Positions 1 through 64,000 of a stretch of 64,000 nt of DNA are shown piece by piece. The notes beneath the pieces are model-generated. The model saw nothing but the letters and a program-made list of their open reading frames with translations. It was not told where the DNA came from and did not search any database. Both the position numbers and the translations under genes were made by a program. The first letter of the stretch is position 1. The number at the start of each line of letters is the position of its first letter. This DNA comes from Gemmatimonadaceae bacterium. GTDB lineage: Bacteria; Gemmatimonadota; Gemmatimonadetes; Gemmatimonadales; Gemmatimonadaceae. Location: the NCBI GenBank assembly GCA_014379355.1, contig JACMLX010000083.1, positions 1 to 64,000 on the forward strand. The letters are read 5' to 3'.

Positions 1-1141
1 CAGTCATCAGCATCTTCACGACATCAAGTCCATCGGCAAAAGTGAGGCGTGGCTCCTCGAGTCCGAGGAACACACGTGCAAAATGACGATCTTCGGCTTC
101 GTAGCCATAGGCCACCGGTTCGGCGGGCACGACCGGCATGCCACCGGTTTCCGCCTGCTGCTTTTCAATCAGGTCTTCGCCGACGCTGCCGCGCACCTCG
201 CGCGAGAAAAACAGGTTCAGTCCCGAGTCGAGCGAACTCCACTTCATCGAATATTCCGGGCCCAGCAACTCGGCCGACAACCGCAAGCCCGGCCCGACGA
301 AACTCCACGACGTCGTCGCCTCGCCAAGCACGGTGTATCCGTCGTTCGTCCGGAACTCGACATGCATGCTCGCAAAATCTTCCGACGGCGTCTTCGTGTA
401 GTCGATCGGGACCTTCATCTCGTCGCGCAGCACACTCGCATAGTGCGGTCGCGACCACTTCAGGCTCGCGATGTGTGCGGTGATCTTCACCGGTTGCACT
501 GTCGACAGGGGTTCACCGGGTTTGGTCAGGAGATGCCGGATGAGCAGCCCGGAATGACACATCATGTCGGTGAGCGTACCGCCGCCCTGCAGGGCGCCTG
601 TCCAGAACCACGGCGAATGCGGTCCGCTGTGTTCTTCCGCGGCACGCGCCAGGTACGGACGTCCCGTGACCGACGCACCTCGCGCCCACAACAGCTTGTG
701 GCCGGTCTCGGTGTGCGGCGTGAACAGCTGATTCTCGAGATAACCGGTCTTGAGACCGACGCCGTCCACCAGTTCACACACACGCTGCGCTTCCGCGACG
801 TTGCGTGCGAGCGGCTTTTCACATGCGAGACCGCGCAGCGTGCCTTTGCCGGACGAAATCGCGACGACGATTTCTTCCACGTTCTCGATTCGCGCCTGAT
901 TCGGGCCACTGAGCCAGATGGCTTCAATCGCGGGGTCGGCCACCATGTCGGTGATCGACCCGTACGCTTTCGCCTCACCGACATCGAGATCTCGCGCCAG
1001 CGCCGCGGCGCTCTCGGCACGCCCGCGATTCGGACTCCAGACGCCGAGCACGTCGGCCTCCCGCACACCGCGAAAGGCCTGAATGTGGAACCGCGTATTG
1101 AAGCCACTGCCAACGAAGCCGACGCCGAGTCGTCGGCTCAT
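1..1141 (-). CDS. Gfo/Idh/MocA family oxidoreductase (3' end cut by left window edge)
   Basis: Manual minus-strand translation from ATG at 1141: MSRRLGVGFVGSGFNTRFHIQAFRGVREADVLGVWSPNRGRAESAAALARDLDV...; N-terminal Rossmann GxGxxG-like motif and EKPLARN motif typical of the family. Open at base 1, so absent from the ORF track. Confidence 0.85.
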   Translation of the reverse strand, partial: MSRRLGVGFVGSGFNTRFHIQAFRGVREADVLGVWSPNRGRAESAAALARDLDVGEAKAYGSITDMVADPAIEAIWLSGPNQARIENVEEIVVAISSGKGTLRGLACEKPLARNVAEAQRVCELVDGVGLKTGYLENQLFTPHTETGHKLLWARGASVTGRPYLARAAEEHSGPHSPWFWTGALQGGGTLTDMMCHSGLLIRHLLTKPGEPLSTVQPVKITAHIASLKWSRPHYASVLRDEMKVPIDYTKTPSEDFASMHVEFRTNDGYTVLGEATTSWSFVGPGLRLSAELLGPEYSMKWSSLDSGLNLFFSREVRGSVGEDLIEKQQAETGGMPVVPAEPVAYGYEAEDRHFARVFLGLEEPRLTFADGLDVVKMLMT

Positions 1142-1160
1142 GCGCGGTGTCCCCACCAAC

Positions 1161-2660
1161 TCACAGACTCCAACCTGCGCGGTATTCGCGCGTCAGGTAG
1201 GCGTTCGCTTCGGGCAGATTCGTGACGCGCATGTTGTCACCGTCATACAGCAGCTTCTTGCCCTGACCGGTGCGCAGGGCGACGAGGCCGAGCAGCATCA
1301 CTTCCGTCAGCGGTGCGGCATATTCGAACGGTGAGCTGGCCGCATGTTTCCCCTTGCAGGCATCGACCCAGTTCATCTCGTGCGAGGTGGTGATGCGCTG
1401 CTCCGTCTGCGGCACGCGATCGACGTCCGGCTGCAGCGACGTCGGATAGACACGCGGATTGGCGCCGTACGTACCGTACAGCATCATGCCCTTGCTGCCG
1501 ACGAAGATGCCGCCACCGTCACCGCCGAGTGTCACGTCGTCGGGCAGCATGGCCGGACGATGCGGAAGAATGCCGCCGTCGTACCAGTGCAGCTTCACGC
1601 CCGGGCGATTGCTGCGCGGTGCGAATTCGTATTCCACGGTGGTCGAGAGCGGATATGACGACGGAGTCTTCTGATCGCCGCCCCACCGCGTGGACGACGC
1701 AGCGATGCTCGTCGGCATGCCGAGCTCCAGCGCCCAGAAGGGTTGATCGATGAGATGCGCGCCCATGTCGCCGATCGCGCTGACGCCGAAGTCCACCCAG
1801 CCGCGCCACGCGAAGGGATGATACGCAGGATCGTATGGCACCATCGGGACGGCACCGACGAACAGGTCCCAGTTCAGCGTCGCAGGCGGTGTCGCCGGCG
1901 TCGCGGGTGTCGGACGCGGGACTCCCTGCGGCCACCACCCGTGCGGGCGGTCGGTCCAGACATACACGTCGCTGATAGTGCCGAGCACACCGCTGGCGAC
2001 GATTTCCTTGATGCGACGCGTGCCGTCGGACGAGTGGCCCTGATTGCCCATCTGCGTCACGACTTTCGTGTCCGTGGCCGCCTTCCGCAGCGCACGCGCT
2101 TCCATGACCGAGTAGGTCAACGGCTTCTGCACGTACACATGTTTCTTCGCCTGCATGGCGCGCAGCGCGATCATGGCGTGCATGTGATCGGGCGTCGCGA
2201 CGACGATGGCGTCGATGTCCTTCTGCTTGTCGAGCATCTCGCGATAGTCCGCGTACTTGGCGGCCTTGGTGTAGGCCTCCTGGATCTTCTGTCCGGACAA
2301 CCGGTTCGCTTCCGCTGACGCGGTGCGGCGCGCAACCCATGCCGTTGCGTCTTCGGGCGACAATGCAGGGGGCGGCACCATCGGGCCCGGCTGCCGATTC
2401 CGGCCGGTGATCGATTTCTCGACGTATGCCATGTCCACGTCGCAGATCGCGACGGTGCGTTCGGTCAGCATCTGCGACCAATTCGACATGCCCATGCCAC
2501 CGGCGCCGATGTACGCGATGTTGAGCGTATCGCTGGGCGCCTGATAGCCGCGGCCAAGCACGTGGCGTGGCACGATCATTGGCGGCGAGACGAGCGCGCC
2601 GAGAGCGACGGTGGCGCTGCCGGCGACGAAGTCGCGACGGGTAACCGGTGTGGAGTCCAT
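1161..2660 (-). CDS. Gfo/Idh/MocA family oxidoreductase with Tat-type signal
   Basis: ORF 1161..2747; likely start at MDSTPVTRRDFVAGSATVALGALVS (2660), RRDF twin-arginine motif; IAYIGAGGMGMSNW and VYVQKPLTYSVMEARAL motifs. Confidence 0.88.
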   Translation of the reverse strand: MDSTPVTRRDFVAGSATVALGALVSPPMIVPRHVLGRGYQAPSDTLNIAYIGAGGMGMSNWSQMLTERTVAICDVDMAYVEKSITGRNRQPGPMVPPPALSPEDATAWVARRTASAEANRLSGQKIQEAYTKAAKYADYREMLDKQKDIDAIVVATPDHMHAMIALRAMQAKKHVYVQKPLTYSVMEARALRKAATDTKVVTQMGNQGHSSDGTRRIKEIVASGVLGTISDVYVWTDRPHGWWPQGVPRPTPATPATPPATLNWDLFVGAVPMVPYDPAYHPFAWRGWVDFGVSAIGDMGAHLIDQPFWALELGMPTSIAASSTRWGGDQKTPSSYPLSTTVEYEFAPRSNRPGVKLHWYDGGILPHRPAMLPDDVTLGGDGGGIFVGSKGMMLYGTYGANPRVYPTSLQPDVDRVPQTEQRITTSHEMNWVDACKGKHAASSPFEYAAPLTEVMLLGLVALRTGQGKKLLYDGDNMRVTNLPEANAYLTREYRAGWSL

Positions 2661-2977
2661 GCGGGGGTCGTGGAGGAGAAACAGACAATCCAGAGGGCGC
2701 GCCACAGCTGGGCGGCGCTGACGCGCGAAATCTTTCAGGGGGACCACAATTCTGATACCGCCCGGGCTCGGCAGACGTTGAACATTGCCCCGTGGCCGCG
2801 CAGCGGGCTGGCCGATGGGCCGCGACGTCGGGAAATCTGGCGGCGGTGACCTGCGAAGTTGAGGTACGGTGGATAGGATGCTCGCGTCCGACGCTGTCGT
2901 GCCCGCCGGCGTCCACCCGCCCGATTGCTGCCACCCTCTCCCTCTTCCGCCGGCCGCCGGCGCTCCGTGGAGTCCTC

Positions 2978-4723
2978 GTGGATCCCGTGCTCACCCATCT
3001 GACGGCGATCGATTACGCCGTGATGGCCATGTACTTCGTGTTCGTGCTGGGAATCGGCTTCGCCCTGCGCCGAAGCACGAAGACGAGCTCCGACTTCTTC
3101 CAGTCAGGTCGCTCGCTGCCGCCCTGGGTCACGGGCCTCGCGTTCCTGTCGGCCAACCTCGGCGCGCAGGAAGTGATCGGCATGGGAGCGTCGGGCGCGA
3201 AGTACGGCATCGCCACCGCGCACTTCTACTGGATCGGTGCAATCCCGGCGATGGTGTTCGTGGCGTTGTTCATGATGCCGTTCTACTACGGGTCGCGCGC
3301 GCGCAGCGTGCCTGAGTATCTCAAGCTGCGATTCGACGAGAAGACGCGCACCCTCAATGCCTTGAGCTTTGCCGCCATGACGATCTTCTCGTCAGGCATC
3401 TCGATGTATGCGATGGGCAAGCTCTTCAACCTGCTGCTCGGCTGGAGCTTCGACGTCAGCGTGCTGGTGTCCGCCGTGATCGTGCTGGCGTACGTCTTTG
3501 CCGGCGGGTTGACGAGCGCGATCTACAACGAGGTCCTGCAGTTCTTCATGATCGCCTTCGGGTTTGCCCCACTGGTGTTCCTTGGCCTCAAGCAGGTGGG
3601 CGGCTGGAGCGGACTCACGGCGCGACTGAGCGAGGCGGCGATCGGGAACGGTCAGGCCGCCGGCGCCTACACGCACGCGTGGCAGGGCATGACGAGTGCG
3701 AGTACCAACCCCCTGGGCGTGGAGTGGTTCGGGTTGGTCATGGGACTCGGCTTCGTGCTCAGCTTCGGCTATTGGTGCACGGACTTCCTCGTCGTGCAGC
3801 GCGCGATGGCTGCCGACAGCATGATCGCCGCGCGTCGCACGCCGCTGATCGCTGCGGTGCCGAAGATGTTCTTCCCGTTCCTCGTCATTCTGCCGGGCAT
3901 GATCGCACTGGCGCTGACAGGCACCGCAGGTGGCATCATCCCGGCCAAGATGAACGCGGCCGGGCAGCCGATGCTCGACGCCGCCGGCAAGGTCGTGATG
4001 GACTTCGACCTCGCGACGCCGATGCTGCTGATCAAGCTGTTCCCGGAAGGCATGCTCGGTCTGGGGCTCACGGCGCTGCTGGCGAGCTTCATGTCCGGCA
4101 TGGCCGGCAACGTGACGGCGTTCAACACGGTCTGGACGTACGACATCTATCAGAGCCACATCAAGAAGGGCGCGAGCGACGAGCACTATCTGTGGATGGG
4201 TCGTGCCGCGACGGTGGGTGGCATCGCGTTGTCGATCGCGGCGGCCTACGTGGCCGGCGCCTTCAACAACATCATGGAGGTCCTGCAGCTCGTGTTCGCG
4301 TTCGTGAATGCGCCGCTGTTCGCGACGTTCGCGCTCGGCATGTTCTGGAAGCGTGCCACGGGTCACGGCGCGTTCTGGGGCCTCGCGGCGGGAATGAGCG
4401 GCGCCATGCTGCATCACGGGCTGACGCTGCCGAGGGGTTCGGTGCCCGGCATCAAGGGTGGATTCTTCGGACTGCTGCACACGTATCCGAGCGAGATGGC
4501 ACAGACGTTCTGGACCGCGATCGTCGCATTCATGACATGCGTCATCGTGAGCATCGTCATCAGCCTCGCGACGAAGCCGCGGCCCGACATGGAGCTGAAG
4601 GGTCTCGTCTACTCGCTCACCGAGAAGCCGGTCGATTCCGGGATCCCGTTCTTCAAGCGTCCACTGACGTTCGCGCTGGCTGTGCTCGCGATGACGGCCC
4701 TGCTCAATATCATCTTCCTCTGA
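2978..4723 (+). CDS. Sodium:solute symporter (SSS family)
   Basis: ORF 2792..4723; multi-TM protein, FQSGRSLPPWVTGLAFLSANLGAQEVIGMGASGAKYGIATAHFYWIGAIPAM is typical SSS; GTG start at 2978 preferred over the long upstream extension. Confidence 0.88.
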   Translation: MDPVLTHLTAIDYAVMAMYFVFVLGIGFALRRSTKTSSDFFQSGRSLPPWVTGLAFLSANLGAQEVIGMGASGAKYGIATAHFYWIGAIPAMVFVALFMMPFYYGSRARSVPEYLKLRFDEKTRTLNALSFAAMTIFSSGISMYAMGKLFNLLLGWSFDVSVLVSAVIVLAYVFAGGLTSAIYNEVLQFFMIAFGFAPLVFLGLKQVGGWSGLTARLSEAAIGNGQAAGAYTHAWQGMTSASTNPLGVEWFGLVMGLGFVLSFGYWCTDFLVVQRAMAADSMIAARRTPLIAAVPKMFFPFLVILPGMIALALTGTAGGIIPAKMNAAGQPMLDAAGKVVMDFDLATPMLLIKLFPEGMLGLGLTALLASFMSGMAGNVTAFNTVWTYDIYQSHIKKGASDEHYLWMGRAATVGGIALSIAAAYVAGAFNNIMEVLQLVFAFVNAPLFATFALGMFWKRATGHGAFWGLAAGMSGAMLHHGLTLPRGSVPGIKGGFFGLLHTYPSEMAQTFWTAIVAFMTCVIVSIVISLATKPRPDMELKGLVYSLTEKPVDSGIPFFKRPLTFALAVLAMTALLNIIFL

Positions 4724-4736
4724 CCGGAGACCATTC

Positions 4737-4955
4737 ATGAGTGGAGAAGCCTCACTCGATCTGCGCCTGCCGATCGGCGGATTGTTCGCAGTCCTTGGTG
4801 TCATGCTCGCCGGCTACGGCCTGGCGACCGCCAGCAACACGGAGATGTACGTGAAGTCGGCCGGCCTGAACATCAACCTGATCTGGGGTGTCGTGATGTT
4901 CGTGACGGGACTCGTGTTCCTGTTCCTAGCACGGCGAGGCGCACGAACGACCTGA
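4737..4955 (+). CDS. Small two-TM membrane protein, possible SSS partner
   Basis: 72 aa, two hydrophobic segments, begins 13 nt after the symporter stop and is followed by a hairpin terminator. Confidence 0.7.
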   Translation: MSGEASLDLRLPIGGLFAVLGVMLAGYGLATASNTEMYVKSAGLNINLIWGVVMFVTGLVFLFLARRGARTT

Positions 4956-4978
4956 TTTGCGATCGAGCCCACGCTCGA

Positions 4979-5008
4979 ACGGCCCGCTCGTGTCGTCGAG
5001 CGGGCCGT
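4979..5008 (+). terminator. Intrinsic terminator-like hairpin
   Basis: Perfect 12-bp stem ACGGCCCGCTCG-tgtcgt-CGAGCGGGCCGT followed by gctattt, just after the 4955 stop. Confidence 0.75.
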
Positions 5009-5028
5009 GCTATTTGTCGCTACATCCC

Positions 5029-5367
5029 GAACTGCATGGGGGAGCGGAGCGCACTGAGCGCACGGAGTGCGTCCTATCCGAGATGACGTGCTGTACGAGG
5101 CAACGCAAACTGCTTTGGATGGATAGGTCGGGGAGGCCGGGGAGCGTGCGCGACGCGTGATGCCTCGCAGCGCGCACCGAAGATTTTTTGTGAACTGCAG
5201 TTCAACAGAAAATTCGGCAATGTCGAGCGCTACGCTGACCGTCGCCACCGACGCACTCTCCGGGCTCCCCGTCTATTCCACCCTGCAGTTTCGAGCTCGC
5301 GCGCTACGCAGAACGTGGCATGCGACGCACTCCGTGAGCTCAGTGCGCTCCTCTCCCAACGCAGTTC
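5029..5367. repeat. Long imperfect palindrome A
   Basis: Left arm gaactgcatgggggagcggagcgcactgagcgcacggagtgcgtc vs reverse complement of right arm gaactgcgttgggagaggagcgcactgagctcacggagtgcgtc; centre is the perfect palindrome TGAACTGCAGTTCA (5191-5204). Confidence 0.9.
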
Positions 5368-6799
5368 ATCGCGCGACGGCGGAGGCTTCGAGCACGGTGA
5401 TGGTTCCGAGTTTGAGCGCTTCGATCCCGGCTCGGACCTTCGCGAGGTCACCGACGACGACGACCGTGGCGCGGGTGGCGGGGAGATACTTTTTCGCGAC
5501 GCGCTGCACGTCGGAGGCGGTCACCAGGTTCACCTTCGCGATGAAGTCGCTCACGGAGGTGAGCGGCAGGCCAAAGGTGTTGAGTTCGACGAGCTGCGCC
5601 GCTATGCCGCCGTTCGTCTCGAAGTTTCCCGGGATGCCAAGTGCCACGTACGACTTGGCGCGTGCGAGTTCGACCGGTGAAACGGCCGAATCCTGGATGG
5701 CATGCAGCTCCCTGAAGATTTCGATCAGCGACGAGTCGGTGACATCCGTACGGACGCCGCTCGACACCCGGAATGCGCCGGGAACCGGTGACCAGCCGAA
5801 GCGTGAACCGATGCCGTACGTGTACCCCTTCGTCTCGCGAAGATTCTGGTTCAGTCGCGATGAGAACGATTCGCCGAGCAGCGTGTTCATCACGACGAGC
5901 GCCGGATAGTCCGGGCTGAATCGCGAGACGCCCGGTCCGCCAAGGCTGATCACCGACTGCGCGGCACCCGGCTTGTCGATCAGGAACACCTTGACGGCGC
6001 TGTTCGACACCGGCGCAAGGTTCACTGCTGCAATCGGCAGCGATGTGCCGGCGGCCTTCCAGGTGCCGAATCGCGTCGCGAGCAGTGCAGCGGCTTCCGA
6101 GGCCGCGATGTCACCGACGACGACGAACCGCGCGCGCGACGGCACGAACGCGCGATCGTAGAACGCACGCACCGACGTCGAATCCAGATGGGCGGTGGAC
6201 GCGGAGTCACCGTCGATCGGATTGTGGTAGGGATGACCTGCCGGAAAGAGGAGCGACGAGAAGCCCAGCGTCGCGATGGCGTTCGGCTGATCGCGGCGCT
6301 GCAGGATGCCGGCCGCGCGCAACTCGCGCTGCCGACGCACATCCGCCGACGTGAATGACGGACGCTGCACGACGTCCGCCATCAGGTCGAGGGCGGCGCC
6401 GAGCGATCGCTTCGGCACATTGAGCGACACCGTGAACGCGTCCCACGACGCGCCCGCGTTCAGGTTGGCGCCGAGGAAGGCGAGTTCACTCTGCAGCGCG
6501 TTCACGTCCTTGCCACCGGCGCTTTCGGTGAGCATCCGTGCCATGAACGATGCGCGTCCAGGCTCCGCACCATCGAGCCGCGACCCGCCGGACACGATCA
6601 GCGTGACCTGTACCAGCGGCACTTCCGATTGTGTCACAACCTGCAGCGCGATGCCGTTGGCGAGTCGTGACGTGGTGACGGTCGGCATCGCCAGTTTCGG
6701 CGCGGTCGGCAGCGTCGGCGGCCTGGTACGATCGAACGCGGCCTGCGCATTCAGCGCGACCGGCAGCACGACGCCGAGGAGGAGCGCGCGGTGTGTCAC
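5366..6799 (-). CDS. M16 family zinc-peptidase-like protein, lacking HxxEH
   Basis: 477 aa with signal peptide; M16 domain architecture, but the position of HxxEH reads RASFMARMLTES; overlaps the upstream M16 gene by 4 bp. Confidence 0.85.
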   Translation of the reverse strand: MTHRALLLGVVLPVALNAQAAFDRTRPPTLPTAPKLAMPTVTTSRLANGIALQVVTQSEVPLVQVTLIVSGGSRLDGAEPGRASFMARMLTESAGGKDVNALQSELAFLGANLNAGASWDAFTVSLNVPKRSLGAALDLMADVVQRPSFTSADVRRQRELRAAGILQRRDQPNAIATLGFSSLLFPAGHPYHNPIDGDSASTAHLDSTSVRAFYDRAFVPSRARFVVVGDIAASEAAALLATRFGTWKAAGTSLPIAAVNLAPVSNSAVKVFLIDKPGAAQSVISLGGPGVSRFSPDYPALVVMNTLLGESFSSRLNQNLRETKGYTYGIGSRFGWSPVPGAFRVSSGVRTDVTDSSLIEIFRELHAIQDSAVSPVELARAKSYVALGIPGNFETNGGIAAQLVELNTFGLPLTSVSDFIAKVNLVTASDVQRVAKKYLPATRATVVVVGDLAKVRAGIEALKLGTITVLEASAVAR

Positions 6800-8154
6800 T
6801 GGGTCACCTTCTTCTGTGTGGCGGCGAGCGCCTGTTTGCCCTGCGGCACCACGGACACCATGACACGCGGCGCCTGCAGGTACTGGCGCACGACACGTTG
6901 AATGTCCGCAGCCGTCACGCCGCGCAACTTGTCGAGATCGTCCTGGAAACCATCGGGATTGCCGGTCTGGTAGTAGTACTCGTTGAGCTGGTCAGCCTTG
7001 CCGGACACCGTCTGGATGCCGCGCAGGAACGACGCTTCGATCGCGTTGCGCGCCTGGGCGAGTTCGCGGGCGGTCGGACCGTCGCTCGCCAGTCGCTGCA
7101 GGTTCTCGTCGATCACGGTCTGCAGCGTGTCGAGCGCCTTGCCCGGCCGCGCCGTGGCGACGATGGTGAAGTCGCCGTCGAGTCGCTTGCCATCGTTGTA
7201 GGCCTGGACCGTCGTGGCGACTTCACCGTTGTAGACGAGCGCCTGCGTCAGTCGACTCGTGCGCGCGCCTGCCAGCACGTACGACGCGACCTGCAAGGCG
7301 GGAGCATCGGCATCGGTGCTCTTCACGGTGTGCCAGTTGAGATAGAGCCGCGCCAGCTGGACACGATCCTCGAGCGTGACCGCGGTGTCCCGGACGGTGA
7401 ATGTCGCTGGCGCCGGTCGCTCTATCGCCGGACCGCGCGGTATGTCGCTGAAATACTGGCGCACGATGGCGCGCACCTCGTCGGCTTTCACGTCACCTGC
7501 GACGACGAGTGTCGCGTTGTTGGGCGCGTAGTACTTGCGGAAGAAGTCCTTCACGTCGTCCACCGACGCGGCGCTCAGGTCGACCATCGAACCGATGACC
7601 GGCCACGAATACGGATGCGCGGCGGGATACATGAGTTTCGGCAGGACGTCGGCGACCATGCCATACGGCTGGTTCTCATAGCTCTGGCGACGTTCGTTCT
7701 TCACGACATCGCGCTGCAGGTCGACCTTCGGCTTGTCCATTGTCGGCAGCAGCCAGCCCATGCGATCCGCTTCCAGCCAGAGCATCAGCTTGAGCGACGA
7801 ACTCGGCCCCTGTTCGTAGTAGTTCGTGCGATCCTCGGTCGTCGAGCCGTTGTTGTCCGCACCGGCCGCCTCGAGCAGCCGATCGAATTGCGGATACGGG
7901 GCGTTCTCCGAGCCCATGAACATCAGGTGCTCGAACAGATGCGCGAAACCGGTGCGACCCACCTTCTCATCGCCCGAGCCGACGTGAAACCACATATTCG
8001 TCGTGACCACCGGCACCGAGTGATCCTCGTGCACGATGAGGGTCAGGCCGTTCGGCAGTGTGTCGAGCGTGAACGGCACGCGCAACCGAGTCGCCTGGGC
8101 ACCAGCCAGCGCCGGAGCGAGCACGGCCAAGGAGAGGAGTCTGCGGAGAGTCAT
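6796..8154 (-). CDS. M16 family zinc metallopeptidase (insulinase-like)
   Basis: 452 aa, signal peptide, HLFEH (HxxEH) motif in GFAHLFEHLMFMGSEN. Confidence 0.92.
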   Translation of the reverse strand: MTLRRLLSLAVLAPALAGAQATRLRVPFTLDTLPNGLTLIVHEDHSVPVVTTNMWFHVGSGDEKVGRTGFAHLFEHLMFMGSENAPYPQFDRLLEAAGADNNGSTTEDRTNYYEQGPSSSLKLMLWLEADRMGWLLPTMDKPKVDLQRDVVKNERRQSYENQPYGMVADVLPKLMYPAAHPYSWPVIGSMVDLSAASVDDVKDFFRKYYAPNNATLVVAGDVKADEVRAIVRQYFSDIPRGPAIERPAPATFTVRDTAVTLEDRVQLARLYLNWHTVKSTDADAPALQVASYVLAGARTSRLTQALVYNGEVATTVQAYNDGKRLDGDFTIVATARPGKALDTLQTVIDENLQRLASDGPTARELAQARNAIEASFLRGIQTVSGKADQLNEYYYQTGNPDGFQDDLDKLRGVTAADIQRVVRQYLQAPRVMVSVVPQGKQALAATQKKVTQ

Positions 8155-8180
8155 GACGTCAATTTAGATGCGAGACGGGT

Positions 8181-8440
8181 TGAACTGCATTGTGGCGATA
8201 GGGTGGGAGCCCGGGGAGTGCGTCGCGTGCGGAGCTCATCGACGCGCGAATCATCGCTGACGTCTTTGGGTAAGGAGCTCACGCAGTGCACGGAGGGTGC
8301 GCGACTCGACGATTCGTGAGGCGCGCTCAGGACACATTCTGGGAACAGCAGTTCCAAAAAAAAGTCAGCGGCATCGCGCGCCACACCGATGGTTGCAAGC
8401 GACGCACTCCGTGCGCTCCGTGAGCTCCTCACCCAAGTAA
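8181..8440. repeat. Long imperfect palindrome B (related to A)
   Basis: Left arm gggtaaggagctcacgcagtgcacggagggtgcgcgac vs reverse complement of right arm gggtgaggagctcacggagcgcacggagtgcgtcgc; centre GGAACagcaGTTCC (8342-8355). Confidence 0.82.
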
Positions 8441-8562
8441 GGACAGCGGTGTTGCGAGTTTCGCGATGCGATGCCATTGGAGAACTCTCCGACCTCCAGC
8501 CCTCTCATCACAATACCGTTGTGAGAGCTCGAACGACGAAGAGGGTTGCCGCGCTCGCGATC

Positions 8563-9465
8563 TCAGCCGAGAGCGACTCCCCACCGACCTGCGAGCGTCG
8601 AGCCACTCTCGAGCCTCCTCAGACCCCACTCCGGATGGTTGAGGGCGTCGCTGCCACAGGTCATCGGCTCGATCGCGATGCTCCTGCGCGCGACGCCCGA
8701 CGGAAGCGCGTCACCTGTGTACACGACGCAGTAGTCGAACGATTCGTCCATCCAGACCGCCAGCGACATCGATCCGTTCGCGAGACGCACGCGAACCAGT
8801 CCGTCCGCGCCGCGCGTCGGTCTCGCGAAACAGTGATTGAACTGCGTGCTGCCGATCGCGCGCGGAGTTCGGAAATCCAGCCTCGCCTCGTCCACCGGCA
8901 ACACCCGGCCCGTCGGAATGAGCTGCTCGAACTCGAGGACCTCGGCGAACGGCAGCGTGAGGGTGTCGCTGTCGACCAGCACCGAGCCGACCGTGAAGTA
9001 CGGATGAAACCCCATCGCGACCGGCGCAGCCTGCGCGCCGGTGTTGGTGATCGACGCAGCCACGGACAACCCAGTTTCATCGACGCGGTATGCGACGCGG
9101 AGTGCGAGCGGGAAGGGATACCCCGGCTCGCCGTCGAGGTGGAGCGTGAACGCCGCCGCATGAGGCGAACGCGTCTCGACCGTCCACTCCCGCTTTCGCA
9201 CGAAGCCGTGGATGGCGTTCGGCCCGTCCTTGTCCGTCAGCGGCAGCTGGTGCTCGACGCCGTTCCAGCGATAGCGGCCGCCGGCCACCCGACCGGGGAA
9301 CGGGATCAACACGTCGCCCTGCCCGCCCTGCTTGTTGGCCGCCCCGCGATATCCCGTCACGACCAGTGCATCGGCACAGGTCAGCCCTCGCAGACTCGCA
9401 CCGTGCGACGACACAACTGCTCGCCACTCCCCTGAAACCAGCTCCAATTCGGTGTCATCAGTCAT
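8563..9465 (-). CDS. Aldose 1-epimerase family protein
   Basis: ORF 8563..9642; start MTDDTELELVSGEWRAVVSSHGASLRGL at 9465; NAIHGFVRKREW and MGFHPYF motifs typical of galactose mutarotase-like proteins. Confidence 0.85.
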   Translation of the reverse strand: MTDDTELELVSGEWRAVVSSHGASLRGLTCADALVVTGYRGAANKQGGQGDVLIPFPGRVAGGRYRWNGVEHQLPLTDKDGPNAIHGFVRKREWTVETRSPHAAAFTLHLDGEPGYPFPLALRVAYRVDETGLSVAASITNTGAQAAPVAMGFHPYFTVGSVLVDSDTLTLPFAEVLEFEQLIPTGRVLPVDEARLDFRTPRAIGSTQFNHCFARPTRGADGLVRVRLANGSMSLAVWMDESFDYCVVYTGDALPSGVARRSIAIEPMTCGSDALNHPEWGLRRLESGSTLAGRWGVALG

Positions 9466-9629
9466 GTCGCGCAGAATACTGCCGCCACGTCTCCCGGGCG
9501 ATGCGCGCGCACCCCTCTGCCGCCGACATGCCTGAGCCGTAGCGGAACCGCGTGGTATACGCCACCATATCCCCGTTCGCGCTCGACCGGCCCATCCCGG
9601 GCCGACCGCATCCGACCCGCACCGCACCG

Positions 9630-11099
9630 ATGACCTTCCCACGAGCTGCCGGCGTACTGCTGCACCCGACCTCCCTGCCCGGCGCCATGGGCATCGGCGA
9701 CCTCGGGCCCGATGCGCATCTCTTTCTCGACTTCATGGCGCAGTCGGGACTGAGGATCTGGCAGATGCTTCCCGTCGGCCCGACCGGGTATGGCGATTCA
9801 CCCTACCAGTGCTTCTCGGCGTTCGCGGGCAACGGCATGCTGATTCACCTGTCCGGCCCCGACAACACGAACTTCCCGCCGCGTACGGTCGAATTCGAGC
9901 ACGTCATTTCATACAAGCGTGAACGCCTGAAGAGACTGTTCGCGTCATACAAGCCGGACGCGAAGTTCGCGGCCTTCGTGCGCGCGAACGTCGAGTGGCT
10001 GCCCGACTACGCCCTGTTCATGGCGCTCAAGGAGGCGCACGGCGGCGTCGAATGGACGAAGTGGGAGTCGGGTGCCGCACACCGGAAACCGGCTGCGCTC
10101 GAGACGTGGCGCACGAAGCTCGAGGCAAGCATTCAGATGTACGAAGTGGAACAGTATTTCTTCTTCACGCAATTCTACGCGCTGAAGGAGGCCGCAAAGG
10201 AGCGCGGTATCGAGTTGATGGGCGATCTGCCGATCTACGTCGCGCACGACAGTGCCGATGTGTGGGCGAATCCGGATTGCTTCATGCTCGACGCCGATGG
10301 CAACAAGCTCGTGCAGGCCGGTGTGCCGCCCGACTATTTCTCCGCGACGGGGCAGTGCTGGGGCAACCCGATCTACAACTGGCCGGCGCTGAAGCGGACC
10401 GGCTACGCCTGGTGGGTCCGTCGCATGCGCGCCGCGTTCCAGCTGTTCGACAGTGTGCGCCTCGATCATTTCCGCGGATTCGAGGCATACTGGGAAGTGC
10501 CGGGTGATGCAGTGACGGCCGAGAAGGGGCGGTGGGTGAAGGGTCCGGGTGCTGATCTCTTCATCGCCATCGAGAAGGCGCTTGGAAGGCTGCCGATCGT
10601 GGCCGAGAATCTCGGCCTGATCACGCCGGAAGTGGAGACATTGCGCGAGCAGTTCGATTTCCCCGGCATGAGCATCCTGCAGTTCGCGTTCGGCGGCGAC
10701 GGGCAGGCGCACGAATTCAAGCCGCACAACTTTCCTCGCGAACGTGTCGTGTACACGGGTACCCACGACAACGACACCACCATGGGCTGGTGGAATTCGA
10801 CCGGACAGGGCGACTCCACGCGCACCTCCGACGAAGTCGACCGGGAGAAGAAATACGCGTTGCAGTACCTCGGCACCGATGGCCGTGAGATGAACTGGAC
10901 GCTGATGCGCGTCGGCCTCGCGTCGGTGGCGAACACGGTGTTGATCCCGATGCAGGACGTGCTCGGACTCGGCAGCGAGACACGCATGAACACGCCCGGC
11001 CGTTCGTCGGGCAACTGGGCTTTCCGCTTCAGCTGGGACCAGCTGACACCCGCCATGACCACGCGGCTCCGCATGCTGGTCGACACCTATGACCGCTGA
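9630..11099 (+). CDS. malQ: 4-alpha-glucanotransferase (GH77)
   Basis: MTFPRAAGVLLHPTSLPGAMGIGDLGPDA...WQMLPVGPTGYGDSPYQ; VRLDHFRGFEAYW and PIVAENLGLI catalytic motifs. Confidence 0.95.
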   Translation: MTFPRAAGVLLHPTSLPGAMGIGDLGPDAHLFLDFMAQSGLRIWQMLPVGPTGYGDSPYQCFSAFAGNGMLIHLSGPDNTNFPPRTVEFEHVISYKRERLKRLFASYKPDAKFAAFVRANVEWLPDYALFMALKEAHGGVEWTKWESGAAHRKPAALETWRTKLEASIQMYEVEQYFFFTQFYALKEAAKERGIELMGDLPIYVAHDSADVWANPDCFMLDADGNKLVQAGVPPDYFSATGQCWGNPIYNWPALKRTGYAWWVRRMRAAFQLFDSVRLDHFRGFEAYWEVPGDAVTAEKGRWVKGPGADLFIAIEKALGRLPIVAENLGLITPEVETLREQFDFPGMSILQFAFGGDGQAHEFKPHNFPRERVVYTGTHDNDTTMGWWNSTGQGDSTRTSDEVDREKKYALQYLGTDGREMNWTLMRVGLASVANTVLIPMQDVLGLGSETRMNTPGRSSGNWAFRFSWDQLTPAMTTRLRMLVDTYDR

Positions 11100-12942
11100 T
11101 CGCATGCCGCGCACTTTCCTCGAGTGGACCCGCGTTTCGTTGTTGCTCGCGATGTGTGCTACCGCCGTAGCAGCACAGGCGCCCGTGATCGAAAAGGTCG
11201 ATCCGCCGAACTGGTGGGGGCAACACACCATCAATCCCGTTCGTGTGCTGATCCGTGGCAAACACCTGCACGGCGCGACGCTCGTGTGTCCGACGCTTCG
11301 CTGTGCGCGCGTCACCGTGAATGCCGCCGGCACGTATGCGTTCGTCGACGTGACGATCCCCGTCAGCACTCGCGCAGGGAAGTATCCGCTCACCTTGCGC
11401 ACGGCCTCCGGGACTGCGCCGGTCCCGTTCACCGTGACGACGCCGCTGGCGCGCGCCGGTCGCTTCCAGGGCTTCAATCAGGATGACGCGATGTATCTCG
11501 TCATGCCTGACCGATTCGCGAATGGCGACACCGCGAACGATGATCCAGCGACCGCGCGCGGGCTGCACGACCGCAGCAGGACACGCTACTACCACGGCGG
11601 TGATCTCGAAGGACTGCGGCGCAAGCTGCCGTACCTGAAGCAGCTGGGCATCACGGCGGTCTGGCTCAACCCGCTGTACGACAACAACAACGCCTTGAAC
11701 CGCAAGGAGATGTACGACGGGCAGCCGATGGCCGACTACCACGGCTACGGCGCGACCGACATGTACGCCGTCGATGAACACTTCGGCGACATCGCGCTGT
11801 TCAAGTCGGTCACCGATGACGCGCACGCGATGGGGATCAAGATCATCCTGGACATGGTCGCGAATCACACGGGACCATATCACCCGTGGGCATCGGACTC
11901 GCCGACCCCGACATGGTTTCATGGCACGACGGAGACACATCCGAACAACACGTGGCAGACGTGGACGCTGCACGATCCCTATTCGCCGCTGGCGATGCGA
12001 CGCGAAACGCTCGACGGCTGGTTCATCAACATCCTGCCCGACTTCAACCAGGATGACCCGGAGGTGGCGCGCTACATCATCCAGAACACGCTGTGGTGGG
12101 TGGGGATGAGCGGCATGGACGGTATCCGCCAGGACACGTGGCCGTACGTGCCGCGCACATTCTGGCGCGAGTGGATGACGGCAATCCGCAAGGAGTATCC
12201 GACGCTGAAAGTCGTCGGCGAGGTGCTCGATGGCGACCCGACGTTCGTCTCATTCTTCCAGGGTGGCAAGACACAGTACGACGGCATCGATGACAAGGTC
12301 GATGCATTGTTCGACTTCCCGATCCACTTCACGTTGCGCAATGTGTTCGCTCGCGGCGGCTCGATCCGGGCGGTGCCGCAGATGCTGGCGCGTGACTACC
12401 TGTACCCGAATCCGAATGCGCTCGTCACGCTGCTCGGGCTGCACGACGTGAATCGCTTCATGCACGAACCCGGTGCCACCACAGCCGGGCTCAAACTCGC
12501 CTACACGTTTCTCGCCACCGCGCGCGGCACACCGCTGATCTACAACGGCGACGAGATCGCGTTGCCCGGCGGCAACGATCCCGACAACCGTCGCGACTTT
12601 CCCGGTGGCTGGGCGGCCGATCCTCGCAACGCCTTCGAGGCGTCGGGTCGGACGGATGTCGAGCAGTCGGTGTGGTCGCACCTGCAGACGCTGCTCCGGA
12701 TGCGCGCCGAGCGTGCCGATCTCCGTCGCGGCACGACGCAGAACCTGGCGGTGAGTGATCAGTCGTATGTCTACCGTCGCGGCAGGACGGTCGTCGCGAT
12801 CAACAACGGCACTGCTCCCGAGACGGTCACGCTGCCCGCCATGACACTCGGCGCCGACATCCTCAAGACCTGCGCAGCGCCGACGACCGTCGCCGGCGGC
12901 ATTTCCCTCACGATTCCGGCACGATCGAGCTGCGTGTTCTAG
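11089..12942 (+). CDS. Secreted alpha-amylase family GH13 protein (cyclomaltodextrinase/neopullulanase-like)
   Basis: 617 aa, signal peptide, N-terminal immunoglobulin-like domain, GH13 motifs MVANHT, MDGIRQDTW, VVGEVLDGD, LGLHDVNRF. Confidence 0.9.
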   Translation: MTADRMPRTFLEWTRVSLLLAMCATAVAAQAPVIEKVDPPNWWGQHTINPVRVLIRGKHLHGATLVCPTLRCARVTVNAAGTYAFVDVTIPVSTRAGKYPLTLRTASGTAPVPFTVTTPLARAGRFQGFNQDDAMYLVMPDRFANGDTANDDPATARGLHDRSRTRYYHGGDLEGLRRKLPYLKQLGITAVWLNPLYDNNNALNRKEMYDGQPMADYHGYGATDMYAVDEHFGDIALFKSVTDDAHAMGIKIILDMVANHTGPYHPWASDSPTPTWFHGTTETHPNNTWQTWTLHDPYSPLAMRRETLDGWFINILPDFNQDDPEVARYIIQNTLWWVGMSGMDGIRQDTWPYVPRTFWREWMTAIRKEYPTLKVVGEVLDGDPTFVSFFQGGKTQYDGIDDKVDALFDFPIHFTLRNVFARGGSIRAVPQMLARDYLYPNPNALVTLLGLHDVNRFMHEPGATTAGLKLAYTFLATARGTPLIYNGDEIALPGGNDPDNRRDFPGGWAADPRNAFEASGRTDVEQSVWSHLQTLLRMRAERADLRRGTTQNLAVSDQSYVYRRGRTVVAINNGTAPETVTLPAMTLGADILKTCAAPTTVAGGISLTIPARSSCVF

Positions 12943-13010
12943 CACCGCACGTGCGTGGTCACGACGAGCTGAACTGGAAAATCCAAGTGTCTGCTTCGTT
13001 TCTTCAACTG

Positions 13011-13250
13011 CTGGTCTCGCACAGAGTCACGGGGGCACAGACAGTCCGTGCGTGATCGCGAACACTTTTCACGCGGGGCTCGCGGGGGGCGCGGGGAAAA
13101 ACAACTGCTTCTGGAAATGCCCTCGCGAGACGCTGTTCCAATTGCATTTGCAGTCGCTCGTCCCCACGTCCATCGCGAGCCCCGCGTGAAAAGTGTTTGC
13201 GCGATCACGCACGAACTCGCTGTGCCCCCGTGACTCTGTGCGATACCAGG
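13011..13250. repeat. Long imperfect palindrome C
   Basis: Left arm ctggtctcgcacagagtcacgggggcacagacagtccgtgcgtgatcgcgaacacttttcacgcggggctcgcg vs reverse complement of right arm ctggtatcgcacagagtcacgggggcacagcgagttcgtgcgtgatcgcgcaaacacttttcacgcggggctcgcg. Confidence 0.93.
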
Positions 13251-13328
13251 CTTTTTCTTCAACCGATTGAGAAACGTCGCATCTCTCTTCTCCGCTGCGC
13301 TGCGTGATACATGCAGTTGTCGCAACCC

Positions 13329-15536
13329 TCAGCGCTGCAGCGCGAGCGAGAGGTAGATACTTCGGCCGTCGGAGGGCCAGACGCCAGGACCGGGGTAGAA
13401 TTGCGGCCGCTTCGTGAAGTACTGGCGGTCGAAAACGTTGCTCACGCCTGCCGTCACACGCGACAGGCGAGTGAGCGCGACGCCGCCATGCACATCGACG
13501 AGCGTGTACGCTGGGACGATTCCCGTCGCACCATTCGCGCTCGCCTGGACGGTGTTGAGCGCATCAGCGAACGTGCGGCTCACGTGACTCACCTGCACCG
13601 TGGCGTCGGCTCGACGGCCACTCGCTGACACTCCGCTGCGCACGATCCAGCGTGGCGCGGACTCCACCTCGTTGCCGGCGATGCTGACGTTCCGGCCACT
13701 CGCAATGAACGAGCCGCCGACATACTTCGCGTTCATGAGCGATGCTGCGGTGAACGCGCGCCAGCTGGTGTGACCCGTGTAGCCGAGTGGAATCGCCAGC
13801 CTCGACTCGACGCCCATCGTCCGTGTCGTGCCGACATTCGTCTTGAACGTGTACGGCGTGCCATCGGGATCGCTCAGCGTGAGCAGACCGAAGCGATTCT
13901 CATACCGCATGGCAAATGCGCTGACATCGTAGCTCACACCGCCGGAGAACGTGCGTCGTACGCCGCTCTCCATGGTCCATCCTCGCGCGTCACGGATGTT
14001 CGTGTCAGTGCGCTCGGTGGCAGTCTCCGGAAGCAGATCCTTGAGGATCATCGGACGATACGCCTGGCTGAATCCACCATACCACTCGCCGCCGCCGGAG
14101 AACTTGTACGCACCGCGCATGCCGAACAGCGGGAAATTGTGTCGGACATCGCGCGGTGTGTCCGCCGGATCGTAGTACGCCAGTGTGCCGCGCATGCGCG
14201 TGGTACCGCGTTCGACACGCACGCCTGGCACGAGACAGAATCGCGGCGAGAGACGCAGTTCCAGTTCGGCGTAGGCGGCCACGTTTTCCGTCAGGTAGTG
14301 CAGGTTTCGCTGAAACGTTGTGTTCGGTTGCAGCGTGAGATCGTAGTCGCTGCCGCGCGACCCAGTGCCACGCTGTCGTCGCCACGTATCGTTGTCCGAC
14401 ACCGCCACGCCCAGCGAGAGTGTCGCCGGTTTCTCGGCGATCGAGACTTCGTGCAGCACGCGCAGTTCCAGCGTCCGACTGTCATACTTGTCGATGTCGA
14501 CCTGGCGTGCCGAGTAGACTCCACTCGCCGAGGCCGTATCCGGTTGCGTTGCGAAGCCACCGACGGCTACGCTGCTGCGGCTGCCGAACACACCGGACGC
14601 GAGGAGTGTCGCGCGCGTTGCAGCGCCCGGTGTCCAGGTCAGCGACAACGACGGAACAATGATGTCGGGACTGTAGTAGTTGCGCGAGCGTGTGGCCGAG
14701 CGCGCGTCGACCGCAAACATCGCATCCGTGAGTGGACCGGGCTGCCGATACAGATAGCGGCTGCGGGCCACGTCCGCGCGCAGCGTCAATGCGTTGGAGA
14801 GAGGCGCCGATGCGCTGACGTACTCGGCGTCGGAGACGGAACGTCCATTCGCGCGATAGCCGTCGGAGCGGCGCACCGAGCCGTAAGCGTAGTACGTCAC
14901 GCGACCAGCCTTGCCTCCGATCGCATTGTAGGTGCTCAGCAACCCGAAGCCGCCGGCGGATGAGCGCGAGTCGAACGCGATCGCGCGCGTCGTGTCCGGC
15001 GTGCGCACGACGTAGTTGATCACACCGCCGAACTGCGAGCCGTATTGCAGCGCTGCCGTCCCGCGCACCAGCTCGACGCGCTCGATTGCTTCCATCGGTG
15101 CACTGTAGTGGCTGGCGGGATACCCATACACATCGGAGTTCGTGACGACCCCGTTCTGCCGGACGCTGAACTCCCAGGAGCGGTGTGCGTCGAGCCCGCG
15201 CGCCGAGATGTTCACCTGATTGCCCGAGCCATCCATGTCATAGACGAATACGCCTGGCACTTCGGCGAACAGCTGGCGACCGACTTTCTCCGCGATATTG
15301 GTGGTCGATCCGCTGACGGCAACGACTTCACTCTTCGCACCGGTCGTGATCATCCCCGCCACGATCCTCGGCGCACCGGATACCGCACCGGGCGTTCGCC
15401 GAGCGGTCACGACGACACCCGGCAGTGGCCGCGCCACGGAATCGCGCCGCGTCGAATCCGCACGCTCCTGCGCGCCACACATCACCGGCAGCATAAGCAC
15501 ACATGCCAGCAACAGTCGCACGCGCGCACCGGAGAC
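13329..15536 (-). CDS. TonB-dependent outer-membrane receptor (start uncertain)
   Basis: ORF 13329..15812; plug and barrel motifs (ELVRGTAALQYGSQFGGVINYVVRTP). Signal peptide RVRLLLACVLMLPVMCGAQ argues for a start near 15536; the upstream ORF extension translates repeat D. Confidence 0.88.
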   Translation of the reverse strand, partial: VSGARVRLLLACVLMLPVMCGAQERADSTRRDSVARPLPGVVVTARRTPGAVSGAPRIVAGMITTGAKSEVVAVSGSTTNIAEKVGRQLFAEVPGVFVYDMDGSGNQVNISARGLDAHRSWEFSVRQNGVVTNSDVYGYPASHYSAPMEAIERVELVRGTAALQYGSQFGGVINYVVRTPDTTRAIAFDSRSSAGGFGLLSTYNAIGGKAGRVTYYAYGSVRRSDGYRANGRSVSDAEYVSASAPLSNALTLRADVARSRYLYRQPGPLTDAMFAVDARSATRSRNYYSPDIIVPSLSLTWTPGAATRATLLASGVFGSRSSVAVGGFATQPDTASASGVYSARQVDIDKYDSRTLELRVLHEVSIAEKPATLSLGVAVSDNDTWRRQRGTGSRGSDYDLTLQPNTTFQRNLHYLTENVAAYAELELRLSPRFCLVPGVRVERGTTRMRGTLAYYDPADTPRDVRHNFPLFGMRGAYKFSGGGEWYGGFSQAYRPMILKDLLPETATERTDTNIRDARGWTMESGVRRTFSGGVSYDVSAFAMRYENRFGLLTLSDPDGTPYTFKTNVGTTRTMGVESRLAIPLGYTGHTSWRAFTAASLMNAKYVGGSFIASGRNVSIAGNEVESAPRWIVRSGVSASGRRADATVQVSHVSRTFADALNTVQASANGATGIVPAYTLVDVHGGVALTRLSRVTAGVSNVFDRQYFTKRPQFYPGPGVWPSDGRSIYLSLALQR

Positions 15537-15667
15537 TCCAAATCGTCGCACCTTCTGATCCTCCCTGCGCCTGTACACGGGGGCTGGCCGTCCTGTTGCG
15601 CGAACTGTTCCCTCACACAGAGGAACGAAGCAGCGGTGATTCAGCGCTTCTACACCATTCAGGGAAG

Positions 15668-15900
15668 TGCGGTCTCGCACAGAGTCACAGTGGACAGCGA
15701 GATCGCTCGCGATCAGATCAGCTCTTTTCACGCGGGGCTCGCGAGGGACGCGGGGACGAGCAACGGCAAATGCCATTGGAACAGCGTCTCGCCAGAGCAG
15801 TTCCAACGGCACGTGATCTTCCCCGCGTCCCCCGCGAGCCCCGCGTGAACAGTGTTCGCCCGATCACGCACGAACTCCCTGTGCCTCTGTGCGAGACCAC
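15668..15900. repeat. Long imperfect palindrome D (same family as C, opposite orientation)
   Basis: Left arm ggtctcgcacagagtcacag...cttttcacgcggggctcgcgagggacgcgggga vs reverse complement of right arm ggtctcgcacagaggcacag...ctgttcacgcggggctcgcgggggacgcgggga; core gagacgctgttccaatggcatttgc shared with C. Confidence 0.9.
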
Positions 15901-15911
15901 GCAGTTTCGAA

Positions 15912-17477
15912 CTACGGCGCCCCGTCCGCCTGTGCGCGTCGCAACGTGAATGCGGCGATGCGAGAACCGTGAGTCTTGCCTTCCGTGATGTCGTTCATGT
16001 AGTGAATGCCGCCATACAGGCGCGACAGGCCGGCTTCAGCGGCCATCGCATGAAACTCGGAGGATGACGCAGGAAAGAGATAGCCGAGCACGTCCGCCGC
16101 GGCCGCCGAGAACGTCGAGTGGCCTGAAGGATAGGCTGGGAAGTTGGGCAGGCCGATATCCGTGCGTATCGCAGGATCCAGCTGCGACGGGCGCGGATTG
16201 AAATACTTGTACTTCGCTTCCCAGCACGCCACCGACGCGTCGTGCATCGCCATGTTCACGAGCGCGAACGCACGCGCGGCGCGCACCTCACTCATGTTGG
16301 CATCGCGGATGTGATCGGCGGCGATGTCGTTCCAGTGCCCGGGTGGCGTGTACGTGCCGGCACCGTCGTTCCACTTCTGCGCAATCGCACGCTGTGCGGT
16401 ACTGAGATTCTCCACTGTGCTCCGGACCTCGGCGACTTCCGCCTTCATCTGCGCCGATGCGGTCGCAAAGGGTGCAGGCGGACGCGCCGCCGCCAGCTCG
16501 GCCGGCGTAGCGCTCCATGCCAGCACGGCACCGAAGTTCGGCAGCATCGGCGGTCGCGCCGGTGTCTCGAGACTGAGCCATGGCGTTTCACCGCGTGCGC
16601 TGGCGCTGTCTGCCAGTGCCTTCCACTGCGCCGCATTGCCGATCGCGTTACCGGTGCCGTCCGCCGTCATGCGCGCAAGCACGAGCGTCGCGACAGAACG
16701 ACCGAGCGCGAGTCCCGCCGCAAGGTCACTGCTCGTCGCCTTGCCGCTCAACAGCGCCGCTTCGCGCTGATCGGCACCACGCTTCGTCACTTCCTCGACC
16801 GCGGCCGGAAACAGCGTCTGCATCATGGCAACGGTCACACCGGCCAGCACGGCCTCTTCCGACGGATATGACGGCAGGTCCGAAATCGGCACGAGCTGTC
16901 GGATTTCTGCATCGGCCCTGGCCGGCGACCGACGATTGTACTGATACTTGTACGCCCACGCCGCTTTCAGTGCCTCGTACTGCGCCACCGCGATGTAGCT
17001 GTAGGCGCGCGCCGCGTATGGTGGATTCGCGAACGGAAACGCGGGATCGCCGAACGGGTTGTTGGCATCCGGAAACACGTAGCTGCCATCGTCGCGCGGC
17101 GCCGGCGGCAGGTTGTAGCGCGCGACGAGGCCGCGGACGATCTGGTTCCAGCGCAGCACGCCCCCACCGGCCCAGTAGTTGATTCGCTCCGATTGCGCCG
17201 GCGTGAGCGCGTTCTGCGCGGCCTTGATCGCCGCCAGTTCCGCCTTGTACGCGTCGCTGCTGACCGCCGTCGGTGCCGGTACGGCAACCTGCGTGGCAGA
17301 CGTCAGCACGATCATCTTCCATGCGCCGGCCGTTGCGTCGGTGCTCGACGCGGTGAGCGGCAACAGATCCTCCGTTTGCGTGATCGCCTTGTCGCAGCTG
17401 AGCACTGCCGCGCTCAGCACACCGATGGCGAACACTCGCATGCCGCGCATCGCGCGGTCAGTCATCGACATCTGCAT
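15912..17477 (-). CDS. PAP2 / vanadium-dependent haloperoxidase-fold protein
   Basis: Start MQMSMTDRAMRGMRVFAIGVLSAAVLSC (lipobox); motif KYKYFNPRP...YPSGH...SRLYGGIHYMND fits KX6RP-PSGH-SRX5HX3D. Confidence 0.88.
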   Translation of the reverse strand: MQMSMTDRAMRGMRVFAIGVLSAAVLSCDKAITQTEDLLPLTASSTDATAGAWKMIVLTSATQVAVPAPTAVSSDAYKAELAAIKAAQNALTPAQSERINYWAGGGVLRWNQIVRGLVARYNLPPAPRDDGSYVFPDANNPFGDPAFPFANPPYAARAYSYIAVAQYEALKAAWAYKYQYNRRSPARADAEIRQLVPISDLPSYPSEEAVLAGVTVAMMQTLFPAAVEEVTKRGADQREAALLSGKATSSDLAAGLALGRSVATLVLARMTADGTGNAIGNAAQWKALADSASARGETPWLSLETPARPPMLPNFGAVLAWSATPAELAAARPPAPFATASAQMKAEVAEVRSTVENLSTAQRAIAQKWNDGAGTYTPPGHWNDIAADHIRDANMSEVRAARAFALVNMAMHDASVACWEAKYKYFNPRPSQLDPAIRTDIGLPNFPAYPSGHSTFSAAAADVLGYLFPASSSEFHAMAAEAGLSRLYGGIHYMNDITEGKTHGSRIAAFTLRRAQADGAP

Positions 17478-18445
17478 CAGAGCTTCCCCGCCAGCAGCAG
17501 TCCGGCCGTGACACGCGTGGCCTGGCCCACGTTGCGACCGGTCAACACCTGCGATCCGCCCAGCATCAGCAACACTCCCCTGCTCCGTGGAACCGCATAA
17601 CGCACATGCGCGTCGAGGCGCGTGAAATTCATCCGATTCGACACGAACGGCATGTCCTGCCGGCGAATGTCGCCACCGCCGAGCGTGCGCTGTTGCACGA
17701 GCGACAGCGGTGCGAACAACCCATGTCCCTGATAACCCAGCGTCAGCGCCGATTCCGTCACGTCCGGCATCTGCACTTCGTTGGTCAGGTACAGCTGATT
17801 GTTCGTGTAGTACGAGACACGATCGAGCGTGACGTTGCCGCGCCGCGTGTACGCCATCGATCCGTTCACGAACAGGCCGTTCCGACCTTGAAACGACAGC
17901 AGACCGCGGCCAGTCGCACGCTCGCTGGACGAGCCGATCGACATCGGGTAGAAGTCCGGTGTGTAATCGGTGGTCGGCACCGTGCCGCTGATGGCCACGA
18001 TGCCCTGCAGCATGCCCGACGTCGTGAGCGGCGTGTTGAACGCGCGGTACTTGAGGCCGACCGTCACGTCCTGATGGCCGCTCTGACCTTCCAGCACCCC
18101 CTGACTTGCCCTGGTCGAGACGTACGGCAACGACGCGATGATATTGAGACGATCGGTGACGCCGTACGCCGTCATGTACGTTGCCGACGTCGTTGTGAGC
18201 GTACCGATGTTCCCGTTCGCACGCTTCAGCGTGCCTTCCCAGTAGTCGGTCCACTGCTCTCGCGTATACACCACGCCGGCGCAGAGCACGCGGAACTTCA
18301 TGAAGTCGGCATCGTCGAGAGTCTGTGCGCGCGCAGGTGTGCCAGCACCCACCGAGAGCACGACCAGAGCGGTGGCGACGGACGACGGCGCCAGTGCACC
18401 GATCGTGCGGTCACGGCGAGTCAGACGAAAGAAATTCATGCGCAA
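17477..18445 (-). CDS. Outer-membrane beta-barrel transporter-like protein
   Basis: 322 aa with signal peptide (ALVVLSVGAGTPARAQ), alternating amphipathic strands, barrel-like C-terminus; abuts the PAP2 gene start. Confidence 0.65.
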   Translation of the reverse strand: MRMNFFRLTRRDRTIGALAPSSVATALVVLSVGAGTPARAQTLDDADFMKFRVLCAGVVYTREQWTDYWEGTLKRANGNIGTLTTTSATYMTAYGVTDRLNIIASLPYVSTRASQGVLEGQSGHQDVTVGLKYRAFNTPLTTSGMLQGIVAISGTVPTTDYTPDFYPMSIGSSSERATGRGLLSFQGRNGLFVNGSMAYTRRGNVTLDRVSYYTNNQLYLTNEVQMPDVTESALTLGYQGHGLFAPLSLVQQRTLGGGDIRRQDMPFVSNRMNFTRLDAHVRYAVPRSRGVLLMLGGSQVLTGRNVGQATRVTAGLLLAGKL

Positions 18446-18484
18446 CGATGGGAAGCGGGGTGCACGTACACCCCTGGTTCAATG

Positions 18485-19882
18485 TCAGCGGCCCGAGACG
18501 GCCACTGGTCGAGCTGACGGTCCGGCTGGTGCTTTTGTTTCCACCGCGTGCGGCAGGTCATTGTCCTGCACGAACTGCACGCAGAGCGCCGCCACCGCCA
18601 TGCAGATGCCGCCGAGCATGACCACGTACAGCGGCGTCTGTGGATTGTCGGCGCCGAAGAAGAAGCGCGTGATCGGACCGAAGAAGAGTGCGGCAAATAT
18701 TTCAGGCAGCACGATGAAGAAGTTGAACACGCCCATGTACACACCCATGCGCTCGACCGGCAGCGAGCTCGAAAGCATGGCATACGGCATGGACAGGATC
18801 GACGCCCACGCGATGCCGACGCCGATCATCGACAGGATCAGCATGTTGGGCTCGTGAATGAGCCAGACGCTCAACAGACCGAGCGCACCGCACAGCAGTG
18901 CGCCGGTGTGCACCGTCTTGCGACTCGTGGCGGCGGCGAGCCGCGGCAACACGAGTGCGACGAGGAAACAGGTGATCGAATAGAACGCGAACACCGTCCC
19001 GCCCCACGCCGCACCCTTCTCGTACAGATCCGACTTCACGTCCACCGCACCGAACACATGGCGCGCCGTTGCCGGCACGAAGAAGATCCACATGCAGAAC
19101 AGTCCCATCCACGTGAACAACTGCACGACGGCGAGCTGGCGCATCGTCGCCGGCATCTCGCGGATCGCCACCATCACTTCGGACACCATTGCGCCAATCC
19201 CATGCTTCTCGGCCTTGGCGCGCTTGAACGCTTCCATGTCCTCAGGCGGGAACTCGTCCGTCGTGAAGACCGTCCAGAGCACGCACAACAAGAACACCAC
19301 CGCACCCGCCTGGAACGAGTACTTGACCGTCAGCGGAATTCCACTCGGCGTGTTACCAACGACTCCGAACTTGCCCAGAACCCATGGCAGAGCGTTCGCG
19401 AAGCTGGCGCCGATGCCGATCATCAGCGACTGCATCACGAACCCGGCAGTCCGCTGCGATGCGACGAGCTTGTCGGCGACGAAAGCGCGGAACGGTTCCA
19501 TCGAGATGTTGATCGAGCCATCGAGGATCCACAGCAGGCTGGCGGCCATCCACAGCGAGGTCGACGTCGGCATGAAGAACAATGCGATCGACGCGAGCAC
19601 GGCACCGGTCAGGAAATACGGGCGCCGCCGACCCAGTCGGCCCCAGGTCCGATCACTCAACGCGCCGACGATCGGCTGCACGATGAGCCCTGTCAGCGGC
19701 GCGGCGAGCCACAGTAGCGGCACTTCGTCCGGCGAGGCGCCGAGCCGCTCGTAGACGGCCGACATGTTGGCAAGCTGCAGGCCCCAGCCGAACTGGATGC
19801 CAAGAAACCCGAAGCTCATGTTGAAAAGCTGCCAGAAATCCAGGCGCTTTCGCTCCATCGGGAAGCCTGCGTTACGAGTCAT
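18485..19882 (-). CDS. MFS transporter, SLC45-like sugar transporter
   Basis: [35 protein letters not shown] and [22 protein letters not shown] motifs; multi-TM. Confidence 0.88.
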
Positions 19883-20077
19883 TCAGTAACCCCCACAAAC
19901 GGCTGCGGCGGGTTCCTGCCGTGCATCGACAGGGACGGTCAGGGGAGAATCTGGCTACCGTGCTGAGCGTTGTGAAGCGCGATCGCGGTAAAAATTCATC
20001 TGGGATTCATGTTCGGCAAGACGCCTGGCCCGGCGCAGCGCAGACAAGCGTCGGTCGGCGTGACTATTTTGCTCGCC

Positions 20078-20572
20078 ATGCCACCACTTTCGCCGTACCG
20101 CTCCCTTCCCGCCGAGCGCCGTGTCGCGCTCGTCGCCTACGAAATCAAGACGCAGCGGGAGGCGCGGTCGATTTTCATCCAGCGCCTCGTTGGTCGCGGT
20201 GGCGGATTCCGTCCCGCCTCGTTCCAGAACTGGCCGGCCGAGCGATTGGCGCAGGAAGTCGTGCGCCTGAAGGTCGAGTCGGCGCAGGACGAACTGGGCC
20301 TGATGCAGACGCTGTACGTGGATCTCGAACCGGCCATCCAGTCAACGTTTCTCGACGCGGCCGGCGTCAAGCACGACAAGGGTCGCATCGATGAAAACGC
20401 CGAGCCGCCGTTCTGCAGCGCGGATTCCGTGAAGACGGCCGCCGACGCCGCCATCGCGCAGCACGGCGACGATGGTGTGCGCTACCTGCGCACGATTCAT
20501 CGGTACGCGTCGGAGTCGTGGCCGGGGCTCGAAGACGTGATCGCCGCCCTCGAACCGCCCTCGGCAGCGTAG
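20078..20572 (+). CDS. Hypothetical protein
   Basis: In-frame start MPPLSPYRSLPAERRVALVAYEIKTQREARS; isolated plus-strand gene, no recognised domain. Confidence 0.6.
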   Translation: MPPLSPYRSLPAERRVALVAYEIKTQREARSIFIQRLVGRGGGFRPASFQNWPAERLAQEVVRLKVESAQDELGLMQTLYVDLEPAIQSTFLDAAGVKHDKGRIDENAEPPFCSADSVKTAADAAIAQHGDDGVRYLRTIHRYASESWPGLEDVIAALEPPSAA

Positions 20573-20589
20573 AGTCGGTGCGAGTGCCT

Positions 20590-20622
20590 GAACGTCGTCG
20601 CGCTCTCAGGCGCGACGCGTTC
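20590..20622. terminator. Hairpin between convergent genes
   Basis: GAACGtCGTCGCGC-tctcag-GCGCGACGCGTTC between the 20572 and 20675 stops; no clear T-tract. Confidence 0.4.
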
Positions 20623-20674
20623 CGTTATGCAGGAGTCACGCTCGGTTGCGTCATTCGCACAACGAAGCTGAATG

Positions 20675-22993
20675 TCACTTCGGCATCGGCATGTTCATTG
20701 ACGGCCCGCTGCCGGAGGGCGTCGTCCTGAACGGCACCGGCGGCCGATTGAGCACCGTCGGCTGCCCGCCCTGCACGATCTCGTAATACCGATTCGCCGC
20801 GAGGTTCGTGAACGCGGCGCGCGAGAGCGCCTTGTCGGGCCAGCGAACGCGCACCTCCTTCACCGTCGTGGCGGCGCCAAGGCCGACATGCATCTCGAGC
20901 GGGCCGGCGCCGAACGATCCGCCGGTGCCGACCGTGCGATGGATGCTGCGCATCCTCCCCGCTGAATCCGCGACGATCAACTCCAGTCGCGCGCCGATGG
21001 CGCTGCGGTTTGCACTGCGGCCCTGCAATTTGAGCGTGATCCAGGCGTTGCCCGGCCAGCGTCCGGGATTGCCGAACAACACGCTGCTGGAGTTGTCGCC
21101 TTCATACGCACCGCCGATTTCGATGAAGACATCCTGATTGCCATCGCGATCGAGATCGGCGAACGCTGTGCCGTGGCCCTTCTGGATGTGCCCAAAGCCG
21201 CCGGGTGCCGTGACTTCCTCGAAGCGCGCGCCGCCGACACTGTGGAACATGCGATTGGGAATTGCGGTGCGCAGATCCGGATTGCCCGTACCGATGTAGA
21301 AGTCGAGCCATCCATCGTTGTCCAGACCGCCGAAGTTGCTGCCCATGCCATAGATCACCTTCCCGTCGAGTCCCACACGCTTCGAGACATCCTCGAAGGT
21401 GCCGTCGCCGCGATTGTGATAGAGCTTCGACATCTCGACGCCGAGCTGCTGGCCATTCATGGTGACCTGGAGCGGCAGGCCGAGGAATTCGCGCGCGACC
21501 ATTTCGTGCATCGCGGCGTTCACATCGTACGCCGGCACGAAGAGGTCCTCGAAGCCATCGTTGTCGAAGTCGAAGAACCAGGTCGAGAATGACGCGATCG
21601 GCTTCTCGACGCCGGCCGCGGCCGTCCGCTCCTCGAAGCGCCACTTGCCGTCCGGACCTGCTCCGCGATTCATGTACAGGCGATTCTTGTCGAACAGCAC
21701 GGACACGTAGAGATCCGGCAACCCATCGTTGTTTACATCGCCCCACGTCGCACCCTTCGCGAAGGCATCGAAGTTCAATCCGGCATCGGCCGACACTTCG
21801 GTGAAGGTGCCGTTGCCGTTGTTGTGAAAGAGTTTCGAGCGCAGTGGCGGCGTGCCTTTCAGCTTCGCGTACGACTCGTACGCGACGAAGAGATCGAGAT
21901 TGCCGTCCAGATCGTAGTCGGCCCACGCGGCGGAGTTGGTGCCGCCGAGTGAAAAGAGTCCGGCATCGACCGTGACGTCCTCGAAATGACCGGCACCGTC
22001 GTTGCGCAGCAGCGAGAACGGGAACTGTCCGGCATCGCCCAACCACGCGCCACGCAATACGAGCACATCGTCATCACCGTCGTTGTCGAAATCGGCGTGT
22101 GTGATGTTCAGGCCACCCGTGATGCCCTCGAGTCCGGCATCGGCCGTCCTGTCGGTGTAGCCACCGTGGCCGTCGGCGAGGAACACATGCATCGGATCGT
22201 CAAAACCCCACGACGATGTCATCACGTCGAGCAGACCATCGCCGTTCAGGTCTTCGATGACCACGCCACCTGCGTGCCCGAACACATCGAGACCCACGTT
22301 GTGTGCGATGTTGGGGAATTCCGGGAACGCATCGGACGCACCGAGGCCGATGTTCGGCACGAGTAACGCCGGCGGGACACTGTCCGGATAGTTGCCGATC
22401 TGCAGGTGCGCGAGGTTGAGCAGCCACTGCGAGCCGCGGTCATCGGGAAACTGCTGCAGCAACTTCGTGTAGCGTTCGATCGCACCGCGCGCACCTTCCT
22501 GCTTCTTGTGGCGGGCGCCACCCTTGAGCGGCAGGATGCAGATGTTCGCCGCCGCATCGGTGGTGCAGTTCTCCACTTCACCGAGGCGCAGGTACGCGAT
22601 CGCGAGCAGATCGAACGTCGATTTGTTGGCGGGCTTGATGTGATCCCACGACATGCCGGATTCGAGCAGGATCGTCTCGAGCCCGCCGATCGCCTCGCGC
22701 ACCTTGCCGGCGCGCAGCAACTCTTCCGCGAGCTGCGTGCGCAGCTTGAGCTGATCGTCGCCCTGTCGGCCGACGATCAGCGACTGCAATTCCGTCGCGC
22801 GCTCGAGGTTGAGAAAGCTGTTGGAGCTCGGATATTCACGTCCACGCGCTGCCACCGCGCGCAGCGTTTCGATCAGGCGCAGCGAGCCGGCCGTCTGTTC
22901 GCGTTGTCGCGGCCTGGCGGCGGCTTCCTGTCGGCATCCGAGAAAACTGAGGCACGCCGCCAGATGCATGAAGAACGTGGCGCCGGTGCGCAT
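20675..22993 (-). CDS. FG-GAP/VCBS repeat protein with C-terminal ASPIC/UnbV domain (CRTAC1-like), lipoprotein
   Basis: Repeated DxDxDG calcium-binding repeats; C-terminus GNAWITLKLQGRSANRSAIGARLELIVADSAGRMRSIHRTVGTGGSFGAGPLEMHVGLG; TPR-like N-terminus; start inferred from MRTGATFFMHLAACLSFLGC. Confidence 0.9.
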   Translation of the reverse strand: MRTGATFFMHLAACLSFLGCRQEAAARPRQREQTAGSLRLIETLRAVAARGREYPSSNSFLNLERATELQSLIVGRQGDDQLKLRTQLAEELLRAGKVREAIGGLETILLESGMSWDHIKPANKSTFDLLAIAYLRLGEVENCTTDAAANICILPLKGGARHKKQEGARGAIERYTKLLQQFPDDRGSQWLLNLAHLQIGNYPDSVPPALLVPNIGLGASDAFPEFPNIAHNVGLDVFGHAGGVVIEDLNGDGLLDVMTSSWGFDDPMHVFLADGHGGYTDRTADAGLEGITGGLNITHADFDNDGDDDVLVLRGAWLGDAGQFPFSLLRNDGAGHFEDVTVDAGLFSLGGTNSAAWADYDLDGNLDLFVAYESYAKLKGTPPLRSKLFHNNGNGTFTEVSADAGLNFDAFAKGATWGDVNNDGLPDLYVSVLFDKNRLYMNRGAGPDGKWRFEERTAAAGVEKPIASFSTWFFDFDNDGFEDLFVPAYDVNAAMHEMVAREFLGLPLQVTMNGQQLGVEMSKLYHNRGDGTFEDVSKRVGLDGKVIYGMGSNFGGLDNDGWLDFYIGTGNPDLRTAIPNRMFHSVGGARFEEVTAPGGFGHIQKGHGTAFADLDRDGNQDVFIEIGGAYEGDNSSSVLFGNPGRWPGNAWITLKLQGRSANRSAIGARLELIVADSAGRMRSIHRTVGTGGSFGAGPLEMHVGLGAATTVKEVRVRWPDKALSRAAFTNLAANRYYEIVQGGQPTVLNRPPVPFRTTPSGSGPSMNMPMPK

Positions 22994-23170
22994 GGGGCTC
23001 GCGAAACACAACATGAACGCTTCATGAAAGGGGATGCAGATATGTTCGGGGGTGGTAGTGAAAATCGCCAGCCTGCGCTGCACATTCAGCGGGGGACGCG
23101 AGGCTGCCAGCTATTCCCGCCGCACGCCCGACCTGCGAGATACGTCAGATCTGCAGACGATGGCGGACGA

Positions 23171-25491
<2,321 letters not shown>

Positions 25492-25492
<1 letters not shown>

Positions 25493-26634
25493 CAGTAGCG
25501 CGCCGTGGCCGGCTGAAACGTGCGCCAGCTGTGCCAGAATTCCTGACTCGCGTTGATGGGCGCGAGATTCCCGGCCGGCCCTTTGCCGTTCAGTGCGTAC
25601 GCCGCCTGCGCGCTGACCAGTGAATCGCCACGGAGCGCGAACTGTGTCGCAGCATCCGGTCGCTGGAACGCGAAATAGCTGACGGTGTCGGGGCCGAGTG
25701 CCAGCACGATCGGCACGCCACCGACGGTGTCGTTGATGACACGTTCACGGCGCAAGCGCTTCCAGTCGTACGCCTTGGCCGCACCGCCCTGCGCGACACC
25801 CACGACCCACGACTTGTCGCGCCACGACGCCGTATCGGTACCGGTGAGGCCACCGGCACGCGTGCCACGTTCATAGGCATAGTCCTTTGCGTACTCGCTC
25901 GTGAACGCCGGATCGGCCTGCATCACCAGCGTCTCCGGATGCAACTTCATCCACTGCTTGAGCGACACCTGCACGCTCGGCAGTTCCGGCATCGCGGCGC
26001 CTTTGCGCGGACCGATGATTGCCTCGCCATTGGCCTGGCGCCACCAGCTGCCGGTGGTGCGATCCTCGAACATCGCGTTGAAGTGATCCATGCCGACGAG
26101 CCGGAACGTCTCGAGCGAATCGTGCACGGTCGGGCGAAACACGCGCCCTGTGCGACAGACCGTGCAATAACTCACGAGAATCGGCTTGCCGGCGAGTGTG
26201 TCGCGGACCTGATGGTGATACCCGATGTACTGCAACGGATACGCGCGTGACTGACCGTCCATCTCGATGCCGACGACGAGGCGATCCGGCGCCACCGTGT
26301 TGGCCGATGCCGGCTGCATGTTGACGACGGTCGGCTGCAGGAACATGTGATCTGCAGCCATCCGGAAGTTGAACGCGTACGTCACGCCGGCGACGACCAG
26401 CAGCGCGACGGGCACCACGTATCGCAGGCGTCCCGGACTGCGCCATGCCGGCAACAGCCCGGCCAGCACCATCAGTCCGAACACGCTTCGCGCCGCCCAG
26501 CGCCATTGATACAACGCGTATGCCAGTTCGATGCTTCGCATCCGCTGGCTGCCCGGCATCGGCATGATGAAATACACGAGCGCAATCTCGAGCACGACAA
26601 GTCCGATCGAGCCGACCCAGAACAAGGCCTTCAT
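25492..26634 (-). CDS. DUF3179 domain membrane protein
   Basis: N-terminal TM segments then PVRDTLAGKPILVSYCTVCRTGRVF-type DUF3179 core; stop and next start overlap (TGATG). Confidence 0.82.
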
Positions 26635-28262
26635 CGTACTTCTCCCATCCGTGCGAGTGCGAGTGCGACGCCGTTCGTCCAGCCGAAACCATCCTGCGTC
26701 GGATACTCACCGCCGCCGGCCGGTCGCGTCAGGTCGAGCACGTCGTACTTCTCGGTCATCTTGCCGACTGCCGCGTAAGTGCGACGATTGAGCGTGAGCC
26801 ATCGATCGCGCGCCATGTCGGCCAGATCGGCTCGACCGTACCGTCGCACGCCTTCCATGCCGATCCACTGCAGCGGCGGCCAGCCGTTCGGCGCATCCCA
26901 TTGCTGGCCCGAGCGAATCAACGTCGTCACGAATCCGCCGGGGCGCAGAAAGTCGCGTTCGAGTCGCGCGGCCACTGCCTTGCCCTGCTCTGCCGATGCG
27001 AGTCCGAAGTACAGCGGTGCGGCCGCCGCCATAGTTGGGCGATCCGTGACACGTTCACCCGTCTTCCAGCGCACGTCGTAGAAAAATCCACTCTTCGCGT
27101 CCCACGCCGCCGCCATCAGTGCCTTCTGTCGGGCAGCGGCGGCGGCGTCGAATTTCACCGCGATCAGCGAATCACCGGCCGCGTTCCTCACTCGTCGAAA
27201 CGCCGCGATGGTGCGTTCAGTGTGATACAGAAGGCTGTTCAGGTCGATCGGCGCGAGATCAGTCGTCTCGAGGGTGCGCAGGTCGGTGGTGTCACGCATC
27301 CATCGACTGGAGAAATCCCATCCACTTTCTGCCGCTGCGCGAATGTTGCGATAGAGCGGTGCGCGCTTCGCGTCGGGCAGTGATTCGCCGAGCAGATAGT
27401 CCTCGCGATACGACTCCGGACGCGGCTCCGGGCGATCATCCCAGTAGCGATTGAGCAGCGCACCGTCACGCATCCGGACGGCACGACGATTGGCCTCGCC
27501 GGGCGCCAGCACTGCAGCGCCGTCCATCCAGAACGCATACTCCGCTTCCATCGCGTCGAGATACTTCAAGGCCTGCGTCGTATCCGTCGCGGTGGCGTAC
27601 AAGCCCACCATCGCGGCGAAGTACGGAGGCTGGCTGCGGCCGAGATAGTAGGTGCGATTCCCGTTCGGAATGTGACCGACCGTCGAGATCAGATTCGCGA
27701 AGTTGTCGAGCATGTTGCCCACCAGGTCAGTGCGCTTGCTGTCGATCAGGCCGAGCATGGTGAAGTACGAATCCCAGTAATAGACCTCGCGGAATCGGCC
27801 GCCGGGCACGACGTACGGCTTCGGCATCGGGATCAGCGACGAGCGCGCGTCGGTGGAATCGGCGGCGCGTGTCAGCAGCGGCCAGAGATCGCGGATGTGC
27901 TGCTCCATGCCGGTCGTCGACGTGCTGCCCGGGACCGTGGCGGCGGGCATCGGCTGCGTGAACCATCGATTCACGAACACCTTCAGGTCGAAATCCGCCG
28001 CACCCTTCTCGGCATCGTAGCGCGCGCGCAGCGGCGCCGGCGCTTCGAGCGGACGCGCATCGACGAACGTTTTCGAGTCGGCGAAGAGGTGCGCCATCTG
28101 CACGTCGTGGAAGAGCGACCCGAGGTCGTGCGCGGGGTCGTATCCGCCCACTGCGTTCGGATTGCGCGACACCCAGGCACTCGTCTGGGTGACCGTCTTG
28201 CAGGCAGGCAGCACGAGCGCAACGCCAAGACCCATCAGGAACGCTCCGGCACGATATCTCAA
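26631..28262 (-). CDS. Trehalase (GH37), lipoprotein-like
   Basis: GGRFREVYYWDSYFTMLGL and QWDAPNGWPPLQWIGMEG trehalase signatures; TTG at 28262 overlaps the upstream MFS stop (TTGA); alternative ATG at 28235. Confidence 0.88.
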   Translation of the reverse strand: MRYRAGAFLMGLGVALVLPACKTVTQTSAWVSRNPNAVGGYDPAHDLGSLFHDVQMAHLFADSKTFVDARPLEAPAPLRARYDAEKGAADFDLKVFVNRWFTQPMPAATVPGSTSTTGMEQHIRDLWPLLTRAADSTDARSSLIPMPKPYVVPGGRFREVYYWDSYFTMLGLIDSKRTDLVGNMLDNFANLISTVGHIPNGNRTYYLGRSQPPYFAAMVGLYATATDTTQALKYLDAMEAEYAFWMDGAAVLAPGEANRRAVRMRDGALLNRYWDDRPEPRPESYREDYLLGESLPDAKRAPLYRNIRAAAESGWDFSSRWMRDTTDLRTLETTDLAPIDLNSLLYHTERTIAAFRRVRNAAGDSLIAVKFDAAAAARQKALMAAAWDAKSGFFYDVRWKTGERVTDRPTMAAAAPLYFGLASAEQGKAVAARLERDFLRPGGFVTTLIRSGQQWDAPNGWPPLQWIGMEGVRRYGRADLADMARDRWLTLNRRTYAAVGKMTEKYDVLDLTRPAGGGEYPTQDGFGWTNGVALALARMGEVR

Positions 28263-29617
28263 TGTGGGGCCACCGAACTGAGGATGACATCCGAGGTGGC
28301 GCGACGGGGCGCCACCGTCACGAACGCGCAGGCGACGGCGGCACAGGCCAGCAATGCACCCGCGAGGCGGATGACGTTGGCCGGATTGCCACCGAGCAGT
28401 GGTTCGTAAAAGAACGGGAGCGTGACGTTCTGAATGAGCATCGGGATCACGATGAACATGTTGAACACACCCATATACACACCAACGCGATCTTTGGGGA
28501 TCGAGTCGGACAGCATGACGTACGGATTGCCCATCATGCTGCCCCACGCGAGGCCGATGCCGAGCATCGGGACGAACAGCAGCGTGCGACTCTGGATCGA
28601 GGGTATGACGAGCATCGCAACGGAAGCGGCCACGAGCGCGATGACGTGCATCCACTTCGCACCGATGCGGCGCGTGATCGGGATCATCGCGAAGGCGGCG
28701 ATGAACGCGATGAAGTTGTAGAACGCGCCGACCTGTCCGGTGACCAGTCCCGCCTCGCGGAACCCCGGCGACAACGGATCCTTGGTCTGGAAGAGTGTCA
28801 GCGCAAGCGCCGGTGCGATGTAGATCCAGTAGCAGAACATCGCGTACCACTGGAAGAACTTCATCACCGCCATCTGCCGCATCGTGGTGGGCATGTCGCG
28901 GAATGCGTCGGCGATTTCCTTGAGCGTGTGGCCGAACCCTTTCGGCATCGCCTCGATGCGCGTGCGTTCGTCGGGCGAGAGCGGCAACTCCGGGGTCGTC
29001 TTCACGGACCAGAGAATCGACAGGATCGAAAAGGCAGCGCCCATCATGAAGGCGAGCATCGTGATCGTCGGAATGCCGCGATCGTTCACCGCGTCGCGAT
29101 TCATGCCCATGAACACCAGCAGCGACGGCGTGATGTACGACAGTGTCTGGCCCAGACCGGTGAACGCACTCTGCGTCAGGAACCCGAGCGACGTCTGCGC
29201 GCCCACGAGCCGATCGGAGACATACGCGCGATAGGGCTCCATGGTGATGTTGTTGGCCGCATCGAGCACCCACAGGATGCCGGCCGCCATCCACAGCGTG
29301 CGGCTGAACGGCATCGCGAACAGCGATAGCGAACAGAGGATCGCACCGATCAGGAAGTATGGCGTGCGACGACCACGCGGGCTGAGCGTGCGATCACTCA
29401 TCGCACCGATGATCGGCTGCACGATGAGTCCCGTGATCGGCCCCGCCAGGTAGAGGAACGGCAGGTTTGCTTCATCGGCGCCGAGATAGCGATAGATCGG
29501 ACTCATGTTGCCCTGCTGCAGTCCGAAGCTGTACTGGATGCCGAAGAACCCGATGTTCATGTTCACGATCTGCCCGAACGTGAGATGCACCTTCGGACTC
29601 GGGGACGCCATGGACAT
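28259..29617 (-). CDS. MFS transporter, SLC45-like (paralogue of 18485 gene)
   Basis: [57 protein letters not shown]; start [11 protein letters not shown]. Confidence 0.88.
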
Positions 29618-29672
29618 CAGTGAAGCCTCGCTCGCGTGATCGGATGCCGGGAACCGTGGCCGTGACGCTGCC

Positions 29673-29680
29673 AGTATAAT
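29673..29680. promoter_or_regulatory. Candidate -10 element(s) in a divergent intergenic region
   Basis: Plus strand TATAAT (29675-29680); minus strand reads ATTATACT giving TATACT on the same bases; lies between divergent genes starting at 29617(-) and about 29698(+). Confidence 0.45.
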
Positions 29681-29697
29681 GTCTGGGCGTTCACCAC

Positions 29698-30864
29698 CTG
29701 CACCATCCGCGCACGAGGCGTCCCCTGACGATCCCGCACGTTCCCGATGCGATCGCGCTGCTCCGCGCACTGAGTGGGCCACGCGGCATTCACGCGTCGC
29801 AGGCCAGCACTGCGAACTACCGGGCCATCTTTGCCCGCGATGGTGTCATGGCGGGCATTGCAGGGCTCCTGCTGGGCGATGTCAGGGTCACGGCCGGTCT
29901 CGCGCACACCCTGGAAGGGCTGCGCGACACGCAGGGCGCCGAGGGGCAGATTGCATCGAACTTCGAGCTGCGCGACGGCCAGCCGCCACACGTCAGTTTC
30001 GGTTCGCTCGCCCCGCGGATCGACGGCGCCACGTGGTACCTCGTCGGCGTGGCGCTGGCGGCCCGGCGCGGCGCGATCAATCCCGATGATTTCGAGGACT
30101 CCGTGCATGCCACCGTGCGTGTACTCGATGCCCTCGAGTACAACGGCCGGCACCTGATCTACATCCCGACCGGTGGCAACTGGGCCGACGAATACATCTA
30201 CGACGGCTATATCCTCTATGACCAGGTGCTGCGAGCATGGGCGCTGCGATTGCTCGGCGTGACATACGAGGAACACGCATGGGCGGAGAAGGCGGCGCGG
30301 ATCGCCGCGCGCATCGATGAGAGCTTCTGGCCCACGGCGCGATCGGCACGATGCCATCCGATCGCCTCCTTCTCGCCGGTGGTGAGGCGCGACATCTTCG
30401 ACCTCGCCGCGTGCAGCCTGCTCGCGCTGTCGGATCTCGCACCGGCGATGAGCCACGCTGCGCTCGACTGGATCACGACCGAGTTTCTCGATGCGGGCAA
30501 GCTGCCGCCAGCGTTTCATCCCGTGATCGACGAAGGTGACGCGGACTGGCCAGCGCTCCGGCGCTATCATCTGCACGAATTCCGCAATCGTCCGTACGAG
30601 TATCACAACGGCGGCATCTGGCCGATCTGGCTCGGCTGGCTGGCGCTCGCGTTGGCACACACGGAGCGCACCGCCGCACTCGAGACGCTCCGGCAGCTCG
30701 CGGCGGCGCAGCTCACCGCGACGCCATCGTACGGTTTCGAGGAGTACTTCCACGGCGCCACCGGCCAGGCGCTCGGCACACCGCACATGGCCTATTCCGC
30801 CACGGGTATCGTGTTCCTCGAGGTGGCGGCGCACGCAGACACGCGCGCACTGTTCTCGACATGA
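29698..30864 (+). CDS. (alpha/alpha)6-type glycoside hydrolase, invertase/amylo-alpha-1,6-glucosidase-like (start uncertain)
   Basis: ORF track begins at ATG 29848, but in-frame open sequence upstream encodes LTIPHVPDAIALLRALSGPRGIHASQASTANYRAIFARDGVMAG. YEYHNGGIWPIWLGWLALAL and GTPHMAYSATGIVFLEVA motifs. Confidence 0.7.
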   Translation: MHHPRTRRPLTIPHVPDAIALLRALSGPRGIHASQASTANYRAIFARDGVMAGIAGLLLGDVRVTAGLAHTLEGLRDTQGAEGQIASNFELRDGQPPHVSFGSLAPRIDGATWYLVGVALAARRGAINPDDFEDSVHATVRVLDALEYNGRHLIYIPTGGNWADEYIYDGYILYDQVLRAWALRLLGVTYEEHAWAEKAARIAARIDESFWPTARSARCHPIASFSPVVRRDIFDLAACSLLALSDLAPAMSHAALDWITTEFLDAGKLPPAFHPVIDEGDADWPALRRYHLHEFRNRPYEYHNGGIWPIWLGWLALALAHTERTAALETLRQLAAAQLTATPSYGFEEYFHGATGQALGTPHMAYSATGIVFLEVAAHADTRALFST

Positions 30865-31520
30865 GCGACACGCCGAACAAGCCGCCGCGCTCTCGTCCGG
30901 CGTCCGCCTATCAGGACCGCGCCAGGCACCTGCTCGCCGTGCTGCGCTCCGACTTCGGCCTGCCGCGAGATTCGCGCGTGGTGATCGCCGTGGCCGGTGA
31001 ATCGGGCAGCGGCAAGTCCGTCACCGCGATCGATCTCGCCGCCGAACTGAATGCGAGTGGCATCACCACCGCGATCATCCACCAGGACAACTACTTCGTC
31101 CGTCCGCCGCGCACGAATCACGAGTACCGGAAGCAGGACATCACGAGCGTGGGCCCGCTGGAAGTGCAGATGGACCTGATCCGCGAGCAGGTCCGCGCGT
31201 TCCGCGCGGCGGAGATCGTGATGGCACCGGTCGTGGATTACGCCGGCAATCGCTTCGTGACGCAGCCGCTCGACTTCACCGTCACCGACGTGCTGGTGGT
31301 GGAGGGGACGTACGCGCTCCTGCTTGGCGGCGCCGACATCGGCATCTTCCTCCAGGCGACCTACAAGGACACGGACGGCCGCCGCAGGGCGCGCAATCGG
31401 GACATCTTCGATCCGTTCGTGGACGACGTGCTCGCGATCGAGCACCGCCTCATCGCGCCACAGGCCGACGTCGCGGATATCCTGCTCGATCGGGATTTCG
31501 TGATCTCGAAGCGGATGTAG
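30861..31520 (+). CDS. Uridine kinase/phosphoribulokinase-family P-loop kinase
   Basis: VVIAVAGESGSGKSVTAIDLAAEL Walker A, HQDNYFVRPPRTNHEYR; 4-bp overlap with the upstream gene. Confidence 0.82.
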   Translation: MSDTPNKPPRSRPASAYQDRARHLLAVLRSDFGLPRDSRVVIAVAGESGSGKSVTAIDLAAELNASGITTAIIHQDNYFVRPPRTNHEYRKQDITSVGPLEVQMDLIREQVRAFRAAEIVMAPVVDYAGNRFVTQPLDFTVTDVLVVEGTYALLLGGADIGIFLQATYKDTDGRRRARNRDIFDPFVDDVLAIEHRLIAPQADVADILLDRDFVISKRM

Positions 31521-31529
31521 TATTCGAAG

Positions 31530-31713
31530 GGCAACGGCTGAATCGCAGAACTACGCAAGACGCAAAACCGCAGGTAAACCAACGGAGAGGCGCAATGAAC
31601 TGTTTATTGGGATCGGATCCCATTCAGTCATCCTTGCGCCTCTCGTGCTGTCTGACTCTGCGTTGAGCAGTTCAGTCTTGCGTCAGTTGCCGTTCTGCGA
31701 TCCAGCAGTTGCG
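31530..31713. repeat. Long imperfect palindrome E
   Basis: Left arm gcaacggctgaatcgcagaactacgcaagac...gagaggcgcaa vs reverse complement of right arm gcaactgctggatcgcagaacggcaactgacgcaagac...gagaggcgcaa; centre TGGGATCgGATCCCA (31608-31622). Confidence 0.88.
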
Positions 31714-31720
31714 GTGATCG

Positions 31721-33139
31721 TCACTTCACCAGCACGCGATACCCATGCGCCGGGACGTCAATGGTGCCGTCGGTGGGGAGGGTGGCGGCGGCTTTCGTGA
31801 ACCAGTCGGTGAAGGCACCCGGCTGCGCGAGTCCGGAGTATCTCACCGTCGCCGCAGCGTCGCCGAAGTTCGTCACCACCACCACCGCCTTGTCGCCGCG
31901 CGCGCGCACGAACGCATACACCTTGTCCGCGCCATCCGTGACCAGTTTCGCCTGCGGCGCTCCCCACGGGCCGTTCCAGACCACGCGCTGCGTGTGCCGC
32001 AGATCGAAGATGCTGGTGTAGAACGCCGCCAGAGACGGCCCCGTCCTCCAGTCGATCGAATCCTTCTCGAAGAACGCAAGCCGGCGATTGAAACTCGCCT
32101 CCTGACCCGAGTACAGCAGGGGCATCGAGTTCTGCGTCAGCGCACTGAGCACGAACGCGGCCTGGTGATTCGCACCCATGCGCTCGAACTCCGTGCCGTT
32201 CCAGCTGTTCTCGTCATGATTCGACGTGAAGTTCATGCGGTAGGCGCCGGGCGGGAACTTCCCCTCGAACTCGGCGAAATATTTGTCCAGCTCGGACGCT
32301 TTCGTCTTGCCCGACGCGATGTCGTTCATGAGGTGGAACAAGCCCCACCCGTACGTCATGTCGAAGGATTGGTGCAGCGCGGGATCCTCCCACTCGGCGA
32401 GGAAGAACAGATCCGGCTTGTCCTTTGTGAGCGTGGCGCGCATGTCGGCCCAGAAATCGTAGGGCACGAAGCCAGCCACATCACATCGGAAGCCGTCGAT
32501 GTCCGTATTGGTCACCCACCAGCGCATGTCCTCGAGCATCGCCGCGCGCATCTCCTTGCTCGCGTAGTTGAGATCCGCGACGTCACTCCAGTCGGTCTCC
32601 TTGCCCTTGTCGTCCACCGCGCGCGAGATGGTGCCATCGGAGCGCTGCGTGTACCAGTCCTTGTGCTGCGTCGTCCACACATGATCGAAGGCAGTGTGGT
32701 TTGCGACCCAGTCGAGTATCACCTTGAAACCCTGCGCGTGGGCCGCATCGACCATCGCCTTGAAATCGGCCTGCGTACCGAATTCCGGGTTGAACGCCGT
32801 GTAATTCTGGATCGAGTAGTAGCTGCCCAGCGTACCCTTGCGATTCAGCTTGCCGATCGGCTGCACCGGCATGAACCAGAGGATGTCGACGCCGAGTGCG
32901 CGGATGCGCGGGAGCTCCTTCGTGAACGCGGCGAAGGTGCCCTCGGGCGTGTACTGCCGGACATTCACTTCGTAGATCACAGCGTTCTTCGACCACTCCG
33001 GATGATTGCCCGTCGCCACTGCTCCGGAACCGGCGGCCGCGGCGGCCGGGGCGTCAGCGGCCCTCGGCACGAAATCCTTCGGTGAGCACGCCGCGACTGC
33101 AGAGGTGCACAACACCATGGTCAGGAACATGTTGCGCAT
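31721..33139 (-). CDS. Alpha-amylase family GH13, lipoprotein
   Basis: MRNMFLTMVLCTSAVAACSPKD lipobox; VANHTAFDH, IDGFRCDVAGFV, FFLAEWED, NFTSNHDENSW motifs. Confidence 0.92.
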   Translation of the reverse strand: MRNMFLTMVLCTSAVAACSPKDFVPRAADAPAAAAAGSGAVATGNHPEWSKNAVIYEVNVRQYTPEGTFAAFTKELPRIRALGVDILWFMPVQPIGKLNRKGTLGSYYSIQNYTAFNPEFGTQADFKAMVDAAHAQGFKVILDWVANHTAFDHVWTTQHKDWYTQRSDGTISRAVDDKGKETDWSDVADLNYASKEMRAAMLEDMRWWVTNTDIDGFRCDVAGFVPYDFWADMRATLTKDKPDLFFLAEWEDPALHQSFDMTYGWGLFHLMNDIASGKTKASELDKYFAEFEGKFPPGAYRMNFTSNHDENSWNGTEFERMGANHQAAFVLSALTQNSMPLLYSGQEASFNRRLAFFEKDSIDWRTGPSLAAFYTSIFDLRHTQRVVWNGPWGAPQAKLVTDGADKVYAFVRARGDKAVVVVTNFGDAAATVRYSGLAQPGAFTDWFTKAAATLPTDGTIDVPAHGYRVLVK

Positions 33140-33177
33140 CAGTCGGAACCGGAGAAAGTAGGGACTGCACGCGGCAC

Positions 33178-36100
33178 TCACTGCCGCGCGCGGAGGAAAG
33201 CCAGTCGATCATTGTTGCGCGCCACCACGATCGTCGTGCGCGCATCGGCGCGCCTCACCGGTAGCATGCGTCGCACTTCGCCACGCAACATCACACCGCT
33301 GCGCGACATGTCCACGGCCGTGAACGTGCCATCACCGGCACCGTGCAGTAGCAGACCGTAGCTCGCGTCGGAGCGGCCGAGCATCGGCGGCGCGCCAAGG
33401 AAGTTGCCGCCGAGCAGGATATCGATCGTGCCGTCGCCATCGAAGTCGCGCGCGAGCGTCGCGTACACCGACGAGAACTGCGCCTCGCGCGGCAGTGGCT
33501 TGAGCGTGAAACGTCCGTCGGCACCGGCAATCGCCACACTGCTCGCAAAGGTCTTCACGGTCAGTCGCGTCGCCTTCGCCAACTCGTCGGCGGGAAGAAT
33601 GCCCGTCACTTGGCTCGCACCGAACGATCGATAGGTCGGGTACTTCGCCTTCAGCTGGGGCATCACCTTCATCATCTCATCACGATTGGCGAGCGGATAG
33701 CTGACGCCGTTCTTGTAGAACGTGATGACCTGCTTCAGTGTCCCGTTGCCGAAGAAATCGTAGACGTACATCTGTGCCGGTTCGCTGGCCGACGCGGTGA
33801 GGTACGCATTGAGTCCGAGGTTGCCGAGCACCAGGTCCGCGCGCCCGTCAGCATTCAGGTCGGCCGCACGCACGGTGTTCCACCACCCCTCGGATGCGTC
33901 GAGACCCGCCTCGCGCGTTCGCTCCACGAAGCGACCGCCCTCCTGATGGAAGACACGTACCGGCATCCACTCGCCGACGACGATCAGGTCGAGCTTGCCG
34001 TCCTTGTCGTAGTCGAGCCACGTGGCCGATGTCACCATGCCCGCAGAATCGAGCGCCGGCGCCACGGCGGCCGTCACGTCGGTGAAGTGACCCTTGCCGT
34101 CGTTCTGCAGCAGATGACTCTTCGGCGAGAGGCCGTACTGCCTGGCGACCACGCGACTGCCGACGAAAAGGTCCGGATGTCCATCACCATTGAAGTCGCC
34201 GGGCACGACGCAGGATCCGTTTTCGAACGCGGCCGGCAACGCAGTGTCCGTCTTCGCGAAATGGCCCGCACCGTCATTCATGTACAGGCGATTGCGCAGT
34301 TGCGGCGATTGACCCCAGGCTTCGTTGCCCGCGCTGACGACATACAAGTCAGGGAATCCATCGCCGTTCGCATCGAGGAACGCGGCGTCGACATCCTCCG
34401 AGATGCTGTCGGCCGCGAACGCCGGCTGCTCCGCTGCGATGAAGCCACCACTCCGCTGCTGCACGAGCAGGCGACCCGGCTGCCACTTCGCACCACCGGC
34501 GTAGATGTCGTCGAGACCATCGCCGTTCACATCGGCCACGGCCAGTGCCGGGCCCTCGGTGGACAGCAGGTGCGGCATCAACGGTTCGCGATCCATGTCG
34601 TTGAAGTCGTCCTCGACGTGCACATAGTCCGACACGATGCTGTCGGTGGCATCACTGAACAGCGACGCGCCGGCCGGTTGCGGCGCGTAGTACCATGTGC
34701 CCGTCGCCTCGCGCTGCGAGAGTGTGAGACGCCTGTTCGCTGACACATTCGTGAGGATCTGGAAGCGCCGGTCGGGCCAGACCACGATCAGTGAATCGAT
34801 CACCGAGTCGCGGCCAAGGCCGAAGTGCAGGCGCTGATCGACGGACGATTCGAAGCCGCGCGTCGGACTCTGCTCGAGGAATTGCCGCCGGCCGTCCTGC
34901 ATGATCGTCACCTTGGTGCCGATACCGGCCGTGTTCTTCCCTGATCCCTGCAGCGCGATCGTGAGCCATGCATTTCCCGAGCGCTGACGCGAGCGGTTGC
35001 GGAAGATGGATGCCGGCGCGTCGTAATTGTTGACGACCAGGTCCAGGGCGCCGTCGTTGTCGAGATCGACGTACGCCGCGCCATTCGAGTATCCCAATTC
35101 CGCGATGCCCCACGCCTTCGCCATGTCGGTGAAGTGCAGGTCACCGTCGTTGCGATAGAGATGATTCTCCACCGGCACCGTCGGCATCTCCTTCAGCAGC
35201 GGCATGTTCGCCTGTGTCACACCATTCGCGAGCGACGCCTGCACCTGCGTATTGCCGAGGTAGTTGATGTAGTCGAGATCATTCGGGCGACGGAAGATGC
35301 CGCTCGTCACGAACAGGTCCTTCAGGCCGTCGTTGTCGAGGTCTGCGAACAGCAGTGACCACGTCCAGTCGGTCGCATCCACGCCAGCCAGGAATCCGAT
35401 CTCGCTGAAGCGTCCGCCGCCACGATTCAGTTGCAGCGTGTTGCGTGCATACTGCGGATGATATCCGGCGCGGATGCGCAGGTTGAACAGGCTGTACGTC
35501 TCCGAGCTCGCCGATGTCTTGAGAATCTCCTCGCGCTCGGGCAGCATGTCGCCGACCACGAGATCGGGGCGACCGTCATTGTCCACGTCGGCCGCGTCGA
35601 CACCCATCGAGAATCGACTGGTGTGTCCTGTCGCGGTGGCAATCGATTCGGTGAATCGCTTGCGGCAGGTGTTGTAGTAGAGAAAATCCTGTTCCTGAAA
35701 GTCGTTCGCGACATACACATCCGGACAGCCATCCAGATTGAGGTCGCTCACCACCAGCCCCAGCCCGAACCCCTCGATGCCGCCGAAGATTCCTGCCTCG
35801 GCGCTGACATCCGTGAAACGGCTGCCATCGTTGCGGAACAGCCGTCCACCGGCGCGTGGATTCCTCGCGTCACGCTTCGTCGCACTGCCGATGGCGCGCT
35901 CCGTATGTGTGGAATGGCTGAGCAGGAACATGTCCAGATCGCCATCGCCGTCGTAGTCGAAGAACGCCGCCTGCGTCGAGTAGCCGATGTGGGCCAGCCC
36001 GTACTGCTCCGCACGATCGGTGAAGGTGCCGTCGCCGTTGTTGATGTACAGCATGTTGCGGCCGTGCATTGAGAGGTAGCTGACGGCCGACACGTAGATG

Positions 36101-36549
36101 TCGAGGCGTCCATCGCCATTCACATCGGCCATCGTGACGCCTGTCTTCCATCCGGGCGGGCCACCGACCCCCGCCTTCTCCGTCACATCCTCGAACTGGA
36201 AGTCGCCGGTGTTCAGGTACAGTCGATTGGCGTTGACGTTCGATGACAGGTAGAGATCCGGCAGGCTGTCGCCGTTCACATCGCCCACCGACACACCACC
36301 GCCGTTGTAGTAGTAGAGGTAGTTGAGGATGTTGAAGTCTGGTGCTTCCGGCAGGTCGTTCGAGAACGTCACGCCGGTAGCCGATGGCGCGAGTTTCTCG
36401 AACAGCGGCGGACCCTGGCTGCGCGCAGGCGCGGCTGGCGTCGAGGGCTCCTTCGCGCCGCGATCACACGCCGTCAACAGCACGAGCAGGGTCGCGCCGA
36501 GACACGCGCGACGCATGAGACGAGTGCCGGTGCGGCGTGCGCGATTCAC
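33178..36549 (-). CDS. FG-GAP/VCBS repeat protein with ASPIC/UnbV domain
   Basis: 1123 aa; many DVNGDxxPDLY repeats; ASPIC/UnbV-type RSGNAWLTIALQGSGKNTAGIGTKVTI...SPTRGFESSVDQRLHFGLG. Confidence 0.92.
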   Translation of the reverse strand: MNRARRTGTRLMRRACLGATLLVLLTACDRGAKEPSTPAAPARSQGPPLFEKLAPSATGVTFSNDLPEAPDFNILNYLYYYNGGGVSVGDVNGDSLPDLYLSSNVNANRLYLNTGDFQFEDVTEKAGVGGPPGWKTGVTMADVNGDGRLDIYVSAVSYLSMHGRNMLYINNGDGTFTDRAEQYGLAHIGYSTQAAFFDYDGDGDLDMFLLSHSTHTERAIGSATKRDARNPRAGGRLFRNDGSRFTDVSAEAGIFGGIEGFGLGLVVSDLNLDGCPDVYVANDFQEQDFLYYNTCRKRFTESIATATGHTSRFSMGVDAADVDNDGRPDLVVGDMLPEREEILKTSASSETYSLFNLRIRAGYHPQYARNTLQLNRGGGRFSEIGFLAGVDATDWTWSLLFADLDNDGLKDLFVTSGIFRRPNDLDYINYLGNTQVQASLANGVTQANMPLLKEMPTVPVENHLYRNDGDLHFTDMAKAWGIAELGYSNGAAYVDLDNDGALDLVVNNYDAPASIFRNRSRQRSGNAWLTIALQGSGKNTAGIGTKVTIMQDGRRQFLEQSPTRGFESSVDQRLHFGLGRDSVIDSLIVVWPDRRFQILTNVSANRRLTLSQREATGTWYYAPQPAGASLFSDATDSIVSDYVHVEDDFNDMDREPLMPHLLSTEGPALAVADVNGDGLDDIYAGGAKWQPGRLLVQQRSGGFIAAEQPAFAADSISEDVDAAFLDANGDGFPDLYVVSAGNEAWGQSPQLRNRLYMNDGAGHFAKTDTALPAAFENGSCVVPGDFNGDGHPDLFVGSRVVARQYGLSPKSHLLQNDGKGHFTDVTAAVAPALDSAGMVTSATWLDYDKDGKLDLIVVGEWMPVRVFHQEGGRFVERTREAGLDASEGWWNTVRAADLNADGRADLVLGNLGLNAYLTASASEPAQMYVYDFFGNGTLKQVITFYKNGVSYPLANRDEMMKVMPQLKAKYPTYRSFGASQVTGILPADELAKATRLTVKTFASSVAIAGADGRFTLKPLPREAQFSSVYATLARDFDGDGTIDILLGGNFLGAPPMLGRSDASYGLLLHGAGDGTFTAVDMSRSGVMLRGEVRRMLPVRRADARTTIVVARNNDRLAFLRARQ

Positions 36550-36552
36550 GCG

Positions 36553-37905
36553 CTACTGCGCGGCAGCGACGGTCGGCACGGCGCGCGTGACGACTTTCGC
36601 AAGCACATGCTCGCCCACCTTTCGCCCCTGCAGTTGGCCCTGCTCGATGGCACGGCGATAGTGGATGCCGCCGTAGAGCCGGCTGATTGCCGCCTCCTTC
36701 GCCGCCGCCTCGAACGATGGGAAGGAACGCACGGGCAAGCCGTACTCGACCTCGGTCGAATCGGCGAACGAGAAGTTGTCGCCGAACAGCTTCGTGAGGA
36801 CGACGGCCGATGCCGTCGAGATGCCACTGTGCCCGCTCGTGTATTCCGGGAACGGCGGCGTCTGCAGCAGCGGCTGCCACGCTTCGTCGATGTACCGGTT
36901 GATCATCGTCTCCGGACGGATCACGTTGCTGCGGTATTTTTCAGCCCACACACTCAGGAACGCATCCGCGAGTGCGATCGACGTGACGGCATATGCCTCG
37001 GCGCTTCGCGTGATGTCGGCGTTTGCCTTGTGCGATGCGAGGCGCGTGATCCCCATCCAATGACCGCCCGGACTCATCTTCTTGGTCGCGAACATGGTGT
37101 GGCCCTGCACATGCATGACGAATGGATTGCAATCCCAGAACGCCGCGATGTTGCGCTGCTCATCGGTCATGTTCCTGCCGACGTCGTGCACCTCCACCAT
37201 CTCCCGGTAGAACGGGCTGCCTTTCGTGCTGTCGAACGCGAGTGGCGGCTCCGGCTTGAACTGATTTGCCGTGTCCATCGTGAACGCGCGCAGCGTGCCC
37301 CAGTTCGGCTCCACCGCATCCATGTACGCCGGCGGCGTCGGTATCCAGCGCCCGGGTGCGCGCAACACGCTGTACTTGGCGAGACCGGTACGCTGCTTGA
37401 AGTGATCCTTCGCGGCCCACGCGAGCACATGTGCCGCGACGGAGTCGCCGTACGCCCTGGACCGATCGAACACATCCTGCGACAACGTGCCGCGCATCCG
37501 CGTATCCATCTTCAAACGCAGCGTATCCATCCGCGCCTGCGAGAAGGTCAAGGCGCGTCCGACTGTCATGTACGCGTGGACGCCGGCGAGTGGCAACGAG
37601 ATGTCTCCCGCACCCTCCGGCACCGGCGACAGGCCATTCAACTGCCCCGCGAGCGTGTGGTAGACGCTGTCGGACTGGCGCAGCACTTCGTAGGCAGCGA
37701 CGCTGGCGTACACGTACACCCGGCTCGCCTGCGGTGGACTGAGGATGTCGTACACGATCACGTCATTCACCTGCTTGACCGCATCGTGCAGCGATGTCGC
37801 ATCAGTGCTCGCGACGACCGGTCCGCGCGGCTCGGAGCGTGAACATCCGACGCTCAGGCCACCGACCATCGTCAGCAGCGCGAGGGTTCTCGCGGATCTG
37901 GTCAT
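36553..37905 (-). CDS. PAP2 / vanadium-haloperoxidase-fold protein, non-canonical motif
   Basis: KYRSNVIRP...EYTSGHSGIS...SRLYGGIHYRRA; lipobox LSVGCSRSEP; 4-bp overlap with the upstream ASPIC gene. Confidence 0.86.
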   Translation of the reverse strand: MTRSARTLALLTMVGGLSVGCSRSEPRGPVVASTDATSLHDAVKQVNDVIVYDILSPPQASRVYVYASVAAYEVLRQSDSVYHTLAGQLNGLSPVPEGAGDISLPLAGVHAYMTVGRALTFSQARMDTLRLKMDTRMRGTLSQDVFDRSRAYGDSVAAHVLAWAAKDHFKQRTGLAKYSVLRAPGRWIPTPPAYMDAVEPNWGTLRAFTMDTANQFKPEPPLAFDSTKGSPFYREMVEVHDVGRNMTDEQRNIAAFWDCNPFVMHVQGHTMFATKKMSPGGHWMGITRLASHKANADITRSAEAYAVTSIALADAFLSVWAEKYRSNVIRPETMINRYIDEAWQPLLQTPPFPEYTSGHSGISTASAVVLTKLFGDNFSFADSTEVEYGLPVRSFPSFEAAAKEAAISRLYGGIHYRRAIEQGQLQGRKVGEHVLAKVVTRAVPTVAAAQ

Positions 37906-40900
37906 CTGGTGCGTCCGTTGTGTCGAAAGACGAGTGGGCGATCGTTGTTGCGGGCGACGAACACCAGGTCACTGGCGCCCGAACGCAGGCTCAGGATGTC
38001 GCGCGACTGACCGGGGACGACGAAGCCGCTGGCGCGTTGCGTCATCGGCGTGAACGTGCCGCCTTTCGAGCCACGCAGCAGCAGTCCGTACGAGTCGCTC
38101 GCGCGCGCGATGTCGGGCTTGAATCCATCGAAGTTGCCGGCGAGCAACAGGTCGGTGATCCCATCACCATCCGCATCACGCGCCAGGATACCGTAGACCG
38201 GCGCCACCTGTGCCTCGTCCGGAAGCGGCATCATCGTGAACGACCCGTCGCCATTGTTTCGCATCAGCGACGTGGCGAACATCTCCGCCTTCTTCTGCAC
38301 TGCGCCGGCCAGATCTTCGGGCTTCCAGATGTCCGTCACGCCCGCACGCGCGTACGCTTCGTAGCTGAGGAAACGAACCTTGAGCGGCGGCAGCGCCTTG
38401 ATCATCTCATCGCGCAACACCAGCGGATAACTCTTGCCGTGCGTGTAGCAGGCGACGATCTGGTCGGCGGACCCATTGCCGTCGAAGTCCTTCACGAACA
38501 TCGTCGCCGGCTCGGCCGGCGTGCCGTGCAGGCGTGTGTTCAGGCCGAGGTTTCCCACGATGAAGTCGACCTTGCCATCACCCGTGAAGTCGCCGGCGAC
38601 GATGCGGTTCCACCAGCCGTGAGTCTGTTCGAGTCCGCGCACGGTCATCTTCGTGAGGCGACCACCACCGGCATTGTGAAATACCGTCACCGCCATCCAT
38701 TCCCCGACAACGACCAGATCGGGTCGACGATCACCATCGATGTCCTGCCACACCGCGTCCGTCACCATGCCGATTTGCGCGAGGTCGCGGGCAAGCTGCC
38801 CCGTGACGTCGGTAAAGTGTCCCTTGCCGTCATTGCGGAGCAGCATGCTGGCGGGATCGATGCCGTAGCGCCATGGGATGCTGCGGCCGCCGACGAACAG
38901 ATCGACGTCCCCGTCGCCATCGTAGTCGATCGCCGCCGGGCGAGAGCCGCTGATGGTTTCCGAGGGCACGCCATCAGTGGCCTTCCGGAACGTGCCCTTG
39001 CCATCATTCAGGTAGAGCCGATCCTGCAGTGCGCTCGTCGCGTCGGCGTACTCGTTGCCACCGCTCACCACATACAGGTCGGGGACTTTGTCGCCATTGG
39101 CGTCGAAGAACACCGCGCCGACATCCTCGGAAATCGCATCGGGCTCGAAGACGCCGGCGTTGCTGGCAGCGAACGTCCCGTTCGACTTCTGCAGCCACAA
39201 CTGTCCCGCCTGCTCCTTGGCCCCGCCGATGTAGACGTCATCCAGTCCGTCGCCGTTCACATCGGCCGTGGCGGCTGCCGGTCCCTCGATCGACAGCATC
39301 CGTGGAATCAGTCGCTCACGATCGAAGTCGACGAATTCGTTCTCCTTGTGCGTAAAGCCGATCGCAGTCTGCGCCGTGACGTTCGCCATCAGTGCCGAAA
39401 TTGCCGGCGCCGCGGGTCCAGCATCGGTCGCGGTCGCGTGACGCATCGTCACGGCGGTGTTCGCGGCGAGCGAGGGCTGCGCGCCGCGCTTGCCGTCCGG
39501 CCACGCGACGATCACCGAATCGACCTTGTCATGTGCACCGATACCGAATACCAGCGCGTAATCCACACTCGACTGGAAACCGCGCGTCGGCGAGAGCTCC
39601 TGGACATACTGATCAATTCCGGCCCACACCGTCACGCGCGAGCCGATCGCGAACCGGTTCAAGCCGCTGCCTTCGAGCCGTACGGTCAGCGAATGATTGC
39701 CTGGGGCCAGCGCACGCGAGTTGTTGCGGAAGACGAATGCTTCCAGGTTGGCGTTGTTGACCACCAGATCTAGTGCGCCGTCGCCGTCCAGGTCACCGTA
39801 TGCCGCACCGCTCGACACGTTCGGCGTGTCCAGGCCCCACGCAGCGGCCTGGTTGCTGAAGCGCATGCCCCCGTCGTTGCGGAAGGCATAGTCCGGAATC
39901 GGCGTGGTGGACATGCGCTTCGTCAGCGCCATCAGGTCCACCTTCTCGCCACTGAGGACGTGGCGAGCCGTCTCTTCATCGGCGAGGAATGCGAGATACT
40001 GCTGCGACGTCACGTCGCGCAAGAGGCCGTTCGTCACGACGATGTCCTTGCGGCCATCCAGATCGAGGTCGCTGATCAGCGCGCTCCAGCTCCAGTCGGT
40101 GCGTGCCACGCCCGCCATCTGCCCGATGTCACTGAACGTGCCATCCGCGTTGTTGTGCTGCAGCATGTTGCGCATGAACTGGTGGCCATAGTCGTTCTGC
40201 AGCTTGGCCTGATACACGTCCCAGCCGTCGAAATTCGACGTGGTGCGCAGCCGGTATTCGTCCTCCGGCAGCATGTCGGTGGTATAGATGTCCGGTCGCC
40301 CGTCGTTGTCCACGTCGGCGATATCCATCCCCATCGAGAAGTAGCTGCTGTTCGGCATCCGCGACTGCATCGACTCGACGAACGTGCCGTCGCGCTTGTT
40401 GATGTAGACGTAGTCGTGCTCGAAGAAGTCGTTCGAGATGTAGATGTCGGGCCAGCCGTCATGATCGAGGTCCGACACACCGAGGCCGAGTCCGAAGCCG
40501 ACTTCGCTGCCGAAGATGCCGGCCTTCGCACTCACGTCCGTGAAGTGCCCGGCATCGTTGCGATAGAGACGATCGCCGCCCTTGTGATCGCGCACGTTGC
40601 GCGTGTTGCGCAGGCCGAAGCTGCTCGCAGGACGCGGTGAGTTGTTGATCAGGATCAGGTCGAGGTCACCGTCGCGATCATAGTCGAAAAACGCGGCTTG
40701 CGTGGTGTAGCCATCGTCATCGAGGCCGTAGTCGCGGGCATGTTCGCTGAAGTGCGGAATACTGTCGGCACCGACACCGTCGTTGATCCAGAGCTCGTTG
40801 CGACGATTGCTGTCGTCACCGATACCGGCGTGGCTGACGTAGAGATCGAGTAGTCCGTCGCCATTCACATCTGCCAGGGTGAGACCGGTGGTCCACGGCT

Positions 40901-41279
40901 TGTGTTTCGCGAGGCCCGCAGCCGCGGTGATCTCGCGGAAGCGGAACCTCCCTTCGTTGAGATAGACCTTCGGCCCTTCCTGATTGCTGCCCAAAATCAC
41001 TTCCGGCAAGCCGTCACCCGTCAGGTCACCGATCGCGACGCCACCGCCATTGTAAAAATTGCGATATACGAAGACGTTCATCGTGTCCGTCTCCGTGATG
41101 TGGTTCTCGAACCGCACGCCGGTGTACGACGACGGCATTTTCGTGAAGAGTGTCGACCCCACTGCGGGCGCGGTCCCGGTGCGCGCGACGTCGGGCGTCG
41201 CAGGTTTTTCCGTGCACCCGGAGGCAAGTCCGAGCACCGCCGGGAACACCAACCACCTGCACGTCGATCCTTCACTCAT
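37902..41279 (-). CDS. FG-GAP/VCBS repeat protein with ASPIC/UnbV domain, lipoprotein
   Basis: 1125 aa; VLGLASGCTEKP lipobox; ASPIC/UnbV-like NHSLTVRLEGSGLNRFAIGSRVTV...SPTRGFQSSVDYALVFGIG; DxDxDG repeats. Confidence 0.92.
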   Translation of the reverse strand: MSEGSTCRWLVFPAVLGLASGCTEKPATPDVARTGTAPAVGSTLFTKMPSSYTGVRFENHITETDTMNVFVYRNFYNGGGVAIGDLTGDGLPEVILGSNQEGPKVYLNEGRFRFREITAAAGLAKHKPWTTGLTLADVNGDGLLDLYVSHAGIGDDSNRRNELWINDGVGADSIPHFSEHARDYGLDDDGYTTQAAFFDYDRDGDLDLILINNSPRPASSFGLRNTRNVRDHKGGDRLYRNDAGHFTDVSAKAGIFGSEVGFGLGLGVSDLDHDGWPDIYISNDFFEHDYVYINKRDGTFVESMQSRMPNSSYFSMGMDIADVDNDGRPDIYTTDMLPEDEYRLRTTSNFDGWDVYQAKLQNDYGHQFMRNMLQHNNADGTFSDIGQMAGVARTDWSWSALISDLDLDGRKDIVVTNGLLRDVTSQQYLAFLADEETARHVLSGEKVDLMALTKRMSTTPIPDYAFRNDGGMRFSNQAAAWGLDTPNVSSGAAYGDLDGDGALDLVVNNANLEAFVFRNNSRALAPGNHSLTVRLEGSGLNRFAIGSRVTVWAGIDQYVQELSPTRGFQSSVDYALVFGIGAHDKVDSVIVAWPDGKRGAQPSLAANTAVTMRHATATDAGPAAPAISALMANVTAQTAIGFTHKENEFVDFDRERLIPRMLSIEGPAAATADVNGDGLDDVYIGGAKEQAGQLWLQKSNGTFAASNAGVFEPDAISEDVGAVFFDANGDKVPDLYVVSGGNEYADATSALQDRLYLNDGKGTFRKATDGVPSETISGSRPAAIDYDGDGDVDLFVGGRSIPWRYGIDPASMLLRNDGKGHFTDVTGQLARDLAQIGMVTDAVWQDIDGDRRPDLVVVGEWMAVTVFHNAGGGRLTKMTVRGLEQTHGWWNRIVAGDFTGDGKVDFIVGNLGLNTRLHGTPAEPATMFVKDFDGNGSADQIVACYTHGKSYPLVLRDEMIKALPPLKVRFLSYEAYARAGVTDIWKPEDLAGAVQKKAEMFATSLMRNNGDGSFTMMPLPDEAQVAPVYGILARDADGDGITDLLLAGNFDGFKPDIARASDSYGLLLRGSKGGTFTPMTQRASGFVVPGQSRDILSLRSGASDLVFVARNNDRPLVFRHNGRTR

Positions 41280-41348
41280 ACCTTGCGGTTGCCTTCATCG
41301 ATGAGAAATGACGCTTGCGAGTCCATGCCAGGTGATGCAAGAGAAAAG

Positions 41349-41388
41349 TTCAGGGCCTGCACCGGTTGCTACCGATGCAGGCCCTGAA
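41349..41388 (-). terminator. Strong hairpin downstream of susD-like gene
   Basis: TTCAGGGCCTGCA-c-CGGT-tgct-ACCG-a-TGCAGGCCCTGAA (13 + 4 bp); on the minus strand followed by cttttctcttg. Confidence 0.8.
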
Positions 41389-41419
41389 AGTTACAACAAC
41401 CTCAACCGATCTACACCGC

Positions 41420-42973
41420 TCAATAACCCGGATTCTGCGTGAGCAGCGAGTTGGTATTCAGCTGCTGCTGCGGGATCGGCAGCACGACCTTGTACGCCGG
41501 AGACGGCGTCTTCGCAAACCAGGAACCGGCAGTATACGTACCCTGACGAATCTGGTCCTGACGACGCTTCCCTTCACCGAGCAGCTCGAACAGGCGCTCA
41601 TCGAAGATCAGCGCGCGGAGCGCAGCCTGCGTCGTGCCGGCAGCGATCGGCTTGGCCGGGCTGAAGGCGCGGGCTCGAATCGTGTTGAGCACCGGGATCG
41701 CTTCCGCCGTCCGGTTCAATTCGTTGAGTGCTTCAGCCTTGATCAAGTACATCTCGGCCAGACGATAGAGCGCGAAATCGTTGCCGCTGGCGTTGCCGGC
41801 ACGGTTCGGATCCAGCGGATACTTGTACAGACGAGCGCCTTCGCCTTCATTCGCCGCCAGCACGTCGGCGATGACCGGCGTGAAGACCAGGCGGTTACCC
41901 TGACGGTCATTGACTGGCGCGCCGGTGAAGAGATCGACCTGTGGGCCGGCCAGCACGACCGTGCGACGAAGGTCGACAGGGTCGAACTTGTTGTACGTCT
42001 CTTCTACGACCGACCAGCCATTCCAACCACCACCGCCGCCAAAGCTGTTGTAATGCAGTGCGTTGTACTGACGGTTGAACCCGAGGCCGTCAACGGCCTT
42101 GCCACGCACGACGAAGATGTTTTCCGTCGAGCTCTGATTCGTGAACGTGAAGTTGTCCTTGTAGTTCGCGGCCAGGGTGTAGGTGCCGGAGTTGATGACG
42201 CTGTCGGCGAACGCGGCAGCTTCAGCCCACTTGGCGGTGCCGGGCGTGATGCCCGTTGCCGTCGGCGTGCCGGACCAGATTTGTGCATTCAGGTACAGAC
42301 TGGCGAGCATCGCGTCTGCGACCCCGCGAGTCACACGGCCCTGCTGATCGGCCCAGGTCCTGGGCAGATCGGCACGTGCGGCCTTCAATTCGGTTTCGAT
42401 GAACGTGAAGACTTCGGCGCGGGTCTTCCTGGCGCGCTCTTCGACCTTGGTGTCCGTTGCGATCGGCACGCCGCCGTAACAGTCCATCAGGTCCATGTAG
42501 AAGCGTGCACGCAGCACACGAAGTTCGGCCTTGATCGCGGCCTGGTTCGGGATAGTGACGTTCTCGAGCGCCTCGAGCACGACGTTCGCGCGTGCCACGC
42601 CCGCGTATTGATTGTTCCAGATGCCGGTGACTTCGCCATTGCCGACCGTGCTGGTGGGCGTCCAGCCCTGCCGGTGCAATTCAAGCCACTGCCCGTTGTC
42701 GAACCAGTCGCTGCCACGCACCGGCACCACGGTCTCTTCCGAGCTGACCTGATTGAGTGAGTAGAGCTGTTCGTACTGCTGGCGCAGGTTCGCATACACC
42801 GCCGCCAGCCCAGCGATCACTTCATCGCTGTTCTTGTAGAAGGTGTCCTTCGTGATCAGGCTCGTCGGGGTCTCTTTCAGGTCGGTACACCCGACCATCA
42901 GACCGACGGGGACCAGCATCATCGCGCCAAGTCGCGATACGCGGGTCAGGTTTCGAAAAAGGGTCATTCGCAT
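41420..42973 (-). CDS. SusD/RagB family outer-membrane lipoprotein
   Basis: MVGCTDLKETPTSLITKDTFYKNSDEVIAGLAAVYANLR; NDFALYRLAEMYLIKAEALNEL; C-terminal NPGY. Confidence 0.93.
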   Translation of the reverse strand: MRMTLFRNLTRVSRLGAMMLVPVGLMVGCTDLKETPTSLITKDTFYKNSDEVIAGLAAVYANLRQQYEQLYSLNQVSSEETVVPVRGSDWFDNGQWLELHRQGWTPTSTVGNGEVTGIWNNQYAGVARANVVLEALENVTIPNQAAIKAELRVLRARFYMDLMDCYGGVPIATDTKVEERARKTRAEVFTFIETELKAARADLPRTWADQQGRVTRGVADAMLASLYLNAQIWSGTPTATGITPGTAKWAEAAAFADSVINSGTYTLAANYKDNFTFTNQSSTENIFVVRGKAVDGLGFNRQYNALHYNSFGGGGGWNGWSVVEETYNKFDPVDLRRTVVLAGPQVDLFTGAPVNDRQGNRLVFTPVIADVLAANEGEGARLYKYPLDPNRAGNASGNDFALYRLAEMYLIKAEALNELNRTAEAIPVLNTIRARAFSPAKPIAAGTTQAALRALIFDERLFELLGEGKRRQDQIRQGTYTAGSWFAKTPSPAYKVVLPIPQQQLNTNSLLTQNPGY

Positions 42974-43036
42974 TCGCCTCGATAAATCAGGTAGGAATTC
43001 GGAACAATCTCGAACGGAACAACAACTTCAGTAGGC

Positions 43037-43070
43037 AGCGCCGATGCCTTCTTGTACGTACATCGGCGCT
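43037..43070 (-). promoter_or_regulatory. Stem-loop between susC-like and susD-like genes
   Basis: Perfect 10-bp stem AGCGCCGATG-ccttcttgtacgta-CATCGGCGCT in the 112-bp gap. Confidence 0.65.
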
Positions 43071-43085
43071 GGCACGGATCTCGGA

Positions 43086-46000
43086 TCAGAACTGAACGCG
43101 GAAGCCGGTTGTAAAGGTCCGGGCACGCGGGTACGACAGGTAGTCGATACCGCGCGAGGCCAGACCGGCATCGATGAAGACTTCCGGGTCGTAGCCGGAG
43201 TACGGCGTGAACAGGAGCAGGTTGTCGCCGGAGACATACGCGCGCACCGGGCGACCGCTGCCCGGCAGCTTGAACGAATAGCCGGCAGTGATGTTCTGGA
43301 GGCGAACGAACGAACCGTTCTCGATCCAGCGCGAGGAAAAGATCGCGGGTTCGGCGATCGATTCGGTGGTGCCGAGGGCGGTCGTCAGGAAGTTCTTGCC
43401 CTGCGTCACGTTCGACTTCGTGGCGTAGACCAGTGCCGTGTTGTTGAACACATCGCGGCCCTGTTCTGCGCGCCACAGCCAGCTGGCATCGAAGCCGTGC
43501 CAATTCAGGTTGCTGCGCAAGCCAAGACTGAATGTCGGGTTCGCGTTGCCGATGATGACCTTGTCGTCGGCGCTCGGCGTGGTCGTCACGCCATTCGCAA
43601 CACGGCTGGTCTCGTTGCCGGCCGCATCACGCGTCACCGTGTACTTGGTGAAGGTCTGGTTGCCCGTCGCATTCAAACCGGCAAACTCCCAGCCGAAGAA
43701 CGTGCCGATGGTCTTGCCCGGGATGATGCGCTGGGCATTCACACCCGTCTGGCCCTGGCCACTCACGCCGGCCGTTTCGATGAACGTCGCAGCGCCGAGG
43801 TTCTTGACGTTGTTGCGTTCGACCGAGAAGACGATGCCGGTCGTCAGGTTGAGGCCACGATTGGCGCGCTCGTACAGCCGTGCGTCAAGCGAGAACTCGA
43901 GACCCTTGTTCGAAATGGCGCCAATGTTCTGGAGCTGCGTCGCGACGAAGCTGGCACCCGTCTGCGAAACCGGGACGGTCAGCAGGAGGTCTGTCGTGTT
44001 CTTGATGTAGTACTCGAGCGAGCCGCTGAGCTTGCCGTCCATGAGGCCGTAATCGAAGGCGACGTTCGACTGCGATGACTGTTCCCACTTCAGGTTCGGG
44101 TTCGCATTGACCGTCGGCACGATGCCCGTGAACACCGTATTGCCGAAGACGTAGCGTGCGCCACCGTCCGGTGCCAGGATCGGCAGCGACTGGTAGGGAC
44201 CCACCGCCTGGTTGCCCTGCAGACCGTAACCGGCGCGGAGCTTGAGCTGCGAGAACGGCAGGCCCTTGGCGAACGACTCATCGGAGATGAGCCACGAACC
44301 AGAGATGGCCGGGAACACCGCCCACTTGTTGGCATCGCCGAAGCGTGACGAGCCGTCGCGGCGCAGCACGCCGGTCAGGAAGTACTTGTTCTTGTAGCCG
44401 ACGTTGGCGCGGGAGAAGAACGAGACGAGGCGGCTCTGCTCCTGATACGACGACGGCGGCTGCGGTAGCGAACCCGCGCCGAGATTGTTGTAGCCGAACG
44501 CGTCGGTCGTGAAGTTGCGCGACTGCGCCGAGAAATCGGTGTTGTCGAAATCGGTGTACTCGTAACCACCGACGATGTCGAAGTCGATCTCATTGCCGAC
44601 CGTCGGCGACCAGGTGAGCAACGTCTGCAGCGTCTGGTTGGACAGGCCGCGCTGCGCCTGCTGCGCCAGACCGTTGAATTCCGAGCCGACTGCGCCAGCG
44701 CGCGGCAGATAGATGTTGCGCTGACCGTTGGAGCGATCGGTGCCCACGTTGAGCTGGGCGATCAGGCTCGGGAAGATCGAGTACGAGCTCGTGACGTTGG
44801 CGAGCGTACGCAGCGTCGAACCATCATCCAGCGTCTGGATGGCGAGAGCGACCGGGTTACGCACCGACTGACGGCCAGTGCCGATTTCATAGAACGTCTG
44901 CTGCTGCGTGGTCGGGTCGGTCACGTAGATGGGGCGCGTCGGGTTAAATACCGCCACGTTCTGGAACACGCCACCTTCGAAGCCGCCCGTGTTTTCGAAC
45001 GGCAGGTAGTTGTTCTCGATGCGCGTCGAACTGAGGTTCAGGCCGATGCGCAGCTTGCCGTTCAGCGCTTCATGGTTGCCATTCAGGCGGGCCTGCAGAC
45101 GCTTGAAGCCGTTCGAGATCACGACGCCCTGCTGGTCGGAATAGTTCAGCGAGGCGCGGAAGGTCGTGGTCTGGTTGCCACCGGCGAACGAGACGTTGTG
45201 GTTCTGCGTCAAGGCGGTGCGCCGCGTTTCCTTCTCCCAGTCCGTGTTGGCCGTGCCGAGACCGGCGAGCAACGTCACCAGCGACGCGCGCTGGCCGGCG
45301 GTGTTGGCCGTGTTGGTGCTCTGTGCGGTCACGAACGAGCGATACTGATCGCCGCTGAGGAAGCCGAGCGTGTTGGCGGCCTGCCCGAAGGCGGCGTAAG
45401 TCTCATACTCCATCGACGCCGCACCGGCGCGACCCTTCTTGGTCTCGATGAGCACCACGCCGTTGGCGCCGCGGCTGCCGTAGATGGCGGTGGCTGCAGC
45501 GTCCTTGAGCACCGTCAGCGACGCGATGTCGGACGGGTTGATCGCGTTGAGCGGGTTGCGACCGAGCGCCGGCGAACCGCCGATGCCGAAGCCGCGAGCT
45601 TCCGACTCGTTGTTCTGGAGCGGCACGCCGTCGATGACGTAGAGCGGGTCATTGCTGGCGCTGATCGATGTGCCACCACGAATGCGGATCTGTGCGCCGG
45701 CACCCGGCTCACCGCTGTTGAGCGTGACGTTGACACCAGGCGCGCGAGCCGCGAGCAGCTGCGTCGGGTTGGCGACGACGCCCACGTTCGCCTCATCGGC
45801 GTTGATCGTGGCGACGGAGCCGGTGACGGCTTCCTTGCGCTGCGAGCCGTAGCCCGTCACGACGACGGCACCGAGGTTCGCGGCGACCGCCTGCATCACG
45901 AACCGGACGTTGGCGACCTGACCGGCGGCGATGGAAACATCCTTGACCTGCGGCGTGTATCCAATGCGTGTGACGCGGAGGCGCGACGTGCCGGCCGGCA

Positions 46001-46205
46001 CGTCCACCAGCAGGAATCCACCGTCAATGCGCGTGATCGCGCCGCGCTGGGTGCCTTCGATGGTCACCGTCACGCTCTGCATCGGCAACTGACTGGTCGA
46101 GTCCACGACGCGACCACTGATCGATCCGCGGCCTTGTGCCTGCAACGGATTCGACATGAACAGGCCGCAAACTGCTGCGGCCATCAGACCTCGGATCACC
46201 TTCAT
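43086..46205 (-). CDS. SusC/RagA family TonB-linked outer-membrane protein
   Basis: Start MKVIRGLMAAAVCGLFMSNPLQAQ at 46205; carboxypeptidase-regulatory-like domain GRVVDSTSQLPMQSVTVTIEGTQRGAITRIDGGFLL; plug SISASNDPLYVIDGVPL. Confidence 0.95.
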   Translation of the reverse strand: MKVIRGLMAAAVCGLFMSNPLQAQGRGSISGRVVDSTSQLPMQSVTVTIEGTQRGAITRIDGGFLLVDVPAGTSRLRVTRIGYTPQVKDVSIAAGQVANVRFVMQAVAANLGAVVVTGYGSQRKEAVTGSVATINADEANVGVVANPTQLLAARAPGVNVTLNSGEPGAGAQIRIRGGTSISASNDPLYVIDGVPLQNNESEARGFGIGGSPALGRNPLNAINPSDIASLTVLKDAAATAIYGSRGANGVVLIETKKGRAGAASMEYETYAAFGQAANTLGFLSGDQYRSFVTAQSTNTANTAGQRASLVTLLAGLGTANTDWEKETRRTALTQNHNVSFAGGNQTTTFRASLNYSDQQGVVISNGFKRLQARLNGNHEALNGKLRIGLNLSSTRIENNYLPFENTGGFEGGVFQNVAVFNPTRPIYVTDPTTQQQTFYEIGTGRQSVRNPVALAIQTLDDGSTLRTLANVTSSYSIFPSLIAQLNVGTDRSNGQRNIYLPRAGAVGSEFNGLAQQAQRGLSNQTLQTLLTWSPTVGNEIDFDIVGGYEYTDFDNTDFSAQSRNFTTDAFGYNNLGAGSLPQPPSSYQEQSRLVSFFSRANVGYKNKYFLTGVLRRDGSSRFGDANKWAVFPAISGSWLISDESFAKGLPFSQLKLRAGYGLQGNQAVGPYQSLPILAPDGGARYVFGNTVFTGIVPTVNANPNLKWEQSSQSNVAFDYGLMDGKLSGSLEYYIKNTTDLLLTVPVSQTGASFVATQLQNIGAISNKGLEFSLDARLYERANRGLNLTTGIVFSVERNNVKNLGAATFIETAGVSGQGQTGVNAQRIIPGKTIGTFFGWEFAGLNATGNQTFTKYTVTRDAAGNETSRVANGVTTTPSADDKVIIGNANPTFSLGLRSNLNWHGFDASWLWRAEQGRDVFNNTALVYATKSNVTQGKNFLTTALGTTESIAEPAIFSSRWIENGSFVRLQNITAGYSFKLPGSGRPVRAYVSGDNLLLFTPYSGYDPEVFIDAGLASRGIDYLSYPRARTFTTGFRVQF

Positions 46206-46941
46206 TCGTCTGCTCTCCTGGATCATGCGGAGGGTTTTGTCATACGGGCTCGCTCCTGAGGGGGAGGTCAGGAGATCGAACGTCGAGACAGCACCTGCAA
46301 CTGCGGACCACACCAGACTCCAGCTTATTCCTTGTATTCCGACTTTCATCGCGCGTCGCCACAATCGGTGCTCAGTGCACCAGAAGCGGCGCCGCGGCGT
46401 CGCTGAAATTCTGCACTCGTGCCGATTGTCCTGACTCATCGTGTCACGCGACACCGGAGAGTCACCCGTCCGACTGCCTGCCTTGACGTGGATCAGCGTC
46501 TCGCGACGGCGGGGCGTGACATCACGTCATCGGCATCATTCCTGCAACGGACACGTCTCGAGCGTCGGCACCTCGGGCTTGAGGAACGAGTGTAGCAAGC
46601 GGCGTCCTCCCGATCCTGCGGGGTGGACGCGACTGTGCCAGGGATTGTTGGGGGCTACGCTCGCCGTCGGTACGGGCCGTGTCAAGATGCGGTACCAAAC
46701 AGGGCCGTTGCGTAAACCGAACCCCCATAAAGACATAACGCCGGTTAGTCGTCGCTATCGGCACAAATCGGAACTGCCCGGATGATTTCGGCAGTATTCC
46801 GTGTACGAAGTCCTGCACGAAGTGCGCAGGCGTCGCCCGTTTGCGAACCCGCGGGTACCATTCCGCCCGCACCGTGCCCGACTGGCCTCGTTCTTTTCTT
46901 CCGTCACAGCACTCCATGCAACTCGCCCCAGTTCGCGCGCC

Positions 46942-49395
46942 ATGCCGGCCCATGCCGTCATGAGTGTCCTCGCCTTGGCCATCTGCGCCCAGCTCGCCGT
47001 CGCATCCCAACCCGTCATGCCGGTCCTCGGCTTCCCGGACGAGACCCTCGACGACACCAGCGCGTATCGCGGCTACCAGACGCGCTTCTATCGCGACGCC
47101 GCCCGCAACACGCTCCAGGTGTACATCGACCGACGCAGCGCGCGCGTGGTGCACCTGATGGCCGATGCCGACAACGCCAGCATCGGCTTCACGGCACGAG
47201 ACGCGGCAGGGCGGACGGCGTCACTCGACTGGACCGCCGCCGCTGCCACCATCGCCCGCCACACACGCACCAGACAGTTCTCGCATCAGCTCGTCGCGCA
47301 CACGGCCACTGTGCATCTGGGCTGGTTTCTGCTCGGCTCGATGCGCGTGGAGCGCGACTTCCAGTACTTCGAAAAGGCGAAGACCTCCTTCGCGGCCGCA
47401 CCCTACGCGATCCCGGACGTCGATCGACTCCTCGTGTCGCTCGAGGCGCTGCCGCCGACGGTACGCGCGCGCCATCTCCGGCGCCTCAACGCGCCGACCA
47501 TGGCCGTGCTTCGAAGCCGGATGTATCCGCATCCGACGACGCAGCGTGTCGGAACGGCGTGGGTCACTCGCGTGCGGCAGGTCACGCTCGATGGGCGCGA
47601 TACGCTGACCCTCGAGGTGCGCGCCGATGCGCGGACCGTGGATGCGACACAATCCGGTGACTCGCTGACACTCCACGCGCGCTCCGGCGATGTCGTCACG
47701 TTCGACGTGCAGATCGGCACGACGGCGAAAACGCTCACCCCGCTCACGCGCCAGCAGATCTTCACGCCGCAGTTTCTCGCGTTCCTCGACAGCACACGCG
47801 CCCGTGGTGCGGCGGTGCCCGCCAGTGACACGGCCGCCGTGCGCGCGCGCCGCATGGAGCGTCAGGTGAGTGGCGTGGAGCTGCTCGTGTCGCGTGAGAA
47901 GTTGATGGCCGGCCTGCCCACCTACGCCACGTACTTCGGTCGCGACATGCTGATGACGGCGCTGATGATGCGTCCCATCTGGCAGCACGAGACGCTGGAG
48001 GCCGTGATCGCCACGGCGCTGCGCAAGCTCGGTACCGGCGGTGACATCAGTCATGAAGAGGCGCTCGGCGATCAAGCTGTGCGCGAATCGGCGGCAGAGT
48101 ACGCGGATCTCGTCGCACGGTACCGCGAACGTGCCGGCGCCGGCGATCGCCCCGGCGCCGATTCACTGCTCGCGCGCGCCGAGACCGTGCTGCGCGACCT
48201 GCGCAAGGTGCGCGAGAACTATCACATGATCGACGACGAGTATCAGTTCGCGATCGTGGTCGCACGGTGGATCACCGACCCGTCAGTGCCCGCGAACGCG
48301 AAGCGCGCCTTTCTGCAGAGTGCCGCGGATGGCGGCGGGACTCGCGCCGACCGACTCTTGCGCGAATTGTCGCTCGTGACACGACTCACGGCGCCGTATG
48401 TCGCATCGCCGGAGACGGTGAACCTGATCGCCTTCACGCCGCGCGAACCGTCCGGCTGGGCGTCGTCGAGCTGGCGCGACAGCGGTGCCGGATATGCGAA
48501 CGGGCGATACGCGATGGACATCAACACGATCTGGGTGCCGCATGCACTGGAATCGGTGGGACAGATTCTCGGCGCCATGCGCGAACTCGGTGTGCCGACG
48601 ACCGAAGCCACGCGCCGCGACTCAGCACTCGCGCGATACGTTCGTGATCCGGCCACGCTGCAGCAGGCCATCACCGTCTGGCGCGGCGCAACGCGACACT
48701 TCCTGGTGACGATGTCGCCGGAGCAGGTACGTGCGGCGACTCTCGCACGATTGGCCGCGATGCCGGAGGATGAACGTGCGTGGTGGCAGTCACGCGCCAG
48801 CACACCGGCCGCGCTGACCGATACGCTGACGTTCCTCGCGGTGGCCCTCGATGCCACCGGGGCGCCGATCGGTGTCGCGAACACCGACCCGGCAACGCAG
48901 CTGTTCCTTGGTGATGCGGAGGGCAGCAGCGGCCCGCCGACACCGGAGAACAAGGCCGCAGTGTTGCGCACGGTGCGCTTGTTCTCGCGCGAGTATCCAG
49001 CCGGCTTGTTCGTCGATCGCATCGGCCCGGTGGTGGCGAACGACGCGTATGCGACGCCGGCCGTGTGGGACGCATTCGTGAAGGATCCATATCATGGCCC
49101 GCGTGTGGTGTGGGGACGCGAGGCGAACCTGTTCCTGCTCGGTGTCGCGGGACATCTCTCGCGCGCGCAGGGCGCCGGCGCGTCGGCAGACACTGCATAT
49201 GTCGCCGAGCTGCGCGCTGCGCTGGAGAAGATCCGCACGGCGGTCGAGCAATCGGGATTCCACACGGAGCTGTGGAGCTATGGCTTCGATCGTGGACAGC
49301 TGGGAGCCATGCGGTATGGCAGCGGCGCGGACATCCAGTTGTGGAGCACGACGGATCTGGCGGTGCAGTACGTGCTATCGCGCACGACACGGTGA
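46942..49395 (+). CDS. Secreted protein, putative six-hairpin glycosidase-like
   Basis: Start MPAHAVMSVLALAICAQLAVASQ; internal FGRDMLMTALMM...GGDISHEEALGDQA resembles glycogen-debranching-type (alpha/alpha)6 enzymes; no confident family. Confidence 0.55.
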   Translation: MPAHAVMSVLALAICAQLAVASQPVMPVLGFPDETLDDTSAYRGYQTRFYRDAARNTLQVYIDRRSARVVHLMADADNASIGFTARDAAGRTASLDWTAAAATIARHTRTRQFSHQLVAHTATVHLGWFLLGSMRVERDFQYFEKAKTSFAAAPYAIPDVDRLLVSLEALPPTVRARHLRRLNAPTMAVLRSRMYPHPTTQRVGTAWVTRVRQVTLDGRDTLTLEVRADARTVDATQSGDSLTLHARSGDVVTFDVQIGTTAKTLTPLTRQQIFTPQFLAFLDSTRARGAAVPASDTAAVRARRMERQVSGVELLVSREKLMAGLPTYATYFGRDMLMTALMMRPIWQHETLEAVIATALRKLGTGGDISHEEALGDQAVRESAAEYADLVARYRERAGAGDRPGADSLLARAETVLRDLRKVRENYHMIDDEYQFAIVVARWITDPSVPANAKRAFLQSAADGGGTRADRLLRELSLVTRLTAPYVASPETVNLIAFTPREPSGWASSSWRDSGAGYANGRYAMDINTIWVPHALESVGQILGAMRELGVPTTEATRRDSALARYVRDPATLQQAITVWRGATRHFLVTMSPEQVRAATLARLAAMPEDERAWWQSRASTPAALTDTLTFLAVALDATGAPIGVANTDPATQLFLGDAEGSSGPPTPENKAAVLRTVRLFSREYPAGLFVDRIGPVVANDAYATPAVWDAFVKDPYHGPRVVWGREANLFLLGVAGHLSRAQGAGASADTAYVAELRAALEKIRTAVEQSGFHTELWSYGFDRGQLGAMRYGSGADIQLWSTTDLAVQYVLSRTTR

Positions 49396-49406
49396 CAAGG
49401 CTCCAC

Positions 49407-51425
49407 TCAACACTCGGCGGCCATCGGCTCGACCGCCGTGTCCCCGAACCCGGCGGTCGAAGTCTGCTGCAACCATGCGCTGGCCGCCGCTGCGATCATC
49501 GGCTTGGCGAACAGGAAACCCTGACCGAAATCGCAGCCGAGCAGTTCGAGTTGCTCGCGCTGCTTGTCGTCTTCGATCCCCTCGGCAATCGTGCGGAGCC
49601 CAAGGGTGCTGCCAAGCATGACGATCGTGCGCGCCAGCGCCAGATCTGACCCACTGCGAGCCACCCCTTCCACGAACACGCGATCGATCTTCAGTATGTC
49701 GACCGGAAATTTCTGCAGGTAGCTCAGGCTTGAATAGCCAGTACCGAAGTCGTCGATCGCCAGCTGTACGCCGAGTCGCTTGAGTTGCGTCAGGGTATCG
49801 AGCGTGGCCTCGGTCTGCTGCATGATCACGCTTTCCGTGACCTCGAGTGTGACGCGATCCGGACCGGCCTTCGTCAAACGAAGCGCGCGCTGCACGTCCG
49901 CCACCAGGCCCGGCTTCTGCAGTTGCTTCGCCGACAGATTCACGGAGACGCCGGGCAGCGACCGCGGGTCACGGCCCGCCGTCTGCCAGAGCGTGCGCCA
50001 GACTTCGAGCTGACGGCACGCCTCTTCGAGCACCCACTGACCAAGCGGCACGATCGTGCCGATTCTCTCCGCCATCGGAATGAACGCGTCAGGAGTCGTG
50101 AAGCCCCGGGTCGGGTGATTCCATCGCAGCAGCGCTTCCAATCCGCGGATGTTGCCGCTCGACAATTCAACGATGGGCTGATACACGAGCAGGAAACCAG
50201 CCGCCGCGGGATCCAGCGCCGCCTCCCGCAGCTCGGCTTCGAGCGCGAGTCGCTGCACAATGGCCTCGTACATGCACGGGTCGTAGATGGCGTGACGCGA
50301 CGTGCCCGACTCCTTCGCTTCGTACATGGCCACGTCGGCGTTGCGCAGCAATGTGGTCGCATTGTCTTCGGCGGTTGCGAACGCCACGCCGATGCTCGCC
50401 GCAATCGCGAGATCGCGTCCATTCACGCGCAACGGTGCCGCGAGCGCAGTGTAGACGCGCGTCACGATTGCAAGAACCTCATCGCGTGACTCAGGCTCTT
50501 CGAGAAGGATTGCGAACTCGTCGCCACCCAGTCGCGCAACCGTATCGCACTCTCGGGTGACGCTGCAGAGCCGGTCACCAACCGCCGCCAGCACGCGGTC
50601 GCCCGCCGCATGGCCCAGCGTATCGTTCACCGACTTGAAGTCATCGAGGTCGAGAAACAGAACCGTCGTCGTGTAGTTCGCGGTACGCTGCAGCCGGGAC
50701 AATGCGTGCGTGACGCGATCGCAGAAGAGCGCGCGGTTCGGCAGGCCAGTCAATGGATCGTGAAAGGCATCGTGAATCAGTCGTGCCTCGAGCACTTTGC
50801 GATGCGAGATGTCGCGCAAGACTGTCTGGACCGCAGGTCGCGCTGCGTACGTGATGTTGACGGATGCCGCCTCGACATCGATGCGCTCGCCGTCACTGCG
50901 CAGCACACGGTACTCGCGCCATTCCGGCGACACGTCGTCGGCTGACAGCGAGCGTTCACTCTCCGCCGCGAAGAACATGTCACCGGTCGTGACGCCGACG
51001 AGGGAACCGCCATCCGCCACGCCCATCAGGCGCGCCGCGGCGGCGTTGACATAGAGCAGCACACCAACCGAGTGCACCACGATTGCCTCTGGCGACGCCT
51101 CGACGAGCAGACGGTAGCGTGCCTCGCTGTGGGCAAGCGCCTCCTGCCGCAATTCGAGCGTGGCGCGGAGCGCCTGCTCGTCAGCCAGGCTGCGGAGAAT
51201 ACCTGCCTGCCGAATGATGGCCACATAGGTGACGATCGCCGCCGTGCAGGCCGACACGGCGATCGTCATGGCATGCGACTGCCACGCGGAAAGGTTCGGC
51301 AGAAACGCCTGCTTGGCCGCTTCGTAGAGGAACATCCAGACCGCGGCCGCCAGGCATGCCAGCAACGTCGCACGTCCGCGCCGTTCCCGATCGGCCGTGT
51401 CGCGTCGTTCCGACTCAGGCAACAT
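49407..51425 (-). CDS. PAS-GGDEF-EAL membrane protein (diguanylate cyclase/phosphodiesterase)
   Basis: VARLGGDEFAILLEE and GLEALLRW signatures, DDFGTGYSSLSYLQKFPVDILKID; N-terminal TM segments; PAS-like EARYRLLVEASPEAIVVH. Confidence 0.93.
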   Translation of the reverse strand: MLPESERRDTADRERRGRATLLACLAAAVWMFLYEAAKQAFLPNLSAWQSHAMTIAVSACTAAIVTYVAIIRQAGILRSLADEQALRATLELRQEALAHSEARYRLLVEASPEAIVVHSVGVLLYVNAAAARLMGVADGGSLVGVTTGDMFFAAESERSLSADDVSPEWREYRVLRSDGERIDVEAASVNITYAARPAVQTVLRDISHRKVLEARLIHDAFHDPLTGLPNRALFCDRVTHALSRLQRTANYTTTVLFLDLDDFKSVNDTLGHAAGDRVLAAVGDRLCSVTRECDTVARLGGDEFAILLEEPESRDEVLAIVTRVYTALAAPLRVNGRDLAIAASIGVAFATAEDNATTLLRNADVAMYEAKESGTSRHAIYDPCMYEAIVQRLALEAELREAALDPAAAGFLLVYQPIVELSSGNIRGLEALLRWNHPTRGFTTPDAFIPMAERIGTIVPLGQWVLEEACRQLEVWRTLWQTAGRDPRSLPGVSVNLSAKQLQKPGLVADVQRALRLTKAGPDRVTLEVTESVIMQQTEATLDTLTQLKRLGVQLAIDDFGTGYSSLSYLQKFPVDILKIDRVFVEGVARSGSDLALARTIVMLGSTLGLRTIAEGIEDDKQREQLELLGCDFGQGFLFAKPMIAAAASAWLQQTSTAGFGDTAVEPMAAEC

Positions 51426-51772
51426 GGGCGCAGTTCCGTCGCACGACTCGAAGCGTTCGGGGCAGCGGACGCGCTGGATGAGACGGTACCGCGCGCTCAC
51501 TCCGATCGTCGCGCGCGCATATGACCGAGTCGTCGGCCACGAGAGGCAAACACCGGTGGATCGTGAACAAGCAGGACATGCAGCCTTTTCGCGGGAGAGT
51601 CAATGCTGTTGAGTACATCAACTGGTATCGGACTCGCAGTGCGCGTGGCGCAATGCCGACTCGCAACTGTTACGTTCCACGCTGGGCGGCGCTGCCCACG
51701 GTCAGACGTGTCCACCAACGCGCCAGTTGCGCGAGTCGAGTGCAGCGCTCGCGAGCACTCAGGCGAACGCGC

Positions 51773-52942
51773 CTACTGGCCACCCCGCCTGATCTCCTGA
51801 ATCTTCATGAGCTTTGCCCCCGCCGCGTGCAACGTTTCATCGCGCTTGGCGAAGTGAAAACGCATGAAGTTGTGCGTCGGCTCGCGAAAGAAGCTGGAGC
51901 CTGCGACGCCGGCCACTCCGACGTGCCGGATGAACCACTCCGAGGCTTCGGTGTCGGTCGCGAATCCCAGCGACCCGATGTCCACCATCACGTAATACGC
52001 GCCCTGCGGCTCGCTGTACGGAAGGCCGGCGAGCCGGAGGTAGTCGAGAAAAATGGTGCGTCTCGCGGTGTACGCCTTCGTCATGCCGTCGTAGTAGCTG
52101 TCCGGCAACTCGAGGCCTGCAACCGCCGCCTCCTGCAATGGAGCGGCCGCACCGATGGTCAGGAAATCGTGCACCTTGCGCGCCTGCGCGATCACCGCGG
52201 GCGGGCCATGCATGTAGCCAAGCCGCCAGCCGGTGATGGAGTATGTCTTCGACAGTGAATTGCACGTGATCACGCGTGCCGCGGCACCGGGAAGCGCGCA
52301 CATGTAGGTATGCACGTGCGGCGCGTACACGATGTGTTCGTACGGCTCGTCCGTGATCACATAACAATCGTGCTCCTCTGCGAGGCCGAGGATGAACGTC
52401 AGCTCGGCACGCGTGAACACCTTGCCCGTCGGGTTGCCAGGATTGCAGATCACGATCGCCTTCGGCTTCTGCTCGAACGCCGATCGCAGTTCGTCAGGAT
52501 CGAACATGAACGTCGGCGGCCGCAGGTGCACGTAGATCGGCAGGGCGCCGGACAGGATCGCATCGGCGGCGTAATTCTCGTAGAACGGCGAGAAGACGAT
52601 CACCTTGTCACCGGGATTGCACGTCGTCATCATCGCGGCCGCCATCGCCTCGGTGCTGCCGCAGGTCACGACGAGGTCCTGATCCGGATCGACGTCGATA
52701 CCGGCGAACTTGCGGATCTTCGCGGCAAGGGCGAGTCGGAAGCGTGGTGCGCCCCACGTCACCGCGTACTGATGAAACGGCCCACGCGTCGCCGCCTCGA
52801 GCGCCGCCAGCATCGCTTCCGGCGGATCGAAATCCGGGAAGCCCTGACTGAGGTTGATCGCTCCGTACTGATCCGACATCCGGGTCGTGCCGCGGATGAC
52901 GGATTCGGAGAAGACATCGAGACGGCTGGCGGTGTTCGGCAT
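51773..52942 (-). CDS. Class I/II pyridoxal-phosphate aminotransferase
   Basis: NLSQGFPDFDPPEAMLAAL, CNPGNPTGKVF, NSLSKTYSITGWRLGY (Schiff-base lysine). Confidence 0.92.
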   Translation of the reverse strand: MPNTASRLDVFSESVIRGTTRMSDQYGAINLSQGFPDFDPPEAMLAALEAATRGPFHQYAVTWGAPRFRLALAAKIRKFAGIDVDPDQDLVVTCGSTEAMAAAMMTTCNPGDKVIVFSPFYENYAADAILSGALPIYVHLRPPTFMFDPDELRSAFEQKPKAIVICNPGNPTGKVFTRAELTFILGLAEEHDCYVITDEPYEHIVYAPHVHTYMCALPGAAARVITCNSLSKTYSITGWRLGYMHGPPAVIAQARKVHDFLTIGAAAPLQEAAVAGLELPDSYYDGMTKAYTARRTIFLDYLRLAGLPYSEPQGAYYVMVDIGSLGFATDTEASEWFIRHVGVAGVAGSSFFREPTHNFMRFHFAKRDETLHAAGAKLMKIQEIRRGGQ

Positions 52943-53114
52943 GCGGAAACAATGCCCGACGGCGGCGGACTGAGGAAGGGGCGGACGGTGACTCGGAGGG
53001 ATATGTCGCGCACATAGCTTTGGTCAGCCACTCACCCCTCGCTCGGGTGAATCACCACCACGTCGCGCCGCGCCGGACCTTCCAGGCTGCGGCGCACAGG
53101 ATCGGAGCCACTGC

Positions 53115-54164
53115 GTGGAAATCGGAATCGACAGTTTTGCCGCCGCAATCGCAGACCCGCTGACCGGTGTGACGCCAACGCCGGTCGAGCGCATGGCGAC
53201 GCTGCTCGCCGAGATGGAGTTGGCGGACAAGGTCGGCCTCGACCTCTTCGGGATCGGTGAACATCATCGCGCCGAGTTTCTCGATTCGGCGCCTGCAATC
53301 ATCCTCGCCGCCGCGGCCGCGCGCACGACGCAGATCCGGCTGACGAGCGCCGTGACGGTACTCAGTGCCGCGGATCCGGTGCGTGTCTTCCAGGAGTTCG
53401 CGACGCTCGACCTGATCTCGAAGGGACGCGCCGAGATCGTGGCGGGCCGCGGCTCGTTCATCGAATCATATCCGCTGTTCGGACTGCAGCTCGACGACTA
53501 TGACTCGCTCTTCGCCGAGAAGCTCCAGCTGCTGCTCACGATCCGCGACAATCCGCGCGTGCACTGGTCGGGACGACATCGCCCTCCGCTCACGGGACAG
53601 TCGATTTTCCCGCGTCCGCTCCAGAATCCATTGCCGATCTGGGTGGGCGTCGGAGGCACGCCGGCGTCGTTCGTGCGCGCAGGCACCCTTGGCCTGCCCC
53701 TGATGGTCGCGATCATCGGTGGCGAGCATCGGCGTTTCCGACCGCTGATCGACCTGTATCGCGACGCAGGCGCTCGTGCCGGCCATGCGCCGGAACAGCT
53801 CACCGTCGGTGTGCACTCCATCGGCTTCGTGGCCGACACGACGGAACAGGCTGCGGAGGATTTCTATCCCGGCTATGCGCACACGTTCACGGAAATCGGC
53901 AAGGAGCGTGGCTGGGCCCCGACCACGCGTGCACAGTTCGATGCGCTCCGCGGGCCGACCGGTGCGCTGGTGATCGGCGACGCGGACACCGTCACCACCA
54001 AGCTGCTGCGCATCAATCAGGACCTCGGCGGGATTTCGCGTTTCACCTTCCAGATGGGTGTCAGCACATTGCCGCACCAGAAGATGCTGCGTGCCATCGA
54101 GATTCTTGGCTGGCAGGTGCGACCACAGGTGCAAGCGGCCCTGCACACGGACGCCGCGCGCTGA
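53115..54164 (+). CDS. LLM class (luciferase-like) flavin-dependent oxidoreductase
   Basis: GLDLFGIGEHHRAEFLDSAPAIILAAAAARTTQIRLTSAVTVLSAADPVRVFQEFATLDLISKGRAEIVAGRGSF. Confidence 0.9.
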   Translation: MEIGIDSFAAAIADPLTGVTPTPVERMATLLAEMELADKVGLDLFGIGEHHRAEFLDSAPAIILAAAAARTTQIRLTSAVTVLSAADPVRVFQEFATLDLISKGRAEIVAGRGSFIESYPLFGLQLDDYDSLFAEKLQLLLTIRDNPRVHWSGRHRPPLTGQSIFPRPLQNPLPIWVGVGGTPASFVRAGTLGLPLMVAIIGGEHRRFRPLIDLYRDAGARAGHAPEQLTVGVHSIGFVADTTEQAAEDFYPGYAHTFTEIGKERGWAPTTRAQFDALRGPTGALVIGDADTVTTKLLRINQDLGGISRFTFQMGVSTLPHQKMLRAIEILGWQVRPQVQAALHTDAAR

Positions 54165-54189
54165 TTTCAGACGATCTCCAGCCACATTC

Positions 54190-55764
54190 ATGTCGCCGTT
54201 TCAGCCGATCCTGATCGCGATAGCGATCGCCACGCTCGTGATCGCGATCACTGCGCTTGCGCGGCGATTGCCGATCCCATCCCCGATCCTGCAAGTCATC
54301 GCGGGCCTCGGTCTTGGATTCATTCCGGGAATGCCGGTGCCGCAGCTGGAACCGGACCTGGTGTTCTTCGTGTTCCTTCCGCCGATCCTGTGGGCCGCGG
54401 CGTTTTTCACATCGGTGCGTGAGTTCAAGCAGAATCTGCGTCCCATCAGCCTGCTCGCGGTGGGGCTGGTGTTCGTCACGACAGCCGTCGTTGCGATTGC
54501 GGCGCGCGCGCTCCTGCCTGGGCTGCCATGGGCCGTGGCCGTCGCGATCGGCGCGATCGTCTCACCACCGGACGCCGTGGCCGCGGCAGCCGTGGTGTCA
54601 CGATTGCCCGTGCCACGTCGCGTGGTGGTGATTCTGGAAGGCGAGAGCCTCGTCAACGATGCCGCGGCACTCGTGCTCTTTCGCACGGCGGTGGCAGCCG
54701 CGGTGACCGGCGTGTTCAGTCTCGGCGAAGCGGTCGTTCGATTCTTCATCGATGCGGGTGTCGGGGCGCTGATCGGCATCGCAGTGGGCTGGTGCGTCGT
54801 GCGAGTCGCGCGATGGACGAAAGACTCACTCGCCGAGACACTGCTCACGATCGCGGCACCGTACCTCGCGTGGGTCGCCGCCGAGTCGATTCACGTGTCC
54901 GCCGTGCTCGCATGTGTCGCCGGCGGTGTGTACGTGCGACAGCATTTCTCCACCGTGATCTCCCCGATGTCGCGCCTGCAGTCGCGGGCCGTGTGGGACC
55001 TGATCGTGTTCATCATCAACGCGCTGGTCTTCCTCATTCTCGGCCTGGAGTTCGGCCCGATCGTCAAGCAGGTTCCGGTCGGGACGCTGCGATCGGTGCT
55101 GCTCGCCGGCGTCGCGATCAGCATGGTGGCGATCGTGGTGCGACTCGCGTGGGTGCCCGTGGCCACATGGCTGCCGCGCTGGATGAGTGCCGACGTGCGA
55201 CGCCGCGATCCCGTGCCGAACCCGAAGGCCGTCGCACTCGTCGCGTGGACCGGCATGCGCGGCATCGTGTCACTCGCCTCGGCACTCGCCTTGCCGATCG
55301 CCCTCCGGAACGGGCTGCCGTTCCCCTATCGCTCGGAGATCATCCTCATCACGATGTGCGTGATCATGATCACGCTCGTGGTCCAGGGGTTGACGCTGAC
55401 GCCGGTCATCAAGTGGTTCGATTTCGCACCCGATCACGCGCATCACGAGGAGGAGCGGCACGCGCGTCGCGAAGCCATGCGGCGCGGGTCGGAGGCACTC
55501 GAGGATCTGGCGCGCGAATCGTGGGCCGATCAGGCGGAGGTGGAGCGGATTCGCCGTGAACTGCGCGACCGCATGCAGCATCACGAGCGGAATGCCTCCG
55601 ATCTCTCACATCGCAAGCTGCGCACGGGCGTGCTCAAGGCTGAGCGTCGCATGCTCGTACGCCTGCGAAACGAAGGCGCGATTTCCGACGAGACGCTGCG
55701 CCTGCTCGAGGAAGAACTGGATCACGAAGCCGTGCGTGTCGGTGCCGGGGACGTGCGCGGCTAG
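54190..55764 (+). CDS. Na+/H+ antiporter, CPA1 family
   Basis: Start MSPFQPILIAIAIATL; FFVFLPPILWAAAF, ILEGESLVNDAAALVLF motifs. Confidence 0.92.
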   Translation: MSPFQPILIAIAIATLVIAITALARRLPIPSPILQVIAGLGLGFIPGMPVPQLEPDLVFFVFLPPILWAAAFFTSVREFKQNLRPISLLAVGLVFVTTAVVAIAARALLPGLPWAVAVAIGAIVSPPDAVAAAAVVSRLPVPRRVVVILEGESLVNDAAALVLFRTAVAAAVTGVFSLGEAVVRFFIDAGVGALIGIAVGWCVVRVARWTKDSLAETLLTIAAPYLAWVAAESIHVSAVLACVAGGVYVRQHFSTVISPMSRLQSRAVWDLIVFIINALVFLILGLEFGPIVKQVPVGTLRSVLLAGVAISMVAIVVRLAWVPVATWLPRWMSADVRRRDPVPNPKAVALVAWTGMRGIVSLASALALPIALRNGLPFPYRSEIILITMCVIMITLVVQGLTLTPVIKWFDFAPDHAHHEEERHARREAMRRGSEALEDLARESWADQAEVERIRRELRDRMQHHERNASDLSHRKLRTGVLKAERRMLVRLRNEGAISDETLRLLEEELDHEAVRVGAGDVRG

Positions 55765-55771
55765 CGCGCCG

Positions 55772-56809
55772 CTACTGTCGACCCGCAGGCATGTCAGGAC
55801 CGGTGCGCTCGAGCGCCGACGGCGTGCTCGTCGTGCCGTCGGGCAACGTCTCGAGGCGATCGAGACGCTCGACGTCGATGGTGATCACGCTGTCCGGCGA
55901 GCTCACGAAAACGCTCGCGAACTTTGCATCCCAGCGGATTTCATCCCACAGATACGAGCTGCGCGCGGTCACGCGTGTCGAGAATGTCTCCTCGTGCGCG
56001 TTGATCGAGATGAACAGCTCCGCCTCCGCCTCGCGCAACATCGCCGGGGTGAAGTTCCGCAGCGGGCTGCTGTCTGTGATCGGATGCACGACGGTCCAGT
56101 GCAGCGAGAAGAACTGCACCGAATCCAGTTCAAGGTCGAGCTTGTAGAATTCCCTTCCCCTTACGCCGTTGTGCATCTCGAACATGGCGAGGTTCGCGAT
56201 CACGTGCACGTCGCTCAGCTCACTCGGCTGGGTATTGACGATGCGGAACATCAGGCCACGGCCGTCTTCGTACGGCGCGATCACGGCCGATTCGCTGAAG
56301 CGCACCCGCATGCGCGGCCGGATCAGTCGCGCGATGAGCAGTCCGGCCACCACGATCACGCTCAGTGGCCCGAGCAGGGCCTCGAAGATGACCAGCCAGT
56401 GCGCCGTGGCACCGACGGCGTGCATGGGCGTCGTATCGGAGGTGGTGAAGACGGCGAGGCTGAAACTGAACGCCGAGAGGAACGGGTCGGTCATGCCCGC
56501 CAGGTCCTGTCCGGCGATGGCCCCCGTGCCAAGCGCGATGTACCCCAGCGTGAAACACCCGTTGAGCAGCATCACGCCGCCGAGCGACCAACCGAGGAAG
56601 GTGAGCCAGGTGGTGTTGAGCGCGCCGAGGTACGCGCGCTCGAGGCGCTGCGTTCCGAGCCCGAATTTACGGCTGTTCGGCGACCCATCACGATTCAGGA
56701 ATCGACCGCGCGCCTGCTGCCCGACCACACGTCCGAACCCCAGTTCGTCCTGATCGACATGCGGGGATTCGTCACTCGTTCCGTCAGCGGTCACGTGGGT
56801 CTCGCGCAA
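55772..56809 (-). CDS. Inward-rectifier potassium channel (KirBac)-like protein with altered filter
   Basis: FFSLHWTVVHPITDSSPL, HEETFSTRVTARSSYLWDEIRWDAKFASVF match the KirBac cytoplasmic domain; pore reads FSFSLAVFTTSDTTPMH. Confidence 0.88.
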   Translation of the reverse strand: MRETHVTADGTSDESPHVDQDELGFGRVVGQQARGRFLNRDGSPNSRKFGLGTQRLERAYLGALNTTWLTFLGWSLGGVMLLNGCFTLGYIALGTGAIAGQDLAGMTDPFLSAFSFSLAVFTTSDTTPMHAVGATAHWLVIFEALLGPLSVIVVAGLLIARLIRPRMRVRFSESAVIAPYEDGRGLMFRIVNTQPSELSDVHVIANLAMFEMHNGVRGREFYKLDLELDSVQFFSLHWTVVHPITDSSPLRNFTPAMLREAEAELFISINAHEETFSTRVTARSSYLWDEIRWDAKFASVFVSSPDSVITIDVERLDRLETLPDGTTSTPSALERTGPDMPAGRQ

Positions 56810-56870
56810 AGGGAAAAAAGGCCATGGCCGGATTCTGTGGCAGCCGCATCATAACGACGCCGGCCACGCG

Positions 56871-58964
56871 TCACGGCAGCGCGAACGCCACGTACGTGCC
56901 ACCGCTCGGCGCGCCGTTCTTTCCGCCGCCGCACGCGATCACGATGTACTGCTTCCCGTTCACCATGTAGGTGGACGGTGTCGCATTGCCTGCGGCCGGC
57001 AGCGTGGTCTCCCAGAGCAGCGCACCGGTCGCCTTGTCGTAGGCGCGGAACTTGTTGTCGTACGTCGTGGCGCCGATGAGCAGCAAGCCATTCTGCGTCA
57101 CGATTGCGCCGCCGTAACTGTCGGTTCCGGTGTTCTTCACGCCTTGTGCCGTGAGCTTCGGATATTCACCGAACGGGATCGACCACGCCGACTTGCCGGT
57201 GTTGAGGTCGATCGCGTTGAGCGTGCCCCATGGCGGCTTGATGCCAGGATACCCTTCATGATCGAGGAAGATGTCGAAGAAGGCCGTGCGATACTTGAGG
57301 AAGTGCGGGCTTTTCTCCATCGCGCGCGTGGACGCCACCTTGCCCGTAGTCAGGTATTCGACGATCTCCTTCACCGCCGACCCGTCCATTGCGCCACCGA
57401 ACGCCGGCATCCGCCCATTCCCTTCCTTGATCATCTGCGTGATCTGCTCCACCGTGCGCCGCTGCGCGATGTCGACCAGACTCGGACCGCCGGCGCCGCC
57501 CTGCCGATTGTCGCCGTGACAGCCCGCACAGTTGGCGGCGTAGAGCGACTCGTCGCTCCGCGGCACGAGCTTGAGCAACCACGCCATCTCATTCGAGTTC
57601 ACGTACAGCAGTCCCGTACCTGGATCGAAGGCCGGTCCACCCCATTCACCGCCGCCGTCCACGCCGGGGAAGATGATCGTGCCCTTGGTCACATTCGGTG
57701 CTTCGTAGGGATCGGTCGGATCGTACTGCTCGAACGTCTTGAGCGCGGCGGCGTGTGCTTCCGGCGTGCGCGTCGTCAGGTCGTTCTTCGTCAGTGACTG
57801 CCGCGCGAACGGCAGCGGCAGCGTCGGGAAGCGCTGCGTCGCCGATGGGCGCTCACCGTCCAGCGCGACCGTCGGCATCCTGCGTTCCTCGACCGGGAAC
57901 ATCGGCGTGCCGGCTGCACGATCGAACAGCCACACATGCCCCGTCTTCGTGATCTGCGCCACGGCGTCCACGGGGGCACCATTGCGCTGCACCGTGACGA
58001 GCATCGGCGCCGCCGGCAGGTCACGATCCCACAGATCGTGCTTCAGCACCTGATAGTGCCAGAGGTGCTTGCCTGTGCGGGCATCGAGCGCAATGACGCT
58101 GTTGGCATACAGGTTGTCGCCGACCCGATTTGCGCCGTAGAAATCGTACGACGCCGAACCAGTGGCGGCGAAGAGCATGCCGCGCTTCGGATCGATCGTC
58201 ACACCGGCCCATGCATTCGCACCGCCCGCGACTTTCCATGCGTCGGGCGGCCATGTCTCGTAGCCTGCTTCACCGGGATGCGGGATCGTGTGAAAACTCC
58301 ACCGCAACGCGCCTGTCTTCAGGTCGAACGCACGAATGTCTCCCGGTGCGCTCGGCAACTGTTCCGGCACGGTGCTGCCCATGATGAGCAGGTCCTCGAA
58401 CACCACGCCCGGCGTACTCGCGCTCACTGACAATTCCTTCGCCGGCCGTCCGAGACCCTCGCGCAGATCCACCCATCCACTGTCGTTGCCCCAGCCGGCG
58501 ATCTGTGCGCCGGTCTTGCGATCGAGCGCGAACAGTTTGTAGCGGTAGTTGAAGATCACGCGATCACCGGTCACGACGACACCGCGGTGGCGGAACCGCG
58601 ACGCCGGTGGCTGTCCGTGATTCGGATCGAAGAGCCAGAGCTGTTTTCCGGTCGTCGCATCCAGCGCGAAGACATGCATCTTCGGCGTCGTGGCATAGAG
58701 CACACCGTCGATGACGATCGGATTGGCTTGCATCTCCGATCCCTTGAACTCATCGTGCGTCTCGAACGTCCAGGCCACCTGTAGCGACTTCACGTTCGCC
58801 GGCGTGATCTGGCTCAGCGTGGTGAAATGGGTGTGATCCGTGCTGCCACCGTACACCGGCCAGTCGACGGACTCGCGCGTCGGCGTGGCCGATTTCTGGC
58901 AGGCACTGAGCACGACGGCGAGCGTCGTGAGACGCGCCAGGGAAGCAGCAGTTCGCAAACGCAT
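56871..58964 (-). CDS. PQQ-dependent dehydrogenase with internal cytochrome c domain, lipoprotein
   Basis: Start MRLRTAASLARLTTLAVVLSAC; beta-propeller PQQ repeats; CAGCH heme motif in LYAANCAGCHGDNRQGGAGG. Confidence 0.9.
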   Translation of the reverse strand: MRLRTAASLARLTTLAVVLSACQKSATPTRESVDWPVYGGSTDHTHFTTLSQITPANVKSLQVAWTFETHDEFKGSEMQANPIVIDGVLYATTPKMHVFALDATTGKQLWLFDPNHGQPPASRFRHRGVVVTGDRVIFNYRYKLFALDRKTGAQIAGWGNDSGWVDLREGLGRPAKELSVSASTPGVVFEDLLIMGSTVPEQLPSAPGDIRAFDLKTGALRWSFHTIPHPGEAGYETWPPDAWKVAGGANAWAGVTIDPKRGMLFAATGSASYDFYGANRVGDNLYANSVIALDARTGKHLWHYQVLKHDLWDRDLPAAPMLVTVQRNGAPVDAVAQITKTGHVWLFDRAAGTPMFPVEERRMPTVALDGERPSATQRFPTLPLPFARQSLTKNDLTTRTPEAHAAALKTFEQYDPTDPYEAPNVTKGTIIFPGVDGGGEWGGPAFDPGTGLLYVNSNEMAWLLKLVPRSDESLYAANCAGCHGDNRQGGAGGPSLVDIAQRRTVEQITQMIKEGNGRMPAFGGAMDGSAVKEIVEYLTTGKVASTRAMEKSPHFLKYRTAFFDIFLDHEGYPGIKPPWGTLNAIDLNTGKSAWSIPFGEYPKLTAQGVKNTGTDSYGGAIVTQNGLLLIGATTYDNKFRAYDKATGALLWETTLPAAGNATPSTYMVNGKQYIVIACGGGKNGAPSGGTYVAFALP

Positions 58965-59232
58965 CGCGCAGTGTCGGCAGAGGTGAGGTGGCCGGCACAA
59001 TCTGGCGGGCCGGGCCGCGGAACAGTACGCGAGTCACCCCGGCAGTGATATTCTTTCGGAATACACGAGCTCGGCAGTGCCGCTGAGACCGATCGCGACA
59101 TACCATCCCTTGTGACTCTGCGGCACGATCCCCGCAGAGGAGTGTCTCACACTGCGCTCGCGACGCTGCGATACGACCGACAGAAGCGGCCTTTCGGCCA
59201 TCGTTTCCACTCCGACAGCCTTTCCGTACGGC

Positions 59233-60540
59233 ATGCCTGTCTCGCTCACCGCGACCTGTCCGACCTGTAATGCAAATATCGCCGACGACGACCGCACCTG
59301 TGGACGGTGCGGCGCCGCAGTCAGCGCGTTTCCGATCGTCGAGCGCACACCGCTGATCCTTCCCGGAAACCCGGCGCTGAGTGCCGACCTCGTCCGTGCG
59401 AAAGTCCGGCCGATTCGTGTGATCGCGGGTGCGGCAGTGGGGTTAATCGCACTTCTCACCGCACTGTGGGTCCGATCGGGCGAGGATCGCGAACCCGACA
59501 CGGCGCCGCTGGCCCGAGGCATCGCGCAGGTGTCGGACGACGTCGCGAGTGAGGCGGCCGTGCCACAATCATCGTCGCCCTCGAGCGACTCCGCACGCTC
59601 GATTGCCGTCGTCGCAACGACGGCTCCCGCGGTTGCCGACCTTCCGCCGATTCCGACGGCAAGCCGGACGCCGTCGCTTCCCGTCGCGTCGACGGAACCT
59701 GAGCCTTCGCCGGTCCGGGCGCCTACGCGAGCGTCGGTCACCACGCCGCCGAGAGCTGCGCCAACATCGACGGTCAGATCGCCCGCGATCGTTCCCGGCA
59801 AGGTCGCGCCCGTGCTGCGCTTGGCGTCGCTGGTCTCCGATTCGTTGCGGCCCGGCGAACTGCTTCAGCTGCGCTGGACCATCCAGGATCGCACCACCGG
59901 CCGCGCCGTGCCGACTGCCCTCGAGTTCACGAGTGCCGACGCGTCCGTCGCGCAGGTCGATCGTCGCACCGGTGTCGTCACGGCGCGGGCACCGGGTCGT
60001 GTACGAATCATTGCGGATGCCGGACTCGCCGGGACCGCGTCGGTGGACCTGTGGGTGCGGCCAGCGCCGCGCGTCGCGACCGTCGCTTCAGCGCAGGCGG
60101 AATCGCTCCAGACGCGAACGGAAGCGGCGCGTTCGGTCAGCACGCTGCCCTCCGCACCAACCGTGCGTGCGCCGGTCGTCAGCGCGCCACCGGCCGCGGT
60201 CACCCGCGAGGTGCCGCGAGGCGATCTGCTGGACGCGGATGACGTGCGTGGCTCGGTCGATCGCTTCGTCAGTCAGGTGCGCACCGGCACCGTCAAGAAT
60301 TTCGAGCTGCTCAGTTTTTTCCAGGACGGTGCCGGGCATCGCGCGTCGCTCGTCGGCTCGCCCGCCACGATCGGTGCCGGCGGCAACATCGTGCGCGTGA
60401 CCTTCGATGTGCGTCTCACCAAGTTCGACGCCGGCGGTCGCCCCGTCACACGCATCGCGCCGATCTCGATGGACATCGAAAAGCGATCGGGTGACGTTAC
60501 TTCGTCGGCCATCGCCATCAGCGCACTCCGGAAACCATGA
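59233..60540 (+). CDS. Zinc-ribbon, single-TM, Big2-like domain protein
   Basis: CPTCNANIADDDRTCGRCGA zinc ribbon, TM VIAGAAVGLIALLTALWV, Big2-like VPTALEFTSADASVAQVDRRTGVVTARAPGRVRIIADA. Confidence 0.75.
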   Translation: MPVSLTATCPTCNANIADDDRTCGRCGAAVSAFPIVERTPLILPGNPALSADLVRAKVRPIRVIAGAAVGLIALLTALWVRSGEDREPDTAPLARGIAQVSDDVASEAAVPQSSSPSSDSARSIAVVATTAPAVADLPPIPTASRTPSLPVASTEPEPSPVRAPTRASVTTPPRAAPTSTVRSPAIVPGKVAPVLRLASLVSDSLRPGELLQLRWTIQDRTTGRAVPTALEFTSADASVAQVDRRTGVVTARAPGRVRIIADAGLAGTASVDLWVRPAPRVATVASAQAESLQTRTEAARSVSTLPSAPTVRAPVVSAPPAAVTREVPRGDLLDADDVRGSVDRFVSQVRTGTVKNFELLSFFQDGAGHRASLVGSPATIGAGGNIVRVTFDVRLTKFDAGGRPVTRIAPISMDIEKRSGDVTSSAIAISALRKP

Positions 60541-61109
60541 TGCGCTCACTGTTCGCCGTTCTCGCTGGAGTCTCGCTCATCACGACGGCGCCGATGCATG
60601 CACAGTCCGCGCAACCGTTCGCGATGCAGCTGTCGGCGCTGTTCACCACCATCCGTGCCGGCACCACGACGGTCTCCGGAGCCGGCGCGGAATTGCAGCA
60701 GCGTTTCAGCCGAGTCTACGCCAGTGAATCGTTCGGCGCGCTGTCACTCGGCGTCGGTGCGCAGTTCACCGTGCATACCAAGGTGCAGGACCGCCTGCAG
60801 ATCGTCGGCATCTTCATCGAACCGCGGTGGGTTCCCGCCATCGGATCGGGCTCCATCTTCCCGTACCTCTCGGCACGACTCGCCGCGCAGCGGATGAAGG
60901 GTGAATTCCAGTTTGCCGACGACGGCAGCGCGAACGGCAGCGCGTATGGTGCTGGTGGCGGTTTGGCGCTCAAGTTGTCCCGCACAACCAATCTCGACGC
61001 CGGCGTGCAGCTCATCCGACAGCAGTTCGGTGACATCGGCGTGCTCACCTTCAAGCCGTTCACGACGTACACCGCGAAAATCGGCGTCAGTCTTGGCTAT
61101 CCCCGATGA
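60537..61109 (+). CDS. Secreted beta-barrel-like hypothetical protein
   Basis: 190 aa, signal peptide MMRSLFAVLAGVSLITTAPMHAQ, 4-bp overlap with both neighbours. Confidence 0.65.
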   Translation: MMRSLFAVLAGVSLITTAPMHAQSAQPFAMQLSALFTTIRAGTTTVSGAGAELQQRFSRVYASESFGALSLGVGAQFTVHTKVQDRLQIVGIFIEPRWVPAIGSGSIFPYLSARLAAQRMKGEFQFADDGSANGSAYGAGGGLALKLSRTTNLDAGVQLIRQQFGDIGVLTFKPFTTYTAKIGVSLGYPR

Positions 61110-62449
61110 TGAACAGACCACGTCCATTCCTGAGCATCACGCCGCTGTCGTCACTGCCCGTTCGCCGCATGTGGCGCCGACCGTTGCTGGCTTTTTTCGT
61201 CATGATGGCGGGTGTGCTCGCCGCCTGTTCGGGCGGCAGTTCGGATGCGTGTGATGGCATCATCGGCCCGGTGCGCGTACTCACTCCCACGCCGGTGTCG
61301 CTCACACTCAATGTCGGCGCGATCGGTCAAGTCACCGCGAGCCTGTCGGGCGGTTGTCCGAGTGATGATCGCACCGTGCAATGGACATCGAGTGACGTCA
61401 ACGTCGCGACGGTTGACAATGCGGGCAAGGTCACCGCGACCGGCGGTGGCTCGGCCACGCTCACCGCCACCGCATTCGCCGGTCAGGCCCGCACGACCGT
61501 CGCGGTCACCGTGCGACCACGTGTCGCGACCAGCATCGATGCACGCCCAGACATCGATACGCTGTCACCGCTTGGCACACGCAATCTCAGCGTCACGGTC
61601 AAGGACCAGGATGGCGCGGTTCTCGCCAGCGCGCCGGCGGTCTGGCGTTCACTGACACCGTCGCTCGCGACCGTCAGCGCTGCAGGAATCGTGTCGGCCG
61701 TGGCCAGCGGAACCGCGACGATCGAAGTCGCAACCCCAGGCACCGGCACCGATTCGCTGCGTGACACCGTGCGCATCCTGATCGTACCGGCGTGCAGCCT
61801 GGTGCGACCGGCGCCGTTCGGCACCACGATCATCGGCAGCATCGACGCGTCCACGTGCCAGAACCTGTTCGGCTATCGGGTGGCGAACCAGTATTCCATC
61901 ACGGCGTCGGAACAGACGTACTACTCGATCCGCCTCGTACCGGCCATCACGCTGGCGCTCGTGCCGCTCAACATCTCGAGCGGCCTGTATGGATTGCCCG
62001 GTGCTGATACCGCTGTCACGGCTCTCGGAGTGATCCGTGCCGGCACCTTCGGATTTCTCGTCACAGCCAATGTGCAGACACCGGGCACGTACACGGTGTC
62101 GACGACGCTCAATCCCGATCCGCGGCTGACCTGCGCGACAACGGACGTGACGACGGGTGTGTCGTTCCAGACGGCGCTCACACCAGCGTGTGTGCAACGT
62201 GATATCCGCATCCTTCCGGCATTCTCCGTCGGACAGCAGGTGCGTATCACGGCGACGGCGCCCGGTTTTCCGGTGACGATCGAGCTGCGCAACGCGACAT
62301 CCGGCGCCGTCATCCAGCGCGCCACTGCGACCACGTCCGGCGGCGTCGCCACCATTGCGTTGACGAACACCACCGCGCGCTTCGGCATCGTTCGCGTGAG
62401 CGGGACGGGCACGGTGAACGATCTCGTGACGGTGACGGTCGCGCTGTAG
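61106..62449 (+). CDS. Big2 (Ig-like) domain lipoprotein
   Basis: FFVMMAGVLAACSGGSS lipobox; Big2-like WTSSDVNVATVDNAGKVTATGGGSATLTATAFAG. Confidence 0.82.
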   Translation: MMNRPRPFLSITPLSSLPVRRMWRRPLLAFFVMMAGVLAACSGGSSDACDGIIGPVRVLTPTPVSLTLNVGAIGQVTASLSGGCPSDDRTVQWTSSDVNVATVDNAGKVTATGGGSATLTATAFAGQARTTVAVTVRPRVATSIDARPDIDTLSPLGTRNLSVTVKDQDGAVLASAPAVWRSLTPSLATVSAAGIVSAVASGTATIEVATPGTGTDSLRDTVRILIVPACSLVRPAPFGTTIIGSIDASTCQNLFGYRVANQYSITASEQTYYSIRLVPAITLALVPLNISSGLYGLPGADTAVTALGVIRAGTFGFLVTANVQTPGTYTVSTTLNPDPRLTCATTDVTTGVSFQTALTPACVQRDIRILPAFSVGQQVRITATAPGFPVTIELRNATSGAVIQRATATTSGGVATIALTNTTARFGIVRVSGTGTVNDLVTVTVAL

Positions 62450-62477
62450 GCACACGCGCCTCGCATTCCCCCCGTGA

Positions 62478-62744
62478 TCACGCGGATCGTTCCTTCGTCT
62501 TCTGATACTTCTCGCGCAGGCGAGTTCCTTTGGCCGCCAGCTTCTTCGCGGCCGCTGCCGTCTTCGGCACTGGTTCACCCCACGCATGTGCCGACAAGGC
62601 GAGCCGTGTCGGCGAGCCGTCTACACCGACGAGCGGGCCGCGCAGTGTTGCGAAGTGACGCCGAAGAAATGATCCCTCGCGACGTATTTGCTCCGGCGTA
62701 TCTGCGGGACCGCGAACTCCCGGATTTCGCGTCGCTGCGGTCAT
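62478..62744 (-). CDS. Small basic hypothetical protein
   Basis: 88 aa, Lys/Arg-rich C-terminus; 4-bp overlap with the DUF2945 gene. Confidence 0.55.
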   Translation of the reverse strand: MTAATRNPGVRGPADTPEQIRREGSFLRRHFATLRGPLVGVDGSPTRLALSAHAWGEPVPKTAAAAKKLAAKGTRLREKYQKTKERSA

Positions 62745-63013
62745 TTCCGACCTCCCCGCTTGCGGAGCGACCCCGGTTTATGCGCCGCGAGCGCACCAGT
62801 CTTGTCGCTCCGTACGAGAATCTCCGGATTGTCCTTGGATGCGGCAACGTCGTGCGTCTTGATCCGCGTGGGCTTCGTGAGCGTGCGTTCGACTGTCCCT
62901 TCGATGGTGCCTTGTGACGATTTCCATGACACGGCCTCGTCCTTCGTGAACGTCTTTTCGGCGGCCGTTTTCACCGGTGACTTCCTGACGGATGTCTTTC
63001 TGCGCTCGGGCAT
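62741..63013 (-). CDS. DUF2945 (hypervirulence-associated TUDOR-like) protein
   Basis: KTFTKDEAVSWKSSQGTIEGTVERTLTKPTRIKTHDVAASKDNPEILVRSDKTGALAAHKPGSLRK matches the family pattern. Confidence 0.85.
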   Translation of the reverse strand: MPERRKTSVRKSPVKTAAEKTFTKDEAVSWKSSQGTIEGTVERTLTKPTRIKTHDVAASKDNPEILVRSDKTGALAAHKPGSLRKRGGRK

Positions 63014-63172
63014 CGTGCGCTCCTGGATTGGTGGCGGTTGTTCGTGACCTAAAGGCTGCGCTCTGCTATTCGTGCCGAGCCGACCGCGGCTGTGTACAAG
63101 ATGAGTGCAGGCGTGGGACTTCCCGATACGTGCACGCGGCAACCGCTGGCCGAGTGGCCGCCGAACGACGCA

Positions 63173-64000
63173 CTACGCGAGCGGCGCGTCGGCAGGTTGC
63201 GCGCGAACGGGCTGCGGATCGGCAGGGTGCGCAACGCGTTCCGCTGTCGCGCGCGGACGGATGTCGCGTCCCCGACTGCGCGCATGTACCTGCGTGAATT
63301 CTGCGCCGAACAGGAGGATGAGTGACGAATAGTTCACCCACAGCAGAATCAGGACCAGCGAGCCGGCCGAGCCGTACACGGACGTCGTGGACTCGCGGCC
63401 GAGGTACCACCCGAGTACGAACTTCCCGAGGACGAAGAGGATCGCCGTCAGCAGCGCGCCGAAGCGTACGTCCTTCCATTCGATGTGTGCATCGGGCAAC
63501 ACCTTGTAAATCGCCGCGAACAGCGCGGTCGCCACGAGGAATGAGCTGACACTGCCAAGCAGGCTCCACACCGCCGCTGGCACCTCGAGCAGTCGGGCGA
63601 TCCAGTCCGAGGCAATCTGCAGCGTCGTGGTGAGCACCAACGACGTGAGCAACAGGAACCCGATGCCGAGAATCATCGTGAACGAGCGGAAGCGATCGCG
63701 CAGGACGCTCACGATCATCCGGCCCGGCCTGGGCTTGATGCCCCAGACGGTGTTCAATGCATCCTGCAGCGCGGCGAAGACGCCTGTCGCACCAAGGATC
63801 AGCAGCAGGACACAGGTGAGCGATGCCAAGAGGTTCGTGGATGGCGTGCGGGTGCGCGCCACCATCTCCTGCACCGCGGTCGCCGCGCTCGCGCCGATGG
63901 CGGAACTGAGCTGCTGGGCGAGGACGCCACTGGCCGCATCCTTGCCGAACACGGCGCCAGCCACGGCGATCACGATCAGCAACAGCGGAGCCATCGAGAA
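63173..64000 (-). CDS. YihY/BrkB family membrane protein (5' end beyond right window edge)
   Basis: APLLLIVIAVAGAVFGKDAASGVLAQQL..., IKPRPGRMIVSVLRDRFRSFTMILGIGFLLLTSLV, LGRESTTSVYGSAGSLVLILLWVNYSSLILLFGAEFTQV. Confidence 0.88.
   Translation of the reverse strand, partial: FSMAPLLLIVIAVAGAVFGKDAASGVLAQQLSSAIGASAATAVQEMVARTRTPSTNLLASLTCVLLLILGATGVFAALQDALNTVWGIKPRPGRMIVSVLRDRFRSFTMILGIGFLLLTSLVLTTTLQIASDWIARLLEVPAAVWSLLGSVSSFLVATALFAAIYKVLPDAHIEWKDVRFGALLTAILFVLGKFVLGWYLGRESTTSVYGSAGSLVLILLWVNYSSLILLFGAEFTQVHARSRGRDIRPRATAERVAHPADPQPVRAQPADAPLA

Follow-up and report, generated by a model that had tools for sequence, protein, structure and literature searches.

In the window (the whole stretch of 64,000 nucleotides analysed here, from the Gemmatimonadaceae contig JACMLX010000083.1), we detected a NirBac2-type channel gene on the minus strand (55772..56809), identified from the open reading frame list, the IRK_C domain, phmmer, clade membership, AlphaFold and Foldseek. 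The reading frame is intact and encodes 345 amino acids counted from a TTG at 56809; the start codon, this TTG or a GTG at 56794 (codon 6), is uncertain because no Shine-Dalgarno sequence is visible and the GTG offers an alternative. Facing it on the plus strand is a CPA1 Na+/H+ antiporter gene with the motif GESLVND (54190..55764), recognised by Pfam, by its co-occurrence with the channel and by NCBIfam (TIGR00831; 356.3 bits against a curated cut-off of 279.6). The first-pass annotation had described the two genes as convergent and 8 bp apart; the orientation is right and the spacing is not, as 7 bp lie between the two stop codons (55765..55771).

Two further genes flank the pair. A luciferase-like monooxygenase (TIGR03858; 53115-54164, plus strand) stops 25 bp short of the antiporter start and is possibly transcribed together with it; this gene and an aminotransferase neighbour recur in the same genus only. 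A PQQ-dependent dehydrogenase with a cytochrome c domain (56871-59000, minus strand) is encoded on the channel's strand, 61 bp upstream of it. It recurs in about nine genomes besides that of the window. In another genus it precedes the NirBac2 gene in eight genomes; G017 has it close to the antiporter, and G022 close to a canonical KirBac. Elsewhere in the same genome, the sole Ion_trans_2 match (contig C6, L164:1063-1698) carries a filter-like NFSFFGYSD, with GYS for GYG. TrkH gave no match in this genome, which is 89.6% complete, so that absent systems mean little.

The only Pfam match of the channel is the Kir-type cytoplasmic domain IRK_C (PF17655; 75.8 bits against a cut-off of 22.5), which covers residues 169-325 (55835..56305); the transmembrane Pfam models did not match its pore. 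With the window channel as query, phmmer matched KirBac1.1 (4e-28) and KirBac3.1 (5e-39 over residues 34-316), the latter with a gapless P-loop ('VFTTSDTTPMHAVG' over 'TMATIGYGKLIPIG'). An AlphaFold2 monomer built from a 76-row alignment has the KirBac fold (pLDDT 90.6), and the best PDB matches in Foldseek are all KirBac3.1 (E 4e-29), with its 2TM/P-loop architecture. The model delimits, all on the minus strand, a slide helix (residues 54-65, 56615..56650), TM1 (68-92, 56534..56608), a pore helix (109-121, 56447..56485) in which S117 and F121 are conserved, and TM2 (134-163, 56321..56410). The pore helix, the filter (122-128) and TM2 reach pLDDT values of about 96-98, and the filter stretch is non-helical. 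Domain match, phmmer alignment to KirBac3.1, model and structural matches all bear out the earlier description of the protein as KirBac-like.

Where KirBac3.1 and KirBac1.1 have TIGYG, the window channel has TSDTT (residues 123-127, 56429..56443, minus strand). Coordinates and ungapped KirBac alignments agree with the first-pass annotation on this replacement, and the Asp of TSDTT occupies the position of the first GYG glycine. The window channel shares with these two KirBacs the fold, slide helix, TM1, pore helix, TM2 and cytoplasmic domain but differs from them in the filter and in the pore helix, where their Glu/Gln is Ala/Gly. It has neither the TxGYG nor the TxGFG by which KirBac K+ channels are recognised, and the absence of TxGYG is a feature of the NirBac channels. 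A GYG hidden elsewhere in the pore, or a shifted alignment, was considered and rejected; the pore of the window channel holds no other GYG, and the loops are equally long in all rows.

We searched 179 genomes of the family and 395 of the phylum Gemmatimonadota, many of them draft MAGs. Scores fell into two peaks, with relatives at 453 bits or more and other KirBacs at 309 bits or less, split contig fragments aside. In a tree built with canonical KirBacs and without the filter columns, the 45 Gemmatimonadota homologues group as a single clade (SH-aLRT 100). None of them has GYG, whereas all 32 canonical KirBac homologues have GYG or GFG. A contig scan across genomes yielded four loci, all in Gemmatimonadota, and a search of plasmids for relatives returned nothing nearer than distant Synechocystis and Caballeronia channels; these searches sampled little beyond the phylum. 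Within the clade the filter is TTGTG in 13 members and TTGTD in seven, and 21 further variants occur. Position 78 is aromatic in none of the 45; the second glycine position is Gly in 23 members and Asp in 13. At the first glycine position, Asp is restricted among the 45 to the genus of the window (TSDTT and TSDAS), and Ser is found in two other members. The difference between TSDTT and TSDAS among close relatives fits both a loosely constrained pore and tuning. The filter of the window channel is the most altered among those compared here.

One clade member, from genome G023, is judged by its filter TTGTD to be very probably NirBac2.1 of Gemmatimonas aurantiaca T-27. If so, the window channel lies in the same SH-aLRT 100 clade as NirBac2.1 and is 57% identical to it; both have the Kir architecture and a non-TxGYG filter of unchanged length, and they differ in that TTGTD retains the first glycine and TSDTT does not. 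By sequence, then, the window channel is assigned to the known NirBac2 branch and its type is not new. The NirBac kind was described by Zubcevic et al. 2015 (PMC4607889), so that the window channel, put forward earlier as an unexplained oddity, falls within a published group. That study gives the filter of NirBac2.1 (YP_002762692) as TTGTD and did not take the protein further, its expression being problematic and too poor for study. Functional data come from NirBac1.1 and NirBac1.2 of Anaeromyxobacter, the only NirBacs tested, which in liposomes are monovalent cation channels with no or nearly no selectivity; they carry 22Na+ non-selectively, are activated by POPG and inhibited by acid pH, and NirBac1.2 is not permeable to Ca2+ (PMC4607889). 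No functional study of NirBac channels after this one turned up in a literature search. Like the window channel, NirBac1.1 and NirBac1.2 are Kir-domain channels without TxGYG; their P-loop is reported to be wholly unrelated to that of KirBac, whereas the window P-loop aligns without gaps, NirBac1 being compared here by its description. TbIRK of Trypanosoma brucei is likewise a Kir-family protein that lacks TxGYG, but it has a GGYVG filter, resides in a eukaryotic organelle and prefers K+ more than 7-fold (PMC5429665). The loss of K+ selectivity proposed by the first-pass annotation is therefore probable, given a clade without GYG and non-selective NirBac1 channels, but it does not follow from the sequence alone, since TbIRK prefers K+ without TxGYG.

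The antiporter, which the first-pass annotation mentioned in passing and correctly, carries more weight than was implied there, as it accompanies the channel in all 46 channel genomes. With orthologues defined at 518 bits or more (the next homologues reach at most 391), antiporter and channel occur in the identical 46 genomes and neither occurs alone; these are 43 of the 179 family genomes and three more from the phylum sample, with G074 counted through a channel fragment at a contig end. GESLVND, whose Asn-Asp pair belongs to the ion site in CPA1 antiporters, is invariant in 42 antiporter orthologues. Where a single contig covers both gene ends, as in 44 genomes, the two genes are always convergent, with a gap between -17 and 907 bp and a median of about 20. 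In G009 they were placed, by inference, on two facing contig ends, and in G239 and G322 the antiporter was located on matching contig ends. A natural split is seen in G106 (C5, 342.6-363.2 kb), where 20.6 kb of other genes separate the pair and the two genes still face each other. This antiporter was absent from the surroundings of canonical KirBacs in 16 loci (about 6 kb on either side), and no terminator or promoter stood out as shared. The main text of the NirBac paper (PMC4607889) does not mention an antiporter, and the titles and abstract openings returned by a literature search indicated no pairing of a KirBac with one. Counted by genus from the search results, at least seven genera mix carriers and non-carriers, which implies repeated joint gain or loss of the two genes, and this patchy presence within genera means that the pair is dispensable. 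The divergence of the two proteins is correlated (Mantel r 0.81, reached in 0 of 2000 permutations), as is expected when two genes travel together.

That the NirBac2-type channel and the convergent CPA1 antiporter form a two-gene cation-cycle module has, in our judgement, about an even chance. The channel would be a homotetrameric 2TM protein with a Kir domain, whose filter would lack the stacked carbonyl sites of TxGYG, and by analogy with the tested NirBacs it probably conducts monovalent cations with little discrimination between K+ and Na+. It would admit Na+ (and K+) down the gradient; the antiporter would expel the entering cation (predicted to be Na+ or K+) in exchange for H+, and together they may acidify the cytoplasm when the external pH is high, or relieve the cell of a cation load. 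Relaxed K+ selectivity would be no defect in such a cycle, which would require it. The acid inhibition of the tested NirBacs would, again by analogy, fit a channel that is open at high pH. Alkaliphilic Bacillus run a cycle of this kind with Nav channels and cation/proton antiporters, and in B. alcalophilus the non-selective NsvBa feeds antiporters (PMC4225499). The cycle of NsvBa/Nav with Mrp-type antiporters resembles the proposed module in that passive cation entry feeds cation/proton antiport; it differs in relying on an unrelated 6TM channel and on other antiporters, and no convergent gene pair is reported for it in the part of PMC4225499 considered here. We regard it as a tentative reading, somewhat short of an even chance, that NirBac2 and its antiporter are an obligate two-gene module, built on a 2TM/Kir-domain channel and equivalent to the Nav/Mrp cycle; the filter would then have been released from K+ selectivity because the job of the channel is to feed the antiporter.

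Adjacency by itself does not prove joint function, since convergent genes do not share a transcript. The same co-occurrence, which is not independent of phylogeny, would also arise if both genes were transferred or lost together as a block. The channel could be a non-selective NirBac with a passenger antiporter that has no joint function with it, the two being co-inherited as one block or because overlapping 3' ends do not easily come apart. Patchy presence suits block transfer or loss, and 11 pairs share a 4-bp overlap of stop codons. On the other side, the genes of most pairs are free of overlap, the two remain adjacent in two families at 54-68% protein identity although nearly all the other genes around them differ, and the split genes of G106 have both been retained. 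We consider this explanation possible but unlikely. A further reading keeps the channel and changes its ion: the replaced filter would still be selective, either for K+ by an unusual geometry or for Na+ or Ca2+ by a ring that acidic side chains form. In 16 of the 45 members one of the two GYG glycine positions carries Asp or Glu, for which the tree requires five or more changes; this would suit an acidic ring, and TbIRK is a precedent for K+ selectivity without TxGYG (PMC5429665). The acid varies in position, however, and is absent from 29 of the 45, NirBac1.2 does not pass Ca2+, and both tested NirBacs discriminate little or not at all among monovalent cations, which makes a selective filter rather improbable.

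Whether the protein conducts at all bears on the non-channel role raised by the first-pass annotation, here framed as a membrane-anchored Kir-domain sensor, for instance a regulator of the antiporter. Such a role would suit the constant antiporter neighbour and a filter that evolves at about the protein average in the clade (relative rate 1.01, against 0.41 in KirBac) above a cytoplasmic domain that evolves more slowly than average. Against it stand low pN/pS ratios in pooled close pairs (0.12 in the pore helix, 0.17 in the filter), a P-loop of constant length across the clade, the retention of the filter threonine (T75, 42/45) and the first glycine (G77, 41/45) in more than 90% of members, and the conduction of the related NirBac1 channels. 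With pore helix, filter threonine and the fold as a whole maintained by purifying selection, we do not favour a non-channel role and think it very unlikely. KirBac filter residues are invariant as a rule, which would favour an ordinary KirBac damaged by decay in a single strain or by a sequencing error. This is contradicted by the 45-member clade without GYG, the intact reading frame, and dN/dS values well below 1 (0.02-0.18 in the closest pairs, about 0.28 between the window channel and G002). Sequencing error in particular is ruled out by G002, a same-genus orthologue with 68% identity to the window protein, whose filter TSDAS has Asp at the same site. The comparison of homologues that had been suggested for separating selection from decay thus gave no sign of decay, and we rejected this candidate as extremely improbable.

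What is new at this locus is the constant antiporter partner, which offers a first clue to the cellular job of NirBac2 channels. What Kir-domain channels do for bacteria in vivo has been described as unclear (PMC4607889), and the exact co-occurrence with the antiporter makes the role of NirBac2 testable. The clade also provides a natural series of filters on one scaffold (TTGTG, TTGTD, TTGTE, TTSTA, TSDTT, TSDAS and others), which is useful for learning how K+ selectivity gets lost.
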